This document shows positions 1-46,804 of a stretch of DNA of 46,804 nt, one piece after another. Both the position numbers and the translations under genes were made by a program. The stretch is from Lentimicrobium sp. L6 (GTDB lineage: Bacteria > Bacteroidota > Bacteroidia > Bacteroidales > UBA12170): positions 1 through 46,804 of the forward strand of contig NZ_JABKCA010000044.1 of assembly GCF_013166655.1 (NCBI RefSeq). The letters run 5' to 3'. The notes below the pieces were generated by a model that saw nothing but the letters and a program-made list of their open reading frames with translations, was not told the origin of the DNA and searched no databases. The stretch's first letter is position 1. Every line of letters starts with the position of its first letter.

Positions 1-42
1 TTGAGTGGCACAGTTACATCGGTATAGGTGGCACAACATGAG

Positions 43-1482
43 TCAGCCTATCCATAAATCATCGTGGAATTGTTCGATATATTGAATTTTCATCTTTTTG
101 GGCTGATTGAATTGGGCAAAACTTTCATTACTGATTTTTTCATGATTCAAGAAGAGGACTTCTACTGATTCTTCTTGATTAGCTGCCATTTTCAGCCTTA
201 GCTTCATTTCTTTTAGTGTTTTGTTCAACAGCCAACGTTTTCTCTTTTTAATCAATTGAAGGCTTCTGTTGATGGAGAAATGTTTTCCGGCTTTCTTTGA
301 GAAATATTTTAGCTGATAGGAATCCTCAATTTTTTCAAAATAAATGCTCGCTTTAAAATAGTCCTCTGTATAGCCAATTCCTAACAAATGAATATCTCTG
401 CCCGTTTTTCCAGCAGCATATTCGTAATCGGCTTTAATGAGCGCGTAGGACTCAGTAGAAACATAAACCCTGCCTATATATTCCCCTCCACTTTTTGGAG
501 TGAAATCTATAATAAAAACATCTTCTCCATTTACTCTGGTTCCTCCAGTTAAAGTGTATTTATATTTCCCTGGGCTATAGAGGAATTCCCATTCATCAGT
601 ATTTTCAATGCTTGAGTATTCTAACCAATACCTAATGCTCGATCTCATATATCTGGTGCTGCTACTGTCATTGGAAATTGGAGTTTCGGTAATGCTATCA
701 TTTTCTTCTTCTTGGATATCTAGCTTTTGGCCAAAGATCCCACTTTTTATTTTCCAATATTCTTCTTCTCCTGTATCTTTAAATAGGTTTTCAAATATTT
801 TACCTATTTGTTCAAACTCAGCAATATCTTCTTCTTTTAAAGAGACCGTACGTTTTGGATCTACTTTTAAGCTGTCACTTTTGCCTTCGAAAAAGTAAAG
901 GTTTCCCAAAAAGTCAGTGTAAGAAGTAATATGTCTAGGAACTTTTTTTACCGTATTTTGTATTAAATCCTCATCAAGTTGATCAATGGATAGCTTCTTA
1001 ACATTCGTACTGAGGTTTTCTATATCAGTAATATCTCTGGAACGAATAAAAACCTGATTATTTGAACTGATGTATTTATAGTTTTTGTCTTTGTTTTCAA
1101 CTACCTTTTTGATGATATCTTTTGGGTTCGGAGGATTCCCATACACAAAAGCTTCACTCAAATTGATCATATCTTCTTCGAGATAAACAGTCATTTCAGG
1201 AGTGGTTTGGTTCACGAGTACCTTATGCGACTTGTATCCAATAAACTGAAAACTGAGCGTGTCTTGAGATGAGAAAGGAGATAGGTCAAATGAGAAACTT
1301 CCTTTTTCATTACTTACCGTTCCTTTGTATTTTTGAAGTATAACGATATTGGCATAGGGTAGTACTTCATTGGTGTTTTTATCAATGATGGAGCCACGAA
1401 TAATATGGTTTTCTTCATTTTGCCCAAAAGAGATGAGGGTAACAAAAACAAAAATTGAGAATATTAAGCTGCGTTTTTTCAT
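43..1482 (-). CDS. Carboxypeptidase-regulatory-like domain surface protein
   Basis: A 479-residue protein that begins with a signal peptide (about residues 1-20, ending SFG-Q) and is therefore exported. Residues 27-110 resemble the CarboxypepD_reg-like beta-sandwich (IRGSIIDKNTNEVLPYANI, then an SNEKGSFSF turn), which in Bacteroidota often heads TonB-dependent receptors. No plug or 22-strand barrel follows, so it is not a SusC-type receptor. The remaining ~370 residues carry acidic and serine-rich stretches and many beta-prone segments with a tyrosine-rich look; I do not recognise a named family. It is the first gene of the window, on the strand opposite to the MscS gene, and has a TAnnTTTG element 55-62 bases before its start. 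Its substrate or role is unknown. The exported domain is a firm call; the function is not. Confidence 0.7.
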   Translation of the reverse strand: MKKRSLIFSIFVFVTLISFGQNEENHIIRGSIIDKNTNEVLPYANIVILQKYKGTVSNEKGSFSFDLSPFSSQDTLSFQFIGYKSHKVLVNQTTPEMTVYLEEDMINLSEAFVYGNPPNPKDIIKKVVENKDKNYKYISSNNQVFIRSRDITDIENLSTNVKKLSIDQLDEDLIQNTVKKVPRHITSYTDFLGNLYFFEGKSDSLKVDPKRTVSLKEEDIAEFEQIGKIFENLFKDTGEEEYWKIKSGIFGQKLDIQEEENDSITETPISNDSSSTRYMRSSIRYWLEYSSIENTDEWEFLYSPGKYKYTLTGGTRVNGEDVFIIDFTPKSGGEYIGRVYVSTESYALIKADYEYAAGKTGRDIHLLGIGYTEDYFKASIYFEKIEDSYQLKYFSKKAGKHFSINRSLQLIKKRKRWLLNKTLKEMKLRLKMAANQEESVEVLFLNHEKISNESFAQFNQPKKMKIQYIEQFHDDLWIG

Positions 1483-1536
1483 GTTTCTTAGACTGTTTTG
1501 AATTGTGATTAGTTACAGTGAGAATGTATTTTTATT

Positions 1537-1544
1537 CAAATGTA
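1537..1544 (-). promoter_or_regulatory. Putative Bacteroidota -7 element (TACATTTG)
   Basis: It matches the Bacteroidota -7 consensus TAnnTTTG on the minus strand, 55 bases before the start of the gene ending at 43. No TTTG is seen at the -33 spacing. Confidence 0.4.
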
Positions 1545-1772
1545 TATGAAAAGTGGTGAGAATTTTGTGTTTTTAAATATTGTTCTGAGTTTGTATAAAA
1601 AATAATACCCATTATTTCCTCTTATTTTAGGAGGCAATTAAATATATTGATGTATTTATTTACTTAGTGTATATTCGATGTCTATTTTGCAGAACGAAGT
1701 GTTATAGCTGAGCAGCCTATTGTGATAATTATTAATACTTGTCTATTTCTGAGTAAATTAGCTAAAAATGTT

Positions 1773-1780
1773 TATTTTTG
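1773..1780 (+). promoter_or_regulatory. Putative Bacteroidota -7 element (TATTTTTG)
   Basis: An exact TAnnTTTG match 20 bases before the ATG of the MscS gene, which would give a very short leader. The -33 element is not clear. Confidence 0.4.
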
Positions 1781-1800
1781 AATAATATAAGAACTCTTTT

Positions 1801-4284
1801 ATGTCACGAAAAATAAACACTTCCTATTTAAAGACGCTTTGTTTGCTACTTATTATTTTCATGAGTAGTATAAGTATTGCTCAGGCTCAACTAACCATTA
1901 TTAGTGATTCCACCGAGAATTATTATGGTTTTCCGGATATTGATTTTGAGATTGAAAAACTCAATAAATATCTAAAAACCACCAAGAAAAACCTCTCCAA
2001 TAAATCGCAATCTGCATTGGTAGATAGTAATTTCAGAAAGCTAACCAAAAGGATTAATATTGAAGAGGAGGAGTTTGAAGATTATAATCATAAGAATTTA
2101 TCCAAGTTCTTTTTGATCAATACCAATAGAATATGGGCGGGGTATGAGAGTCAGTTAAAGGGTTGGCAAACTTATATTTATGAAACCCTAAGCCAACTAG
2201 AAAAACAGACACTCTCTTTAAATGAGAAAAAGCAAAAGTGGCAAAGTACTGCAAAAAATATTGGTGATCAGAATGTTCCATTGTCTATTAAAGAAAGGAT
2301 ACAAAAGGTCTTGTCGGAGATTAAAACACTTCAAAAAGCCAATTATCAATATAGTATCAGACTGATTAACCTAGAAAATGACATCACTGATCAGCTGGTG
2401 GTGGTTGAGTCTGTTATTTTGGATTTGGAGGAGCTTCAGGAGAGTTATAGAACCAAATTATTTCAAATGTCAGAAGTAGCTATTTGGAATATTGGTCTTA
2501 AAGACTCATTTGAAGGTACCGCCTTTGCAAGGGTGAAAAAAGCATGGTACGAGAATACCAAGTCTTTTAATAATAATGCAGAAGTTTATTTACAGTACCT
2601 CAGCAGTTATGTTTTTGCTTGTCTCTTCATTTTGGCTCTCATTATCTTTTTAAGATTCCGATATATTAAGATTTTCGGCTCGGATCATAAGTCTTTAAAA
2701 TCCGATATTAACTATATTTTGATTGCAAAGCCCTATGCCAGCGCTTCAAGTTTATTCATTTTGTTCTTCTTTATTACTTTTCGAAATATTCCTTTAGCCT
2801 TAACTGGGATCATGGGAATGTTATTATTGATAAACATATATTCGGCTTCTTTCTCCTATACAAAGAAACAAGGGAAATCCATTTTAGTACGTTTCATTAT
2901 CCTAATGCTTTTGAATAATATAGAAGTTTTATTCTGGTATTTTGGTCATTATTCTAGACTATATATTTTATTGGAGACCACTTTAGCTGTTGTTTTCACT
3001 GCAGGCTATTTAACCACTAAATTTACAACACAAACCTTACCAAACCTTCGTTTTAGAAAAGCAATTTCCATCCTTCGGTATCCGGTGTTCTTTTTATTTT
3101 TGGCCAGTTTTATTGGAAATATTTTTGGTTTCTTAAACCTATCAGTCTTATTCCTGAAAATTGGCATACAAATTACTGCCGCTATTATTATCATCGTAGG
3201 ATTATGGCATATGGTTTTAAGTTTGATAGAGATTATAAGCCACCTGATTCGTAATCATGAAAATCTTAAAGTACTCCATTATGTTCCGCTTTTTAAAAAG
3301 CGTTTGACGCAATTTCTTGGTGTTTTGTTTATGTATTTACTTCTCTATGTTATCTTGGCTATTCTTGAACTTGAAGCTCCTTTTGATGAGTTTATGGAAG
3401 ATTTTTTTGAGATGGAGAGGCATTTAGGAGGGTTTGTGTTTACTTATCTGAGCATATTCCAATTTATAATTAGCATAGCTATCACCTATGGTTTGTATTC
3501 GCTTGTTGGAATTATTTTTGACAATAAAAACTTCAAGAAATCGCAATCCTTAAGAGGTATTCCTGCTGCTATTGGGATGACACTAAAAATTATTATTGGA
3601 TTTAGTGGTGTTATGATTGCTCTTACAGCGGCGGGTTTCGATATGACCAAACTTAGTATTATCATGGGAGCACTAAGTGTGGGTATTGGTTTTGGTTTGC
3701 AAAATGTGGTGAATAACTTTATCTCAGGATTGATTCTGATTTATGAGCGTCCTGTGCAGGTTGGTGATATCATTGAAATAGGACCATTAATTGGAGAGAT
3801 TAAAAGCATAGGTATTAGAAGTAGTAATATTAGAACCTATGATGGGTCTGAAGTGGTGGTGCCAAATTCTAATCTGGTTTCAGACCAATTGATCAATTGG
3901 ACTTTATCGGATGATTATAAAAGGATAGAGATCATTGTTGGAGTTGCTTATGGTACCGACCCTAATAAAGTGATTGAAATTTTGAATAAGGTGGCTAGAG
4001 AAAGTGATATGGTGGTAAATCAGCCAGAACCACGTGTATTATTCAATGAGTTTGGTGATAGTTCTTTGAATTTCCGTTTGCTATTTTGGACTTTGTTTGA
4101 TAATGGCTTACAGGCCAGAAGTGATATTTCGGTTTTAATAGCCGATGCTTTTGCTAAAAACAATGTTGAGATACCTTTCCCACAGCTCGATTTACATGTG
4201 AAGGAGGAGCAGGAGCAGGATAAAAAACTTCTAGAAACGGAGGATGGTTCTGGAGAGCCAAAGATGAAACGGGATGAAGGCTAA
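1801..4284 (+). CDS. Large MscS-family mechanosensitive channel
   Basis: An inner-membrane, tension-gated channel expected to release solutes on hypo-osmotic shock. The 827-residue protein has a signal peptide (cut near AQA-Q, residue 30), a ~220-residue periplasmic region with coiled-coil character (KTLQKANYQYSIRLINLEND), and about ten membrane segments. The MscS core lies at about residues 585-800. It includes a glycine/alanine-rich pore helix (IIMGALSVGIGFGLQNVVNNF), the beta domain (ERPVQVGDIIEIG, then YDGSEVVVPNSNLVS) and the C-terminal alpha/beta domain (IIVGVAYGTDPNKV). The length and the extra periplasmic domain place it with the MscK/YbdG-like large members rather than the ~280-residue MscS. 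Its last 11 bases overlap the next gene, suggesting translational coupling. The acidic tail after residue 800 is variable in the family. Confidence 0.93.
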   Translation: MSRKINTSYLKTLCLLLIIFMSSISIAQAQLTIISDSTENYYGFPDIDFEIEKLNKYLKTTKKNLSNKSQSALVDSNFRKLTKRINIEEEEFEDYNHKNLSKFFLINTNRIWAGYESQLKGWQTYIYETLSQLEKQTLSLNEKKQKWQSTAKNIGDQNVPLSIKERIQKVLSEIKTLQKANYQYSIRLINLENDITDQLVVVESVILDLEELQESYRTKLFQMSEVAIWNIGLKDSFEGTAFARVKKAWYENTKSFNNNAEVYLQYLSSYVFACLFILALIIFLRFRYIKIFGSDHKSLKSDINYILIAKPYASASSLFILFFFITFRNIPLALTGIMGMLLLINIYSASFSYTKKQGKSILVRFIILMLLNNIEVLFWYFGHYSRLYILLETTLAVVFTAGYLTTKFTTQTLPNLRFRKAISILRYPVFFLFLASFIGNIFGFLNLSVLFLKIGIQITAAIIIIVGLWHMVLSLIEIISHLIRNHENLKVLHYVPLFKKRLTQFLGVLFMYLLLYVILAILELEAPFDEFMEDFFEMERHLGGFVFTYLSIFQFIISIAITYGLYSLVGIIFDNKNFKKSQSLRGIPAAIGMTLKIIIGFSGVMIALTAAGFDMTKLSIIMGALSVGIGFGLQNVVNNFISGLILIYERPVQVGDIIEIGPLIGEIKSIGIRSSNIRTYDGSEVVVPNSNLVSDQLINWTLSDDYKRIEIIVGVAYGTDPNKVIEILNKVARESDMVVNQPEPRVLFNEFGDSSLNFRLLFWTLFDNGLQARSDISVLIADAFAKNNVEIPFPQLDLHVKEEQEQDKKLLETEDGSGEPKMKRDEG

Positions 4285-5164
4285 AAAAGCTTCTAAAATT
4301 ACCTCTATTTATCAGGTACATATTTCTGTATTCCTTTTTGGATTTGCAGGTTTGTTTGGGAAATGGATCGGTTTAAATGCCATAACTATAGTGTGGGGGA
4401 GGGTGCTTTTTGCTTCATTGGCATTTGGAATGTGGTTTCTGGTGAAACGCGAAAATCCATTTCGAATTCCATTTAAGTCTTATATTTATTATTTCCCTTT
4501 GGGTGCTTTATTGGCCTTTCATTGGTGGAGTTTCTTTGCATCTATTCAAATGAGTACTGTTACCATTGGACTCATTAGCTTCTCGAGTTTTCCTATTTTT
4601 ACTTCTTTACTTGAACCTCTCATTTTCAAAAAACCTTGGAAGTATTCTTGGTTTATCTTAGCCCTCCTCAGTTCTATTGGTATTTATTTGATTTTACCAG
4701 AATGGAATTGGGAATCTGAATATACAAAAGGCGTTTTTTGGGGCATCATGAGCGGATTGAGTTTTTCTTTTATCACCATTTTAAATCGCTATCTATTATT
4801 ATATAAGACTTTTGGAAAAGAGAATTCTTCCATTGAGTTGACCTTCTTTCAAGATTTATTTGCCATGGTTTGTCTGTTTCCTTTATTATTTCTTTTTCCT
4901 GAAGATATAAATATAATGGCGTGGTCGCAATTGCTTTTATTAGGATTGGTGTTTACTGCTTTAGCTCACCTGTTATATATTAATGGATTGAAGAAAGTAG
5001 AAGCTAGAACCGCTTCCTTAATCTCCAATATGGAGCCAGTTTGGGGCATTTTATTTGCTGTTTTATTATTAGGTGAAAGTTTGAATGGTAAATTATTATT
5101 TGGTGGCTTTTTAATTCTACTATCAGCGATTTTGGCCAGTCGATTATCAAAAAAGGCAGGCTAA
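4274..5164 (+). CDS. EamA-family (DMT) transporter
   Basis: A 296-residue, ten-helix inner-membrane protein built from two EamA repeats (about residues 10-140 and 152-290), as in drug/metabolite exporters. Each repeat ends in the typical helix pair: LLEPLIFKKP in the first, NMEPVWGILFAVLLLGESL in the second, where the ExxW...LGE pattern is diagnostic. The substrate cannot be told from sequence. The ATG at 4274 lies inside the end of the MscS gene (11-base overlap), so the two are probably co-translated. Whether the pairing is functional is unclear; both are envelope proteins, but a channel and a metabolite exporter have no known joint role. Confidence 0.9.
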   Translation: MKAKKASKITSIYQVHISVFLFGFAGLFGKWIGLNAITIVWGRVLFASLAFGMWFLVKRENPFRIPFKSYIYYFPLGALLAFHWWSFFASIQMSTVTIGLISFSSFPIFTSLLEPLIFKKPWKYSWFILALLSSIGIYLILPEWNWESEYTKGVFWGIMSGLSFSFITILNRYLLLYKTFGKENSSIELTFFQDLFAMVCLFPLLFLFPEDINIMAWSQLLLLGLVFTALAHLLYINGLKKVEARTASLISNMEPVWGILFAVLLLGESLNGKLLFGGFLILLSAILASRLSKKAG

Positions 5165-5186
5165 GTTTTTAATCGCTCCAATATTT

Positions 5187-5221
5187 TTTGTATATTAGAT
5201 ATGAATATGGTATAAGGTTTG
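5187..5221 (+). promoter_or_regulatory. Possible promoter of the kinase-like gene
   Basis: TTTG at 5187-5190 and TAAGGTTTG at 5213-5221, separated by 22 bases. The -7 box has three rather than two bases between TA and TTTG, so this is a weak match. It would give a leader of about 20 bases before the ATG at 5249. Confidence 0.3.
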
Positions 5222-5248
5222 TAAAATAATCACTGAAAAATAAAAATA

Positions 5249-6094
5249 ATGAATACTTCAGTCAATAAACTAAGTCATTCTGCTGCGGAATTATTAAAGC
5301 AGAGAACTCAACTATCGGATAAAGAATTTCAATCTAAAATGGAGGGTTTAGTTGGTGATTTAGCTTTGTTATCGGAACGAACAGATATTAAAGCAGCTAA
5401 CGAATTGGGCTTGATGGAAAAGATGAGCTTCGAAATTAGAACCCCTATGAATTCAATATTAGGCTTTACAGGTTTGTTGAAAGATAGCTATTTTACCTTA
5501 GAAGAGAAAGATGAGTTTATTTCATTAATTGAAAAAAATACGGAACAGCTGGTAGAACTTTTAAATGATTTAACGGATTTAACAAAAATTGAAAACTTAC
5601 AGGTGAATGTGAGGATGGAGAAGTTTGAAATTAATGTTTTCTTATTGTCTTTTATTTCCAATTTTCAAGAATTGGCACAAAGTAAGAATATTGTATTGAG
5701 GAAAAAGACTAGTGCTAACCTAGCGCAAGATGCGTGTGTTTATACGGATCCATATCAATTGCGTAGAATACTCGATAATCTGCTTTCTAATTTGATTAAG
5801 TTTATTGACAATAAAAACATCACCTTAGAAGCTGAAGTTTCTGAAGGAAGCCAATTGGTTTTAAAGATTTCTAGTGATTTTACAGAGTTGCCAGAAACCA
5901 TCAGTAGAAGTATTAAAAAGCATATCGAGCTTAGCGGAGAACAAGCTAGCTTCGATGGAACTGGTTTGAAGTTGACCCTTACTAAGGCTATGGTGGACTT
6001 ATTAAATGGAGAAATAGAATTCAATACTTTGGAAGGCAAGGGAAGCCAATTTGTGGTGAAAATCCCAGTAAAGGTTTGTAATATGAATACTTAG
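5249..6094 (+). CDS. Degenerate histidine-kinase-like protein (pseudokinase)
   Basis: A 281-residue soluble protein with the layout of a hybrid-type histidine kinase core: a dimerisation helix pair (about residues 50-125) followed by a HATPase_c-like domain (165-276). The H-box reads MSFEIRTPMNSILGF, where the family has MSHEIRTPMNxIxGF. The phospho-accepting His is Phe61, codon TTC at 5429-5431. The N-box is largely kept (N177, N181, K184, F185). The G1 box DxGxGI is gone (SSDFTEL, 208-214), and the G2 box reads GTGLKL (237-242) instead of GTGLGL. The reading frame is intact and the rest of the fold is well conserved, so this looks like a maintained non-kinase rather than a decaying gene. 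There is no sensor domain, membrane segment or receiver domain, and no response-regulator gene nearby. A strong terminator follows directly. Confidence 0.85.
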   Translation: MNTSVNKLSHSAAELLKQRTQLSDKEFQSKMEGLVGDLALLSERTDIKAANELGLMEKMSFEIRTPMNSILGFTGLLKDSYFTLEEKDEFISLIEKNTEQLVELLNDLTDLTKIENLQVNVRMEKFEINVFLLSFISNFQELAQSKNIVLRKKTSANLAQDACVYTDPYQLRRILDNLLSNLIKFIDNKNITLEAEVSEGSQLVLKISSDFTELPETISRSIKKHIELSGEQASFDGTGLKLTLTKAMVDLLNGEIEFNTLEGKGSQFVVKIPVKVCNMNT

Positions 6095-6099
6095 ATATT

Positions 6100-6127
6100 A
6101 AAAAAGCCTGCAATCGCAGGCTTTTTT
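6100..6127 (+). terminator. Bidirectional rho-independent terminator
   Basis: A perfect GCCTGC / GCAGGC stem with an AATC loop, flanked by six A on the left and six T on the right. It ends the kinase-like gene and can also serve the convergent blaI-blaR1 transcript on the minus strand. Confidence 0.9.
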
Positions 6128-6298
6128 AATTCATGGTTTTCTTTGTAATCTAATTAAAGCCTGTCAATAGACTCAAGAGTCTGCTCTAGAAAGTTTGATA
6201 ATGAGACTTGCGATGAGCTGAATAACCATAAGTTTACTTTTGTAAATGCTTGTTTTCAGTGCAAGCCTAACGAAATTAGTGGATTTTATAGACAGACA

Positions 6299-7576
6299 TT
6301 AATTAAGAGTAAATTTAATAGGCATTCTATACTGAACCCTTACCGTTTTTCCTCTTTGTTCTCCAGGCTTCCATTTGGGCATTGACTTAATGACTCTTAA
6401 GGCTTCTTGATCTAATTCATCAGAAACTCCTCTCATTAATTCTACTTCTGTAATGCTTCCATCTTTTTCCACCACAAAGGTTACAAATACTCGGCCTTCA
6501 ATACCTTCTTTTTTGGCTTTCTCAGGGTATGTTACATTTTGCCCGATATAAGTATACATGGCCTTCTCTCCACCAGGAAACATGGGCATGGTTTCCACAA
6601 CTAAGAAAGTTTCTTCTTTAGTGTCTGTTTCTGCTTCTTCGGTTTTTACTTCTTCTGGAACTTCTGGTTTTATAGGTTCTTGAGTTACTTCTTGTGGTTC
6701 ATTAATTTCTTCCTTGGCTGAGTCCATGGTGCAACTCACAAAGGCTGGAGAAATGAATGCCATACTTAAAAATGCCATTAAAAATAAACGGCTCCACTTT
6801 TTGTTTTCTTTTTTTGTCATCATGATAAATCTATTTTTTAGAAATGTTTGATTGAAATGATTGCTGAGTAAATTAAATTCCACTTGGAATACTTGATTGA
6901 GCAATAATTGCTGATAATTGGAGATGTTTTTTGATTGGCTTAATACTTTTTCATCCACTGCATATTCATGTTGTAAACGCAGCTCTCTTTCCATTAAGAA
7001 TAGGATGGGATTAAACCAAAAAGCAATTTGAAAGGCTTTGATCATAAAGATGTCAAAGCTATGCAGCATCTGAGTGTGAGATTTCTCGTGGGCGATAATT
7101 GAGGAATTATGTTGGTCCTCTTCTCTGATGAATATCCAATTGAAGAAACTGAAATTATGCTTGTTATTGAGGAATATTTTTTCTCCTACAAGCTCAGAAA
7201 ATAGGGGTGAGGATTGTCTTTTTACATTAAAGACTGAAAGAATCTCCCATATAAACTTGACTAGGAAGACTCCTGATATGATGGCATAGGCCAAAAGTAG
7301 AATGGGGAGAATGGAAAAGGTATTTGTGCTTGTGCTGTTTAAAGTTGGGCTACCAATCACTATGGGTTCTAACTGAACTTGGTAAAGGATGACCTCATTC
7401 ATAAAGCCAAAATCTAATAGAGGAATCATAAAAGAGCTGGCTAAGGAGACCAATAAGAAAATTCGGTTGAACAAGAAGTTCGAGTATTTGCGAAGCACGA
7501 GGAAATAAAATCCGAAAAGCAAGAACAAGCTCAGACCGGATTCTAGTGCATAAAGTAGAAAGCTATTCATCATCAC
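6299..7576 (-). CDS. BlaR1-like M56 metallopeptidase fused to TonB C-terminal domain
   Basis: A 425-residue membrane protein expected to pair with the BlaI-type repressor just upstream: M56 proteins sense a signal and act by zinc proteolysis to relieve repression. Residues 1-250 hold several membrane segments and the M56 domain, with the zinc motif HEKSH at 163-167 and the downstream LRLQHEYAVDE motif near 200-209 that supplies the third ligand. A further hydrophobic segment at about 264-282 ends in FVSC. An acidic Pro/Glu linker (287-330) follows. The last ~90 residues are a TonB_C domain (FPGGEKAMYTYI, YPEKAKKEGIEGRVFVTF, ... VQYRMPIKFTLN). No penicillin-binding sensor domain is present, so beta-lactam sensing is not implied. 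Its start overlaps the blaI stop by 14 bases, indicating coupling. M56-TonB fusions are known in Bacteroidota. Confidence 0.9.
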   Translation of the reverse strand: MMMNSFLLYALESGLSLFLLFGFYFLVLRKYSNFLFNRIFLLVSLASSFMIPLLDFGFMNEVILYQVQLEPIVIGSPTLNSTSTNTFSILPILLLAYAIISGVFLVKFIWEILSVFNVKRQSSPLFSELVGEKIFLNNKHNFSFFNWIFIREEDQHNSSIIAHEKSHTQMLHSFDIFMIKAFQIAFWFNPILFLMERELRLQHEYAVDEKVLSQSKNISNYQQLLLNQVFQVEFNLLSNHFNQTFLKNRFIMMTKKENKKWSRLFLMAFLSMAFISPAFVSCTMDSAKEEINEPQEVTQEPIKPEVPEEVKTEEAETDTKEETFLVVETMPMFPGGEKAMYTYIGQNVTYPEKAKKEGIEGRVFVTFVVEKDGSITEVELMRGVSDELDQEALRVIKSMPKWKPGEQRGKTVRVQYRMPIKFTLN

Positions 7577-7955
7577 CTCCTTTTTGTTTGTTTATTTCTG
7601 CGTCCATCATGGCTCTAATGGCTTCCATATCTTTAAGATCGAGCTTCTCTTGCCGGGTTAAAAAGGAAACCAAAGACTGGTAGGAGTTGCTAAAATAATT
7701 CTGCACAAAATTGCTGAAATACTTATCGGCATATTCTTTCTTACTCATAAGAGGATAGTATTGATGCGATTTTCCAAAGGCTTTATGGGCCACAAATTTC
7801 TTTTTCACCAAAATGCGAACAATGGTAGAAACGGTATTATAAGCCGGTTTAGGTTCAGGGAATTTCTCTATAATTTCATTGACAAAAGCTTCCTCCAAAT
7901 CCCAAAGTATTTGCATGATTTCCTCTTCTGCCTTTGTTAATCTTTTGCTTTCCAT
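7563..7955 (-). CDS. BlaI/MecI/CopY-family transcriptional repressor
   Basis: A 130-residue winged-helix repressor with LTKAEEEIMQILWDLEEAFVNEI at the N terminus (the family signature is LTxAExxVMxxLW), a recognition helix in KPAYNTVSTIVRILVKKK, and the wing AHKAFGKSHQYYPLMSK. The C-terminal ~50 residues form the dimerisation helix where M56 cleavage normally occurs. It is the first gene of a two-gene operon with the M56-TonB protein. The upstream region carries three copies of one palindrome, the likely self-operators. In the known paradigm the repressor dimer binds such sites until cleaved by its partner. The ligand and other regulated genes cannot be seen here. Confidence 0.94.
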   Translation of the reverse strand: MESKRLTKAEEEIMQILWDLEEAFVNEIIEKFPEPKPAYNTVSTIVRILVKKKFVAHKAFGKSHQYYPLMSKKEYADKYFSNFVQNYFSNSYQSLVSFLTRQEKLDLKDMEAIRAMMDAEINKQKGGDDE

Positions 7956-7970
7956 ATGCTATTATTTGTG

Positions 7971-7986
7971 AACTAATTTCTTAGTT
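7971..7986. promoter_or_regulatory. BlaI operator candidate 1
   Basis: The palindrome AACTAA-TTTC-TTAGTT, 15 bases upstream of the blaI start codon. It has the same half-sites and the same four-base centre length as the copies at 8045 and 8065. Confidence 0.7.
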
Positions 7987-7994
7987 GATAAATA

Positions 7995-8002
7995 CAAAAA
8001 TA
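7995..8002 (-). promoter_or_regulatory. Putative -7 element of blaI-blaR1 (TATTTTTG)
   Basis: An exact TAnnTTTG match on the minus strand, lying between operator 1 (downstream) and operators 2 and 3 (upstream). A repressor bound at both sides would bracket it. The -33 box is not evident. Confidence 0.4.
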
Positions 8003-8044
8003 ATACCAGAATAGATCTTCCTATTTCTGGTGCGACAAATATAT

Positions 8045-8060
8045 AACTAATTATTTAGTT
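8045..8060. promoter_or_regulatory. BlaI operator candidate 2
   Basis: The palindrome AACTAA-TTAT-TTAGTT. Its centre is 20 bases from that of copy 3, about two helical turns, so two dimers would lie on the same DNA face. Confidence 0.7.
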
Positions 8061-8064
8061 TCAC

Positions 8065-8080
8065 AACTAATTGTTTAGTT
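8065..8080. promoter_or_regulatory. BlaI operator candidate 3
   Basis: The palindrome AACTAA-TTGT-TTAGTT, third copy of the same half-sites. Copies 2 and 3 are separated by only TCAC. Confidence 0.7.
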
Positions 8081-8104
8081 AATATGCTTTTTGCGACAAA
8101 GAGC

Positions 8105-8127
8105 TGTTATCGCTCCGAGCGATAACA
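8105..8127 (-). terminator. Hairpin downstream of rlmF
   Basis: A near-perfect inverted repeat, TGTTATCGCT / AGCGATAACA around CCG, 38 bases past the rlmF stop. It lacks a T-tract on the minus strand, so it may be a weak terminator, an mRNA 3'-end stabiliser or a dispersed palindrome. Confidence 0.45.
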
Positions 8128-8164
8128 CCTCTTGTTAGAAGTTTTGTTTAAAGAAGCTAGATGC

Positions 8165-9127
8165 TTATTTCCAACGTTCTTTAGCCCATTCTTTTTGCTC
8201 CTCATCAGTAAGGAAAGTCCAAGCCACAAAACGACTTACTTTATTTCCTTGACCCATGGGAATGACCTTAATTTGTTTCGGACGGAATTTTTTAAGTGTT
8301 GCAATGGCATTTTTTACTCTACTCTCTCTGGAGATAAGGCTAGTAAACCAAAAGCAAGATTGGGCGAAATCTCTACTTTCTATCACCATGTTTTTTAGGA
8401 AAAACTCTTCACCACCTTTGCACCAGAGCTCATGACTTTGGCCTCCGAAGTTGAGCGGAGCTTCTATCTTTTTGCCTTTACTCAAGTTACTCACCTTTCT
8501 CTGGCTTGCCTCTTGTGCTTCTATGGCTGAGGAATGAAATGGAGGATTGCAAACGACCATATCGTAGCGTTCGTCTTTTTTAATGACTCCTCTGAAAATA
8601 TTCTGATTATACTTTTGTAGCCTCACTTCTATATTTCCTTTTAGAGGAGGGTTGTTCTCGATGATTTTCTCTGCCGATTTAATGGATTTAGCATCAATCT
8701 CAGAACCTACAAAACTCCAACCATATTCCTGATGACCAATCACCGGATAAATGAGGTTGGCACCAGTTCCAATATCCAGGCATTTTATTTTTGTGCCTTT
8801 GGGTATCTTTCCATAATTCTTTTCTGCTAATAAGTCGGCAGCATACAAAAGATAGTCAGCACGACCAGGAATGGGAGGGCATAAATACTCTTCAGGAATA
8901 TCCCAGAAATCTACCTTATAGAAATGCTTTAGCAAAGCAGTATTTAGCATTTTAACAGCCAATGGATTTGCAAAATCAATAGACAAATCTCCAAAATCAT
9001 TAGCCCTTACATAGGGTTTTAGTTCCGGACAACTTTCCACCAATATCTCGAAGTCATAACGTTCTTTATGTTTATTTCGAGTGTGAAGTTGAGATTTAAC
9101 CTGGGGATGTTTTCTTTTTGCTGGCAT
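8165..9127 (-). CDS. rlmF: 23S rRNA (adenine1618-N6)-methyltransferase
   Basis: The enzyme transfers a methyl group from S-adenosylmethionine to N6 of A1618 of 23S rRNA. The 320-residue protein fits the RlmF/YbiN family end to end: a basic N terminus (KRKHPQVKSQLHTRNKHKERYDF), the conserved RANDFGDLSIDFANP block (41-55), FWDIPEEYLCPPIPGRADYL (74-93), the SAM-binding LDIGTGANLIYP (117-128) and the catalytic NPPF at 194-197. It is a single gene with a hairpin downstream. The ATG at 9127 is the first in frame, and the conserved N terminus starts there, so the start is well supported. Confidence 0.95.
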   Translation of the reverse strand: MPAKRKHPQVKSQLHTRNKHKERYDFEILVESCPELKPYVRANDFGDLSIDFANPLAVKMLNTALLKHFYKVDFWDIPEEYLCPPIPGRADYLLYAADLLAEKNYGKIPKGTKIKCLDIGTGANLIYPVIGHQEYGWSFVGSEIDAKSIKSAEKIIENNPPLKGNIEVRLQKYNQNIFRGVIKKDERYDMVVCNPPFHSSAIEAQEASQRKVSNLSKGKKIEAPLNFGGQSHELWCKGGEEFFLKNMVIESRDFAQSCFWFTSLISRESRVKNAIATLKKFRPKQIKVIPMGQGNKVSRFVAWTFLTDEEQKEWAKERWK

Positions 9128-9177
9128 GTTTTCCTTCTATTTATTTGGAGTACAAACTTAATAATACAAAGCTTGAT

Positions 9178-9214
9178 AAAAAAAGTCCAAACCATGAAAT
9201 TCAAAGTTTGGACT
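9178..9214 (-). terminator. Rho-independent terminator of the cold-shock gene
   Basis: The nine-base stem AGTCCAAAC / GTTTGGACT with a 13-base loop is followed on the minus strand by seven T. It lies 37 bases past the stop of the cold-shock-domain gene. Confidence 0.85.
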
Positions 9215-9250
9215 ATATATTGTAAAATAAGCTCTAATTATGGAGCCAAT

Positions 9251-9703
9251 TTATTTTGCTATTTCTACACGAACGGCATTCATTCCTTTCATTCCACGTT
9301 CCACGTCGAATAAAACGATATCGTTTTCTTTAATCTTACCTGTTACGCTATTAATATGAACGAAGAATTTCTCTTGAGTATCTTGTTCCTTAATAAAACC
9401 AAATCCTTTAGTATCGTTAAAGAATTCTACCTTTCCTCTTCTTTTTCCAATAACTTCATCTCTGTCTCTCTTTGGAACACCTATTTCGATGCTTTCGAGG
9501 GCAATTTTTGTTTTCTTGGTTGGATCTGGTGGAGTGTCAACAATTTGGCCATTCTCATCCACGTAAGCTAACATGCTTTCAAAGCCTCCTCCGGCCTCAG
9601 CGTTATTTTTTCTTTCTTCTTTCTTTTGCTGTTTAGCCTTCTTTTTCTTAGCGCGGAGTTTTTCCTTTTCTTTTTTATTATAGGTTTCTTGTGATTTAGC
9701 CAT
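9251..9703 (-). CDS. Cold-shock-domain protein with lysine-rich N-terminal extension
   Basis: A likely RNA/single-stranded-DNA-binding protein. The cold-shock OB-fold occupies residues 88-150 and has both RNA-binding motifs: RNP1 KGFGFI (99-104) and RNP2 FFVHI (113-117), after GKVEFFND. It is twice the length of a CspA protein. Residues 8-33 are a run of Lys/Glu/Arg, followed by a conserved-looking linker (MLAYVDENGQIVDTPPDP). The basic tail resembles ribosome- or RNA-binding extensions, so a role on translating RNA is plausible but inferred. The gene has its own TACCTTTG promoter box with a ~70-base leader and its own terminator, making it monocistronic. Cold induction cannot be judged from the leader. 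Confidence 0.92.
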   Translation of the reverse strand: MAKSQETYNKKEKEKLRAKKKKAKQQKKEERKNNAEAGGGFESMLAYVDENGQIVDTPPDPTKKTKIALESIEIGVPKRDRDEVIGKRRGKVEFFNDTKGFGFIKEQDTQEKFFVHINSVTGKIKENDIVLFDVERGMKGMNAVRVEIAK

Positions 9704-9775
9704 TCTTGCTTCTTAATTGTTTTAAATTTTTAAATGATCCTTTTTCCTCTTAAGGAATTAGGAAATTTTCGTTTG

Positions 9776-9783
9776 CAAAGGTA
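9776..9783 (-). promoter_or_regulatory. Putative -7 element (TACCTTTG)
   Basis: An exact TAnnTTTG match on the minus strand, 73 bases before the cold-shock-domain start. The same octamer followed by C occurs before the NosR-like gene at 38575-38582. Confidence 0.5.
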
Positions 9784-9931
9784 GTCTTTTTTTTAATGTG
9801 TTTATAATAAGTTGTAAATCAATTATTTCATCTTCTGCGCTTTTAGTATTGAACTAGACTGTAAGGGATTATCATCTTTATTGTGAATCATTCTAATTTC
9901 AGTTTAAAAAAGCCTTTAATTTTTCGAGTAT

Positions 9932-9965
9932 AAAAAAGCAGAAACCTAAAGGGATGTGCTTTTTT
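9932..9965 (-). terminator. Rho-independent terminator of ssb
   Basis: AAAAAAGCA / TGCTTTTTT arms with an inner CCT/AGG pairing, ending in a T-run on the minus strand about 80 bases past the ssb stop. Confidence 0.65.
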
Positions 9966-10046
9966 ACTATAGTATTCCGACCATTTCGGCAGGTTCAATA
10001 ATCTAAGCTCCGTGGGGTCTATATTATTATTAACTCATTTTGGAAT

Positions 10047-10487
10047 TTAGAATGGTAAATCATCCTCCTCTTCAGAACTTGGGGTAGTTGCTGCATTTTG
10101 AGTTGGTAGTGCTGGCTCCGATGCTTGTGGAGATGCCGCATCCTGTTGTTGGTATCCTCCGCCCCCAGCAGATGAGATTTTTAAAACCTTTTCGCCTTGA
10201 ATTTCTGTGGTATATCTTTTATTACCATTTTCATCGTCCCAAGAGCGAGTTTTTATTTTGCCTTCAAGGTATATTTTATCTCCTTTTACCAAATTTTTCT
10301 CGGCCAACCAACGCCATAAAACAATATTATGCCATTCGGTCTGCTCTACCCAATTGTCGCTTTTGTCTTTATAACTTTCTGTAGTGGCTAAGCTAAATGC
10401 AGCTCTTTTTACTCCATTCTCGTAAGTCATTACTTCTGGGTCTTTTCCCAAGTTTCCTACCAATATTACCTTATTTATACCAGCCAT
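10047..10487 (-). CDS. ssb: Single-stranded DNA-binding protein
   Basis: It binds and protects single-stranded DNA during replication, recombination and repair, and recruits partners through its C-terminal tip. The 146-residue protein has the OB-fold (MAGINKVILVGNLGKDPEV; WHNIVLWRWLAEKNLVKGDKIYLEGKI; the YTTEIQGEKV strand), a flexible Gly/Gln/Pro/Ala linker (112-136) and the canonical acidic tip EEEDDLPF. Length and all motifs are typical of SSB. It is monocistronic here, with a hairpin terminator downstream. Bacteroidota often carry a second ssb copy elsewhere, which cannot be checked in this window. Confidence 0.96.
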   Translation of the reverse strand: MAGINKVILVGNLGKDPEVMTYENGVKRAAFSLATTESYKDKSDNWVEQTEWHNIVLWRWLAEKNLVKGDKIYLEGKIKTRSWDDENGNKRYTTEIQGEKVLKISSAGGGGYQQQDAASPQASEPALPTQNAATTPSSEEEDDLPF

Positions 10488-10617
10488 TTTATAGATGTTT
10501 AATTATTAATCGTTATTGAACCAGCCAAATTACTAAAAATAGAAATGCCACATCAGCAAATTAGAGATTGTTGAAAAATTATTAGGCAAATGCTAATTAG
10601 ATGATTAGATGTATTGT

Positions 10618-11778
10618 CTATGCTCTCAATTGGTTATTGGCGATACGAGACCAACGAAAGAGTGCTGCAAAACCATAAAGAATAAACAGAAGAATTAAAT
10701 GAATCACATTTAATGCCACATGTTCCCAATCGGCTCCCAATTCCAAAACCCTAGTGAAAGCTTGTACGAAAGGTGTCATGGGGGAGAATTGTGCCAAATA
10801 TTGCACCCAGACTGGCATAGCCTGAAATGGCCAGCTAAATCCACTTAAGAGGAAGATAGGATAGGAAGAAAAGGCGATTACTTCTAAATAGCCCACTTGG
10901 GTTCTGAAGAAACTACTGATAAAGACCCCAAACATCAATACTGCAAGCGACATGGCAAAAGCTATGATAAGCATGCTGTCCCAAGAGCCATGAACATTAA
11001 GTTCGAAAATAGGGAATATGGTTGTTAGGAAAAGAAGGAAATAGGCAAAATATAAAAGCATATAAAAACCCAGTTTCCCAATGAAATATTTGTAAATTCG
11101 ACCATTAACCAAACTTAATATTTCTGGCAAAGCTTTTTTCTGCCTGTCTTTTGTAAAACTTTCACCAATTCCAAAGAGGAGGGTTTGATGAAGGATAAGG
11201 ATAAATAATCCGGGCAATAAGAACCCACCATAGGTATTTAATGGATTGGCTATTCCTCTCACATCGGGTTCCAATGGCATCACTATTTCCATGGCGTTTT
11301 CAGGATTTACTCCATGTGCCATATAGTATTTTAATCTGATACCTGCTCCTGCTGTAATCAATACTTTCTGCAAATCCTTATTGGGATTATTGCTGGGCAA
11401 AAACTGTGTGGTATTTAGGTAGACAGCTAAGTCAGTGCCTTTCATACTGAGCAGTTGTGCCTCAAAATCGGCAGGGAAATATATGAAGCCTTGAACATTT
11501 AACTTATTAATCTCGTCGACTCCTTGTTCGAAACTTGTCAAATACTCACTTATTTGTATTTGTTGAGTGGCGTCCAAAGCTCTAATTAATTCTCTGCTAC
11601 TTGATGAATTATCTAAGTCGAAAACGGCAATAGGAACCTCCTCAATATCTTTGTTGATATATATACTTCCTAAGAAAAAAGCATATAATATTGGTGCCAA
11701 AAGAAAGGTTAGAATCAAACTATGATCGCTAAATAATTGTTTAATTTCGTAATTGGCTACTCTTAGTATCCCTTTCAT
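10618..11778 (-). CDS. ABC-2 family permease, second of an efflux operon
   Basis: An inner-membrane permease subunit of 386 residues with the ABC-2 layout: one N-terminal helix (about 20-40), a ~150-residue periplasmic domain starting IEEVPIAVFDLDNSSSSRELI, and five or six helices from about 180 onward. These include GGFLLPGLFILILHQTLL and the conserved SSYPIFLLSGFSWPFQAMPVWVQ segment. It resembles YhhJ/YbhR-type permeases. Its start overlaps the stop of the preceding permease by four bases (ATGA). The two permeases have the same fold and probably form a heterodimer. No ATPase gene is adjacent. It is the last gene of the operon TolC-HlyD-permease-permease; the substrate is unknown. Confidence 0.9.
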   Translation of the reverse strand: MKGILRVANYEIKQLFSDHSLILTFLLAPILYAFFLGSIYINKDIEEVPIAVFDLDNSSSSRELIRALDATQQIQISEYLTSFEQGVDEINKLNVQGFIYFPADFEAQLLSMKGTDLAVYLNTTQFLPSNNPNKDLQKVLITAGAGIRLKYYMAHGVNPENAMEIVMPLEPDVRGIANPLNTYGGFLLPGLFILILHQTLLFGIGESFTKDRQKKALPEILSLVNGRIYKYFIGKLGFYMLLYFAYFLLFLTTIFPIFELNVHGSWDSMLIIAFAMSLAVLMFGVFISSFFRTQVGYLEVIAFSSYPIFLLSGFSWPFQAMPVWVQYLAQFSPMTPFVQAFTRVLELGADWEHVALNVIHLILLFILYGFAALFRWSRIANNQLRA

Positions 11779-12950
11779 ATGTTCGCCTCCTGTCTTTTTG
11801 TATAATTCTTCAATTGTATGCTTAAAACAGGGAAGCTCACCAGTAATCCAATTATGGCAAATATGATGAGCACTATAATTTCATTTACAGCATATTTTAG
11901 AGGAGTCTGCATGAGTTCTATTTTGAAGAAACCATATAGGAAGTGTGTGTATGGAATGATTCCTGCATAGAATTTACTATACCAAGGCATTCCAAGTAAA
12001 GGGAAAGTAAAGCCACTAAAAACAAAAGCAGGAGAATTGTAAAATAATACCACATCCATGGACAACATTTCGTCGAGGAAGATGGTAGAAACCGCAAAAC
12101 CAAGGAAAATGGAGGCGCTAATAAACACAAATAACAGTAGTATCATAGACCAAATCTCACCATTCAATGGGATATTGAACAAGGGGAAAAAGATACCAAA
12201 AATCATCAAAGCAAAGATGGAGAAGGCAATCAATTGAGCCATATATTTCCCCAATAGCATTTTAAATACAGAGCCTTTGGTTATGTTAATCATTTCTGTA
12301 ATTCCGCCCGTATTAAACTCTCTATTAAAAGCTCTCACGGCCACAAACATGATAAACATCTGCATCAATACGGTCATTAAGCCAGGGCCTAGGTAGAACA
12401 AGTAATTATAGCTGGGGTTATAAAGAGGTTTAAAACTTAATCGCATGGGCTGAAAGAGTTCCATGCTTTGTTTTTCGGTGAGTCCTTGTGCCTGCATCTT
12501 TTGAATAAGGATTCCAGCGGAGGTTGTTAATACTATTTCCGAACTGGCTTTATAGATTAAGTTTCCGAAAACGATATTACTAGAGTTGGTATAGACAACA
12601 ACTTTCTGACTTCTCGATCTCAGAACTTCTCTTTCCAGGTCGTGAGGAATATATACAATACCTTGTACTTTCCCCGATTGAAAGGCCTCTTGCATGTCCT
12701 CCTCAGAAGTGAGCTGTTGAGCGACTGACAAATAAGGTGAAGCTTCTAAGAATCTTGTTAAGGTTCTGCTGAGTTCAGAATGATCTTGATCGTATACAGC
12801 AATAGGCAAATCATTGATATTTCCTTTGCCATAAAGGCTATTCAAAAGGAAATATACCACGATAGGAACCGCAATTAGAAGTAAGAATCCACTTCTACTG
12901 GTATATAAATATTGGAGCTCTCTCCAAATGATCGATAGGAATCCTCGCAT
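11775..12950 (-). CDS. ABC-2 family permease, first of an efflux operon
   Basis: A 391-residue permease with the same plan as its downstream neighbour: an N-terminal helix (LLLIAVPIVVYFLLNSLY), a large periplasmic domain beginning INDLPIAVYDQDHSELSRTL, and C-terminal helices including YLFYLGPGLMTVLMQMFIMFV and NSPAFVFSGFTFPLLGMPWYSK. The shared [LV]PIAV[YF]D[LQ]D motif at the start of both periplasmic domains indicates that the pair arose by duplication. It lies six bases after the HlyD gene and overlaps the next permease by four bases, so all are on one transcript. It presumably needs an ATPase encoded elsewhere. Confidence 0.9.
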   Translation of the reverse strand: MRGFLSIIWRELQYLYTSRSGFLLLIAVPIVVYFLLNSLYGKGNINDLPIAVYDQDHSELSRTLTRFLEASPYLSVAQQLTSEEDMQEAFQSGKVQGIVYIPHDLEREVLRSRSQKVVVYTNSSNIVFGNLIYKASSEIVLTTSAGILIQKMQAQGLTEKQSMELFQPMRLSFKPLYNPSYNYLFYLGPGLMTVLMQMFIMFVAVRAFNREFNTGGITEMINITKGSVFKMLLGKYMAQLIAFSIFALMIFGIFFPLFNIPLNGEIWSMILLLFVFISASIFLGFAVSTIFLDEMLSMDVVLFYNSPAFVFSGFTFPLLGMPWYSKFYAGIIPYTHFLYGFFKIELMQTPLKYAVNEIIVLIIFAIIGLLVSFPVLSIQLKNYTKRQEANI

Positions 12951-12956
12951 ATGAAT

Positions 12957-13934
12957 CTATCTGTCAAATTTTACAGTCATACCAGGTCTGAAACCGTCAA
13001 TAGGTTTTGTTGGATGTAGATGCACTTCAAAAGTCTTCATTTCGAATTCCCCTTTTTCGCGGGAAGGAACCCAATTGGCAAACGCAGCCATTGGTGCCAT
13101 ATACGAAACCTGGAACTCAGCAGTGGCATCTACACCAGGGATATATCCGCTCATCTTCGTTCCTTTTTTAAATTCGGGCATTAGGTCTTCTTTTAATTGA
13201 AGAATGACATATGTTTTTTCTGGAATCATGATGCTGAAAACAGGATAACCAGCTGCAACTACCTCACCCTCCTCAGCAATTTGATTACTGATTTCACCAT
13301 CGAGGGGAGCTATTATTTTTAATTCCTTATGATAAGCTTGGGCTTCTGCATAAACCGAATTGGCCTGTTGGTATTTGCCCATGGCCATTGCTATATCTTC
13401 TTTTCTGGCTCCTTCTTCTGCCATATCAAAAACCGATTTTGCCATTTTCATTTGGTCTCTCGCGGCCTGATATTTGAATTCCATCTCATCCATTTCTTGG
13501 CTAGAGATAATGCTATCCGCATATAATAATTGAAATCTTTTATAAGTTTTTTGCGCAAAGTCGAATTGGCTTTTGGCCATATCGTACTGGCTTTTGGCGG
13601 CTTCTTTTTCTTGAATTCTAGCACCCGTTTTGGCTTTGTCTACCAATCCATCAGCAGCATCTAATACACCTTGAGCTTGTCCTAGTTTGGCGTTTAAAAT
13701 AGAGGATTCGTAAATTGCCAATACCTGACCTTTTTTTACTAAATCGCCATTTTTTACTAAAATACTATCTATACGTCCTGGGATTTCAGATGCCACATGA
13801 ATCACTTTGGTTTCTGCTATTCCTAGGAGGAAGTCAGCTTCTTGCTGTTTGCTATATTTAAATAGGAAGAAAATGGCAACAGCAGCAATAATTACTGGAA
13901 TGCTTAAGGCTAAATAATTTGTTCTTATCTTCAT
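12957..13934 (-). CDS. HlyD/YhiI-type periplasmic adaptor protein
   Basis: The membrane-fusion subunit that links the inner-membrane permeases to the TolC channel. The 325-residue protein has one N-terminal anchor helix (LALSIPVIIAAVAIFFLF, 8-25), the first biotinyl-lipoyl half (IPGRIDSILVKNGDLVKKGQVLAIYE, about 50-75), a long coiled-coil hairpin (about 76-200, rich in Ala/Lys/Gln), the second lipoyl half (KIIAPLDGEISNQIAEEGEVVAAGYPVFSI) and a beta-barrel domain ending in RPGMTVKFDR. It is closest in plan to E. coli YhiI/YbhG, adaptors of ABC-2-type exporters. It sits between tolC-like and permease genes, with gaps of 52 and 6 bases. Confidence 0.93.
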   Translation of the reverse strand: MKIRTNYLALSIPVIIAAVAIFFLFKYSKQQEADFLLGIAETKVIHVASEIPGRIDSILVKNGDLVKKGQVLAIYESSILNAKLGQAQGVLDAADGLVDKAKTGARIQEKEAAKSQYDMAKSQFDFAQKTYKRFQLLYADSIISSQEMDEMEFKYQAARDQMKMAKSVFDMAEEGARKEDIAMAMGKYQQANSVYAEAQAYHKELKIIAPLDGEISNQIAEEGEVVAAGYPVFSIMIPEKTYVILQLKEDLMPEFKKGTKMSGYIPGVDATAEFQVSYMAPMAAFANWVPSREKGEFEMKTFEVHLHPTKPIDGFRPGMTVKFDR

Positions 13935-13986
13935 TTCTAAAGGTATTTTATTTTAAGATTTATTGACTCAGAGGAGCGAATAAAAT

Positions 13987-15459
13987 TTAATTCTGATTAA
14001 AGATTTCTAATATTTTCTCTGGTTGTGCAGTGGCAGTGTAAAAATCTGCCAATGCGTTATAATAGTCGTACAAGCTAACGAGTTCCTCTACCAATTCGCC
14101 TTCAAGTAGCAAACGAGCATCTAAAACATCAAGGCTAGCTGTTAGGCCTTCAGTGAATCGCTTTTCGTTGACTCTTAAATTTTCCTCTGCCATGGCGATT
14201 ACCGCTTGCATTTCTTGGTATTTGCTTTGACTATTTAATATGTTGATATAAGATTTATTCACCCAAAGTTTGATTTGGTTTCTGGCATAATCCTCAGCAT
14301 AATCTACCTCCATCTCTAAATGTTTGGCGGCTTTCATTTCATTAATATTCTTTAAGCCGTTAAACAGGTTCATCTTTACTTGAATACCTAGCATCACTGG
14401 TGGTTGAATAATAGGGAGCTCTTCTCTAAAGAAACCATATTCTCCCCAAGCAACAACCTTTGGTAGTATTTCGGAGCGTTTTACATTATAGTTCTGGCGA
14501 ACCATGATTCTCTTTTGTTCTAAGATACCAAAGATGGGTTGGGCCTCATAAGCGTCTTGTAAGGAGGAATCCAAGGCGATAGCATTCATGTGATACTTCA
14601 TTTTGTCACTGATGACTAATACTGTATCTTCCTTCATACCCATTTCCGATTTGAGGGCTAATAATGCCAATTGAAGATTGTTCTCATCGTCCTTCATTTT
14701 TCTTTTGGCATCGGCAACGGCCACATCAGCTCTTAATAAAACATGAGGCGGAACCACACCAATTTCAATGGCTTTTTCAGCTTCGTTACGATGTTCTTTC
14801 ATTCCTTCTAGAACATTTGCACGTGTTTCCACAACATCTTGTAATAAAACAACAGCTAAATATCTTTTGATAATGGTTTGTGTGACTTCATTACTCACCT
14901 TAATTAGCTCATAACTGGCTTCATTAGATTCTGCCTTGGCAAATTTGGTTCCAGCAATAATTTTTCCGCCCATAAAAATAGGCTGTGTGGCTACAATATT
15001 GGCAGTAGGCATATGTTGATTGTCAATCTCAATATTGTAGGCAGGTAATTTGCTTAAACTGCTATTGATAGAATTATATAATCCTTGTTGAAATTCTGGA
15101 GAGGTTTCAATAGGAATTATTTCGTTTGCTACAGCCACTCCATATTTTGATAATACATCATCTAAGGAGCCTTTCACTTGTTCCATATTGATTTGCATGT
15201 TTTCGCTAAGGTAGGTATAGCCTCCAGCTGCGGTAATCTTTGGAAGGAAATTTCCCTTCATGGCAGCGTGTTCATATTGTTTTTGAAATACGACTTCCTT
15301 CTGACGCAAAATCTCTTCGTTATGTTGTATGCCATAAGCTATGGCATCCGTAAGGCTAATGTTTTGAGATTTTACTGAGGTGGGAAAGCTCATTATTACC
15401 ATCAAGATAATTAGATGTGGCCAAGGTATATTTGGTTTTGTTTTTCCGTATTGAAACAT
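13987..15459 (-). CDS. TolC-family outer-membrane efflux protein
   Basis: The outer-membrane exit duct of the efflux system, 490 residues when started at 15459. A longer open frame reaches 15534, but the signal peptide (HLIILMVIMSFPTSVKSQN) follows the ATG at 15459, and the promoter box at 15483-15490 lies inside the longer version, so the shorter start is chosen. Two OEP repeats are visible: SLTDAIAYGIQHNEEILRQKE with the helical barrel up to about residue 240, then a second repeat with GIQVKMNLFNGLKNINEMKAAK and EENLRVNEKRFTEGLTASLDVLDA, a signature of the family. It is the first gene of the operon with the adaptor and two permeases. Confidence 0.93.
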   Translation of the reverse strand: MFQYGKTKPNIPWPHLIILMVIMSFPTSVKSQNISLTDAIAYGIQHNEEILRQKEVVFQKQYEHAAMKGNFLPKITAAGGYTYLSENMQINMEQVKGSLDDVLSKYGVAVANEIIPIETSPEFQQGLYNSINSSLSKLPAYNIEIDNQHMPTANIVATQPIFMGGKIIAGTKFAKAESNEASYELIKVSNEVTQTIIKRYLAVVLLQDVVETRANVLEGMKEHRNEAEKAIEIGVVPPHVLLRADVAVADAKRKMKDDENNLQLALLALKSEMGMKEDTVLVISDKMKYHMNAIALDSSLQDAYEAQPIFGILEQKRIMVRQNYNVKRSEILPKVVAWGEYGFFREELPIIQPPVMLGIQVKMNLFNGLKNINEMKAAKHLEMEVDYAEDYARNQIKLWVNKSYINILNSQSKYQEMQAVIAMAEENLRVNEKRFTEGLTASLDVLDARLLLEGELVEELVSLYDYYNALADFYTATAQPEKILEIFNQN

Positions 15460-15482
15460 ATAGTATACTTTATTTGTGGGCG

Positions 15483-15490
15483 CAAAAATA
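15483..15490 (-). promoter_or_regulatory. Putative -7 element of the efflux operon (TATTTTTG)
   Basis: An exact TAnnTTTG match, 24 bases upstream of the ATG at 15459. Transcription from here would exclude the longer start at 15534. Confidence 0.5.
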
Positions 15491-15763
15491 GTATTTTTAT
15501 AAACTATTTGTACTAAAAATGTGAAATAGAACAAAAAAATAATTTTATAGTCATATAAAACACATGTAATGAGTGTTGTATGGTGGTGTAAAAAAATATT
15601 TATTATTGTAAATATAAGACTTTTCTGGTTTAATAATAGTATTATAGGAGAAAAAAATCATTTTTGGGTCTGGCTTGAATGATTAATATAAAAAAGAGTA
15701 CAAAATCAAGCGGATTAATTGAGTTGATTCTTTTGATTTTTAAGTTTAGGATTTTTCAGGCAT

Positions 15764-15788
15764 AAAAAAAGCCGCCCAAAAGAGCGAC
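15764..15788 (-). terminator. Rho-independent terminator of fabH
   Basis: On the minus strand, GTCGCTC-TTTT-GGGCGGC forms a seven-base stem (with G-T wobbles) followed by seven T, 27 bases past the fabH stop. Confidence 0.8.
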
Positions 15789-15814
15789 TTACCATGAAAA
15801 CAAAAAAAGTTTCT

Positions 15815-16828
15815 TTATTTATCAGCAACAGCAGCACCATCATAGGCCCACTTCATGTAAATAGCTCCCCAAGTAAAACCACCACCGAATGCTGAAAGGA
15901 TGATATTGTCACCTTTTTTCAGTTGGCTTTCCCATTGGTGTAAACAAAGAGGGATAGTAGCATCAGTAGTGTTACCATAGTCTTGAATATTCACCATTAC
16001 TTGTTTTGGACTGATACCCATACGACGAGCAGTAGCATCAATTATTCTTAAATTGGCTTGATGAGGAACCAGCCAAGCTAAATCTTCAGGTTTAATATTA
16101 TGTTTCTCCATGATATTAACAGAAACATCGGCCATGTTAGAAACAGCAGACTTAAACACCGCCTGACCTTCTTGGTAGATAAAATGTTCACGAGCATCAA
16201 CGGTTTCGTGACTAGCAGGCTTAACAGAGCCTCCTGCTTTTTGATGTAAGTGAATTCTTCCGGCACCATCAGAATGGAGATCGGCATCTATAATTCCAAA
16301 ATCCTCAGTGGTTGGTTCAATCAGTACTGCTCCAGCACCATCACCAAATAAAACACAGGTTGTGCGATCGGTATAATCTACTATCGAGGACATTTTATCA
16401 GCACCAACTACTACTACTTTTTTATATAAACCACTCAAAATGTAGCTACGAGCAGTTTGTAGACCAAAAATGAAACCACTACAAGCCGCATTTAAATCAA
16501 AACTAAAAGCATTCTTTAGTCCAACTTTATCACAAATAATATTTGCGGTAGAAGGGAATTGCATATCGGGGGTCACAGTAGTGCAGATAAGAAGATCAAT
16601 ATCTTCTGCTTTAGTGTTTGTTTTTTCTAAAAGTTGAAGTACAGCAGGTGCTCCTAAATCTGAAGTTCCTTTTCCTTCACCTTTTAAAATATGTCTCTTC
16701 TTAATCCCTGTTCGGGACATAATCCACTCATTATTGGTGTCAACAATGGTAGATAACTCGTCATTGGTTAAAATGTATTCTGGAACATACGTTGATATTC
16801 CGGTAATTGCAGCATTTATCTTTGACAT
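15815..16828 (-). CDS. fabH: 3-oxoacyl-ACP synthase III (KAS III)
   Basis: It condenses acetyl-CoA (or a branched starter) with malonyl-ACP to begin fatty-acid elongation in the cytoplasm. The 337-residue thiolase-fold enzyme has the full catalytic triad: Cys116 in [10 protein letters not shown], His256 in VPHQANLRI and Asn286 in [10 protein letters not shown]. The N-terminal SRTGIKKRH motif and the C-terminal [11 protein letters not shown] loop also match FabH. It stands alone here with its own terminator and is not in a plsX-fabH-fabD cluster, so a second KAS III copy elsewhere is possible. Starter-unit preference cannot be read by eye. Confidence 0.95.
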
Positions 16829-16878
16829 ATTGCCTGGTTTTTTTCAGGGCGCCAAATTGCTATTTTTATTTTAACTGA

Positions 16879-16886
16879 CAAAATTA
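16879..16886 (-). promoter_or_regulatory. Putative -7 element of fabH (TAATTTTG)
   Basis: An exact TAnnTTTG match on the minus strand, 51 bases before the fabH start. No -33 TTTG is evident. Confidence 0.45.
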
Positions 16887-16973
16887 TTTATTAGTTTTTT
16901 CGAATATTTTGATTGTTTTTTCCAAAATGGTAAGGAAAATTGCACAAAACAAAGCTTAGGAACTCAAAATGTT

Positions 16974-16981
16974 TATTTTTG
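16974..16981 (+). promoter_or_regulatory. Putative -7 element of the DUF3078 gene (TATTTTTG)
   Basis: An exact TAnnTTTG match. It would start a transcript with a leader of about 115 bases before the ATG at 17103, long enough to include the small frame at 17032-17106. Confidence 0.45.
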
Positions 16982-17031
16982 CCACGAAAAACAAAATTAT
17001 ATCAAAAAACTGGTTATTTGGATTTGTGAAT

Positions 17032-17106
17032 ATGCATCAATTTTATTTAAACTCCATTTCCTTTCGCTTCCTTGTTAGGAGGCATAACCATAAATCTTTC
17101 AAATGA
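17032..17106 (+). CDS. Possible 24-codon upstream leader ORF
   Basis: A small frame starting ATG at 17032 and ending TGA at 17104-17106, so its stop overlaps the start of the next gene in ATGA. The predicted peptide is 24 residues and basic toward its end (RFLVRRHNHK). An AGGAGG lies inside it at 17077-17082, about 20 bases before the downstream ATG. This geometry fits translational coupling, but nothing in the peptide supports a function and chance is a real alternative. Confidence 0.25.
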   Translation: MHQFYLNSISFRFLVRRHNHKSFK

Positions 17107-18017
17107 AAATCGAAATGAGAAAATTTTATTCAATTATTATTTTATCAATTTTGAGCTTGTCTCTTTTTGCTCAAAATGATACTACAAGTAAATGGACACG
17201 CGGTGGTGACTTTTCTGTTAATTTTAATCAAGTGAATTTCACAAATTGGGCTGCCGGGGGTGATAACTCTGTTTCTGGAGTTACTCTTTTTAATTATGAT
17301 GTTACTTATGATGATGGTAGGAGCTCTTGGAAAAACAAATTTATCATGGGTTATGGTCTTCAATATTTACAAGACGATTATAAAAAGACTGAAGATAAAA
17401 TTGATTTGAGCTCATTATATGGGTATAAAATTTGTAAAAATTGGGATGCCAGTTTTAATGCTTTTATCAAAACTCAGTTTGCTGAAGGTTTCGATGGAGA
17501 TAATGACTCGGTATATGTTTCTAAGTTTATGGCTCCTGGTTATATAGGATTTGGTCCTGGTTTTACCTATAAGCCAGTGGAGTACTTTACTGTTTTTATG
17601 AGCCCTGCAACAGTTCAGTTTGTAGTTGTTAACGACCAGCGCTTAGCGGATGAAGGGGCTTATGGTGTTACTGCAGCAGAATATGATACGGCTGGGATGA
17701 AAATTAAAGATGGTGAAATGATGAAGACACAGTTTGGATTTAATCTTAAAGCTGCATTTAAAAAGGATATTGCTAAAAATGTTAATCTTGAAACTACACT
17801 TGAACTATTTAGTGATTATTTATATAAGCCAGAAAATATTATCGTAAGATGGGACGTCATTATCGATATGGCTGTGAACTCTTGGTTATCTGCGAAATTA
17901 ACTACTGGCTTAATCTATGATGATAACATTGTGATTAACGATAAAAGTGGAAATCCACTTGGGCCTAGAACACAGTTTAAAGAAATGTTTGGTTTAGGAC
18001 TAGGGATTAAGTTCTAA
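17103..18017 (+). CDS. DUF3078 outer-membrane-barrel-like protein
   Basis: A 304-residue exported protein with a signal peptide (MRKFYSIIILSILSLSLFAQN) and the DUF3078 signature: WTRGGDFSVNFNQVNFTNWAAGG near the mature N terminus, then WKNKFIMGYGLQ and YGYKICKNWDASFNAF. Alternating hydrophobic strands with aromatic ends, and the C-terminal GLGLGIKF, suggest an outer-membrane beta-barrel. The molecular role of DUF3078 is not established. Two starts are possible, ATG 17103 and ATG 17115; the second places the basic MRK directly before the hydrophobic core. A clear terminator follows, so it is a single-gene unit. Confidence 0.88.
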   Translation: MKIEMRKFYSIIILSILSLSLFAQNDTTSKWTRGGDFSVNFNQVNFTNWAAGGDNSVSGVTLFNYDVTYDDGRSSWKNKFIMGYGLQYLQDDYKKTEDKIDLSSLYGYKICKNWDASFNAFIKTQFAEGFDGDNDSVYVSKFMAPGYIGFGPGFTYKPVEYFTVFMSPATVQFVVVNDQRLADEGAYGVTAAEYDTAGMKIKDGEMMKTQFGFNLKAAFKKDIAKNVNLETTLELFSDYLYKPENIIVRWDVIIDMAVNSWLSAKLTTGLIYDDNIVINDKSGNPLGPRTQFKEMFGLGLGIKF

Positions 18018-18039
18018 TTTTATTTCAAGTACTGATAAA

Positions 18040-18076
18040 AACGATTTTGGAACACCATTTCCAAAGTCGTTTTTTT
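18040..18076 (+). terminator. Rho-independent terminator
   Basis: AACGATTTTGGAA pairs with TTCCAAAGTCGTT (one wobble), followed by seven T. It ends the DUF3078 transcript. Confidence 0.88.
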
Positions 18077-18134
18077 ATTTACACTCTTAAGTCACATTAA
18101 TTGAAGAATTGATAATTTTGCAAAAAAATAATAA

Positions 18135-18908
18135 TTGAAGGATTCCATTGCTATATTAACTATGTCTATTGAAGATTCTCTAGCTTATTCACTTGATAGT
18201 GTTTCGCAAGAGAGTATCAGTGTTTTTGATACTTTTGAAGGACAAATCACTCCTCAAAATCTCAATAAAGCTGTTGAAGGTTCCTATAGTACTGATTGGC
18301 TCAGCTTAACTTTTCTTGGGATTGTGATTTATTTAATTGTTGTTCGATTTTTGTTTAATTTTAATTTTTCTGAAGCCTTTAAAGGCCTTTTTAAGATAGA
18401 AAGTCTCGATCAAGTCAGTTTTGAAAAACTAACCCAAAATACAGGCTATATATTGACACCCATTTCATCAATTGTTTATGCCTATTATGTCTATTTCTTT
18501 ATAAATCCTAATTATTTACAGCTCGATTTAGACTATTTATTTCTGGTATTTGCCTTTATAATCAGTGTTTTATTTATTTTAAAAGTTTTTTTAGAAAAAA
18601 TAATCTCATTGCTCTTTAATAGCAGAAAGACTTTCCAGTCCTATTTTTCTGATCATCTATATATGCTTGGTATTTCAGGTCTTTTTCAGCTTCCATTTAT
18701 CGTGATTTTTGTTTATAGTCAAATGGTTTTCTTTCTTTGGTTCTCACTTGCTATATTGCTTCTGTTTTGGCTTTTTAGGTTATTAAGGGGGGTGATCATT
18801 GGATATAATCAAAGCCAATTTTCTAAATCATATATATTTTTATACCTTTGCAGCCTCGAAATTTTACCGATTCTGTGGGCGTGTAAATGGCTTATAAATA
18901 ATCAGTAA
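18135..18908 (+). CDS. DUF4271 membrane protein
   Basis: A 257-residue integral membrane protein of the DUF4271 family, recognised by STDWLSLTFLGIVIYLIVVRFLFNF near residue 55 and by its place directly before hemD and rnpA, a conserved Bacteroidota arrangement. It has about six membrane segments and no catalytic motif. The function is unknown. The open frame begins with TTG at 18135; an ATG at 18162 (MSIEDS) is equally acceptable, and nothing decides between them. It ends 33 bases before hemD on the same strand, so co-transcription is likely. Confidence 0.88.
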   Translation: MKDSIAILTMSIEDSLAYSLDSVSQESISVFDTFEGQITPQNLNKAVEGSYSTDWLSLTFLGIVIYLIVVRFLFNFNFSEAFKGLFKIESLDQVSFEKLTQNTGYILTPISSIVYAYYVYFFINPNYLQLDLDYLFLVFAFIISVLFILKVFLEKIISLLFNSRKTFQSYFSDHLYMLGISGLFQLPFIVIFVYSQMVFFLWFSLAILLLFWLFRLLRGVIIGYNQSQFSKSYIFLYLCSLEILPILWACKWLINNQ

Positions 18909-18941
18909 GAAGATATAGGTTTAACACAAAAATTAATCGCC

Positions 18942-19685
18942 TTGAAAATAAAAAATGTACTCATATCTCAGCCCAAGCCGGCTGATGTCGAAAAATCGCC
19001 TTATTACCTTTTGGCCAAAAAGCACAAGGTGAATATTGATTTTAGAAAATTCATTACGATTGAAGGAGTGAATGCTGTAGACTTTAGAAAAGACAAAGTT
19101 CATCTTTTAGAGCATACTGCGGTCATTTTTACTAGTAGAAATGCCATTGATCATTATTTTAGAATGGCAAAAGATATGCGATTGGAGATTCCAGATACCA
19201 TGAAATACTTTTGTGTTTCTGAGGCAATTGCTTATTATCTTCAAAAATATGTAACCTATAGAAAGAGAAAGATTTTTTATGGGAGAGGAAACTTTGCTGG
19301 TGTTTTTGAAATTATTCAAAAACATAAATCCGAGAACTTCCTATTGCCTTGCTCAGATGACTATAAGCAAGATTTACCTAGCATAATGGATGAACACAAG
19401 CTCAAATTTAGTAAAGCTGTAATTTATCAAACATTAGCTAGTGATTTAACTGATCTAGATATCAATAGCTATGATATGTTGGTTTTCTTTAGCCCTACAG
19501 GAGTAAATTCGTTGCATAAGAATTTCCCTAATTATGAGCAAGGAAAAACTATCATTGCATGCTTTGGACCAACAACTGCTCAAGCAGTACTAGATGCTGG
19601 CCTAAGACTGGATATTAAAGCACCTACAAAAACAGCACCATCTATGACAATGGCCCTTGAAGAGTATATTCAAAAGAATTCATAA
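18942..19685 (+). CDS. hemD: Uroporphyrinogen-III synthase
   Basis: It cyclises hydroxymethylbilane to uroporphyrinogen III with inversion of ring D, in heme synthesis. The 247-residue protein has the two-domain HemD fold: KIKNVLISQPKP at the N terminus, VIFTSRNAIDHYF (about 60-73), LPCSDDYKQDLPSIMDEH (in the second domain), and FFSPTGVNSL plus CFGPTTAQAVLDAGLRLDIKAPTKTAPSM, which are the family's most conserved parts. Translation starts at TTG; the conserved KIKNVLISQPKP block begins right after it and no in-frame ATG precedes it, so the rare start is well supported. It lies in DUF4271-hemD-rnpA. Confidence 0.92.
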   Translation: MKIKNVLISQPKPADVEKSPYYLLAKKHKVNIDFRKFITIEGVNAVDFRKDKVHLLEHTAVIFTSRNAIDHYFRMAKDMRLEIPDTMKYFCVSEAIAYYLQKYVTYRKRKIFYGRGNFAGVFEIIQKHKSENFLLPCSDDYKQDLPSIMDEHKLKFSKAVIYQTLASDLTDLDINSYDMLVFFSPTGVNSLHKNFPNYEQGKTIIACFGPTTAQAVLDAGLRLDIKAPTKTAPSMTMALEEYIQKNS

Positions 19686-19701
19686 GTGAAAACTTGTTTT
19701 C

Positions 19702-20088
19702 ATGAAAAATACATTGCCTATAACTGAAAGCCTGAAAAGCAAGAAGCTGATCAGGCTTTTGTTTGAGTCAGGTAAATCTGAGTTCACTTATCCATTTAAA
19801 ATACTTTATAAAGTCGTTGATTTAGATGAAAATCATCCTGCTCAGTATATGATAAGTGTGAGTAAAAAGCGAATAAAAACTGCGGTGGGTAGAAACCATA
19901 TTAAGCGATTATTTAGGGAAACCTATCGAAAAAATAAACATCCACTGCATGAAATTCTATTGAAGGAAGATAGGAAATTAGCGTTAGTCTTTATATTTGT
20001 TGGAAAACCAAATATAAAATATCAGCAGATGGAGGATAGAATTAAAATAGCGATTGCTTCCCTCACTGAAAAGATGCAAAAAATCTAG
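19702..20088 (+). CDS. rnpA: Ribonuclease P protein component
   Basis: The protein subunit of RNase P, which helps the RNA subunit cut 5' leaders from pre-tRNAs. The 128-residue basic protein has the start ESLKSKKLIRLLFESGKS, the strand MISVSKKRIKTAVGRNHIKRLFRETYR carrying the RNR-type signature helix, and the C-terminal ALVFIFVGKPNIKYQQMEDRI. It follows hemD by 16 bases. In many bacteria rnpA sits beside rpmH near the origin; in Bacteroidota it sits with hemD as here, so the location does not mark an origin of replication. Confidence 0.94.
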   Translation: MKNTLPITESLKSKKLIRLLFESGKSEFTYPFKILYKVVDLDENHPAQYMISVSKKRIKTAVGRNHIKRLFRETYRKNKHPLHEILLKEDRKLALVFIFVGKPNIKYQQMEDRIKIAIASLTEKMQKI

Positions 20089-20163
20089 ATCAATTGTTTT
20101 TAAGTAAGTTTTGCTTAACAAATATTTCCATGACCAACCATACCAAATTCTTGAATCTTTGGC

Positions 20164-20171
20164 TATCTTTG
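20164..20171 (+). promoter_or_regulatory. Putative -7 element of the (p)ppGpp gene (TATCTTTG)
   Basis: An exact TAnnTTTG match 22 bases before the ATG. No -33 TTTG at the usual spacing. Confidence 0.45.
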
Positions 20172-20193
20172 TGTACTACATAAACCGCTGCAT

Positions 20194-22449
20194 ATGTATA
20201 TAATTGATGAGGAACTAGAAAAACAAGAAATACTAAGGCTTTATCGCAGGATTTTAAGAATGCGACTGACCAAAAAAGATGATAAAAGCGATGCTAAAAT
20301 TATCCGGAAAGCCTTTAATGTTGCCAACGAAGCGCATAAAGGAATGCGCCGTCGTAGTGGTGAGCCTTATATTTTGCATCCTCTAAATGTGGCATTAATT
20401 TGCGTAGAACAATTGGGATTAGGTACCAAAAGCATCGTGAGTGCCCTCCTCCACGATGTGGTAGAAGATACCGATTATACCATAGAAGATATTAAAGCCT
20501 TATTTGGTGATAAAGTAGCCATGATTGTGAGTGGCCTCACCAAAATCAAAGGTATGTTGCGTAAGAGTAATGTGGAATCGGAGCAAGCTGAGAACTTTAA
20601 GAGACTTATTCTTACCCTTTCCGAAGATGTCAGAGTGATTTTGGTTAAGATGGCCGACCGTTTGCATAATATGCGGACATTGGACAGTATGCCTCATGAA
20701 AAGCAGCTGAAAATTGCATCCGAAACCAATTACCTTTTTGCTCCTTTAGCTCATAGGTTAGGCTTATATGCTCTAAAGACGGAACTTGAAGATCTTTCTT
20801 TTAAGTATACTGATCCTCAGGCCTACGATATGATTGTGGAGAACATGAAAGAGACAGAGGATGAGAGAAAAAGGTTTATTAAAACCTTCTTAACTCCTAT
20901 TAAAATTGAACTCAATAAGGCCAAATACGATTACAAAATTCTAGATCGAGAGAAATCCTCTTTTTCTATTTGGAAGAAGATGCAAACCAAGAAAGTTCCT
21001 TTTAGTGAGATCTATGATATTTTTGCTATCAGAATCATCATCAATTCAAAACCGGAAAATGAGAAGAAGGATTGCTTGATGGTTTATTCTATTATCACCG
21101 ACTATTATTTTCCAAATGAGGATCGCTTCCGGGATTGGATTTCCACTCCCAAAGAAAATGGTTATGAGAGCTTGCACACTACAGTGATGAGCAAAACAGG
21201 AAAATGGGTAGAGGTTCAAATTAGAACCACGAGAATGGACGAGATTGCCGAGAAAGGTTATGCTGCCCATTGGAAGTATAAATCGGATGTGAATAAGGTG
21301 GAAAGTGGTCTAGATGAGTGGATGGCTAAAGTGAGAGAGATGTTAGTAAAGAATGACATAGATGCCATGGATTTTATGTCGGAATTCAAGCTTAACCTTT
21401 TTGCAAAAGAAATAATGGTTTTTACACCACGAGGAGATATGAAAAAGTTACCTCAGGACAGTACACCCATCGATTTCGCCTATGCAATTCATACCGATTT
21501 GGGAAATACCTGTATGGCTGCTGAGGTAAACGGAAAAATCACCGCTCTTAACCATAATTTAAAGCCTGGTGATATTGTTAAGATTATTAGTTCTGATAAC
21601 CATTCTCCCCAAGAAGCTTGGCTCGATTGGGTGATTACATCTAAAGCCAAAAATCAGATTAAAAACTCTCTTAAGGAATTAAAGAAAGCCAATAGAAAAC
21701 AGGGTGAAGAAATTATTGAAGGCTTATTTAAAAACCAAAATGCAGAGTATAATAAAGAAGCATTACAAAAATTGATGAAGTGCTTGGGTTGCCAATCTAA
21801 ACTCAATTTCTTTCATAACGTTGTTACTGGAAAGGTAGCAGAAGCAGAGATCAAGCAATGTCTTCAAAAGAATGAAAAGTCATTGTGGCAAAGAGTCCTT
21901 CCTTCCTTTTTGACCAATAGAACTACCGGACCACAAACTTTGGAGGAGTCTATTACTGAGGCTATTCAGAAGAACCCTGAGAAGCTGATGCTCGATAAGA
22001 ATGCCAAGGGGAAAGACCTGAAGTATATCATAGCTGACTGTTGTAATCCTATTCCTGGAGATGACGTCATTGGGATTAATATTAACAAGAAACCCATTGC
22101 TATCCATAGAACCAATTGTCCTGAAGCTATAGGTTTAATGTCTACTTACGGAAAGCAAATTATTAAAGCCAAGTGGAATTTTGGTGAACGAGTAGGATTC
22201 CTAGCAGGTATTCATATTACAGGGTCCGATTCTCAAGGTTTGGTGAGTAATATCACCAATGTGATTTCTGATAATTATGGTATCAATATGCGATCTATTC
22301 ACTTTACCACCAGTGCCAATTATGCTGACGGAACCATTACGCTTTATATTAACGATACCAAAAGTCTCATCAAACTCATGAGGAATATTAAGGAATTGCG
22401 AGGGGTAGAAAAAGTAGAAAGAATAGATAGTATTCAGGAATTTCATTAG
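20194..22449 (+). CDS. Bifunctional (p)ppGpp synthetase/hydrolase (RelA/SpoT)
   Basis: A cytoplasmic enzyme that makes and breaks the alarmone (p)ppGpp. The 751-residue length is full for a Rel/SpoT protein. The hydrolase domain is intact: HD at residues 87-88 followed by ED at 91-92 (LLHDVVEDTD), with YILHPLNVAL before it and VKMADRLHNMRTL after. The synthetase domain is intact: REKSSFSIWKKM, RFRDWISTPKENGYESLHTTV (G323-H328) and EVQIRTTRMDEIAEKGYAAHW. A TGS domain (about 405-465, VFTPRGDMKKLPQDSTPIDFAYAIHT) and a C-terminal ACT domain (about 670-750) give the usual regulatory tail, and cysteines near 528-533 (KCLGCQ) fit the conserved middle region. Both activities should work. It stands alone behind its own promoter box. 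Confidence 0.96.
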   Translation: MYIIDEELEKQEILRLYRRILRMRLTKKDDKSDAKIIRKAFNVANEAHKGMRRRSGEPYILHPLNVALICVEQLGLGTKSIVSALLHDVVEDTDYTIEDIKALFGDKVAMIVSGLTKIKGMLRKSNVESEQAENFKRLILTLSEDVRVILVKMADRLHNMRTLDSMPHEKQLKIASETNYLFAPLAHRLGLYALKTELEDLSFKYTDPQAYDMIVENMKETEDERKRFIKTFLTPIKIELNKAKYDYKILDREKSSFSIWKKMQTKKVPFSEIYDIFAIRIIINSKPENEKKDCLMVYSIITDYYFPNEDRFRDWISTPKENGYESLHTTVMSKTGKWVEVQIRTTRMDEIAEKGYAAHWKYKSDVNKVESGLDEWMAKVREMLVKNDIDAMDFMSEFKLNLFAKEIMVFTPRGDMKKLPQDSTPIDFAYAIHTDLGNTCMAAEVNGKITALNHNLKPGDIVKIISSDNHSPQEAWLDWVITSKAKNQIKNSLKELKKANRKQGEEIIEGLFKNQNAEYNKEALQKLMKCLGCQSKLNFFHNVVTGKVAEAEIKQCLQKNEKSLWQRVLPSFLTNRTTGPQTLEESITEAIQKNPEKLMLDKNAKGKDLKYIIADCCNPIPGDDVIGININKKPIAIHRTNCPEAIGLMSTYGKQIIKAKWNFGERVGFLAGIHITGSDSQGLVSNITNVISDNYGINMRSIHFTTSANYADGTITLYINDTKSLIKLMRNIKELRGVEKVERIDSIQEFH

Positions 22450-22512
22450 GTTTTTTATCTCACTAGCTAAAGGACCCTGAGTCTTTCGAAGATTAGCTCC
22501 GTAGTGCATTAC

Positions 22513-22544
22513 AACTCAACGAACTCAACGAACTCAACGAACTC
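22513..22544. repeat. 9-base tandem repeat
   Basis: The unit AACTCAACG occurs three times without mismatch, followed by a partial fourth copy (AACTC). It lies 63 bases past the (p)ppGpp gene stop and well before the next promoter. No function is evident; copy number is likely to vary between strains. Confidence 0.85.
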
Positions 22545-22587
22545 TAAGTACTCTTTTATTTAGAATACCCCTAAATAAATAATATCA

Positions 22588-22618
22588 TTTCATCGGATAA
22601 ACAACTTTTCTAATTTTG
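22588..22618 (+). promoter_or_regulatory. Putative Bacteroidota promoter of the C25 peptidase
   Basis: TTTC at 22588-22591 (one mismatch to the -33 TTTG), 19 bases, then the exact -7 box TAATTTTG at 22611-22618. The leader to ATG 22683 would be about 58 bases. Confidence 0.55.
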
Positions 22619-22682
22619 TGGGAGTCACATATATGTCTCAAAAAAGGCATCGTATGCTATTATAAACACACACATTCCTAAA

Positions 22683-25600
22683 ATGAAAAAAACTTTATCC
22701 TTTATCATGATTTTGTTTCTTGCCATTCAAATTCATGCCGAAACCATTGAGAAAACCTATTTCTTTAATGATTTTCAAGTAAGAGCCACTTCAGGTAATT
22801 ACTATATGATTGATGCTAATGGAGCTTTGAATACTGCAGTTATCGGACAACCATTATTGCCATGGTTTGCAGCCAATTTCGTATTACCTCCAGGTGAGGA
22901 AATAGAATCCGTAGAATTTATTGGTAATGATTTGGTGACCATGGCTGGAAACTATCAGTTAATGCCAAAGCAATATGCACAGCCCATTAGTAAAGGAAAA
23001 TCGGGTGAGTTTGCAAAAGATGAAAACATTTATCAATCAAATGAAGCCTATCCAATAATAGGAAACCAAACTCATAATACTCAGTTTTGGGCTGGTCATG
23101 GAATAGGGACTGTAAATTATACTCCTTTTGTTTATCATGCCAAATCTGGAGAAATTAATTACTACCGACAAGTGAGCTTGGTGATCAAAACTAAAAGTAC
23201 TGAAAAGGCTCAAGCTGCTCTTCAACTCCTGAACTCCACCAAAAATCAGCTGGTTTCGGAATTTATAGAGAATCCAGAAAGCTTGAAAACTTATCCTCAA
23301 ATAGCCTCCTCTAAATCTACCGATTACGATTATCTCATTATTACTCCAGAGGAGTTTGTTAGTGAGTTTGATGCTTTGGTTTATCATTACCTTGTCAGAG
23401 GAATGAAAACTATAGTAAAAAGCAAAGAAGAAGTTCTAGCTGAAATGGATGGGCAAGATGCACAAGAGAAAATCAGAAACTATATCATTCAAGAATATAT
23501 AGCAAATAATGTAACTTATGTGATGCTTGGTGGTGATGTGGAGCATATTCCTTATCGTGGATTTTATTGCTCCGTTCAGTCTTCCTCTGTTTATGAAGAT
23601 GATAACATCCCATCCGATTTGTATTATTCTGCTTTAGATGGAAACTGGAATGCTGATGGGGATGGTAAATGGGGAGAGATTGGAGAAGATGATTTATTAC
23701 CAGAAGTAGCCGTAGCTCGTTTTTCATTCTCCAATACCACTGAATTGGCTAGCATGCTCAATAAAACCACCAATTATCAAAGCAATCCTGTTTTAGGTAA
23801 CCTAGCACATCCCATGATGGCTGGAGAACATTTATATGATAATCCTATCACTTGGGGATCTGATTATTTAGAATTGATGATTGGTTATCAAAATGAAAAT
23901 GGATACGAAACCACAGGAATCCCTACAACTAATACTTTTACTAAATTATATGATGAGGAATCTACTTGGTCTTCTACCGATCTTACCAACGAAATCAACC
24001 AAGGTAAAAACTTTGTTCACCATGTTGGACACGCCAACGAGAACACCGTAATGAAATACTATACCAGTGATATCACCAATAGCGCTTTCTCTGGTGCCAA
24101 TGGAGTCGATAATCAATTCACCAATATATATACCCATGGTTGTATTTGTGGTAGTTTCGATGCTAGCGATTGTATAGCTGAACAAATGGTTAAAATTGAC
24201 AATTTTGCAGCTGCTTTCGTAGGAAACTCTCGTTATGGTTGGTTTAACGAAGGACAAACTGAAGGACCATCGGCACATATACATCGAGAATTTGTAAATG
24301 CACTTTATCATGAGCGTGAATATAGAATTGGAATGGCTCATATGCTTTCTAAATTTGAAACAGCACCTTGGGTAAACGCTGCAGGTCAGCATGAAGAGGG
24401 AGCCCTCCGTTGGTGTTTCTACGATTGTAATGTTTTAGGGGATCCTGCTATGGGTATCTGGACTGCAGAGCCTAGAGAAGTATATATTACTAGTCCTTCA
24501 ACAATTGCGATTGGTCAAGAAACATTTAATATTGAAGTTTCAACAGCGTCTGGAGATGTTCCTTATGCAATGAATGCAACATTAATTATGGATGACAATA
24601 TTTATGGGACTTCTGATTTCCCAGATACAGGCATGCTAGAAATGGAAATAGACCCTGTTTTTACCAATGTAGGAGCTGCCACACTTTGGGTAACAGGTTA
24701 TAATTTACTTCCTCAGTCCTTCGAAGTTCAAATCATTCCTGCCGAAGGTGCCTATGTGGTTTTTGCTGGCTGCGAAATAGAGGATGCTTCTGGAAATAAT
24801 AATGGAATGTTAGATTATGGAGAAACTGTTTCGCTAAACATGAGTCTAGAAAATGTAGGTGCTATAGCTGCAGAGAGTATTGTAGCCAATATGTCTTGTT
24901 CTAATGATAATATTACTCTCAATAATACCTCAGCAACATTTGGCGATATCGCTGGTAATTCGACTGTAGAATTAGAAGCTGCATTTGAAATTACTGTTTC
25001 CAATGATATTGAAAATGGCACTCCTGTGGTTTTTGATTTGGAATTTATTGGTGATAATGGAACTTGGGAAACTCAAATGACCATTATAGCCCATGCACCT
25101 GCTTTCGAAATTACATCTTTCAGCCTCAACGATGAAGCCGGAAACAATAACGGAAGACTTGACCCAGGAGAAACTGTAATCTTTAGTGTAGCTGTTGCTA
25201 ACACAGGTTCTTCATTATCGCCAAATCTTAATAATGTATTGACCAGCGATAGCGATTTTATAACGATCAATAATGGAACACAAAGCCATGATGCCTTAGC
25301 TTCTGCCGAAGAAGCCGAGCTTAGTTTTGAAATCTCAGTTTCTGCAAGTGCTCAAGTTGGTGATATTGCACATCTAATGATGGATGTGGATGCTGGTGAA
25401 TATGGCACCTATATGTCTTATTATTTCACAATAGGATTACAGGTGGAAGATTGGGAAACTGCAGGTTTTGACCAATATGAATGGGAAACATCTGGAGATG
25501 CTCCTTGGAGTATTACTACCACAAACCCCTATGAAGGAGATCATTGTGTAGGATCAGGAACTATCTCTCATAATCAATCAAGTGATATGATGCTCGAAGT

Positions 25601-26132
25601 GGATGTTTTAAATAATGATAGCATTAGTTTCTATTATAAAGTATCCTCCGAGGGCAATTATGATTTCCTTAGATTTTTAATCGATGAAAACGAAATGGAC
25701 AAATGGTCTGGCGAAGAAGCCTGGACCAGAAAAGCTTATCTCATAACGGCAGGTTCTCATAGTTTCTCTTGGAATTATACTAAAGATGGTTCTGCTTCAA
25801 ATGGAGACGATAAAGCTTGGGTAGATTATATTGTATTTCCTGCTTTAGGCTTGATTAATAATGTAGCACAACTTGGACAAGAAATCTCATTAGATTTTTA
25901 TCCAAATCCAGTGATGGAAACCGCTTATTTACAGTTTGAAAATTTAGAAGCTCAAGTGATCAGTATTCAGTTGATTGATCCTCTTGGTAAAGCAAGCCAA
26001 ATTTCTAGTGAGTCATATACTGTAGGTGAACAGCAAATAGAGTTAAGCTTAAGTGAATTAGCTTCAGGTACCTATACTTTGGTATTAACGAGTAAGAACA
26101 AAGTATCTACCATTCAGTTTATTAAATTGTAA
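22683..26132 (+). CDS. Secreted gingipain-like C25 cysteine peptidase with T9SS signal
   Basis: A 1149-residue exported protease with a signal peptide (about 1-19, IQIHA-E) and a Propeptide_C25-like region (about 20-190). The peptidase domain spans about 215-600: YVMLGGDVEHIPYRGFY, the catalytic His450 in HHVGHANEN and Cys487 in THGCICGSF, the latter aligning with the CxNGDF of gingipains. An Ig-like domain follows (ITSPSTIAIGQETFNIEV). Two ~116-residue beta repeats each start with a DxxGNNNGxLDxGET loop (near 701 and 817). A jelly-roll-like domain (about 930-1060) precedes the T9SS type A sorting domain (LDFYPNPV at 1070 to GTYTLVLTSKNKVSTIQFIKL). The final domain sends the protein across the outer membrane and commonly leads to surface anchoring. 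Arg or Lys preference cannot be read. A terminator follows. Confidence 0.93.
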   Translation: MKKTLSFIMILFLAIQIHAETIEKTYFFNDFQVRATSGNYYMIDANGALNTAVIGQPLLPWFAANFVLPPGEEIESVEFIGNDLVTMAGNYQLMPKQYAQPISKGKSGEFAKDENIYQSNEAYPIIGNQTHNTQFWAGHGIGTVNYTPFVYHAKSGEINYYRQVSLVIKTKSTEKAQAALQLLNSTKNQLVSEFIENPESLKTYPQIASSKSTDYDYLIITPEEFVSEFDALVYHYLVRGMKTIVKSKEEVLAEMDGQDAQEKIRNYIIQEYIANNVTYVMLGGDVEHIPYRGFYCSVQSSSVYEDDNIPSDLYYSALDGNWNADGDGKWGEIGEDDLLPEVAVARFSFSNTTELASMLNKTTNYQSNPVLGNLAHPMMAGEHLYDNPITWGSDYLELMIGYQNENGYETTGIPTTNTFTKLYDEESTWSSTDLTNEINQGKNFVHHVGHANENTVMKYYTSDITNSAFSGANGVDNQFTNIYTHGCICGSFDASDCIAEQMVKIDNFAAAFVGNSRYGWFNEGQTEGPSAHIHREFVNALYHEREYRIGMAHMLSKFETAPWVNAAGQHEEGALRWCFYDCNVLGDPAMGIWTAEPREVYITSPSTIAIGQETFNIEVSTASGDVPYAMNATLIMDDNIYGTSDFPDTGMLEMEIDPVFTNVGAATLWVTGYNLLPQSFEVQIIPAEGAYVVFAGCEIEDASGNNNGMLDYGETVSLNMSLENVGAIAAESIVANMSCSNDNITLNNTSATFGDIAGNSTVELEAAFEITVSNDIENGTPVVFDLEFIGDNGTWETQMTIIAHAPAFEITSFSLNDEAGNNNGRLDPGETVIFSVAVANTGSSLSPNLNNVLTSDSDFITINNGTQSHDALASAEEAELSFEISVSASAQVGDIAHLMMDVDAGEYGTYMSYYFTIGLQVEDWETAGFDQYEWETSGDAPWSITTTNPYEGDHCVGSGTISHNQSSDMMLEVDVLNNDSISFYYKVSSEGNYDFLRFLIDENEMDKWSGEEAWTRKAYLITAGSHSFSWNYTKDGSASNGDDKAWVDYIVFPALGLINNVAQLGQEISLDFYPNPVMETAYLQFENLEAQVISIQLIDPLGKASQISSESYTVGEQQIELSLSELASGTYTLVLTSKNKVSTIQFIKL

Positions 26133-26150
26133 ATCAATAAAATATATTGA

Positions 26151-26183
26151 AATAGCTCTTCATTTATGGAGGGCTATTTTTTT
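26151..26183 (+). terminator. Rho-independent terminator
   Basis: AATAGCTCTTC / GGAGGGCTATT (with wobbles) around an ATTTAT loop, then seven T. Nearly the same hairpin recurs at 27503-27533. Confidence 0.8.
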
Positions 26184-26184
26184 A

Positions 26185-26215
26185 TTTGCTATATACATAA
26201 GTAGTTTTATATTTG
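26185..26215 (+). promoter_or_regulatory. Bacteroidota promoter, full match
   Basis: TTTG at 26185-26188, a 19-base spacer, and TATATTTG at 26208-26215. This is the best complete -33/-7 match in the window and sits 31 bases before ATG 26247. Confidence 0.7.
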
Positions 26216-26246
26216 CGAACATTTATTTTTAATCTAAAACCCAATT

Positions 26247-27476
26247 ATGAAAAAGTATTTTAGTTTTATTATCTCTGTATTCATTTCGGTTAGTATCTAT
26301 TCCCAACAAAATTTTGAATCTGCATATATAATAGATAATCAGGGTGATACGATTGCTGGCTTCATTGATTATAGAAATTGGAATACCAATCCTAATCATT
26401 TTAAATTTAAATCTTCTGAAGATTCCGAAGAAGTTATATATAGTACAGGTGAAATAAAGTCCTTTAAAGTTCATGAGGAGTTATATGTTAATGCGGAAGT
26501 GGAAGTGGAAATTTCTGCAAGATCAACTTCAGCACTAAAGTTTGATTCAGAATTAAAAATTGATAAACAAAAAGTATTCTTGTTAGTTATCCTTCAAGGC
26601 GAAAAAAGTTTGTATTATTTAAAGGACGAATTAGGATATGAAAACTTTTATATTAAAATGGATAATGATTTTATTTTGCTCACTTATAAACGATTCTTAA
26701 AAGAAATAGATCAAAAAAATGTCATTATTGAAAACACAAAATTTAGAGGACAATTGACTTATTATCTAAGTGAATGTAAAAAGTTAGGCTCATCAATATC
26801 TAAAGCAAACTATACTAGAGAAAGTTTAGAAAGGGTGTTTGAAAATTATTATAAGCAATGCACAGAAAACAAACCTGCTTTAATAACTAAGGCAGAAAAA
26901 CCTGCTTTTTCCTATGGTCTCATCGCTGGTTTAAGTATTACTCAAGTTAAGTTTGATGGAACAAATGAATTATTAACTCGTTTGCCATTTCCTAAATCGT
27001 CTAATATTTATGCTGGTGGGTTTTTTGAGATTATTTTTAGCAGGAGTAAGGGAAAGGTCTCCTTATATAATGAACTAGCATATACTAGCTATGAAACTAA
27101 TAATAGCTATGAAGACAGGTATTCTAAAGAGTATGTGGAAATTGGTTCTTCAAATTTGATTCTAGTCAATATGTTCCGTTATAAGCAAACTGTAGGAAAG
27201 GTAAGTTTATTTGCTAATGTTGGGGTGTTAAACTCCTTTGTAATTGGGACTACTAATTATTCAAAAGTCGAGAATAAGTTTAATAATACGGTGAAAGAAG
27301 GTCTGGCTATTGAGGATGTAAGGAGTTGGAGTTTTGGTGGTGCCTTAGGTGCAGGTGTAATGTGGAAAAGCTTCTCAGTGGAATATAGATACCAGATTTC
27401 TCAAGGGATTTCCTATTATATGAATTTATCTTCCTGGACGAATAAAAATATTTTTCTTTTAGGATATCGATTTTGA
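26247..27476 (+). CDS. Exported outer-membrane-barrel-like protein
   Basis: A 409-residue protein with a signal peptide (MKKYFSFIISVFISVSIYSQ-Q). Residues 25-215 form a mixed domain starting YIIDNQGDTIAGFIDYRNW, a pattern met at the front of many Bacteroidota barrel proteins (extracytoplasmic domain plus barrel). Residues 220-409 alternate hydrophobic and polar residues with glycines and aromatics (AFSYGLIAGLSITQVKF, LFANVGVLNSFVIG, FSVEYRYQISQG) and end in FLLGYRF, as expected for an outer-membrane beta-barrel with a C-terminal Phe. No enzyme motif is seen and the specific role is unknown. It has its own promoter and terminator. It lies between two large envelope proteins, but nothing shows a shared function. 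Confidence 0.72.
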   Translation: MKKYFSFIISVFISVSIYSQQNFESAYIIDNQGDTIAGFIDYRNWNTNPNHFKFKSSEDSEEVIYSTGEIKSFKVHEELYVNAEVEVEISARSTSALKFDSELKIDKQKVFLLVILQGEKSLYYLKDELGYENFYIKMDNDFILLTYKRFLKEIDQKNVIIENTKFRGQLTYYLSECKKLGSSISKANYTRESLERVFENYYKQCTENKPALITKAEKPAFSYGLIAGLSITQVKFDGTNELLTRLPFPKSSNIYAGGFFEIIFSRSKGKVSLYNELAYTSYETNNSYEDRYSKEYVEIGSSNLILVNMFRYKQTVGKVSLFANVGVLNSFVIGTTNYSKVENKFNNTVKEGLAIEDVRSWSFGGALGAGVMWKSFSVEYRYQISQGISYYMNLSSWTNKNIFLLGYRF

Positions 27477-27502
27477 GATTTAAATGATAAATATATAGAT
27501 TT

Positions 27503-27533
27503 GGCTCTTCATTTGTGGGGGGGCATTTTTTTT
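27503..27533 (+). terminator. Rho-independent terminator
   Basis: GGCTCTTC pairs with the G-rich arm GGGGGGGC (with G-T wobbles) over a short ATTTGT-type loop, followed by A and eight T. It ends the barrel-protein gene and lies inside the longest open frame of the next gene, which argues for that gene's start at 27588. Confidence 0.65.
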
Positions 27534-27587
27534 ATTTTATTTTTTTGGCATCAAAATTGTAATTTCACCTTTCAAATAAATATCCGC

Positions 27588-30500
27588 ATGATGAAATCAC
27601 TGAAAATTCTATTCATAGGCCTAAGTATTCTTATTGGAAATACAATGATGGCTCAAACTTTTGATTTTGAAAAAAGTTGGAAACAAATTAATGATTTAGA
27701 GAAAAAAGGCTTGTCTGCTCAAGCATTAGAGCAATGTCAGATCATATTTATTCAAGCTCAAAAAGAGGATAATTCTGTACAGCTAATCAAGAGCTTGATT
27801 TATAAAAGTAATTTCCGTCAAGCCTATGAAGAGGAGGCCCTAAAGAAATCAATTGGAGAAATTAAGGAGATTCTATCTGCTAGTAATGGAATTGAGAAAG
27901 CACTCTTATCCATCGCCTTAAGCGATTTGTATCAGCAATATTATCAGCGAAACCAATGGGATATTCGTGGGCGTTTGCATGTGAGTGGACGAGTGGCAAA
28001 AGACCTAGAAGCTTGGAGTCAGGAGAATTTTAGAGAGGAAAAAGAGAAATTGATTTCTGCAGCATTAGCCGAAGAAGGTTTATTGATGAAGTCACCATCA
28101 GAACCTTGGAAAGAGATTTTTCTGGATCAAGAAAAGGATTTCAAAACCTTCCCCACACTATTTGACTTTGTGGCTTGGAAAGCCATCGCTTTTTATTCCG
28201 CCTCTGAGTTTTCTAACTCAGCTCAAGAGGATTTGGTGATTTTGAATCAGGTGATGCTTTTTGGAGATGACAGTCAGTTTGTAAATGTGATATTTAATGA
28301 TTTTGAAGCCAAAAGCGCTAAAGTAAAAACCATTCAATTATTTCAAAAACTGATTAAAAAACATCAAGGCAATAAAACACCAAATGCATTTCTATATGCA
28401 GAATCACAGCGAATAGCATATCTAAAGAGCAATGGGCAAATTGATGATAAAGAATCCCTTTTATTAAAAACGCTAAACAATGTTTTTGAGAATTATAAAG
28501 GACAAGCAGGAAGTGAATTTTTAGCTGAGGAATTGATAAACCAGTATAAATGGAATACCGGTAATGAATATGATTTAAGAAAAGCTGAGGCCATTTGTCA
28601 AGCCATGATTGAGGTAGACAGGAACTCCAAATATTTTAAAGGCGTATTGACTAGTCTTCAAGCCAAAGAATTGAATATTTCTATGGATGGGGTTATTCTT
28701 CCAAATCAAGCTGCATTTTCTACTATTTCGTTTCAAAATATGACTCAGGCTTGGTTTAAAATTATTCAATTATCTGAGGACGAAATTATAGAAAGAAATA
28801 GCAGAGGTGAAGATCAGATATCGAAATATTTGAATTCCCCATTGATAGCAGAATTTGACTATGCTCTGACTGTTCAAAACTACCTTTCTGCGAAGAAAGC
28901 ATTATTCGAACTCCCTCAATTGGGAGTGGGGCATTATGCTATTATTGCTAGTACGGGTCCCGATTTTAATCTGGAAAAAGACCAACTTCGAATGGGGGAG
29001 TTCTGGGTGACCGGGTTACAACTCATCAGTAGGGGAAACGATGGGCATTTCTTGATAGTAGATAGGGAAACAGGAAAACCAATAGATAAAGCAAAAGTTG
29101 AAGTTTACTCTTCTCAATGGGAGTATTCTACACGAACCAATCTATCTAAACTAGAAGAGACTATCACATCTGGAAAAGATGGAACTTTCCAATATATGAA
29201 TGTGAATGGAAAGCAAATCACCTTTATAATATCCAAAGGACAAGACGAATGGAAAAGTGGAAATGTATATGTAAGAGAATATCATGAAACGGATAGAACC
29301 AATGAAAAACATTACTATTTCACAGACCGAGCCATCTATCGGCCAGGTCAAAAAGTGTATTTTAAGGGAATCTTCACCAATCAAAAGAAAAACGATGTGG
29401 AGCCTATTGCTAAGCTAAGCAAAGAGGTGAAGTTATATAGCACCAATGGCAAAGTCATTCAAACTATAAATGTGACTTCCAATGAATTTGGTTCTGTTGC
29501 AGGTAGTTTTGTTTTACCACTTTCTGGATTAACTGGAAATATGAGAATTTCTGATGGAAAGGGGAGTGTAAGTTTTAAAATGGAGGAATATAAACGTCCT
29601 AAATTTGAAGTGAATTTAGAAAGCCCAAGCGTAGAATTTCAGTTGAACGATCAGGTGAGTTTGTCGGGAAATGCAACGTATTTTGCTGGTATTGGTGTTC
29701 AGAATGCAAAAGTGAAGTATAGAATCAGTCGTGCAGTATTTATGCCTTGGCGCTGGGGTTTTTGGCCGCAAATTGAGGATTTAGATATTAGCGCTGGTGA
29801 AGTTTCAACCAATGAACAAGGCGAATTTGAAATCAGTTTCTTGGCGCTTGCTCCTTATGATATAGAGTTCTTGCCTTGGTTTAATTATCAAATCACAGCA
29901 GAAGTAAGTGATGAAAGTGGTGAAACTCATACTGCTAGTATGGATATCCGACTGGGTAAACAATCCATACTCATCTCCACTAATTTACCTGAGGTGATGG
30001 ATTTGGAACATCCCAAAGATGTGGAAGTGAAGGCTGAAACCCCAAATGGCAAAAAACTCAATAGCCAAATCCACTTTAAGTTGGAAAAGCTGATTACGAA
30101 GGAAAAACTTAGTCGTTTAGTGAAAGTGAATGTGGATACCCTCCTCATTTCTCCTGAAAAGTTGAAAAAGGATTATAAAGATTTTGTATTTGCTCAAAAA
30201 CGTGCTCCTTTGAAAATTGAAGCTACAGTTCTAGAGAAAACCCTGCAAACAGAAATAGATTCCATCATACCTAAAAGCATTTTCCAGTCTTTACCAATTG
30301 GCAGTTATAAAATGACTTTAAGTACGGTAGATAAAAATGGAATAGAAGTGAAAGATACGGCGTCCTTTAAAATATTCTCTTCCAAAGAGAATAAATTGGC
30401 TTCAGCCGAAGAGTTCTTCCATATAATGAATCACCAAAATGCAAAAGTTGGAGATACATTGCATTTTAGCTTTGGGTCTTCTGTAAAGAATCCTCAATAC

Positions 30501-33464
30501 TATTATCAGTTAAGCTCAGGTTCCGAAATGATTACTTCTTCTTGGTATAAAGTTTCTAAAGGATTGAATCATATAAGTATTCCTATTACAGAGAATTATA
30601 GAGGAGGTTTGAGCTTACAGCTTTTCTTTGTGGCTAATAATCAAGTTCACGATGTTTCTCAAAACATCAGCATTCCTTTCGATAATAAAGAATTAAAAGT
30701 GGAATTAATCACCTTTAGAAGCCCCATGGAACCTGGAACTAAAGAGCATTGGAAGCTCAAAATCAGAAATAGAGATGGAGCGCAAGTGGATGCCGAAGTT
30801 TTAGCGGCCATGTATGATGCTTCTTTAGATGTTTTTCAGGAGAATAATTGGACTTTATGGCCCTATCACCCTAAGAATAATCCGTTTAATTGGAGTTCTT
30901 TAGGTAGCTATTTCTCCGAAACTAGAAATAGATATGATTCACCATCCTATCCTTCATTTTCTAATCCTAGTCCTTTAGAACTGGCTTTCACTAATTCTTC
31001 TCGTAATAACAGGATTATGTATTCGAAAATGGCTGGTGCAGGTGCCATGCCAATGATGGATGGTATGAAGGCGGAAGCTGACATGGATTCAGAAGCAATT
31101 CCAGAACAACCTAGAAGCGTGGCAATAACAAATATGGTAATTGAAGAAGAACCAGAAAACCCAAAAACAGAACCCAAACCTGTCACACCAAGAAAAAACC
31201 TGGAGGAAACGGCATTCTTCTATCCTCAATTAAAGACAGATATGGCGGGACAGGTTTCATTAAATTTTGTCAGCCCTGAAGCTTTAACAAGATGGAAATT
31301 GATGGTGATGGCAACGACTCAAGATATGGAAATAGGTCATTTTACTCAGGAAGTAGTGACTCAGAAAGAATTAATGGTGATGCCCAATCTTCCTCGCTTT
31401 TTAAGAGGTGGTGATCAAATGACATTAAGTACTAAGATTTTAAATCTTTTAGAGGAGGAACAAGTTATAAATGCAGAGTTAGAAATTTTAGATGCGGCTA
31501 CCAAAGAGCCACTGAATATGTTGGTGAGTGGACAAGTAAGTGAGCAGAGTTTGAGTATTTCTGCAAAAGGACAAGCAGAGGTCAGTTGGAGTATTCTAGT
31601 TCCAGAAGAAATAGGTGCAGTTATCATCAGGGTATTGGCTCAAGGCCCAGCGCATAGCGATGGTGAAGAGCATATTCTTCCAGTACTCAGTCAGCTTCAT
31701 TTCCTGACTGATACTTATCCTTTCTGTCTTTCTACACAAAATAGTATCACGCCAGAGGAGCTATCTTTGAGAGAGGTGGAAAGACCAAATCAGGATGAAT
31801 TGACTCTAGAAATCACCACAAACCCATTATGGTATGTGGTTCAGGCTTTACCCAATTATGCCTTGCCTCAAAAGCCCAATGCTTTGTCTTGGTTTAATTA
31901 TTATTTTATCCATGCCATGGCTTCGGATATTGTAAAAACGAATCCTGAGATTCAAGAAGTATTTAAGCAATGGCAACAACTTTCGCCAGAGGAATTAGAA
32001 TCGGAATTATTCCAAAACCCAGAGCTGAAAAAGGTAATGATAGAAGAAACTCCATGGGTGTTCAATGCCGAAAACCAAAGCCTCAGAAAAAGAGAAATAG
32101 CTAGATTATTCGATGAGAACAATTTGAATTATCAATTGGAGTCTGCATTAATGAAGCTTCAAGAACTGCAAAAGTCGAATGGTGGTTTTTCTTGGATAGA
32201 TGGAATGCCAACAAGTACTTATATCTCGGCTGAAATTTCTGCTGGGCTTGGTCAGCTTTTAGAAGCAGGGATTATTAATCCTGAAAAAGAATATGCCATA
32301 AAAAATCTGATTAAGAACTTAGTGAAGTATTTAGATGATGAAATTGAAATCAATTATCAGAAAGCTTTGAATAAAAAAACAGGATATTCTGCCCATGGTT
32401 TGGTTTCAGCTAGAGCTTATTTCATAGAGTCTTATCCATTAAAAGAAAAGCAAATTGCATTCGATTATTTCCTCAATAAGATGACGGAAAAGAAACATCA
32501 GAAATCATTATCTCAGAAAATGGGATTGGCTCGTATATTATGGTATAATGGTCGTTTTGAGGAGGCTAATGAATTAATGGCCGCTCTTAAAGATATATCC
32601 TTGACTGATGAAAATGGAGGAATCTATTGGAGAGACTTCCAGCGTTACGAGTCGGTGAGAAAACAAGCAGAGATGATTTCGCTATTTAGCTTAGCTAAGA
32701 CTGATGATCAATGGATAGAAGGCATGAAACTTTGGTTATTGCAGCAAAAGCGTGCCAACGATTGGGGTGATAATAAAGCCACTGCACAGGCCTGTTTCGC
32801 TATGCTAAACGGAAGTACTGCTTTGTCGAATAGTCCAAAAGTATACCTTATAATAAATGGTGAAGAACAACTGATAGATGGAAATGCCGGAACTGGATAT
32901 TTCAAAATCACCTGGAGAGGAAACGAGATTCCAAAAGCACTAGAAGGATTTGAAATCAGAAAAGAAGGTAAGGGAATGATTTTCGGAGCTTTCTACGATC
33001 AGTATTTCGAAAAGATGTCGGAAATTGATGCCCATGAAGGTGGTGTGGAATTGCAAAAGCAAGTGTTTGTAGCCAAGACAGAAGATGGGAAAAACGAGCT
33101 ATTAGCATTAGAAGATGGAGCCAAAATAGAATTGGGCGACAGAATTGTAGTTCGCATGATTTTAAATAATAAGCAGGCTATGGATTTTGTGCACTTGCGC
33201 GATTATTTACCCGCAGGCTTCGAAAATCAGAATCCACTGTCTGGTTATCATTGGCAAGGTTCTATTTCCTATTATCAAGCTCCTGGCGATGTGGCCACCG
33301 ACTATTTTATCTATCACCTACCCAAAGGTAAATTTGTGATAGAATACGAATTAAATGCCACTATTAGCGGAAAGCTCAATCTAGGCCCAGCAGAGGTACA
33401 GTCTATCTATGCACCGGAGTTTGGCGGGCATAGTGAGGGTGGTTTTGTAGAAGTAATAAAGTAA
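27588..33464 (+). CDS. Giant alpha-2-macroglobulin-like protein without thioester
   Basis: A 1958-residue exported protein when started at ATG 27588, where the signal peptide (MMKSLKILFIGLSILIGNTMMAQT) begins. The open frame extends to TTG 27501, but that part is terminator and leader. The N-terminal ~400 residues are helical and TPR-like. A macroglobulin series follows: FLIVDRETGKPIDKAKVEVYS, then FTDRAIYRPGQKVYFKGIFTNQ, a hallmark of the family. A low-complexity Met/Ala/Gly/Glu-rich insert is followed by the A2M core (ETAFFYPQLKTDMAGQVSLNF, EALTRWKLMVMATTQD). The thioester CxEQ is absent: at the expected place near residues 1425-1440 the sequence reads ALPQKPNALSWFNYYF. It is therefore unlikely to trap proteases covalently. 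The C terminus has the MG10-like DFVHLRDYLPAGFE segment. Confidence 0.92.
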   Translation: MMKSLKILFIGLSILIGNTMMAQTFDFEKSWKQINDLEKKGLSAQALEQCQIIFIQAQKEDNSVQLIKSLIYKSNFRQAYEEEALKKSIGEIKEILSASNGIEKALLSIALSDLYQQYYQRNQWDIRGRLHVSGRVAKDLEAWSQENFREEKEKLISAALAEEGLLMKSPSEPWKEIFLDQEKDFKTFPTLFDFVAWKAIAFYSASEFSNSAQEDLVILNQVMLFGDDSQFVNVIFNDFEAKSAKVKTIQLFQKLIKKHQGNKTPNAFLYAESQRIAYLKSNGQIDDKESLLLKTLNNVFENYKGQAGSEFLAEELINQYKWNTGNEYDLRKAEAICQAMIEVDRNSKYFKGVLTSLQAKELNISMDGVILPNQAAFSTISFQNMTQAWFKIIQLSEDEIIERNSRGEDQISKYLNSPLIAEFDYALTVQNYLSAKKALFELPQLGVGHYAIIASTGPDFNLEKDQLRMGEFWVTGLQLISRGNDGHFLIVDRETGKPIDKAKVEVYSSQWEYSTRTNLSKLEETITSGKDGTFQYMNVNGKQITFIISKGQDEWKSGNVYVREYHETDRTNEKHYYFTDRAIYRPGQKVYFKGIFTNQKKNDVEPIAKLSKEVKLYSTNGKVIQTINVTSNEFGSVAGSFVLPLSGLTGNMRISDGKGSVSFKMEEYKRPKFEVNLESPSVEFQLNDQVSLSGNATYFAGIGVQNAKVKYRISRAVFMPWRWGFWPQIEDLDISAGEVSTNEQGEFEISFLALAPYDIEFLPWFNYQITAEVSDESGETHTASMDIRLGKQSILISTNLPEVMDLEHPKDVEVKAETPNGKKLNSQIHFKLEKLITKEKLSRLVKVNVDTLLISPEKLKKDYKDFVFAQKRAPLKIEATVLEKTLQTEIDSIIPKSIFQSLPIGSYKMTLSTVDKNGIEVKDTASFKIFSSKENKLASAEEFFHIMNHQNAKVGDTLHFSFGSSVKNPQYYYQLSSGSEMITSSWYKVSKGLNHISIPITENYRGGLSLQLFFVANNQVHDVSQNISIPFDNKELKVELITFRSPMEPGTKEHWKLKIRNRDGAQVDAEVLAAMYDASLDVFQENNWTLWPYHPKNNPFNWSSLGSYFSETRNRYDSPSYPSFSNPSPLELAFTNSSRNNRIMYSKMAGAGAMPMMDGMKAEADMDSEAIPEQPRSVAITNMVIEEEPENPKTEPKPVTPRKNLEETAFFYPQLKTDMAGQVSLNFVSPEALTRWKLMVMATTQDMEIGHFTQEVVTQKELMVMPNLPRFLRGGDQMTLSTKILNLLEEEQVINAELEILDAATKEPLNMLVSGQVSEQSLSISAKGQAEVSWSILVPEEIGAVIIRVLAQGPAHSDGEEHILPVLSQLHFLTDTYPFCLSTQNSITPEELSLREVERPNQDELTLEITTNPLWYVVQALPNYALPQKPNALSWFNYYFIHAMASDIVKTNPEIQEVFKQWQQLSPEELESELFQNPELKKVMIEETPWVFNAENQSLRKREIARLFDENNLNYQLESALMKLQELQKSNGGFSWIDGMPTSTYISAEISAGLGQLLEAGIINPEKEYAIKNLIKNLVKYLDDEIEINYQKALNKKTGYSAHGLVSARAYFIESYPLKEKQIAFDYFLNKMTEKKHQKSLSQKMGLARILWYNGRFEEANELMAALKDISLTDENGGIYWRDFQRYESVRKQAEMISLFSLAKTDDQWIEGMKLWLLQQKRANDWGDNKATAQACFAMLNGSTALSNSPKVYLIINGEEQLIDGNAGTGYFKITWRGNEIPKALEGFEIRKEGKGMIFGAFYDQYFEKMSEIDAHEGGVELQKQVFVAKTEDGKNELLALEDGAKIELGDRIVVRMILNNKQAMDFVHLRDYLPAGFENQNPLSGYHWQGSISYYQAPGDVATDYFIYHLPKGKFVIEYELNATISGKLNLGPAEVQSIYAPEFGGHSEGGFVEVIK

Positions 33465-33551
33465 ATTAAAGTGCCTAAAGAATTTAAAGTTATTGGTTTG
33501 GAGCATTTTTTTAGATTTTTTTTCGTCAGGCATAGCTAAGGGATGATAGCC

Positions 33552-33583
33552 TTGTAAAGGATAGCGTCCCTGAAACTAGATAG
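33552..33583. repeat. Imperfect repeat, copy 1
   Basis: Begins TTGTAAAGGATAGCGTCCCT and resembles the segment at 33745-33774 (TTGTAAAGCATCGCGTCCCT) with few mismatches in the first 20 bases and a looser match after that. Confidence 0.6.
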
Positions 33584-33744
33584 TCAAAAAAAGCCCGGAG
33601 TATTTAGAGTGATAGTTTTTTGTTTTCTTGGGATTATGGTCTTAGAAGACCCCACGCCAAGACCGCAAAGAGAGGTTTACACCAAGTATGCAAAGGAGAG
33701 GGCAAACAGTTGTTTTAGTATTCAGGATTTTAGGCGAACTATAG

Positions 33745-33774
33745 TTGTAAAGCATCGCGTCCCTGGATCTGGAT
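33745..33774. repeat. Imperfect repeat, copy 2
   Basis: The second copy of the segment at 33552-33583, 193 bases downstream in the same orientation. Confidence 0.6.
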
Positions 33775-34156
33775 AATTATTTCATATTGAATGATGCATT
33801 GGTGAAGCATCGTCCGAGCTTACAGCCTTCTGTTGGTTTGTTAATAAAGAATGACAGTTTCGATACAGGGCAAACGCATACTTTTATTTTATCCGCGGAT
33901 TAACACAAATTTAAAATAATCTGTGAAAATTACTTTCAGTGAGCTCGCTTCGCTTCGGTTAGCGGAATCCGTGGTTAGATTTTCTCTTTATTAAAATATA
34001 TGTCGATTCTAAATCATGAACCTAAAGTATAAGTCTGCCCTGAGTTTCGATATGACCAAGCCTATTGTTTGGTAAATAAGTGTTTTTGACTTACCAATAA
34101 GCAAATCAGGGCCTCAATCCTTTCGCTATACTCAAGGCTTTGATCCCTTAAGTTTA

Positions 34157-34182
34157 TCCAAGTTTATGAATTCCAGGTTCAA
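34157..34182. repeat. Near-direct repeat, copy 1
   Basis: The ~25-base segment starting TCCAAGTTTATGAATTC recurs at 34317-34341 with one or two mismatches and the same orientation, 160 bases away. Confidence 0.75.
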
Positions 34183-34316
34183 AGGCAAGATGCTTGAAAT
34201 CCAGCCTCCTCTGTCGGTTGACTAGCCAGGTAAACTTTAGGTGGGGCTCAAGATTCAATTTACTCTATTTTCTTATGCGGCCTTTGGGTATATATTTGCG
34301 TGGAACTAGCGAATGT

Positions 34317-34341
34317 TCCAAGTTTATGAATTCAAGGTTTA
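34317..34341. repeat. Near-direct repeat, copy 2
   Basis: The second copy of the segment at 34157-34182. The two flank a block with no recognised gene. Confidence 0.75.
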
Positions 34342-34475
34342 ATTGGGGTTTCAGAAATCATTATATATCCACGAAATACCAGAAAACACAGCCATCAGAC
34401 TAAAAATTCAATTCTAATCACCTAATACTGTAACCTCTATTTAAAAATGCCGTCAAAAAGACAAAATTAAACAAC

Positions 34476-35030
34476 ATGGAAACAAAGAAATTAAGGAGAA
34501 GTCTAAAAGACTCAGTTATAGGAGGCGTTTCCGGAGGTTTGGGAGAGTATTTCGGAACCGACCCGGTGATTTTCAGGATATTATTTATCGTATTGACCTT
34601 TACAGGAGGTGGCGGTGTTTTAATATATCTTCTAATGTGGATATTCATTCCCAAGGCGGAAATCGATTACGATTTTTTCGAAAACAAATCCACAAGTGCC
34701 AATGAAAAAACAGAAGCAAATGACAATGCTCAAGAACCCAAAGCAGAGCCTTTTGGTGCTGAATCTAAGGGAGCTAAAGAAGACTTTTTTGGTGCAAAAG
34801 ATAAAAGTAAGTCTCTGGACCCAGAAGTGCTAAAAAGAAGGAAAAATGGAAACCTAATTGGAGGCGCCCTATTGATAATGATAGGAATGTTCTTTCTAGC
34901 TGATGATTTCTTTCCTTGGCTGAGCTGGGAATACCTATGGCCTGCAGCTTTAATTATTGCTGGATTGGCTATCATTAAAGTGAATTATAATAATAAGAAA
35001 CAAGAAACTGATCAAGATGGAAAATCGTAA
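34476..35030 (+). CDS. PspC-domain membrane protein
   Basis: A 184-residue membrane protein with an N-terminal PspC domain (LRRSLKDSVIGGVSGGLGEYFGTDP, then a hydrophobic segment and YLLMWIFIPK, residues 6-61). An acidic Lys/Glu/Ala linker (62-120) follows, then two more hydrophobic stretches (GGALLIMIGMFFLADDF; YLWPAALIIAGLAII) that resemble the LiaI/LiaF-type transmembrane unit (DUF5668). PspC-type proteins monitor or respond to inner-membrane stress. Its last 14 bases overlap the next gene, which carries the same type of membrane unit, so the two likely act together at the membrane. No PspA gene is in view. Confidence 0.88.
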   Translation: METKKLRRSLKDSVIGGVSGGLGEYFGTDPVIFRILFIVLTFTGGGGVLIYLLMWIFIPKAEIDYDFFENKSTSANEKTEANDNAQEPKAEPFGAESKGAKEDFFGAKDKSKSLDPEVLKRRKNGNLIGGALLIMIGMFFLADDFFPWLSWEYLWPAALIIAGLAIIKVNYNNKKQETDQDGKS

Positions 35031-35979
35031 TATATTTTGGGGAGTCCTTTTAGTAGCCGTTGGCGGACTCTTTATTCTAGATAACATGGATTTAATCAAC
35101 TTTAGTTTCTCTGCTTTAGTTGGACTATGGCCTCTTTTATTAGTGTTGTGGGGAATTAGTATTTTACCAATGAAACCGATGTATAAAACAGTTGGGGGAT
35201 TGTTGATTGCGGTATTTGCTTTGGTTTATGCTTCTACAAGTGATAAAACATTTTGGTGGCAAGATCACATCATCAATAAATTCGATAAAAATGTTCATAT
35301 GAATTATGGAAATGATGATGACGAGGATTATGATGACGATGATGATACTTATTACAATTTCAAATTCGACGAAGATTCAACCTCCAATATCACTAATGCC
35401 AAGCTGAATATGGACATAGCTGCTGGAAAATTTAGAATAGATGAAGCTACGGATGATCACATCATAGACTTTGATGCCTATAGCAATATTGGCCCATATA
35501 CCAGCAATATGGTAATGAACGGGAATACCGCTGAAATTAATATCGACTTAGAGGATGGCGTGATAAGAAATGGCACCAATAGAAATAGAGCCTCTATTAA
35601 ATTAAACCCAAAAGTAGAATGGGATTTAGACTTAGATATTGGAGCAGCAGATTTTAGAGCCGATTTCAGAAAATTTAGAGTGAGCAAATTGGATATCGAT
35701 GGTGGAGCCTCTGCAATAAAAGTAAAAATTGGAGATCTACAAGAAGATACCTTTATCAAGATAGATGCAGGTGCAGCTTCCATAAGAGTCGATATTCCAC
35801 AAGAAGCAGGTTGCTTGATAGAATCAGAATCCTTTTTAGTAGATATGGAATTAGATAACTTCCAAAAAAATGGGAATGGTGATTATGTGACTTCAAACTA
35901 TGAAGCAAGCGAGCAAAAAGTAAGAATAGATATCGATGCTGCTATTTCAAAATTAAAAGTAGGTAGATATTCAAAGTAA
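35017..35979 (+). CDS. LiaF-like membrane protein with beta-helical C-terminal domain
   Basis: A 320-residue protein. Residues 1-75 contain the LiaI/LiaF-type membrane unit (NIFWGVLLVAVGGLFILDNMDLI, then LWPLLLVLWGISILP and a further helix). A strikingly acidic stretch follows (NDDDEDYDDDDD, 99-110). Residues 120-320 form a regular beta domain (NAKLNMDIAAGKFRIDEA, WDLDLDIGAADFRADF, IDGGASAIKVKIGD, IDAGAASIRVDIP) like the LiaF C-terminal/toastrack domains of cell-envelope stress modules. The repeated G-A-[AS] turns fit a short right-handed beta-helix or sandwich. It overlaps the PspC gene by 14 bases and ends at a terminator. The role in membrane-stress signalling is inferred. Confidence 0.85.
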   Translation: MENRNIFWGVLLVAVGGLFILDNMDLINFSFSALVGLWPLLLVLWGISILPMKPMYKTVGGLLIAVFALVYASTSDKTFWWQDHIINKFDKNVHMNYGNDDDEDYDDDDDTYYNFKFDEDSTSNITNAKLNMDIAAGKFRIDEATDDHIIDFDAYSNIGPYTSNMVMNGNTAEINIDLEDGVIRNGTNRNRASIKLNPKVEWDLDLDIGAADFRADFRKFRVSKLDIDGGASAIKVKIGDLQEDTFIKIDAGAASIRVDIPQEAGCLIESESFLVDMELDNFQKNGNGDYVTSNYEASEQKVRIDIDAAISKLKVGRYSK

Positions 35980-36014
35980 AACCCTTAGCCTAAGACGCTA
36001 ATAGGAGATAATGG

Positions 36015-36058
36015 AAAAGAGCAGATTCACCTTTGTGGTGTATTGGCTCTTTTTTTTT
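36015..36058 (+). terminator. Rho-independent terminator, probably bidirectional
   Basis: AAAAGAGC pairs with GCTCTTTT, with an inner TCACC/GGTG pairing, followed by eight T. It ends the PspC-LiaF operon; the A-run on the left lets it also serve the convergent gene at 36109. Confidence 0.75.
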
Positions 36059-36108
36059 AGGGTTTAGTCAAAATAGTTTATATCGGCAATTTGGATGTTT
36101 TTTGGGTG

Positions 36109-37377
36109 TTATTTCCAAATTAGATTTTCTAATTTCCACTTGTCTTTTGCTTGGTCTTCTCCTGTTGGATAACCTATGGGAATGACATTGAGGGGAATGT
36201 GATTCTCGGGTAGATTCAGCTCTTTTACCACTGCTATTGTTCTATCATCATAGGGAAATGCTGCTGTCCATACAGCTCCTAGGCCAATACTCTCTGCTGC
36301 CAATAGGATGTTTTCTGATGCTGCAGCACAATCATGCACCCAATAGTCTTTGTCTTTGAGCTTGCCTGCTTTGTCCATATCACCACATACTACAATAGCT
36401 GCTTGGGCCTGTGCTAACATTTTACCATAGGGCAATTTCTCACTGAGTCTCTTTAGTGTGGCTTTGTCTGTAACGACATAAAAAGCCCACGATTGACGAT
36501 TGACTGCTGAAGGAGCAGCCATGCCCGCTCTTACTAGAAGCTCCAACTGGGCTTTAGAGACAGTGTCATTAGTAAAGTGTCTAACACTTTTTCTATTATG
36601 AATGGTCTTCAATGTTTCGTTGGCATATGTCCTTTTTACTGACGGAATAAAAGGTTTCCCGTCCACCTGCTCAAACATATCACTCTGCATACCTATAAAA
36701 TTACCTGCTCCATAATAGCCGCCATTGGCATAGATAATTGGTTTTAGCAGATTCATATCAATAGTACCATTTGCCCCCAATACAGCTTTGTCAGCCTTTA
36801 CATCAATTACTTTTCCTATGAATTGTCTATGAGAGCCCAAATCATGATATTCCGTTAGTTCACACTCAATCACTATAGGAAATTCTTTAATATAGGGTGC
36901 ATCAACAAATTCTCCTCTTACAGGTGTAAGCCCAGTTTCTTTGAACTTATCCATATCCTTTCCTGAATATTTCCCTACATAAGAAACATATTTTGTTAAT
37001 TCTTCAGTTGGAATATTCACCGTAAAAAACTTCTTATTGGTAAGGTTGTGATATGAATAGGTAGCTGGACGCATAGATACAGCAATGCTAAGCGGCTGCG
37101 AATTGGCAATACTCACCCATGCTGCAGTCATCATATTAGGCTTCCCATCCTGATCATATGATCCAATAACTAATGCTGGTTTAGGATACAAGGCGGATAT
37201 TATGCCCAACGATTTTTTTTCAAAATTATTTACAGTCGAATCATTCTCCGCAAAACCTGAAGTTAACTGTGCAGGCAACGATATCAAACGCGTCGTTTCT
37301 TCTTTTTGCGTTAACATAACAACCAATACCAATACGATAAAAGCTAAGCCAATATTTAAAATTTTACTTTTTTCCAT
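36109..37377 (-). CDS. Membrane-anchored flavin-reductase-like/nitroreductase fusion
   Basis: A 422-residue protein when started at ATG 37377 (the open frame goes on to 37485 but overlaps the upstream gene deeply). The basic MEKSK followed by one hydrophobic helix (ILNIGLAFIVLVLVVMLT, 6-23) predicts an inner-membrane anchor with the rest outside the cytoplasm. Residues about 54-235 are an FMN-binding split barrel of the DIM6/NTAB flavin-reductase type (LYPKPALVIGSYDQDGKPNMMTAAW, HNLTNKKFFTVNIP, GKVIDVKAD). Residues about 255-422 are a nitroreductase domain (IHNRKSVRHFTND, GMAAPSAVNRQSWAFYVV, ESIGLGAVWTAAFP, IPLNVIPIGYPTGE). Two FMN domains in one anchored chain is unusual. Its start overlaps the stop of the NosR-like gene by 14 bases. 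The electron acceptor is unknown. Confidence 0.87.
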   Translation of the reverse strand: MEKSKILNIGLAFIVLVLVVMLTQKEETTRLISLPAQLTSGFAENDSTVNNFEKKSLGIISALYPKPALVIGSYDQDGKPNMMTAAWVSIANSQPLSIAVSMRPATYSYHNLTNKKFFTVNIPTEELTKYVSYVGKYSGKDMDKFKETGLTPVRGEFVDAPYIKEFPIVIECELTEYHDLGSHRQFIGKVIDVKADKAVLGANGTIDMNLLKPIIYANGGYYGAGNFIGMQSDMFEQVDGKPFIPSVKRTYANETLKTIHNRKSVRHFTNDTVSKAQLELLVRAGMAAPSAVNRQSWAFYVVTDKATLKRLSEKLPYGKMLAQAQAAIVVCGDMDKAGKLKDKDYWVHDCAAASENILLAAESIGLGAVWTAAFPYDDRTIAVVKELNLPENHIPLNVIPIGYPTGEDQAKDKWKLENLIWK

Positions 37378-38539
37378 CTTCTGTATTTTTAAGAGCTTGT
37401 TTTTTATATGAAATAGTATCCATGAAACATCCTGTTGGGCAGACTGTGCAATAAGGTTTGTTAAAGAAAAGAGATAAAATAACAATTAAACCTCCAGCTA
37501 TAAAGAAACCATAGCTTGCTATTCTGAACGAAAACATCATAAAAGGTTCAAAATGATTTAATTGAGGTGAAAAACCAAACAATAGTATAGCTGCAATAAA
37601 GAATAGATACGCCTCTCTTATCGATAAGTTTTTCCACGATTTTGGCAATATCTTTTTTTTAAATGGCGAAACCTTATTTACCAATTCTTGCAATGCTCCC
37701 ATTGGGCAGAGGTAGTTGCAATAATACTTTCGCTTTCCTAAAAATGATATGCCTATGGCTAAAACAAATAGCATTACCGATTGCCAGTTAAGCACCCACG
37801 GAATTCCGTTTAATAACCAACTGTATAATAAAAATATCGAAAGGGTTTTGTTCAGTACAATTCCAACCACTATAACTACCAAAACCAAATAGTAAGGGCG
37901 TAGTTTCTTATGAGCCTTTCCAAATGCAAACGCTAGCGATAGCAAGACAACAACCAAAAATAACACATCTTTTATCGTGCTTAAAATTGGCTGTTTTTCC
38001 CAACTATCTATTGGCGAATTATAAAATACTGCCGCTGTTCCTTTCATTCCTTTAATAATAGCATTGCTGCTCATTGTAGCACCAGTAGCCCCATCTACAC
38101 TTTGCTCTTTCACCTCACGAAGCGATAAATTATTCCATTGTTGTAAAAAGTCACCACGAGTAACATAGGCTAAATAATCAACCGTCTCTCCGCTATTTAG
38201 CAAGCTTATCCCCTTTACATTATATTTATCATCAAGACCTATGAGTATCGGCACGAGCCCTCCATAACCTATATTATCTGTCACATAATCAGAAGAAACC
38301 AATGCTTTTCCTATCTCTATTTCTCCTGACCTAACTTCTATTATATTACTATTGGATTTTAGAAAAGAATTTGCCTCTGGGAAGATGTTTTGTACCGATT
38401 CTAAGGTAACAACGACCTCTATATTTGATTTAGTGAAAAGATGCCTTCGGCCACCACTATAGGCTATAGCTGCAAGGAGAATAAGCACAAGCGTGTAAAG
38501 ATATATGGTCTCTGAAAGTTGATATTTTGATATTCTCAT
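37364..38539 (-). CDS. NosR/RnfG-like flavinylated iron-sulfur membrane protein
   Basis: A 391-residue inner-membrane electron-transfer protein. After an N-terminal helix (residues 11-28), a periplasmic FMN-binding domain ends in DGATGATMSS (149-158), the ApbE flavinylation motif with Thr155 as the expected covalent FMN site. Five or six membrane helices follow, with cytoplasm-facing cysteine motifs CNYLCP (C274, C278) and CTVCPTGC (C364, C367, C371), typical of NapH/NosR polyferredoxin-type 4Fe-4S sites. This is the NosR layout, shorter than the ~700-residue NosR. It is the first gene of a two-gene operon, overlapping the anchored nitroreductase fusion by 14 bases. No apbE or nos genes are in the window, so a nitrous-oxide role is not implied. 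Confidence 0.88.
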   Translation of the reverse strand: MRISKYQLSETIYLYTLVLILLAAIAYSGGRRHLFTKSNIEVVVTLESVQNIFPEANSFLKSNSNIIEVRSGEIEIGKALVSSDYVTDNIGYGGLVPILIGLDDKYNVKGISLLNSGETVDYLAYVTRGDFLQQWNNLSLREVKEQSVDGATGATMSSNAIIKGMKGTAAVFYNSPIDSWEKQPILSTIKDVLFLVVVLLSLAFAFGKAHKKLRPYYLVLVVIVVGIVLNKTLSIFLLYSWLLNGIPWVLNWQSVMLFVLAIGISFLGKRKYYCNYLCPMGALQELVNKVSPFKKKILPKSWKNLSIREAYLFFIAAILLFGFSPQLNHFEPFMMFSFRIASYGFFIAGGLIVILSLFFNKPYCTVCPTGCFMDTISYKKQALKNTEDGKK

Positions 38540-39169
38540 TTAGATATGCCTTATCTGATATTTGTAAAAAAAAGCAAAGGTAATCGAATATCTCTGGGAT
38601 ACCTTACAAGTTATGGGGGTTTTTAATTAATCAAAATCGCTTTTTTATTTAGCAATAAAAAGCTCAAAAAGAAGCATTTCTACACGAAAAATCCAGCTTC
38701 CTTATAGGCTCACCAGATGAGGTCATTCCACTTCGAAATTAGATAAGTACTTTTAATAGACGATGGAATGCAATTTCTTCTGGGCATTGAAATTGGACAT
38801 TCATACAATAGTTTATTACGATTGAAGGATAGTGTATCCTCTTACTCCAAGCTAGAGCAGATTTACGATATGATCGTTATAAATAAGATAGTTATGCCAT
38901 CAAATTTTTCTTTTATTGCTTTCTTAAGCATTGAGTTTTTATCCGAACTGGTTTTATTTATCCCTATAATGAATTGAAATGAGTCTACCTGGCAGTTAGG
39001 CAAGCCAGCCTTGGCAGCAGACAGGCTTTATTTCGAATTTCTTATGAAACCTCTTTAATTCTGTCCCAAAAAATCGGGATGGCTTATCGGCATTAAATCC
39101 GACACAATTTCAGAACAAGTTATTGAAATTTCATATTTCACAAAAGGCTCAATAATAATACAATTGGTA
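38540..39169. other. 630-base intergenic region
   Basis: It holds the promoter box of the NosR-like gene at its left end. A 69-codon open frame (38768-38977, plus strand) has no recognisable domain and an ordinary-looking composition; it could be a small hypothetical gene or chance. From 38981 to 39030 there is a GCAG/GGCAAGCC-rich patch with short internal repeats (GGCAAGCCAGCC, GGCAGCAGACAGG) that looks like a dispersed intergenic element, followed by a small TCCC...GGGA hairpin near 39064-39080. Confidence 0.5.
38575..38582 (-). promoter_or_regulatory. Putative -7 element of the NosR-nitroreductase operon (TACCTTTG)
   Basis: An exact TAnnTTTG match on the minus strand, 36 bases before the start of the operon. 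It is identical to the octamer in front of the cold-shock gene. Confidence 0.5.
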
Positions 39170-40651
39170 TTACATCCATTTTTCCCGAGAAGTCTCCACA
39201 TGATAAAGAAGATAGTTCATCAGTTGATGTGCCATATCTTCGGAAATATAGGGGATATTCATTTGTCCTGAAGCATTATTTACCCTTAAGGTGGCCAAGC
39301 CCCTTCTTTTTTGAAAGAAGGATTGCCTGAAATCAACAGATTGTGTTTTAAAAGATTCTGCTTGTTGCCACTCGGTATTAATGGCTCCTTTGCCCACAAT
39401 CAATTGCGTTTTATTAAACTGAAAATAGCTTTTCCTGACCATCATCCGGCAGTATAGCCCAGATATAATTAACCATGCAACTCCAGCAATGAGCAATAAA
39501 GGTTCATGAAAATAGAATACGCTTGGGGCTATGGCAGGAATTACTCCTCTTTGAAGCCATAGCAAATTAAAGTATCTGGGATGTGAATAAATCTTTTCGC
39601 TATGGTCAGGCAAATCATCCTTAAATAATTCACCTCTAATACTTGAAATATGATGCTCAAGACAACCGGGAGCATCAGCCACTTGTTTTTGCTTGGTCTG
39701 TTTACTTACCGCTTGTTTAAAGCTAATTCTAAAAATACCAAATATCTTTTTTATGGGGCCGGTTTCCCAGTTGAGTTGCTGTATTTTATTGAATGGAAGT
39801 AAAACCTTACGCTTATCAATTAAACCAGTAGTAATTTTATAACTTTCTTGATGCTTGACCAATCTAAAATCGTAATATTTGATGACGGTGTATAGAAGTG
39901 TAGCGAGGACGGAGGCGAGTAGAGCAATAATAGTTAATCCAGCAAAAAACAAGATACTTGAGTTCGCTATAATGCTTTGAAAAGAATCAGAATAAGCATC
40001 GGTTTCTTCTTTGAATAAATCTTGAATCTGATCTACTATTTGAGAAGTAAAAACAAGAATAATTAATCCTGTTTTCAGATGGTTTTGGCTGATGCCTATT
40101 CGCAATAAATCTAAGGGACTTAGTTTTAGAATTTCTTTTTCTTCATTGTCATTAGAAATGGATTCAGAATCTTTTTCATTTGCTTTTTCCTTATGTGATT
40201 GCAAGAATTCAGTTAAATGCTCGGTATAAGCTCCACTTAAGGAATATATCTTTAATTCTTTTCCTACTGAGCCTGCGGTTTCTACCTCAAGGGAATGTAC
40301 ATTTAGTAGCCGCTGTAAGAGATTCTGATTTGTGTTCACGCTCTGTATACGATCCAATGGTATAGAAAGTACTTTCTTGCGGAGGTATCCTTTTTTAAGA
40401 ATAAACTGATTCTCATCAATAAAAAAGTAGAAATTCAGGTAAAAAAGAATGGAGTGAACAAGTATTAATAGGATAATAATCCCTATGACCATAGGAATAG
40501 TTATAGATTCTGGTAGTCGATGCTTCTGAGCAAAGATAAGGATGAGCATAGGCCAGTAGGCTCGTAATTTAGCTTGAAGTTCAAAAGCGAAAACCGCTAA
40601 AAATCCTCGAGGTTCTTGTCGAGTGGGTTTTGTTAAATCAGGCTTAGTCAT
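39170..40651 (-). CDS. YdbT-like protein with three bacterial PH domains
   Basis: A 493-residue membrane protein with three bPH2 (DUF304) domains. The first, about 75-145, reads FILKKGYLRKKVLSIPLDRIQSVNTNQNLLQRLL. The second, about 265-320, reads YKITTGLIDKRKVLLPFNKIQQLNW. The third, about 410-480, reads LIVGKGAINTEWQQAESFKTQSVDFRQSFFQKRRGLATL. Hydrophobic helix pairs separate them (about 30-72, 190-255, 360-400). This three-domain plan matches the YdbT family, whose role is unresolved, possibly in envelope or lipid homeostasis. Its start overlaps the stop of the smaller partner by eight bases, as in the ydbS-ydbT pair of Bacillus. An acidic Glu/Ser insert (160-175) is lineage-specific. Confidence 0.88.
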   Translation of the reverse strand: MTKPDLTKPTRQEPRGFLAVFAFELQAKLRAYWPMLILIFAQKHRLPESITIPMVIGIIILLILVHSILFYLNFYFFIDENQFILKKGYLRKKVLSIPLDRIQSVNTNQNLLQRLLNVHSLEVETAGSVGKELKIYSLSGAYTEHLTEFLQSHKEKANEKDSESISNDNEEKEILKLSPLDLLRIGISQNHLKTGLIILVFTSQIVDQIQDLFKEETDAYSDSFQSIIANSSILFFAGLTIIALLASVLATLLYTVIKYYDFRLVKHQESYKITTGLIDKRKVLLPFNKIQQLNWETGPIKKIFGIFRISFKQAVSKQTKQKQVADAPGCLEHHISSIRGELFKDDLPDHSEKIYSHPRYFNLLWLQRGVIPAIAPSVFYFHEPLLLIAGVAWLIISGLYCRMMVRKSYFQFNKTQLIVGKGAINTEWQQAESFKTQSVDFRQSFFQKRRGLATLRVNNASGQMNIPYISEDMAHQLMNYLLYHVETSREKWM

Positions 40652-41234
40652 GCTGGTTTACTTTTGATAAGAGAAAGGATTCTATTTGAAGGGCTTTATC
40701 TGGCAATAGCCCAGGGATAGAAAGATCGCTCACACTACCTCCAGCTGTAAATACTTTAACCCTCGACAAACCAAAGCTCTTTTCCATCATATTCTGACTC
40801 ACTTCTACATGTTGTATTCGATTAAATGGAATGGTGGTTAGTTTGTAAATCAGAAGTCCTCTACGGAATGATATATCTTGTTCTCGAAGCAAATATCCTT
40901 TTTTGGGAAAACCGAGAATGACGAGGACAAATCTCAAAATAAATATCAATACAAAGACAGAAGGTATGCCCATTGATACTAAGATTGGGATATCACCAGT
41001 TGAGAATTGGATACTCAGGAAAAAGATAGTCAGTGCTATAAATAATATAATGGCAGCGCCTATTTGGTTGATAAGTTTATACTTCTTTTCCAGAGCTTCA
41101 AATTCTTGAACTTCTATTGGAGCGAGTAGATCTGGTAATATCACTTGATTTGAGAATTCTTCGTTTGCATGCATATTCATTGGATTATTAGAACCTATTT
41201 TGAGGATGGTATTTATTAAAATTTGGTCCACCAC
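40644..41234 (-). CDS. YdbS-like protein with one bacterial PH domain
   Basis: A 196-residue membrane protein with two hydrophobic helices (about 57-74 and 82-108) and one bPH2 domain (about 112-190: GYLLREQDISFRRGLLIYKLTTIPFNRIQHVEVSQNMMEKSFGLSRVKVFTAGGS). It is the expected small partner of the downstream three-domain protein; the genes overlap by eight bases. The start is uncertain: the frame opens at GTG 41234, but ATGs at 41180 and 41174 precede the first conserved region equally well. The extra 18-20 residues look uncharacteristic, so 41180 may be the true start. The role of the family is unsettled. Confidence 0.85.
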   Translation of the reverse strand: MVDQILINTILKIGSNNPMNMHANEEFSNQVILPDLLAPIEVQEFEALEKKYKLINQIGAAIILFIALTIFFLSIQFSTGDIPILVSMGIPSVFVLIFILRFVLVILGFPKKGYLLREQDISFRRGLLIYKLTTIPFNRIQHVEVSQNMMEKSFGLSRVKVFTAGGSVSDLSIPGLLPDKALQIESFLLSKVNQHD

Positions 41235-41413
41235 CCATCAGGCACATTTATATAATTGCTTCCCAGTATAATGTCTATAACATCATCGTTGGGATTGGTA
41301 AATTTAGGCAAATATTATCTGTGACCAACAAAACCTATTCTTATTAAGAACAGAAGCTTAAAAAGACCTATTTTTATCGCGCAAAATCATTTAGCCATTT
41401 TAAAAATATTTTT

Positions 41414-43522
41414 ATGAAAAAAATTATCATGTTATTCTTCGTTGTCAGCTTAGGTCTAGCTTCTTGCAATACAGAAAAACAGCAAACGACCAACAGCGAC
41501 AATCCCTTCTTTTCGGAATTCGAGACTCCTTTTGAGGTTCCTCCATTCGATAAAATTGAAGCAGAGCATTATATGCCCGCCTTTTTAGAAGGAATGAAAT
41601 TGGAAAAAGCAGAAGTTGAGGCTATTGTGAGTAATCCTGATGCACCAACTTTTGAGAATACCATAGTGGCTTATTCAAAAACAGGTGCTTTTTTAAGCAG
41701 AGTAAGTTCGGTATTTGGTGGTTTAAATGGAGCCAATACTACACCAGAATTACAGAGTTTAGCTAAGGAGCTTTCTCCTTTACGTTCGGCTCATGGTAAT
41801 GAGATTAGGTTCAATCAAGAATTATTTGAGCGTATTAAAGTGGTATATGAGCAAAGAGAAAGCTTAAAATTAGATCCAGATCAATTATATATGCTAGAGA
41901 ATATGTACGGTGGTTTTGTAAGAAACGGTGCTAATCTTCCTGCCGAAGAAAAAGCAAAGCTCTCCGAAATCAATACAAAGCTTTCTAGTTTGGCAGTACA
42001 GTTTGGTCAAAACCTAATGGGTGAGACCAATGCCTATCAACTTATTATTGAAGATGAAAAAGATTTAGATGGCTTGCCAGAAAGTGTTAAAGCTGCTGGT
42101 GCACAGGAAGCCAATCGTGTGGGTTTAGAAGGTAAGTGGGTGTTTACGACCCAAAGATCAAGTATGTATCCTTTCCTTACTTATGCTACTAACCGCGACT
42201 TAAGGCGTCAGATTTATACGGCTTACACCATGCGTGGTGATAATGATAACGAAAGAGACAATAAGGCAATCTCTGCTCAAATCACCAACCTAAGAGTGAA
42301 AAAAGCTAAGATTTTAGGTTTTGAAAGTCATGCCGACTTGATTCTATCTACACGCATGGCTAAAACATCCGAGCGTGTTTATGATTTATTAGACCAACTA
42401 TGGTGGCCTTCATTAGAATTGGCTAAAAAGGAAATCGAAGATATGCAAGCCATTATCGATGCTGAAGGCGGAAACTTTAAATTGGAAGCTTCAGACTGGT
42501 GGTATTATGCTGAAAAAGTACGCGCTGATAAATATGCTTTCGAAGACAGCCAGATTCGTCCTTATTTCTCTCGCGAGAATGTGCAAAATGCTATTTTCTA
42601 TGTGGCTGAACAATTATACGGGATTACTTTTACCGAAATTCAAGACATTCCAAAACCACATCCAGATGCTTTTGCCTATGAAGTAAAAGAAGCAGATGGA
42701 ACCCATATCGGCGTTTTATACCAAGACTTTTATGCAAGACCAAGTAAGCGTGGTGGTGCTTGGTGTGGTGCATATAGAAGCTTTAAAATTGTTGATGGCG
42801 AAAAAATTACTCCAGTAATTACTTTTGTAACCAATGCACCTGCTCCAGTAGGAGATGCACCTTCTTTGTTTAGTATTGATGATGTAACAACTGTATTCCA
42901 TGAATTTGGTCATGCTTTAGACGGATTGTTTTCCAATGTGAGATATCAATCAACTTATAGGGCTCGCGATTTCACCGAATTGCCTTCTCAACTTATGGAA
43001 CATTGGGCAATGCATCCAGAAGTTTTAAAGGTATATGCTAAACATTACGAAACTGGAGAGACCATTCCCAATGAGTTGGTAGAGAAGATACAAAATGCAA
43101 GCCTTTTTAATCAAGGATTTATCACTGTTGAATTTGTTGCAGCTGCACTTATCGATATGGAATACCATTCTCTAACTGAAGAGCAAGATATTGATGTTAG
43201 AGCCTTTGAGAATGAATTCTTTGCAGAACGAAAACTCATACCTGAAATAGCTCCTCGTTACCGAACCACTTATTTCTCTCATATTGTTGGAGGATATTCT
43301 GCAGGCTATTATAGTTATTTATGGTCGGGTGTTTTAGACAACGATGCTTTTGAAGCTTTTGTTGAAACTAGTTTATTTGATAAGGAAACAGCAAAATCTT
43401 TCCGCGAAAACATTTTAGAGCCTAATGGTTTAGTCGATCCATTGGAAATGTATATCAATTTCCGTGGACGAGAAGCCGTTATTGAGCCTTTACTTAAAAG
43501 TAGAGGTTTATCTTCAAAGTAA
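41414..43522 (+). CDS. M3-family metallopeptidase lipoprotein (Dcp/oligopeptidase-like)
   Basis: A 702-residue zinc peptidase that cuts short peptides. The zinc motif HEFGH is at residues 496-500 and the third ligand is probably Glu522 in FTELPSQLMEHW. The front part (FDKIEAEHYMPAFLEGM ... FENTIVAY) and the downstream SHIVGGYSAGYYSYLWS block match peptidyl-dipeptidase Dcp. The N terminus (MKKIIMLFFVVSLGLASC) is a lipoprotein signal with Cys at 18, so the enzyme is predicted to be tethered in the envelope instead of cytoplasmic like E. coli Dcp. It is a single gene with a strong terminator and is divergent from the PH-domain pair. Confidence 0.95.
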   Translation: MKKIIMLFFVVSLGLASCNTEKQQTTNSDNPFFSEFETPFEVPPFDKIEAEHYMPAFLEGMKLEKAEVEAIVSNPDAPTFENTIVAYSKTGAFLSRVSSVFGGLNGANTTPELQSLAKELSPLRSAHGNEIRFNQELFERIKVVYEQRESLKLDPDQLYMLENMYGGFVRNGANLPAEEKAKLSEINTKLSSLAVQFGQNLMGETNAYQLIIEDEKDLDGLPESVKAAGAQEANRVGLEGKWVFTTQRSSMYPFLTYATNRDLRRQIYTAYTMRGDNDNERDNKAISAQITNLRVKKAKILGFESHADLILSTRMAKTSERVYDLLDQLWWPSLELAKKEIEDMQAIIDAEGGNFKLEASDWWYYAEKVRADKYAFEDSQIRPYFSRENVQNAIFYVAEQLYGITFTEIQDIPKPHPDAFAYEVKEADGTHIGVLYQDFYARPSKRGGAWCGAYRSFKIVDGEKITPVITFVTNAPAPVGDAPSLFSIDDVTTVFHEFGHALDGLFSNVRYQSTYRARDFTELPSQLMEHWAMHPEVLKVYAKHYETGETIPNELVEKIQNASLFNQGFITVEFVAAALIDMEYHSLTEEQDIDVRAFENEFFAERKLIPEIAPRYRTTYFSHIVGGYSAGYYSYLWSGVLDNDAFEAFVETSLFDKETAKSFRENILEPNGLVDPLEMYINFRGREAVIEPLLKSRGLSSK

Positions 43523-43556
43523 TATAGGTTTTTAGATATCATTCGGTAAAATCAAT

Positions 43557-43593
43557 AAAAGGAAGAAGCACTGATGTGTTTCTTCCTTTTTTT
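43557..43593 (+). terminator. Rho-independent terminator, bidirectional
   Basis: The perfect ten-base stem AAAGGAAGAA / TTCTTCCTTT with an extended inner pairing, followed by a T-run. The A-run on its left also allows it to end the convergent dehydrogenase gene. Confidence 0.88.
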
Positions 43594-43674
43594 CTTCTAT
43601 TTTTACCGAGCTGGACAGATAGGTTTGGTCAGAATATCCGCTTTCGTTTGGTTTTTGATTAGAAGCAATCAATC

Positions 43675-45033
43675 TCACCCCACCCAGATAGTCTTAATAT
43701 TCAGAAATTCCTTAATGCCATAATGGGACAGCTCTCTACCGAAACCAGATTTTTTTATTCCACCGAAAGGTAGACGAGGATCGGACTTGGTCATTCCGTT
43801 AACGAAAACCGCACCACTCTCCACTCGTCGGGCTAATTTCACTCCTCTTTCTTTATCATTGGTCCACAAGCTGGCTCCTAATCCAAATGCACTCTCATTA
43901 GCTATTATAATGGCCTCCTCCTCATTTTTTATAATATAAATGGAGAAAACAGGGCCAAAGGTTTCCTCATGATAGATGTTCATCTGAGGAGTCAGGTTTT
44001 TGATGATGGTGGGCTCAAAATAATTTCCAGGTCCACTTATGGCTTTTCCACCTTCGATAATTTCAGCGCCTTTATCCACAGCATCTTTTAATTGTATTTC
44101 GAGGTCGATGAGTAAATCGGGTCGGGCGAGTGGGCCGAGTTTGCAGTCTTTCTCCATGGGGTTTCCGATTTTCCAATTCTTAATCTCTTTTTGAATCAAG
44201 TCTAAAAACTGATCAGCTATAACTTCATGAAGAATAAATCGCTTAGCGGCGATGCAACTCTGACCATTATTTAATAATCTAGAGAATACACCCCAATAAG
44301 CGGCCTCCTCCAAATTGGCATCTTCTAATACGATAAAAGGATCAGATCCACCCAGTTCCAAAACCGATTTTTTTAATTCACTTCCTGATGTTCCGGCCAC
44401 TTTGCTACCCGCATATTCACTTCCGGTTAAAGTAGTTGCTTTAATATGTGGATTTTTGATAATGGCTTCCACTTTGGAACTTCCAATCGCTAAATTTTTG
44501 AAAGTATTCTCAGGGAATCCAGCTTTTATAAAACAGCTTTCAATAGCTTCTGCACAGCCCATTACATTGCTGGCATGTTTTAATAAACCTACATTCCCGG
44601 CCATTAAAGCTGGAGCCGCAAATCTAAAGACTTGCCAAAAAGGGAAATTCCAAGGCATCACCGCTAATATCACTCCCATGGGTTCAAAACTCACAAAGCT
44701 TTCTTTGGTATCGGATTCGAGTATTTCATCCTTCAACATTTGCTCAGCTTCATTGGCGTAATACTCACATACCCAGGCTGACTTTCCCACTTCTCCCAAG
44801 CTTTCCATAATGGGTTTCCCCATTTCTAAGCTAATGATAGAAGCATATTCTTCTTGGTTTTTTCTCAATTCCTGTGCCAAAGCAAGCATGAGTTTAGAAC
44901 GCTCTTCAAAAGTGGTTTTTTTCCACGAAATCCAAGCTTTTTGAACTTTATCAATATGTTGCCTTACTTGGTCTGTGCTAAGTTCTTGATATTCCTTTAT
45001 TAAAGTGCCATTGCAAGGGTTAATACTTTTCAT
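43675..45033 (-). CDS. NAD(P)-dependent succinate-semialdehyde-type dehydrogenase
   Basis: It oxidises an aldehyde to the acid with NAD(P), probably succinate semialdehyde to succinate, in the cytoplasm. The 452-residue protein carries all aldehyde dehydrogenase landmarks: Asn129 in MPWNFPFW, Glu226 in VLELGGSDPF, Cys260 in NNGQSCIAAKRF, and ETFGPVFSIY plus PFGGIKKSGFGRELSHYGIKEF at the C-terminal end. LELGGSDPF and the shorter N terminus resemble the Sad/YneI subgroup. Substrate is inferred from subfamily only. The gene diverges from a ROK-family repressor 252 bases away; no GABA transaminase is nearby. Confidence 0.9.
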   Translation of the reverse strand: MKSINPCNGTLIKEYQELSTDQVRQHIDKVQKAWISWKKTTFEERSKLMLALAQELRKNQEEYASIISLEMGKPIMESLGEVGKSAWVCEYYANEAEQMLKDEILESDTKESFVSFEPMGVILAVMPWNFPFWQVFRFAAPALMAGNVGLLKHASNVMGCAEAIESCFIKAGFPENTFKNLAIGSSKVEAIIKNPHIKATTLTGSEYAGSKVAGTSGSELKKSVLELGGSDPFIVLEDANLEEAAYWGVFSRLLNNGQSCIAAKRFILHEVIADQFLDLIQKEIKNWKIGNPMEKDCKLGPLARPDLLIDLEIQLKDAVDKGAEIIEGGKAISGPGNYFEPTIIKNLTPQMNIYHEETFGPVFSIYIIKNEEEAIIIANESAFGLGASLWTNDKERGVKLARRVESGAVFVNGMTKSDPRLPFGGIKKSGFGRELSHYGIKEFLNIKTIWVG

Positions 45034-45081
45034 CTTTCTAAAATTTTAAATTGAAAAAAGGAGATATGGTCAAATTGTTTC

Positions 45082-45089
45082 CAAAATTA
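45082..45089 (-). promoter_or_regulatory. Putative -7 element of the dehydrogenase gene (TAATTTTG)
   Basis: An exact TAnnTTTG match on the minus strand, 49 bases before the dehydrogenase start codon. Confidence 0.45.
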
Positions 45090-45285
45090 CAGTTTCTTGT
45101 GGATTTTTTTAATAAAAACTGAAGGCTTCTAATTCGTTTAATAGCAGATTTTTAGCTCTCAAATTAATGAATGATATATTGAAATCCTATATTGGTTAAT
45201 AAGAAAATGTTCAAAATAATTACTTTCTTAAATAATTTCATTACTTTAGCGACTTTAGAAAAAATCAAAAGCTAAAATCCCATCA

Positions 45286-46539
45286 ATGAATAAAAGTCTA
45301 CTTGAAAAGTCAGTGTCTACTAATGGTGTATCTAACGTAGAACTTAAGAAAATATTTCAAAAAAATGCCATCATTGAATACTTATATCACCTAGGGCCAA
45401 CATCAAATCCAGATATTGCTCGCTTAACAAAGATGAGCTCGCCTACGATTACCAAGTTACTTCAGGAGCTGATAGATTTGGGTATTATCAAAGACATGGG
45501 GATAGGAGAATCTATCGGGGGAAGAAAACCCAATCTCTATGGAATTAATCCTAATGCACGCTATATCATTGGTATTGATGTGGATTGTAGAATGGTGAAA
45601 TTAGGTGTTTTTAATCTGGATAATGAAGCCGTTTCAGAAATCGTCACCTACTTTGGTAATGTTAAAGATAAAAATGAAATGTTCACCGATCTTTTTAAAA
45701 GGTTGGACGAGCTTTTAGCATCGGCAAATCTTGATAGATCTTTATTCTTAGGTATCGGTGTTTCTATTCCTGGCTTAATTAATTCCAAGACAGGCCAAAC
45801 CTATATGGATGTAAGGATCAATGGTAAATCAATCGTTGAATTATTTGAGAATCATTATCAATTACCAACCATTATCGATAGCGATAGCCGAGTGATGGCT
45901 ATCGGAGAACAGGCTTTTGGTTTTGCAAAAGACAAGAAAGATGTTTTATGCTTAAATATCTGTGATGGAGTAGGTTTAGGGATGATCTTGAATGGGATTG
46001 TTTACCGCGGTAAGAGTGGTTTGGCTGGAGAATTTGGTCATATCAATGTGGTGAAGGATGGAAATCTTTGTACTTGTGGAAAGTATGGTTGCTTAGAAAC
46101 AGTAGCATCCGGAGGAGCCATTATAGAACAAGCACAGCAGGGAATTAAAAAAGGCCAGGAAAGCTTGATAAAAGAACTAGTAAATGGCGATTTGGAAGAA
46201 ATTCATGTTTCCGATGTGATTGAGGCGGTGAATAAAGGAGACTTATTTGCCATTGAAATCATTAATAAATTGGGCAATTTCTTAGGAGAAGCCTTAGCGA
46301 GTTTAGTACATATTTTCAATCCCGAAATGATTATCATAGGTGGTAAAGTTGCACTGGCTGAAGAATATCTCATCAATCCAATCCAAAATACTCTGAATAA
46401 ATACACCATCAGTCATATTAAAAAAGATACTGAAGTAGTGACTTCTCTTCTTCAAGATAAAGTAAAACTACTAGGATCTGTAGCTATGGTAATGAATCAG
46501 GTATTTGATGAGAATGTAGAGGAGATGAAGTTTCTTTAA
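45286..46539 (+). CDS. ROK-family transcriptional repressor (NagC/XylR type)
   Basis: A 417-residue regulator. The N-terminal winged helix (about 25-85: EYLYHLGPTSNPDIARLTKMSSPTITKLLQELIDLGIIKD) binds DNA. The remainder is a ROK sugar-kinase fold: IIGIDVDCRMVKLGVFN (phosphate-binding start), GIGVSIPGLIN, LNICDGVGLGMILNG and GLAGEFGHINVV, with the zinc motif CTCGKYGCLE (about 265-275) that marks ROK proteins. A sugar or sugar phosphate probably acts as inducer. No sugar-catabolic genes are in the window after it, so the target is not visible; autoregulation, or control of the divergent dehydrogenase, is possible. Confidence 0.93.
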   Translation: MNKSLLEKSVSTNGVSNVELKKIFQKNAIIEYLYHLGPTSNPDIARLTKMSSPTITKLLQELIDLGIIKDMGIGESIGGRKPNLYGINPNARYIIGIDVDCRMVKLGVFNLDNEAVSEIVTYFGNVKDKNEMFTDLFKRLDELLASANLDRSLFLGIGVSIPGLINSKTGQTYMDVRINGKSIVELFENHYQLPTIIDSDSRVMAIGEQAFGFAKDKKDVLCLNICDGVGLGMILNGIVYRGKSGLAGEFGHINVVKDGNLCTCGKYGCLETVASGGAIIEQAQQGIKKGQESLIKELVNGDLEEIHVSDVIEAVNKGDLFAIEIINKLGNFLGEALASLVHIFNPEMIIIGGKVALAEEYLINPIQNTLNKYTISHIKKDTEVVTSLLQDKVKLLGSVAMVMNQVFDENVEEMKFL

Positions 46540-46641
46540 TTTTTCTTTGTTCTTAATTGGTAAATTATTGGGTTTGTTTTTACTAGATTTTTCCAAAAAA
46601 AAGTACAAAAGGGGTGTAAGCCAATTAAATTCATGCTTATG

Positions 46642-46687
46642 GGTCGGCAAACAGAATAGTCTTCGTTATATCTTTATGTAGCCGACC
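46642..46687. repeat. Inverted repeat in the 3' intergenic end
   Basis: GGTCGGC (46642-46648) and GCCGACC (46681-46687) are exact inverted copies 32 bases apart. They are followed by a small GGGC-TTC-GCCC hairpin near 46711-46722 and CTAT-TCAT-ATAG near 46729-46740. No T-tract follows, so this looks like a dispersed intergenic element more than a terminator. Confidence 0.5.
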
Positions 46688-46804
46688 TGAACTCTTATTG
46701 TATCCATATCCAAGGGCTTCGCCCGCACTATTCATATAGCGCCCCTTCAGGCATTAGCGTTAACTTAAGCAAAAAGCTCTTTCAATTTGTTGCTCAAAAT
46801 TTAA

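What the first reader, a model, noticed from the sequence alone, without database searches (positions are those of the whole stretch)
36109..38539. Two-gene extracytoplasmic flavin electron relay
A NosR-like membrane protein with an ApbE flavinylation motif (Thr155) and two cysteine cluster motifs overlaps by 14 bases a protein with one membrane anchor, a split-barrel flavin reductase domain and a nitroreductase domain. By the positive-inside rule the flavin domains face outside the cytoplasm. Covalent-FMN proteins are known to feed extracytoplasmic redox enzymes, but this fused, anchored acceptor is not one of the combinations I can name. It predicts a system that delivers cytoplasmic electrons to an external substrate such as a quinone, nitro compound or flavin.
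Basis: partly seen in the sequence, partly recalled or inferred. Interest (0 to 1): 0.62.

Follow-up and report, generated by a model that had tools for sequence, protein, structure and literature searches.

The report
Membrane relay feeding external flavin reductases
Two neighbouring bacterial genes appear to form a small wire that carries electrons through the cell membrane to a flavin enzyme anchored outside, where the usual soluble fuel NAD(P)H is not available; the parts are of known types, but this combination was not found in the papers searched.

Summary
Window 37364-38539 (-) encodes a six-helix NapH/RdhC-type protein with an FMN_bind domain (TGAT, Thr155) and two cysteine motifs; it overlaps by 14 bases 36109-37377 (-), which encodes an anchor helix, a flavoredoxin-type split barrel and a nitroreductase. 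The pair is conserved: all 9 full-length fusions found (8 of 393 genomes of the order, one in Ancylomarina) have the NapH-like gene directly upstream. Relatives show a modular set: NapH-like with flavoredoxin, with nitroreductase, with both as separate genes, or with an anchored old-yellow-enzyme-type protein. In two genomes the NapH-like protein continues in one reading frame through a seventh helix into flavoredoxin or nitroreductase, which puts the enzyme on the outer side. One apbE lies elsewhere in the genome. Best reading: a flavinylated NapH-like relay feeding NAD(P)H-free flavoreductases outside the cytoplasm, probably reducing electrophiles such as quinones or nitro compounds. Pairing is shown and outside placement well supported; electron flow, donor and substrate are inferred. 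Corrections: 'NosR-like' should read NapH/RdhC-like; cytoplasmic electrons are unproved; the two enzyme domains may be parallel outputs and not a serial relay. New variant of a known kind.

The parts
37364..38539 (-). NapH/RdhC-like membrane protein, 391 aa, six predicted helices
38042..38269 (-). FMN_bind domain, residues 91-166
   Evidence: 39.1 bits, E 1.2e-9; same stretch found independently
38066..38095 (-). flavinylation motif DGATGATMSS with Thr155 (codon 38075-38077)
   Evidence: GAT invariant in 13 of 13 and 22 of 22 aligned relatives; [ST]GA[ST] found in 37 of 40
37697..37720 (-). first cysteine motif CNYLCPMG (CX3CP), predicted inner side
37427..37450 (-). second cysteine motif CTVCPTGC (CX2CP), predicted inner side; this form only in the flavoredoxin-paired group
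   Evidence: 10 of 40 NapH-like proteins tabulated
37364..37377 (-). 14-base gene overlap
36109..37377 (-). anchored flavoredoxin-nitroreductase fusion, 422 aa
37306..37362 (-). N-terminal anchor helix (residues 6-24)
   Evidence: hydropathy 2.5; helix 5-26 in the model
36688..37218 (-). flavoredoxin-type split-barrel domain, residues 54-230
   Evidence: 2d5m E 1.4e-51; PF01613 102.6 bits
36112..36624 (-). nitroreductase domain, residues 252-422
   Evidence: 3m5k E 3.4e-50; PF00881 97.4 bits

Best explanation
A two-protein system that carries electrons across the membrane to an enzyme outside. The NapH/RdhC-like protein takes electrons from quinol or from a low-potential cytosolic carrier, passes them by way of its inner cysteine-bound centre to an FMN that ApbE has attached to Thr155 on the outer side, and from there to the anchored partner. 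The partner's flavoredoxin and nitroreductase domains each hold FMN and reduce a substrate outside the cytoplasm without NAD(P)H. Relatives exchange the output enzyme (flavoredoxin alone, nitroreductase alone, both apart, or an anchored old-yellow-enzyme-type protein), so the NapH-like protein is best read as a common relay with interchangeable flavoreductase heads. The likeliest job is removing or respiring electrophiles (quinones, nitro compounds, enones). Shown by sequence: domains, motif, pairing, exchange of modules, presence of apbE. Strongly inferred: outside placement, and that the two proteins work together. Only inferred: direction of flow, donor, FMN loading outside, substrate.
For: Pairing in all 9 fusions found. 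In 46 NapH-like matches of 393 genomes of the order, 21 have a flavoreductase fused, adjacent or one gene away. Three-gene unfused version in G195. Single-frame NapH-helix-flavoredoxin (G206, 622 aa) and NapH-helix-nitroreductase (G064, 603 aa), with the seventh helix modelled at residues 389-409 in G206. Anchored PF00724 protein after NapH-like in G191. Invariant GAT and cysteines. apbE in the own genome and in 11 of 13 others. FMN domain of PceC, same layout, shown outside and its threonine shown to bind FMN (PMC5928378, passages). HxlR genes near 4 of 11 NapH + nitroreductase/PF00724 loci.
Against: 19 of 46 NapH-like matches have no flavoreductase neighbour and 6 belong to another branch. 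Eight close nitroreductase relatives (55-62% identity) are soluble and unpaired, six more have an anchor or lipobox-like start without a NapH-like neighbour in the stretch read. The anchor's own charges are ambiguous. No Tat signal is seen, so non-covalent FMN would have to be loaded outside, which is unexplained. NfsA's FMN lies at -215 mV (PMC11049802, abstract), which makes menaquinol a poor donor unless the substrate pulls. The fusion is rare: 8 of 393 genomes of the order, 1 of 395 in the phylum sample, the own genome. Two NapH-like relatives (L113, L119) gave no [ST]GA[ST] match. Both single-frame proteins are from draft assemblies, and G064's has unread bases in its nitroreductase part.
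Confidence: 0.7

Rival explanations
1. Cytoplasmic reading: the 422-aa protein sits with its domains inside, uses NAD(P)H like ordinary nitroreductases and flavin reductases, and hands electrons to the NapH-like protein from the inside or works apart from it.
For: Closest nitroreductase relatives include soluble proteins; charges around the anchor are ambiguous; nitroreductases and flavin reductases are usually NAD(P)H enzymes (general knowledge).
Against: Seventh helix in the two single-frame proteins; anchored or lipobox-like relatives; FMN attachment site on the outer side by charge rule and by analogy with PceC.
Confidence: 0.1
2. Reverse flow: the anchored enzyme oxidises an external substrate and the NapH-like protein feeds the electrons into the quinone pool.
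For: NapH-like proteins occur with an ethanol oxidase as well as with reductases (PMC8238504, section 9); nitroreductase-fold oxidases exist (9exv and 8uc3 among the fold and sequence matches).
Against: Partner families found (flavoredoxin, nitroreductase, PF00724) are mostly known as reductases (general knowledge).
Confidence: 0.1
3. Flavin shuttle: the split barrel reduces free flavins outside, and these diffuse to distant acceptors; the nitroreductase is secondary.
For: PF01613 proteins reduce flavins or carry FMN; one relative has only the flavoredoxin part (G181).
Against: At least 8 relatives have only the nitroreductase next to the NapH-like gene.
Confidence: 0.07
4. Orphan RdhC: the first protein serves the reductive dehalogenase encoded elsewhere in the genome, and its pairing with the second is incidental.
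For: The genome has one dehalogenase-like gene (PF13486, G000:C64); the layout is that of RdhC.
Against: The genome has a second NapH-like protein (G000:C137, E 3.1e-48) that groups with those next to Tat-signal 4Fe-4S proteins and apart from this one (99/100); pairing with the fusion in all 9 cases found.
Confidence: 0.03

Closest known systems
'NapH-like' flavinylation systems (Meheust et al. 2021, PMC8238504; section 9 read, other passages seen)
   Same: Fer4_5 membrane protein with an N-terminal FMN-binding domain outside, ApbE site, genes for varied oxidoreductases beside it.
   Different: Partners named there are nitrous oxide, organohalide and nitrite reductases and an ethanol oxidase; nitroreductase, flavoredoxin, PF00881, PF01613 and PF00724 do not occur in the main text; supplements could not be read.
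RdhC/PceC (PMC5928378, passages)
   Same: Six helices, outer FMN domain, two cysteine-proline motifs, no C-terminal ferredoxin part.
   Different: Second motif is CX2CPTGC; no dehalogenase beside it; separate branch from the dehalogenase-type relatives.
NosR
   Same: FMN_bind plus the NapH-type membrane part (residues 187-372 match, 35.4 bits).
   Different: No C-terminal ferredoxin part; far below the cut-off of 1000; no nos genes in the window ORFs seen; the NosZ search rang nowhere and shows nothing.
Flavoredoxin of Desulfovibrio vulgaris (2d5m)
   Same: 46% identity and same fold over the split barrel.
   Different: Here membrane-anchored and fused to a nitroreductase.
Bacteroidota nitroreductases 3m5k and 3kwk
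   Same: 50% identity, same fold.
   Different: Named as NADH dehydrogenase/NAD(P)H nitroreductase by depositors; here anchored, fused and paired with a flavinylated relay.

Membership tests
NapH-like flavinylation system | Fer4_5 (PF12801) protein with several membrane helices | tested here: met
   54.7 bits, cut-off 22; six helices
NapH-like flavinylation system | FMN-binding domain with [S/T]GA[S/T] site | tested here: met
   PF04205 39.1 bits; TGAT at Thr155
NapH-like flavinylation system | ApbE in the genome | tested here: met
   G000:C8, 274.4 bits; 11 of 13 other genomes
NapH-like flavinylation system | FMN actually attached, electron transfer | not testable with these tools
   needs experiment
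RdhC/PceC | two CX3CP motifs | tested here: not met
   first CX3CP, second CX2CPTGC
RdhC/PceC | gene beside a reductive dehalogenase | tested here: not met
   neighbours are the fusion, bPH_2 and PspC/LiaF genes; the dehalogenase-like gene is on another contig
NosR | NCBIfam NosR model over cut-off | tested here: not met
   35.4 bits against 1000
Flavoredoxin / Flavin_Reduct (PF01613) | split-barrel domain close to flavoredoxin | tested here: met
Flavoredoxin / Flavin_Reduct (PF01613) | FMN bound, electron carrier or flavin reductase activity | not testable with these tools
   needs experiment
Nitroreductase (PF00881) | nitroreductase fold and sequence | tested here: met
   97.4 bits; 3m5k, TM-score by target 0.94
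Nitroreductase (PF00881) | NAD(P)H as donor | not testable with these tools
   predicted not to apply outside the cytoplasm; needs experiment

The most novel reading that the evidence does not exclude
A general outside platform: one class of flavinylated NapH-like relays supplies interchangeable, NAD(P)H-free flavoreductases (flavoredoxin, nitroreductase, old-yellow-enzyme type) anchored outside the inner membrane, so that these bacteria reduce quinones, nitroaromatics or enones, possibly drugs too, before they enter the cell; in some relatives the genes would be switched by an HxlR electrophile sensor.
Probability: 0.45. Interest if true: 0.72.

Novelty: new variant of a known kind. Interest (0 to 1): 0.55.

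Why it matters
Nitroreductases and old yellow enzymes are textbook NAD(P)H enzymes of the cytoplasm. A membrane relay that feeds them outside would give these Bacteroidota a way to meet electrophiles, nitro-drugs or humic-type quinones at the cell envelope. It would assign a function to a branch of NapH-like proteins, most of whose reactions are unknown (PMC8238504, section 9), and it offers natural single-frame fusions as ready constructs for measuring electron transfer from an attached FMN to an enzyme.

Tried and rejected
NosR membership: rejected. Orphan RdhC of the genome's dehalogenase: disfavoured. Recent insertion of the pair at this site: inconclusive; in the genus mate G003 the two flanks lie on different contigs, with no copy of the pair within the 1.5 kb read beyond either, and G+C of the pair (0.37) is near the window's (0.36). 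Phylum samples: the fusion in 1 of 395 genomes (the own one; two more match by the nitroreductase only), NapH-like at E <= 1e-60 in 1 of 395 (the own one); these samples hold few genomes of the own order. Fold searches matched single domains, not the combination. The place of L082's nitroreductase is unresolved, and the bootstrap of that tree had not settled. NosZ: no match, but the family rang in no control genome, so this shows nothing. HxlR genes were sought by a crude pattern and by eye and then confirmed by Pfam; the pattern missed one of the two at L134, so absence elsewhere is weak. Paper searches without a report of the combination: (open-licence papers only; supplements could not be read).

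Full report
What is there. On the minus strand, 37364-38539 encodes a 391-aa protein and 36109-37377 a 422-aa protein; they overlap by 14 bases. The mechanical ORF of the second begins at an upstream TTG (458 aa), but its eight full-length relatives begin at the position of the ATG at 37377. The first protein has FMN_bind (residues 91-166) and Fer4_5, a flavinylation motif DGATGATMSS with Thr155, and the cysteine motifs CNYLCPMG and CTVCPTGC. Hydropathy gives six helices, with 21 K/R on loops of the N-terminal side and 5 on the other side, so the FMN domain is predicted outside and both cysteine motifs inside. The second protein has one anchor helix, a split barrel closest among solved structures to Desulfovibrio flavoredoxin 2d5m (E 1.4e-51) and a nitroreductase closest to 3m5k (E 3.4e-50). 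Its AlphaFold2 model (29 sequences, mean pLDDT 79.3, pTM 0.48) shows a helix at 5-26 and the two domains, with poorly predicted stretches at 25-49 and 233-252; fold matches are 3m5k (50% identity) and 2d5m (46%).

Conservation of the pair. In 393 genomes of the order 20 have a match at E <= 1e-55, of which 8 are the full-length fusion. One scan of named genomes gave five loci, one of them full length: Ancylomarina sp. 16SWW S1-10-2, 82% identity. These 9 fusions all have the NapH-like gene directly upstream on the same strand, junctions from a 14-base overlap to a 17-base gap; other neighbours differ from genome to genome apart from near relatives. In a phylum sample of 395 genomes, 3 match at E <= 1e-55 and only the window's own has the fusion. 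In the genus, none of the 10 other genomes searched reaches a fusion-level match (best E 1.0e-40). One of them, G003, has a NapH-like plus anchored nitroreductase pair, with an in-frame stop in the NapH-like gene.

Modularity. A profile of 13 NapH-like proteins gave 46 matches in 40 of 393 genomes of the order at E <= 1e-40. I read the neighbourhoods of all 46 (stretches; maps; domains). They divide into: 8 with the flavoredoxin-nitroreductase fusion; 1 with an anchored flavoredoxin only (G181); 1 with flavoredoxin in the same reading frame (G206, 622 aa); 1 with an anchored flavoredoxin and an anchored nitroreductase as separate genes (G195); 8 with an anchored nitroreductase adjacent (G013, G385, G245, G103, G130, G243) or one HxlR gene away in divergent order (G346, G021); 1 with nitroreductase in the same reading frame (G064, 603 aa); 1 with an anchored PF00724 protein (G191); 6 low-scoring ones of another branch; 19 with no flavoreductase neighbour seen. 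So 21 of 46 have a flavoreductase fused, adjacent or one gene away. The Ancylomarina and G003 loci are additional to the 46.

Topology. The G206 and G064 proteins run NapH part, seventh helix, then flavoredoxin or nitroreductase. With six helices and the cysteine motifs inside, the seventh helix carries the enzyme outside. In the model of the G206 protein (31 sequences, mean pLDDT 81.4, pTM 0.58) this helix is residues 389-409. The anchor of the two-gene form corresponds to it by eye. Some related nitroreductases have lipobox-like starts (L068 flagged by pattern; L006 and L064 and L075 by eye), none of them with a NapH-like neighbour in the stretch read. For PceC, of the same layout, the FMN domain was found on the outer face and the threonine shown to carry FMN (PMC5928378, passages). 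Charges of the anchor do not settle the matter: net +1 to +3 before the helix and -1 to +4 in the 15 residues behind it in the nine fusions.

Flavinylation. GAT is invariant in 13 of 13 and 22 of 22 aligned NapH-like proteins; in a cruder table [ST]GA[ST] was found in 37 of 40, missing in L113 and L119 and in L132, whose tabulated ORF lacks its N-terminal part. The genome has one apbE, on another contig, and five FMN_bind matches, so apbE is needed for this reading but is not specific to the pair. Of 13 other genomes tested 11 have apbE; the misses are 86% and 61% complete; Ancylomarina could not be searched.

Trees. In the NapH-like tree (48 rows) the 9 fusion partners and the two flavoredoxin-only cases form one group (97/93), and six rows holding the dehalogenase-type relatives another (99/100); nitroreductase partners fall in at least three places. 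The dehalogenase labels rest on gene order seen by eye for L141, L143 and L144 and on genome content for L140; only the own genome's dehalogenase was matched to PF13486, and L143's neighbour matched 4Fe-4S families only. Ten proteins of 40 tabulated have the second motif CX2CPTGC, the partners of the nine fusions and of the G181 flavoredoxin; the G206 and G195 ones have CX3CP. In the nitroreductase tree (35 rows) eight of nine fused domains form a group (100/97); the ninth is unresolved.

Mechanism. Most likely electrons go from quinol or a low-potential cytosolic carrier to the cysteine-bound centre, across the membrane to the attached FMN, then to FMN in the partner, then to an external substrate. 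What the cysteines bind is open even for RdhC (PMC5928378, passages). Because relatives have flavoredoxin only or nitroreductase only, flavoredoxin is not an obligatory bridge; a serial relay and two parallel heads both fit. The partner families, and HxlR genes near 4 of 11 NapH + nitroreductase/PF00724 loci and near one anchored nitroreductase without a NapH-like neighbour in view (L058) (PF01638), hint at electrophiles as substrates: the MarR/DUF24 repressors YodB, CatR and QsrR sense quinones and control nitroreductases (PMC6798810, passages; that PF01638 is the same family is recalled). No HxlR was noticed at the nine fusions or the other three flavoredoxin loci (pattern and eye only).

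Against. Eight close nitroreductase relatives are soluble and unpaired; 19 of 46 NapH-like genes stand without such a neighbour; FMN loading outside is unexplained; NfsA's FMN at -215 mV (PMC11049802, abstract) makes menaquinol a poor donor unless the substrate pulls.

Known or new. The class is known: NapH-like flavinylated proteins with varied oxidoreductases (PMC8238504, section 9 read). Flavoredoxin, nitroreductase, PF00881, PF01613 and PF00724 do not occur in its main text, nor in that of PMC11334425. No paper in the open-licence library was found that joins them. Hence new variant of a known kind.

Noticed in passing
L134:4970-6067 (+), beside the NapH-like gene at 3886-4968: An anchored old-yellow-enzyme-type protein (PF00724, 189 bits) follows a NapH-like gene, with HxlR genes on both sides.
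   Followed up: partly
L161:6265-7722 (own genome, contig C64): A reductive dehalogenase-like gene with Tat-type start (PF13486) followed by a small membrane protein, at a contig end; a second NapH-like protein lies on contig C137 and may be its RdhC.
   Followed up: partly
L113-L116, L118-L128, L130, L133, L136, L137: 19 NapH-like genes with FMN_bind-type layout that have no flavoreductase neighbour; their partners are unknown, and L113 and L119 gave no [ST]GA[ST] match.
   Followed up: no
L010:2150-3307: The NapH-like gene of the genus mate G003 has an in-frame stop after about 292 codons while similarity goes on; decay or assembly error.
   Followed up: no
window 27501-33464 (+): A very large protein with bacterial alpha-2-macroglobulin domains (MG2, A2M, bMG10).
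   Followed up: no
window 34476-35979 (+) and 39170-41234 (-): A PspC/LiaF-type pair and a bPH_2 pair flank the system. The PspC/LiaF pair is found in 10 of 10 genus mates searched, the larger bPH_2 gene in 1 of 10.
   Followed up: partly
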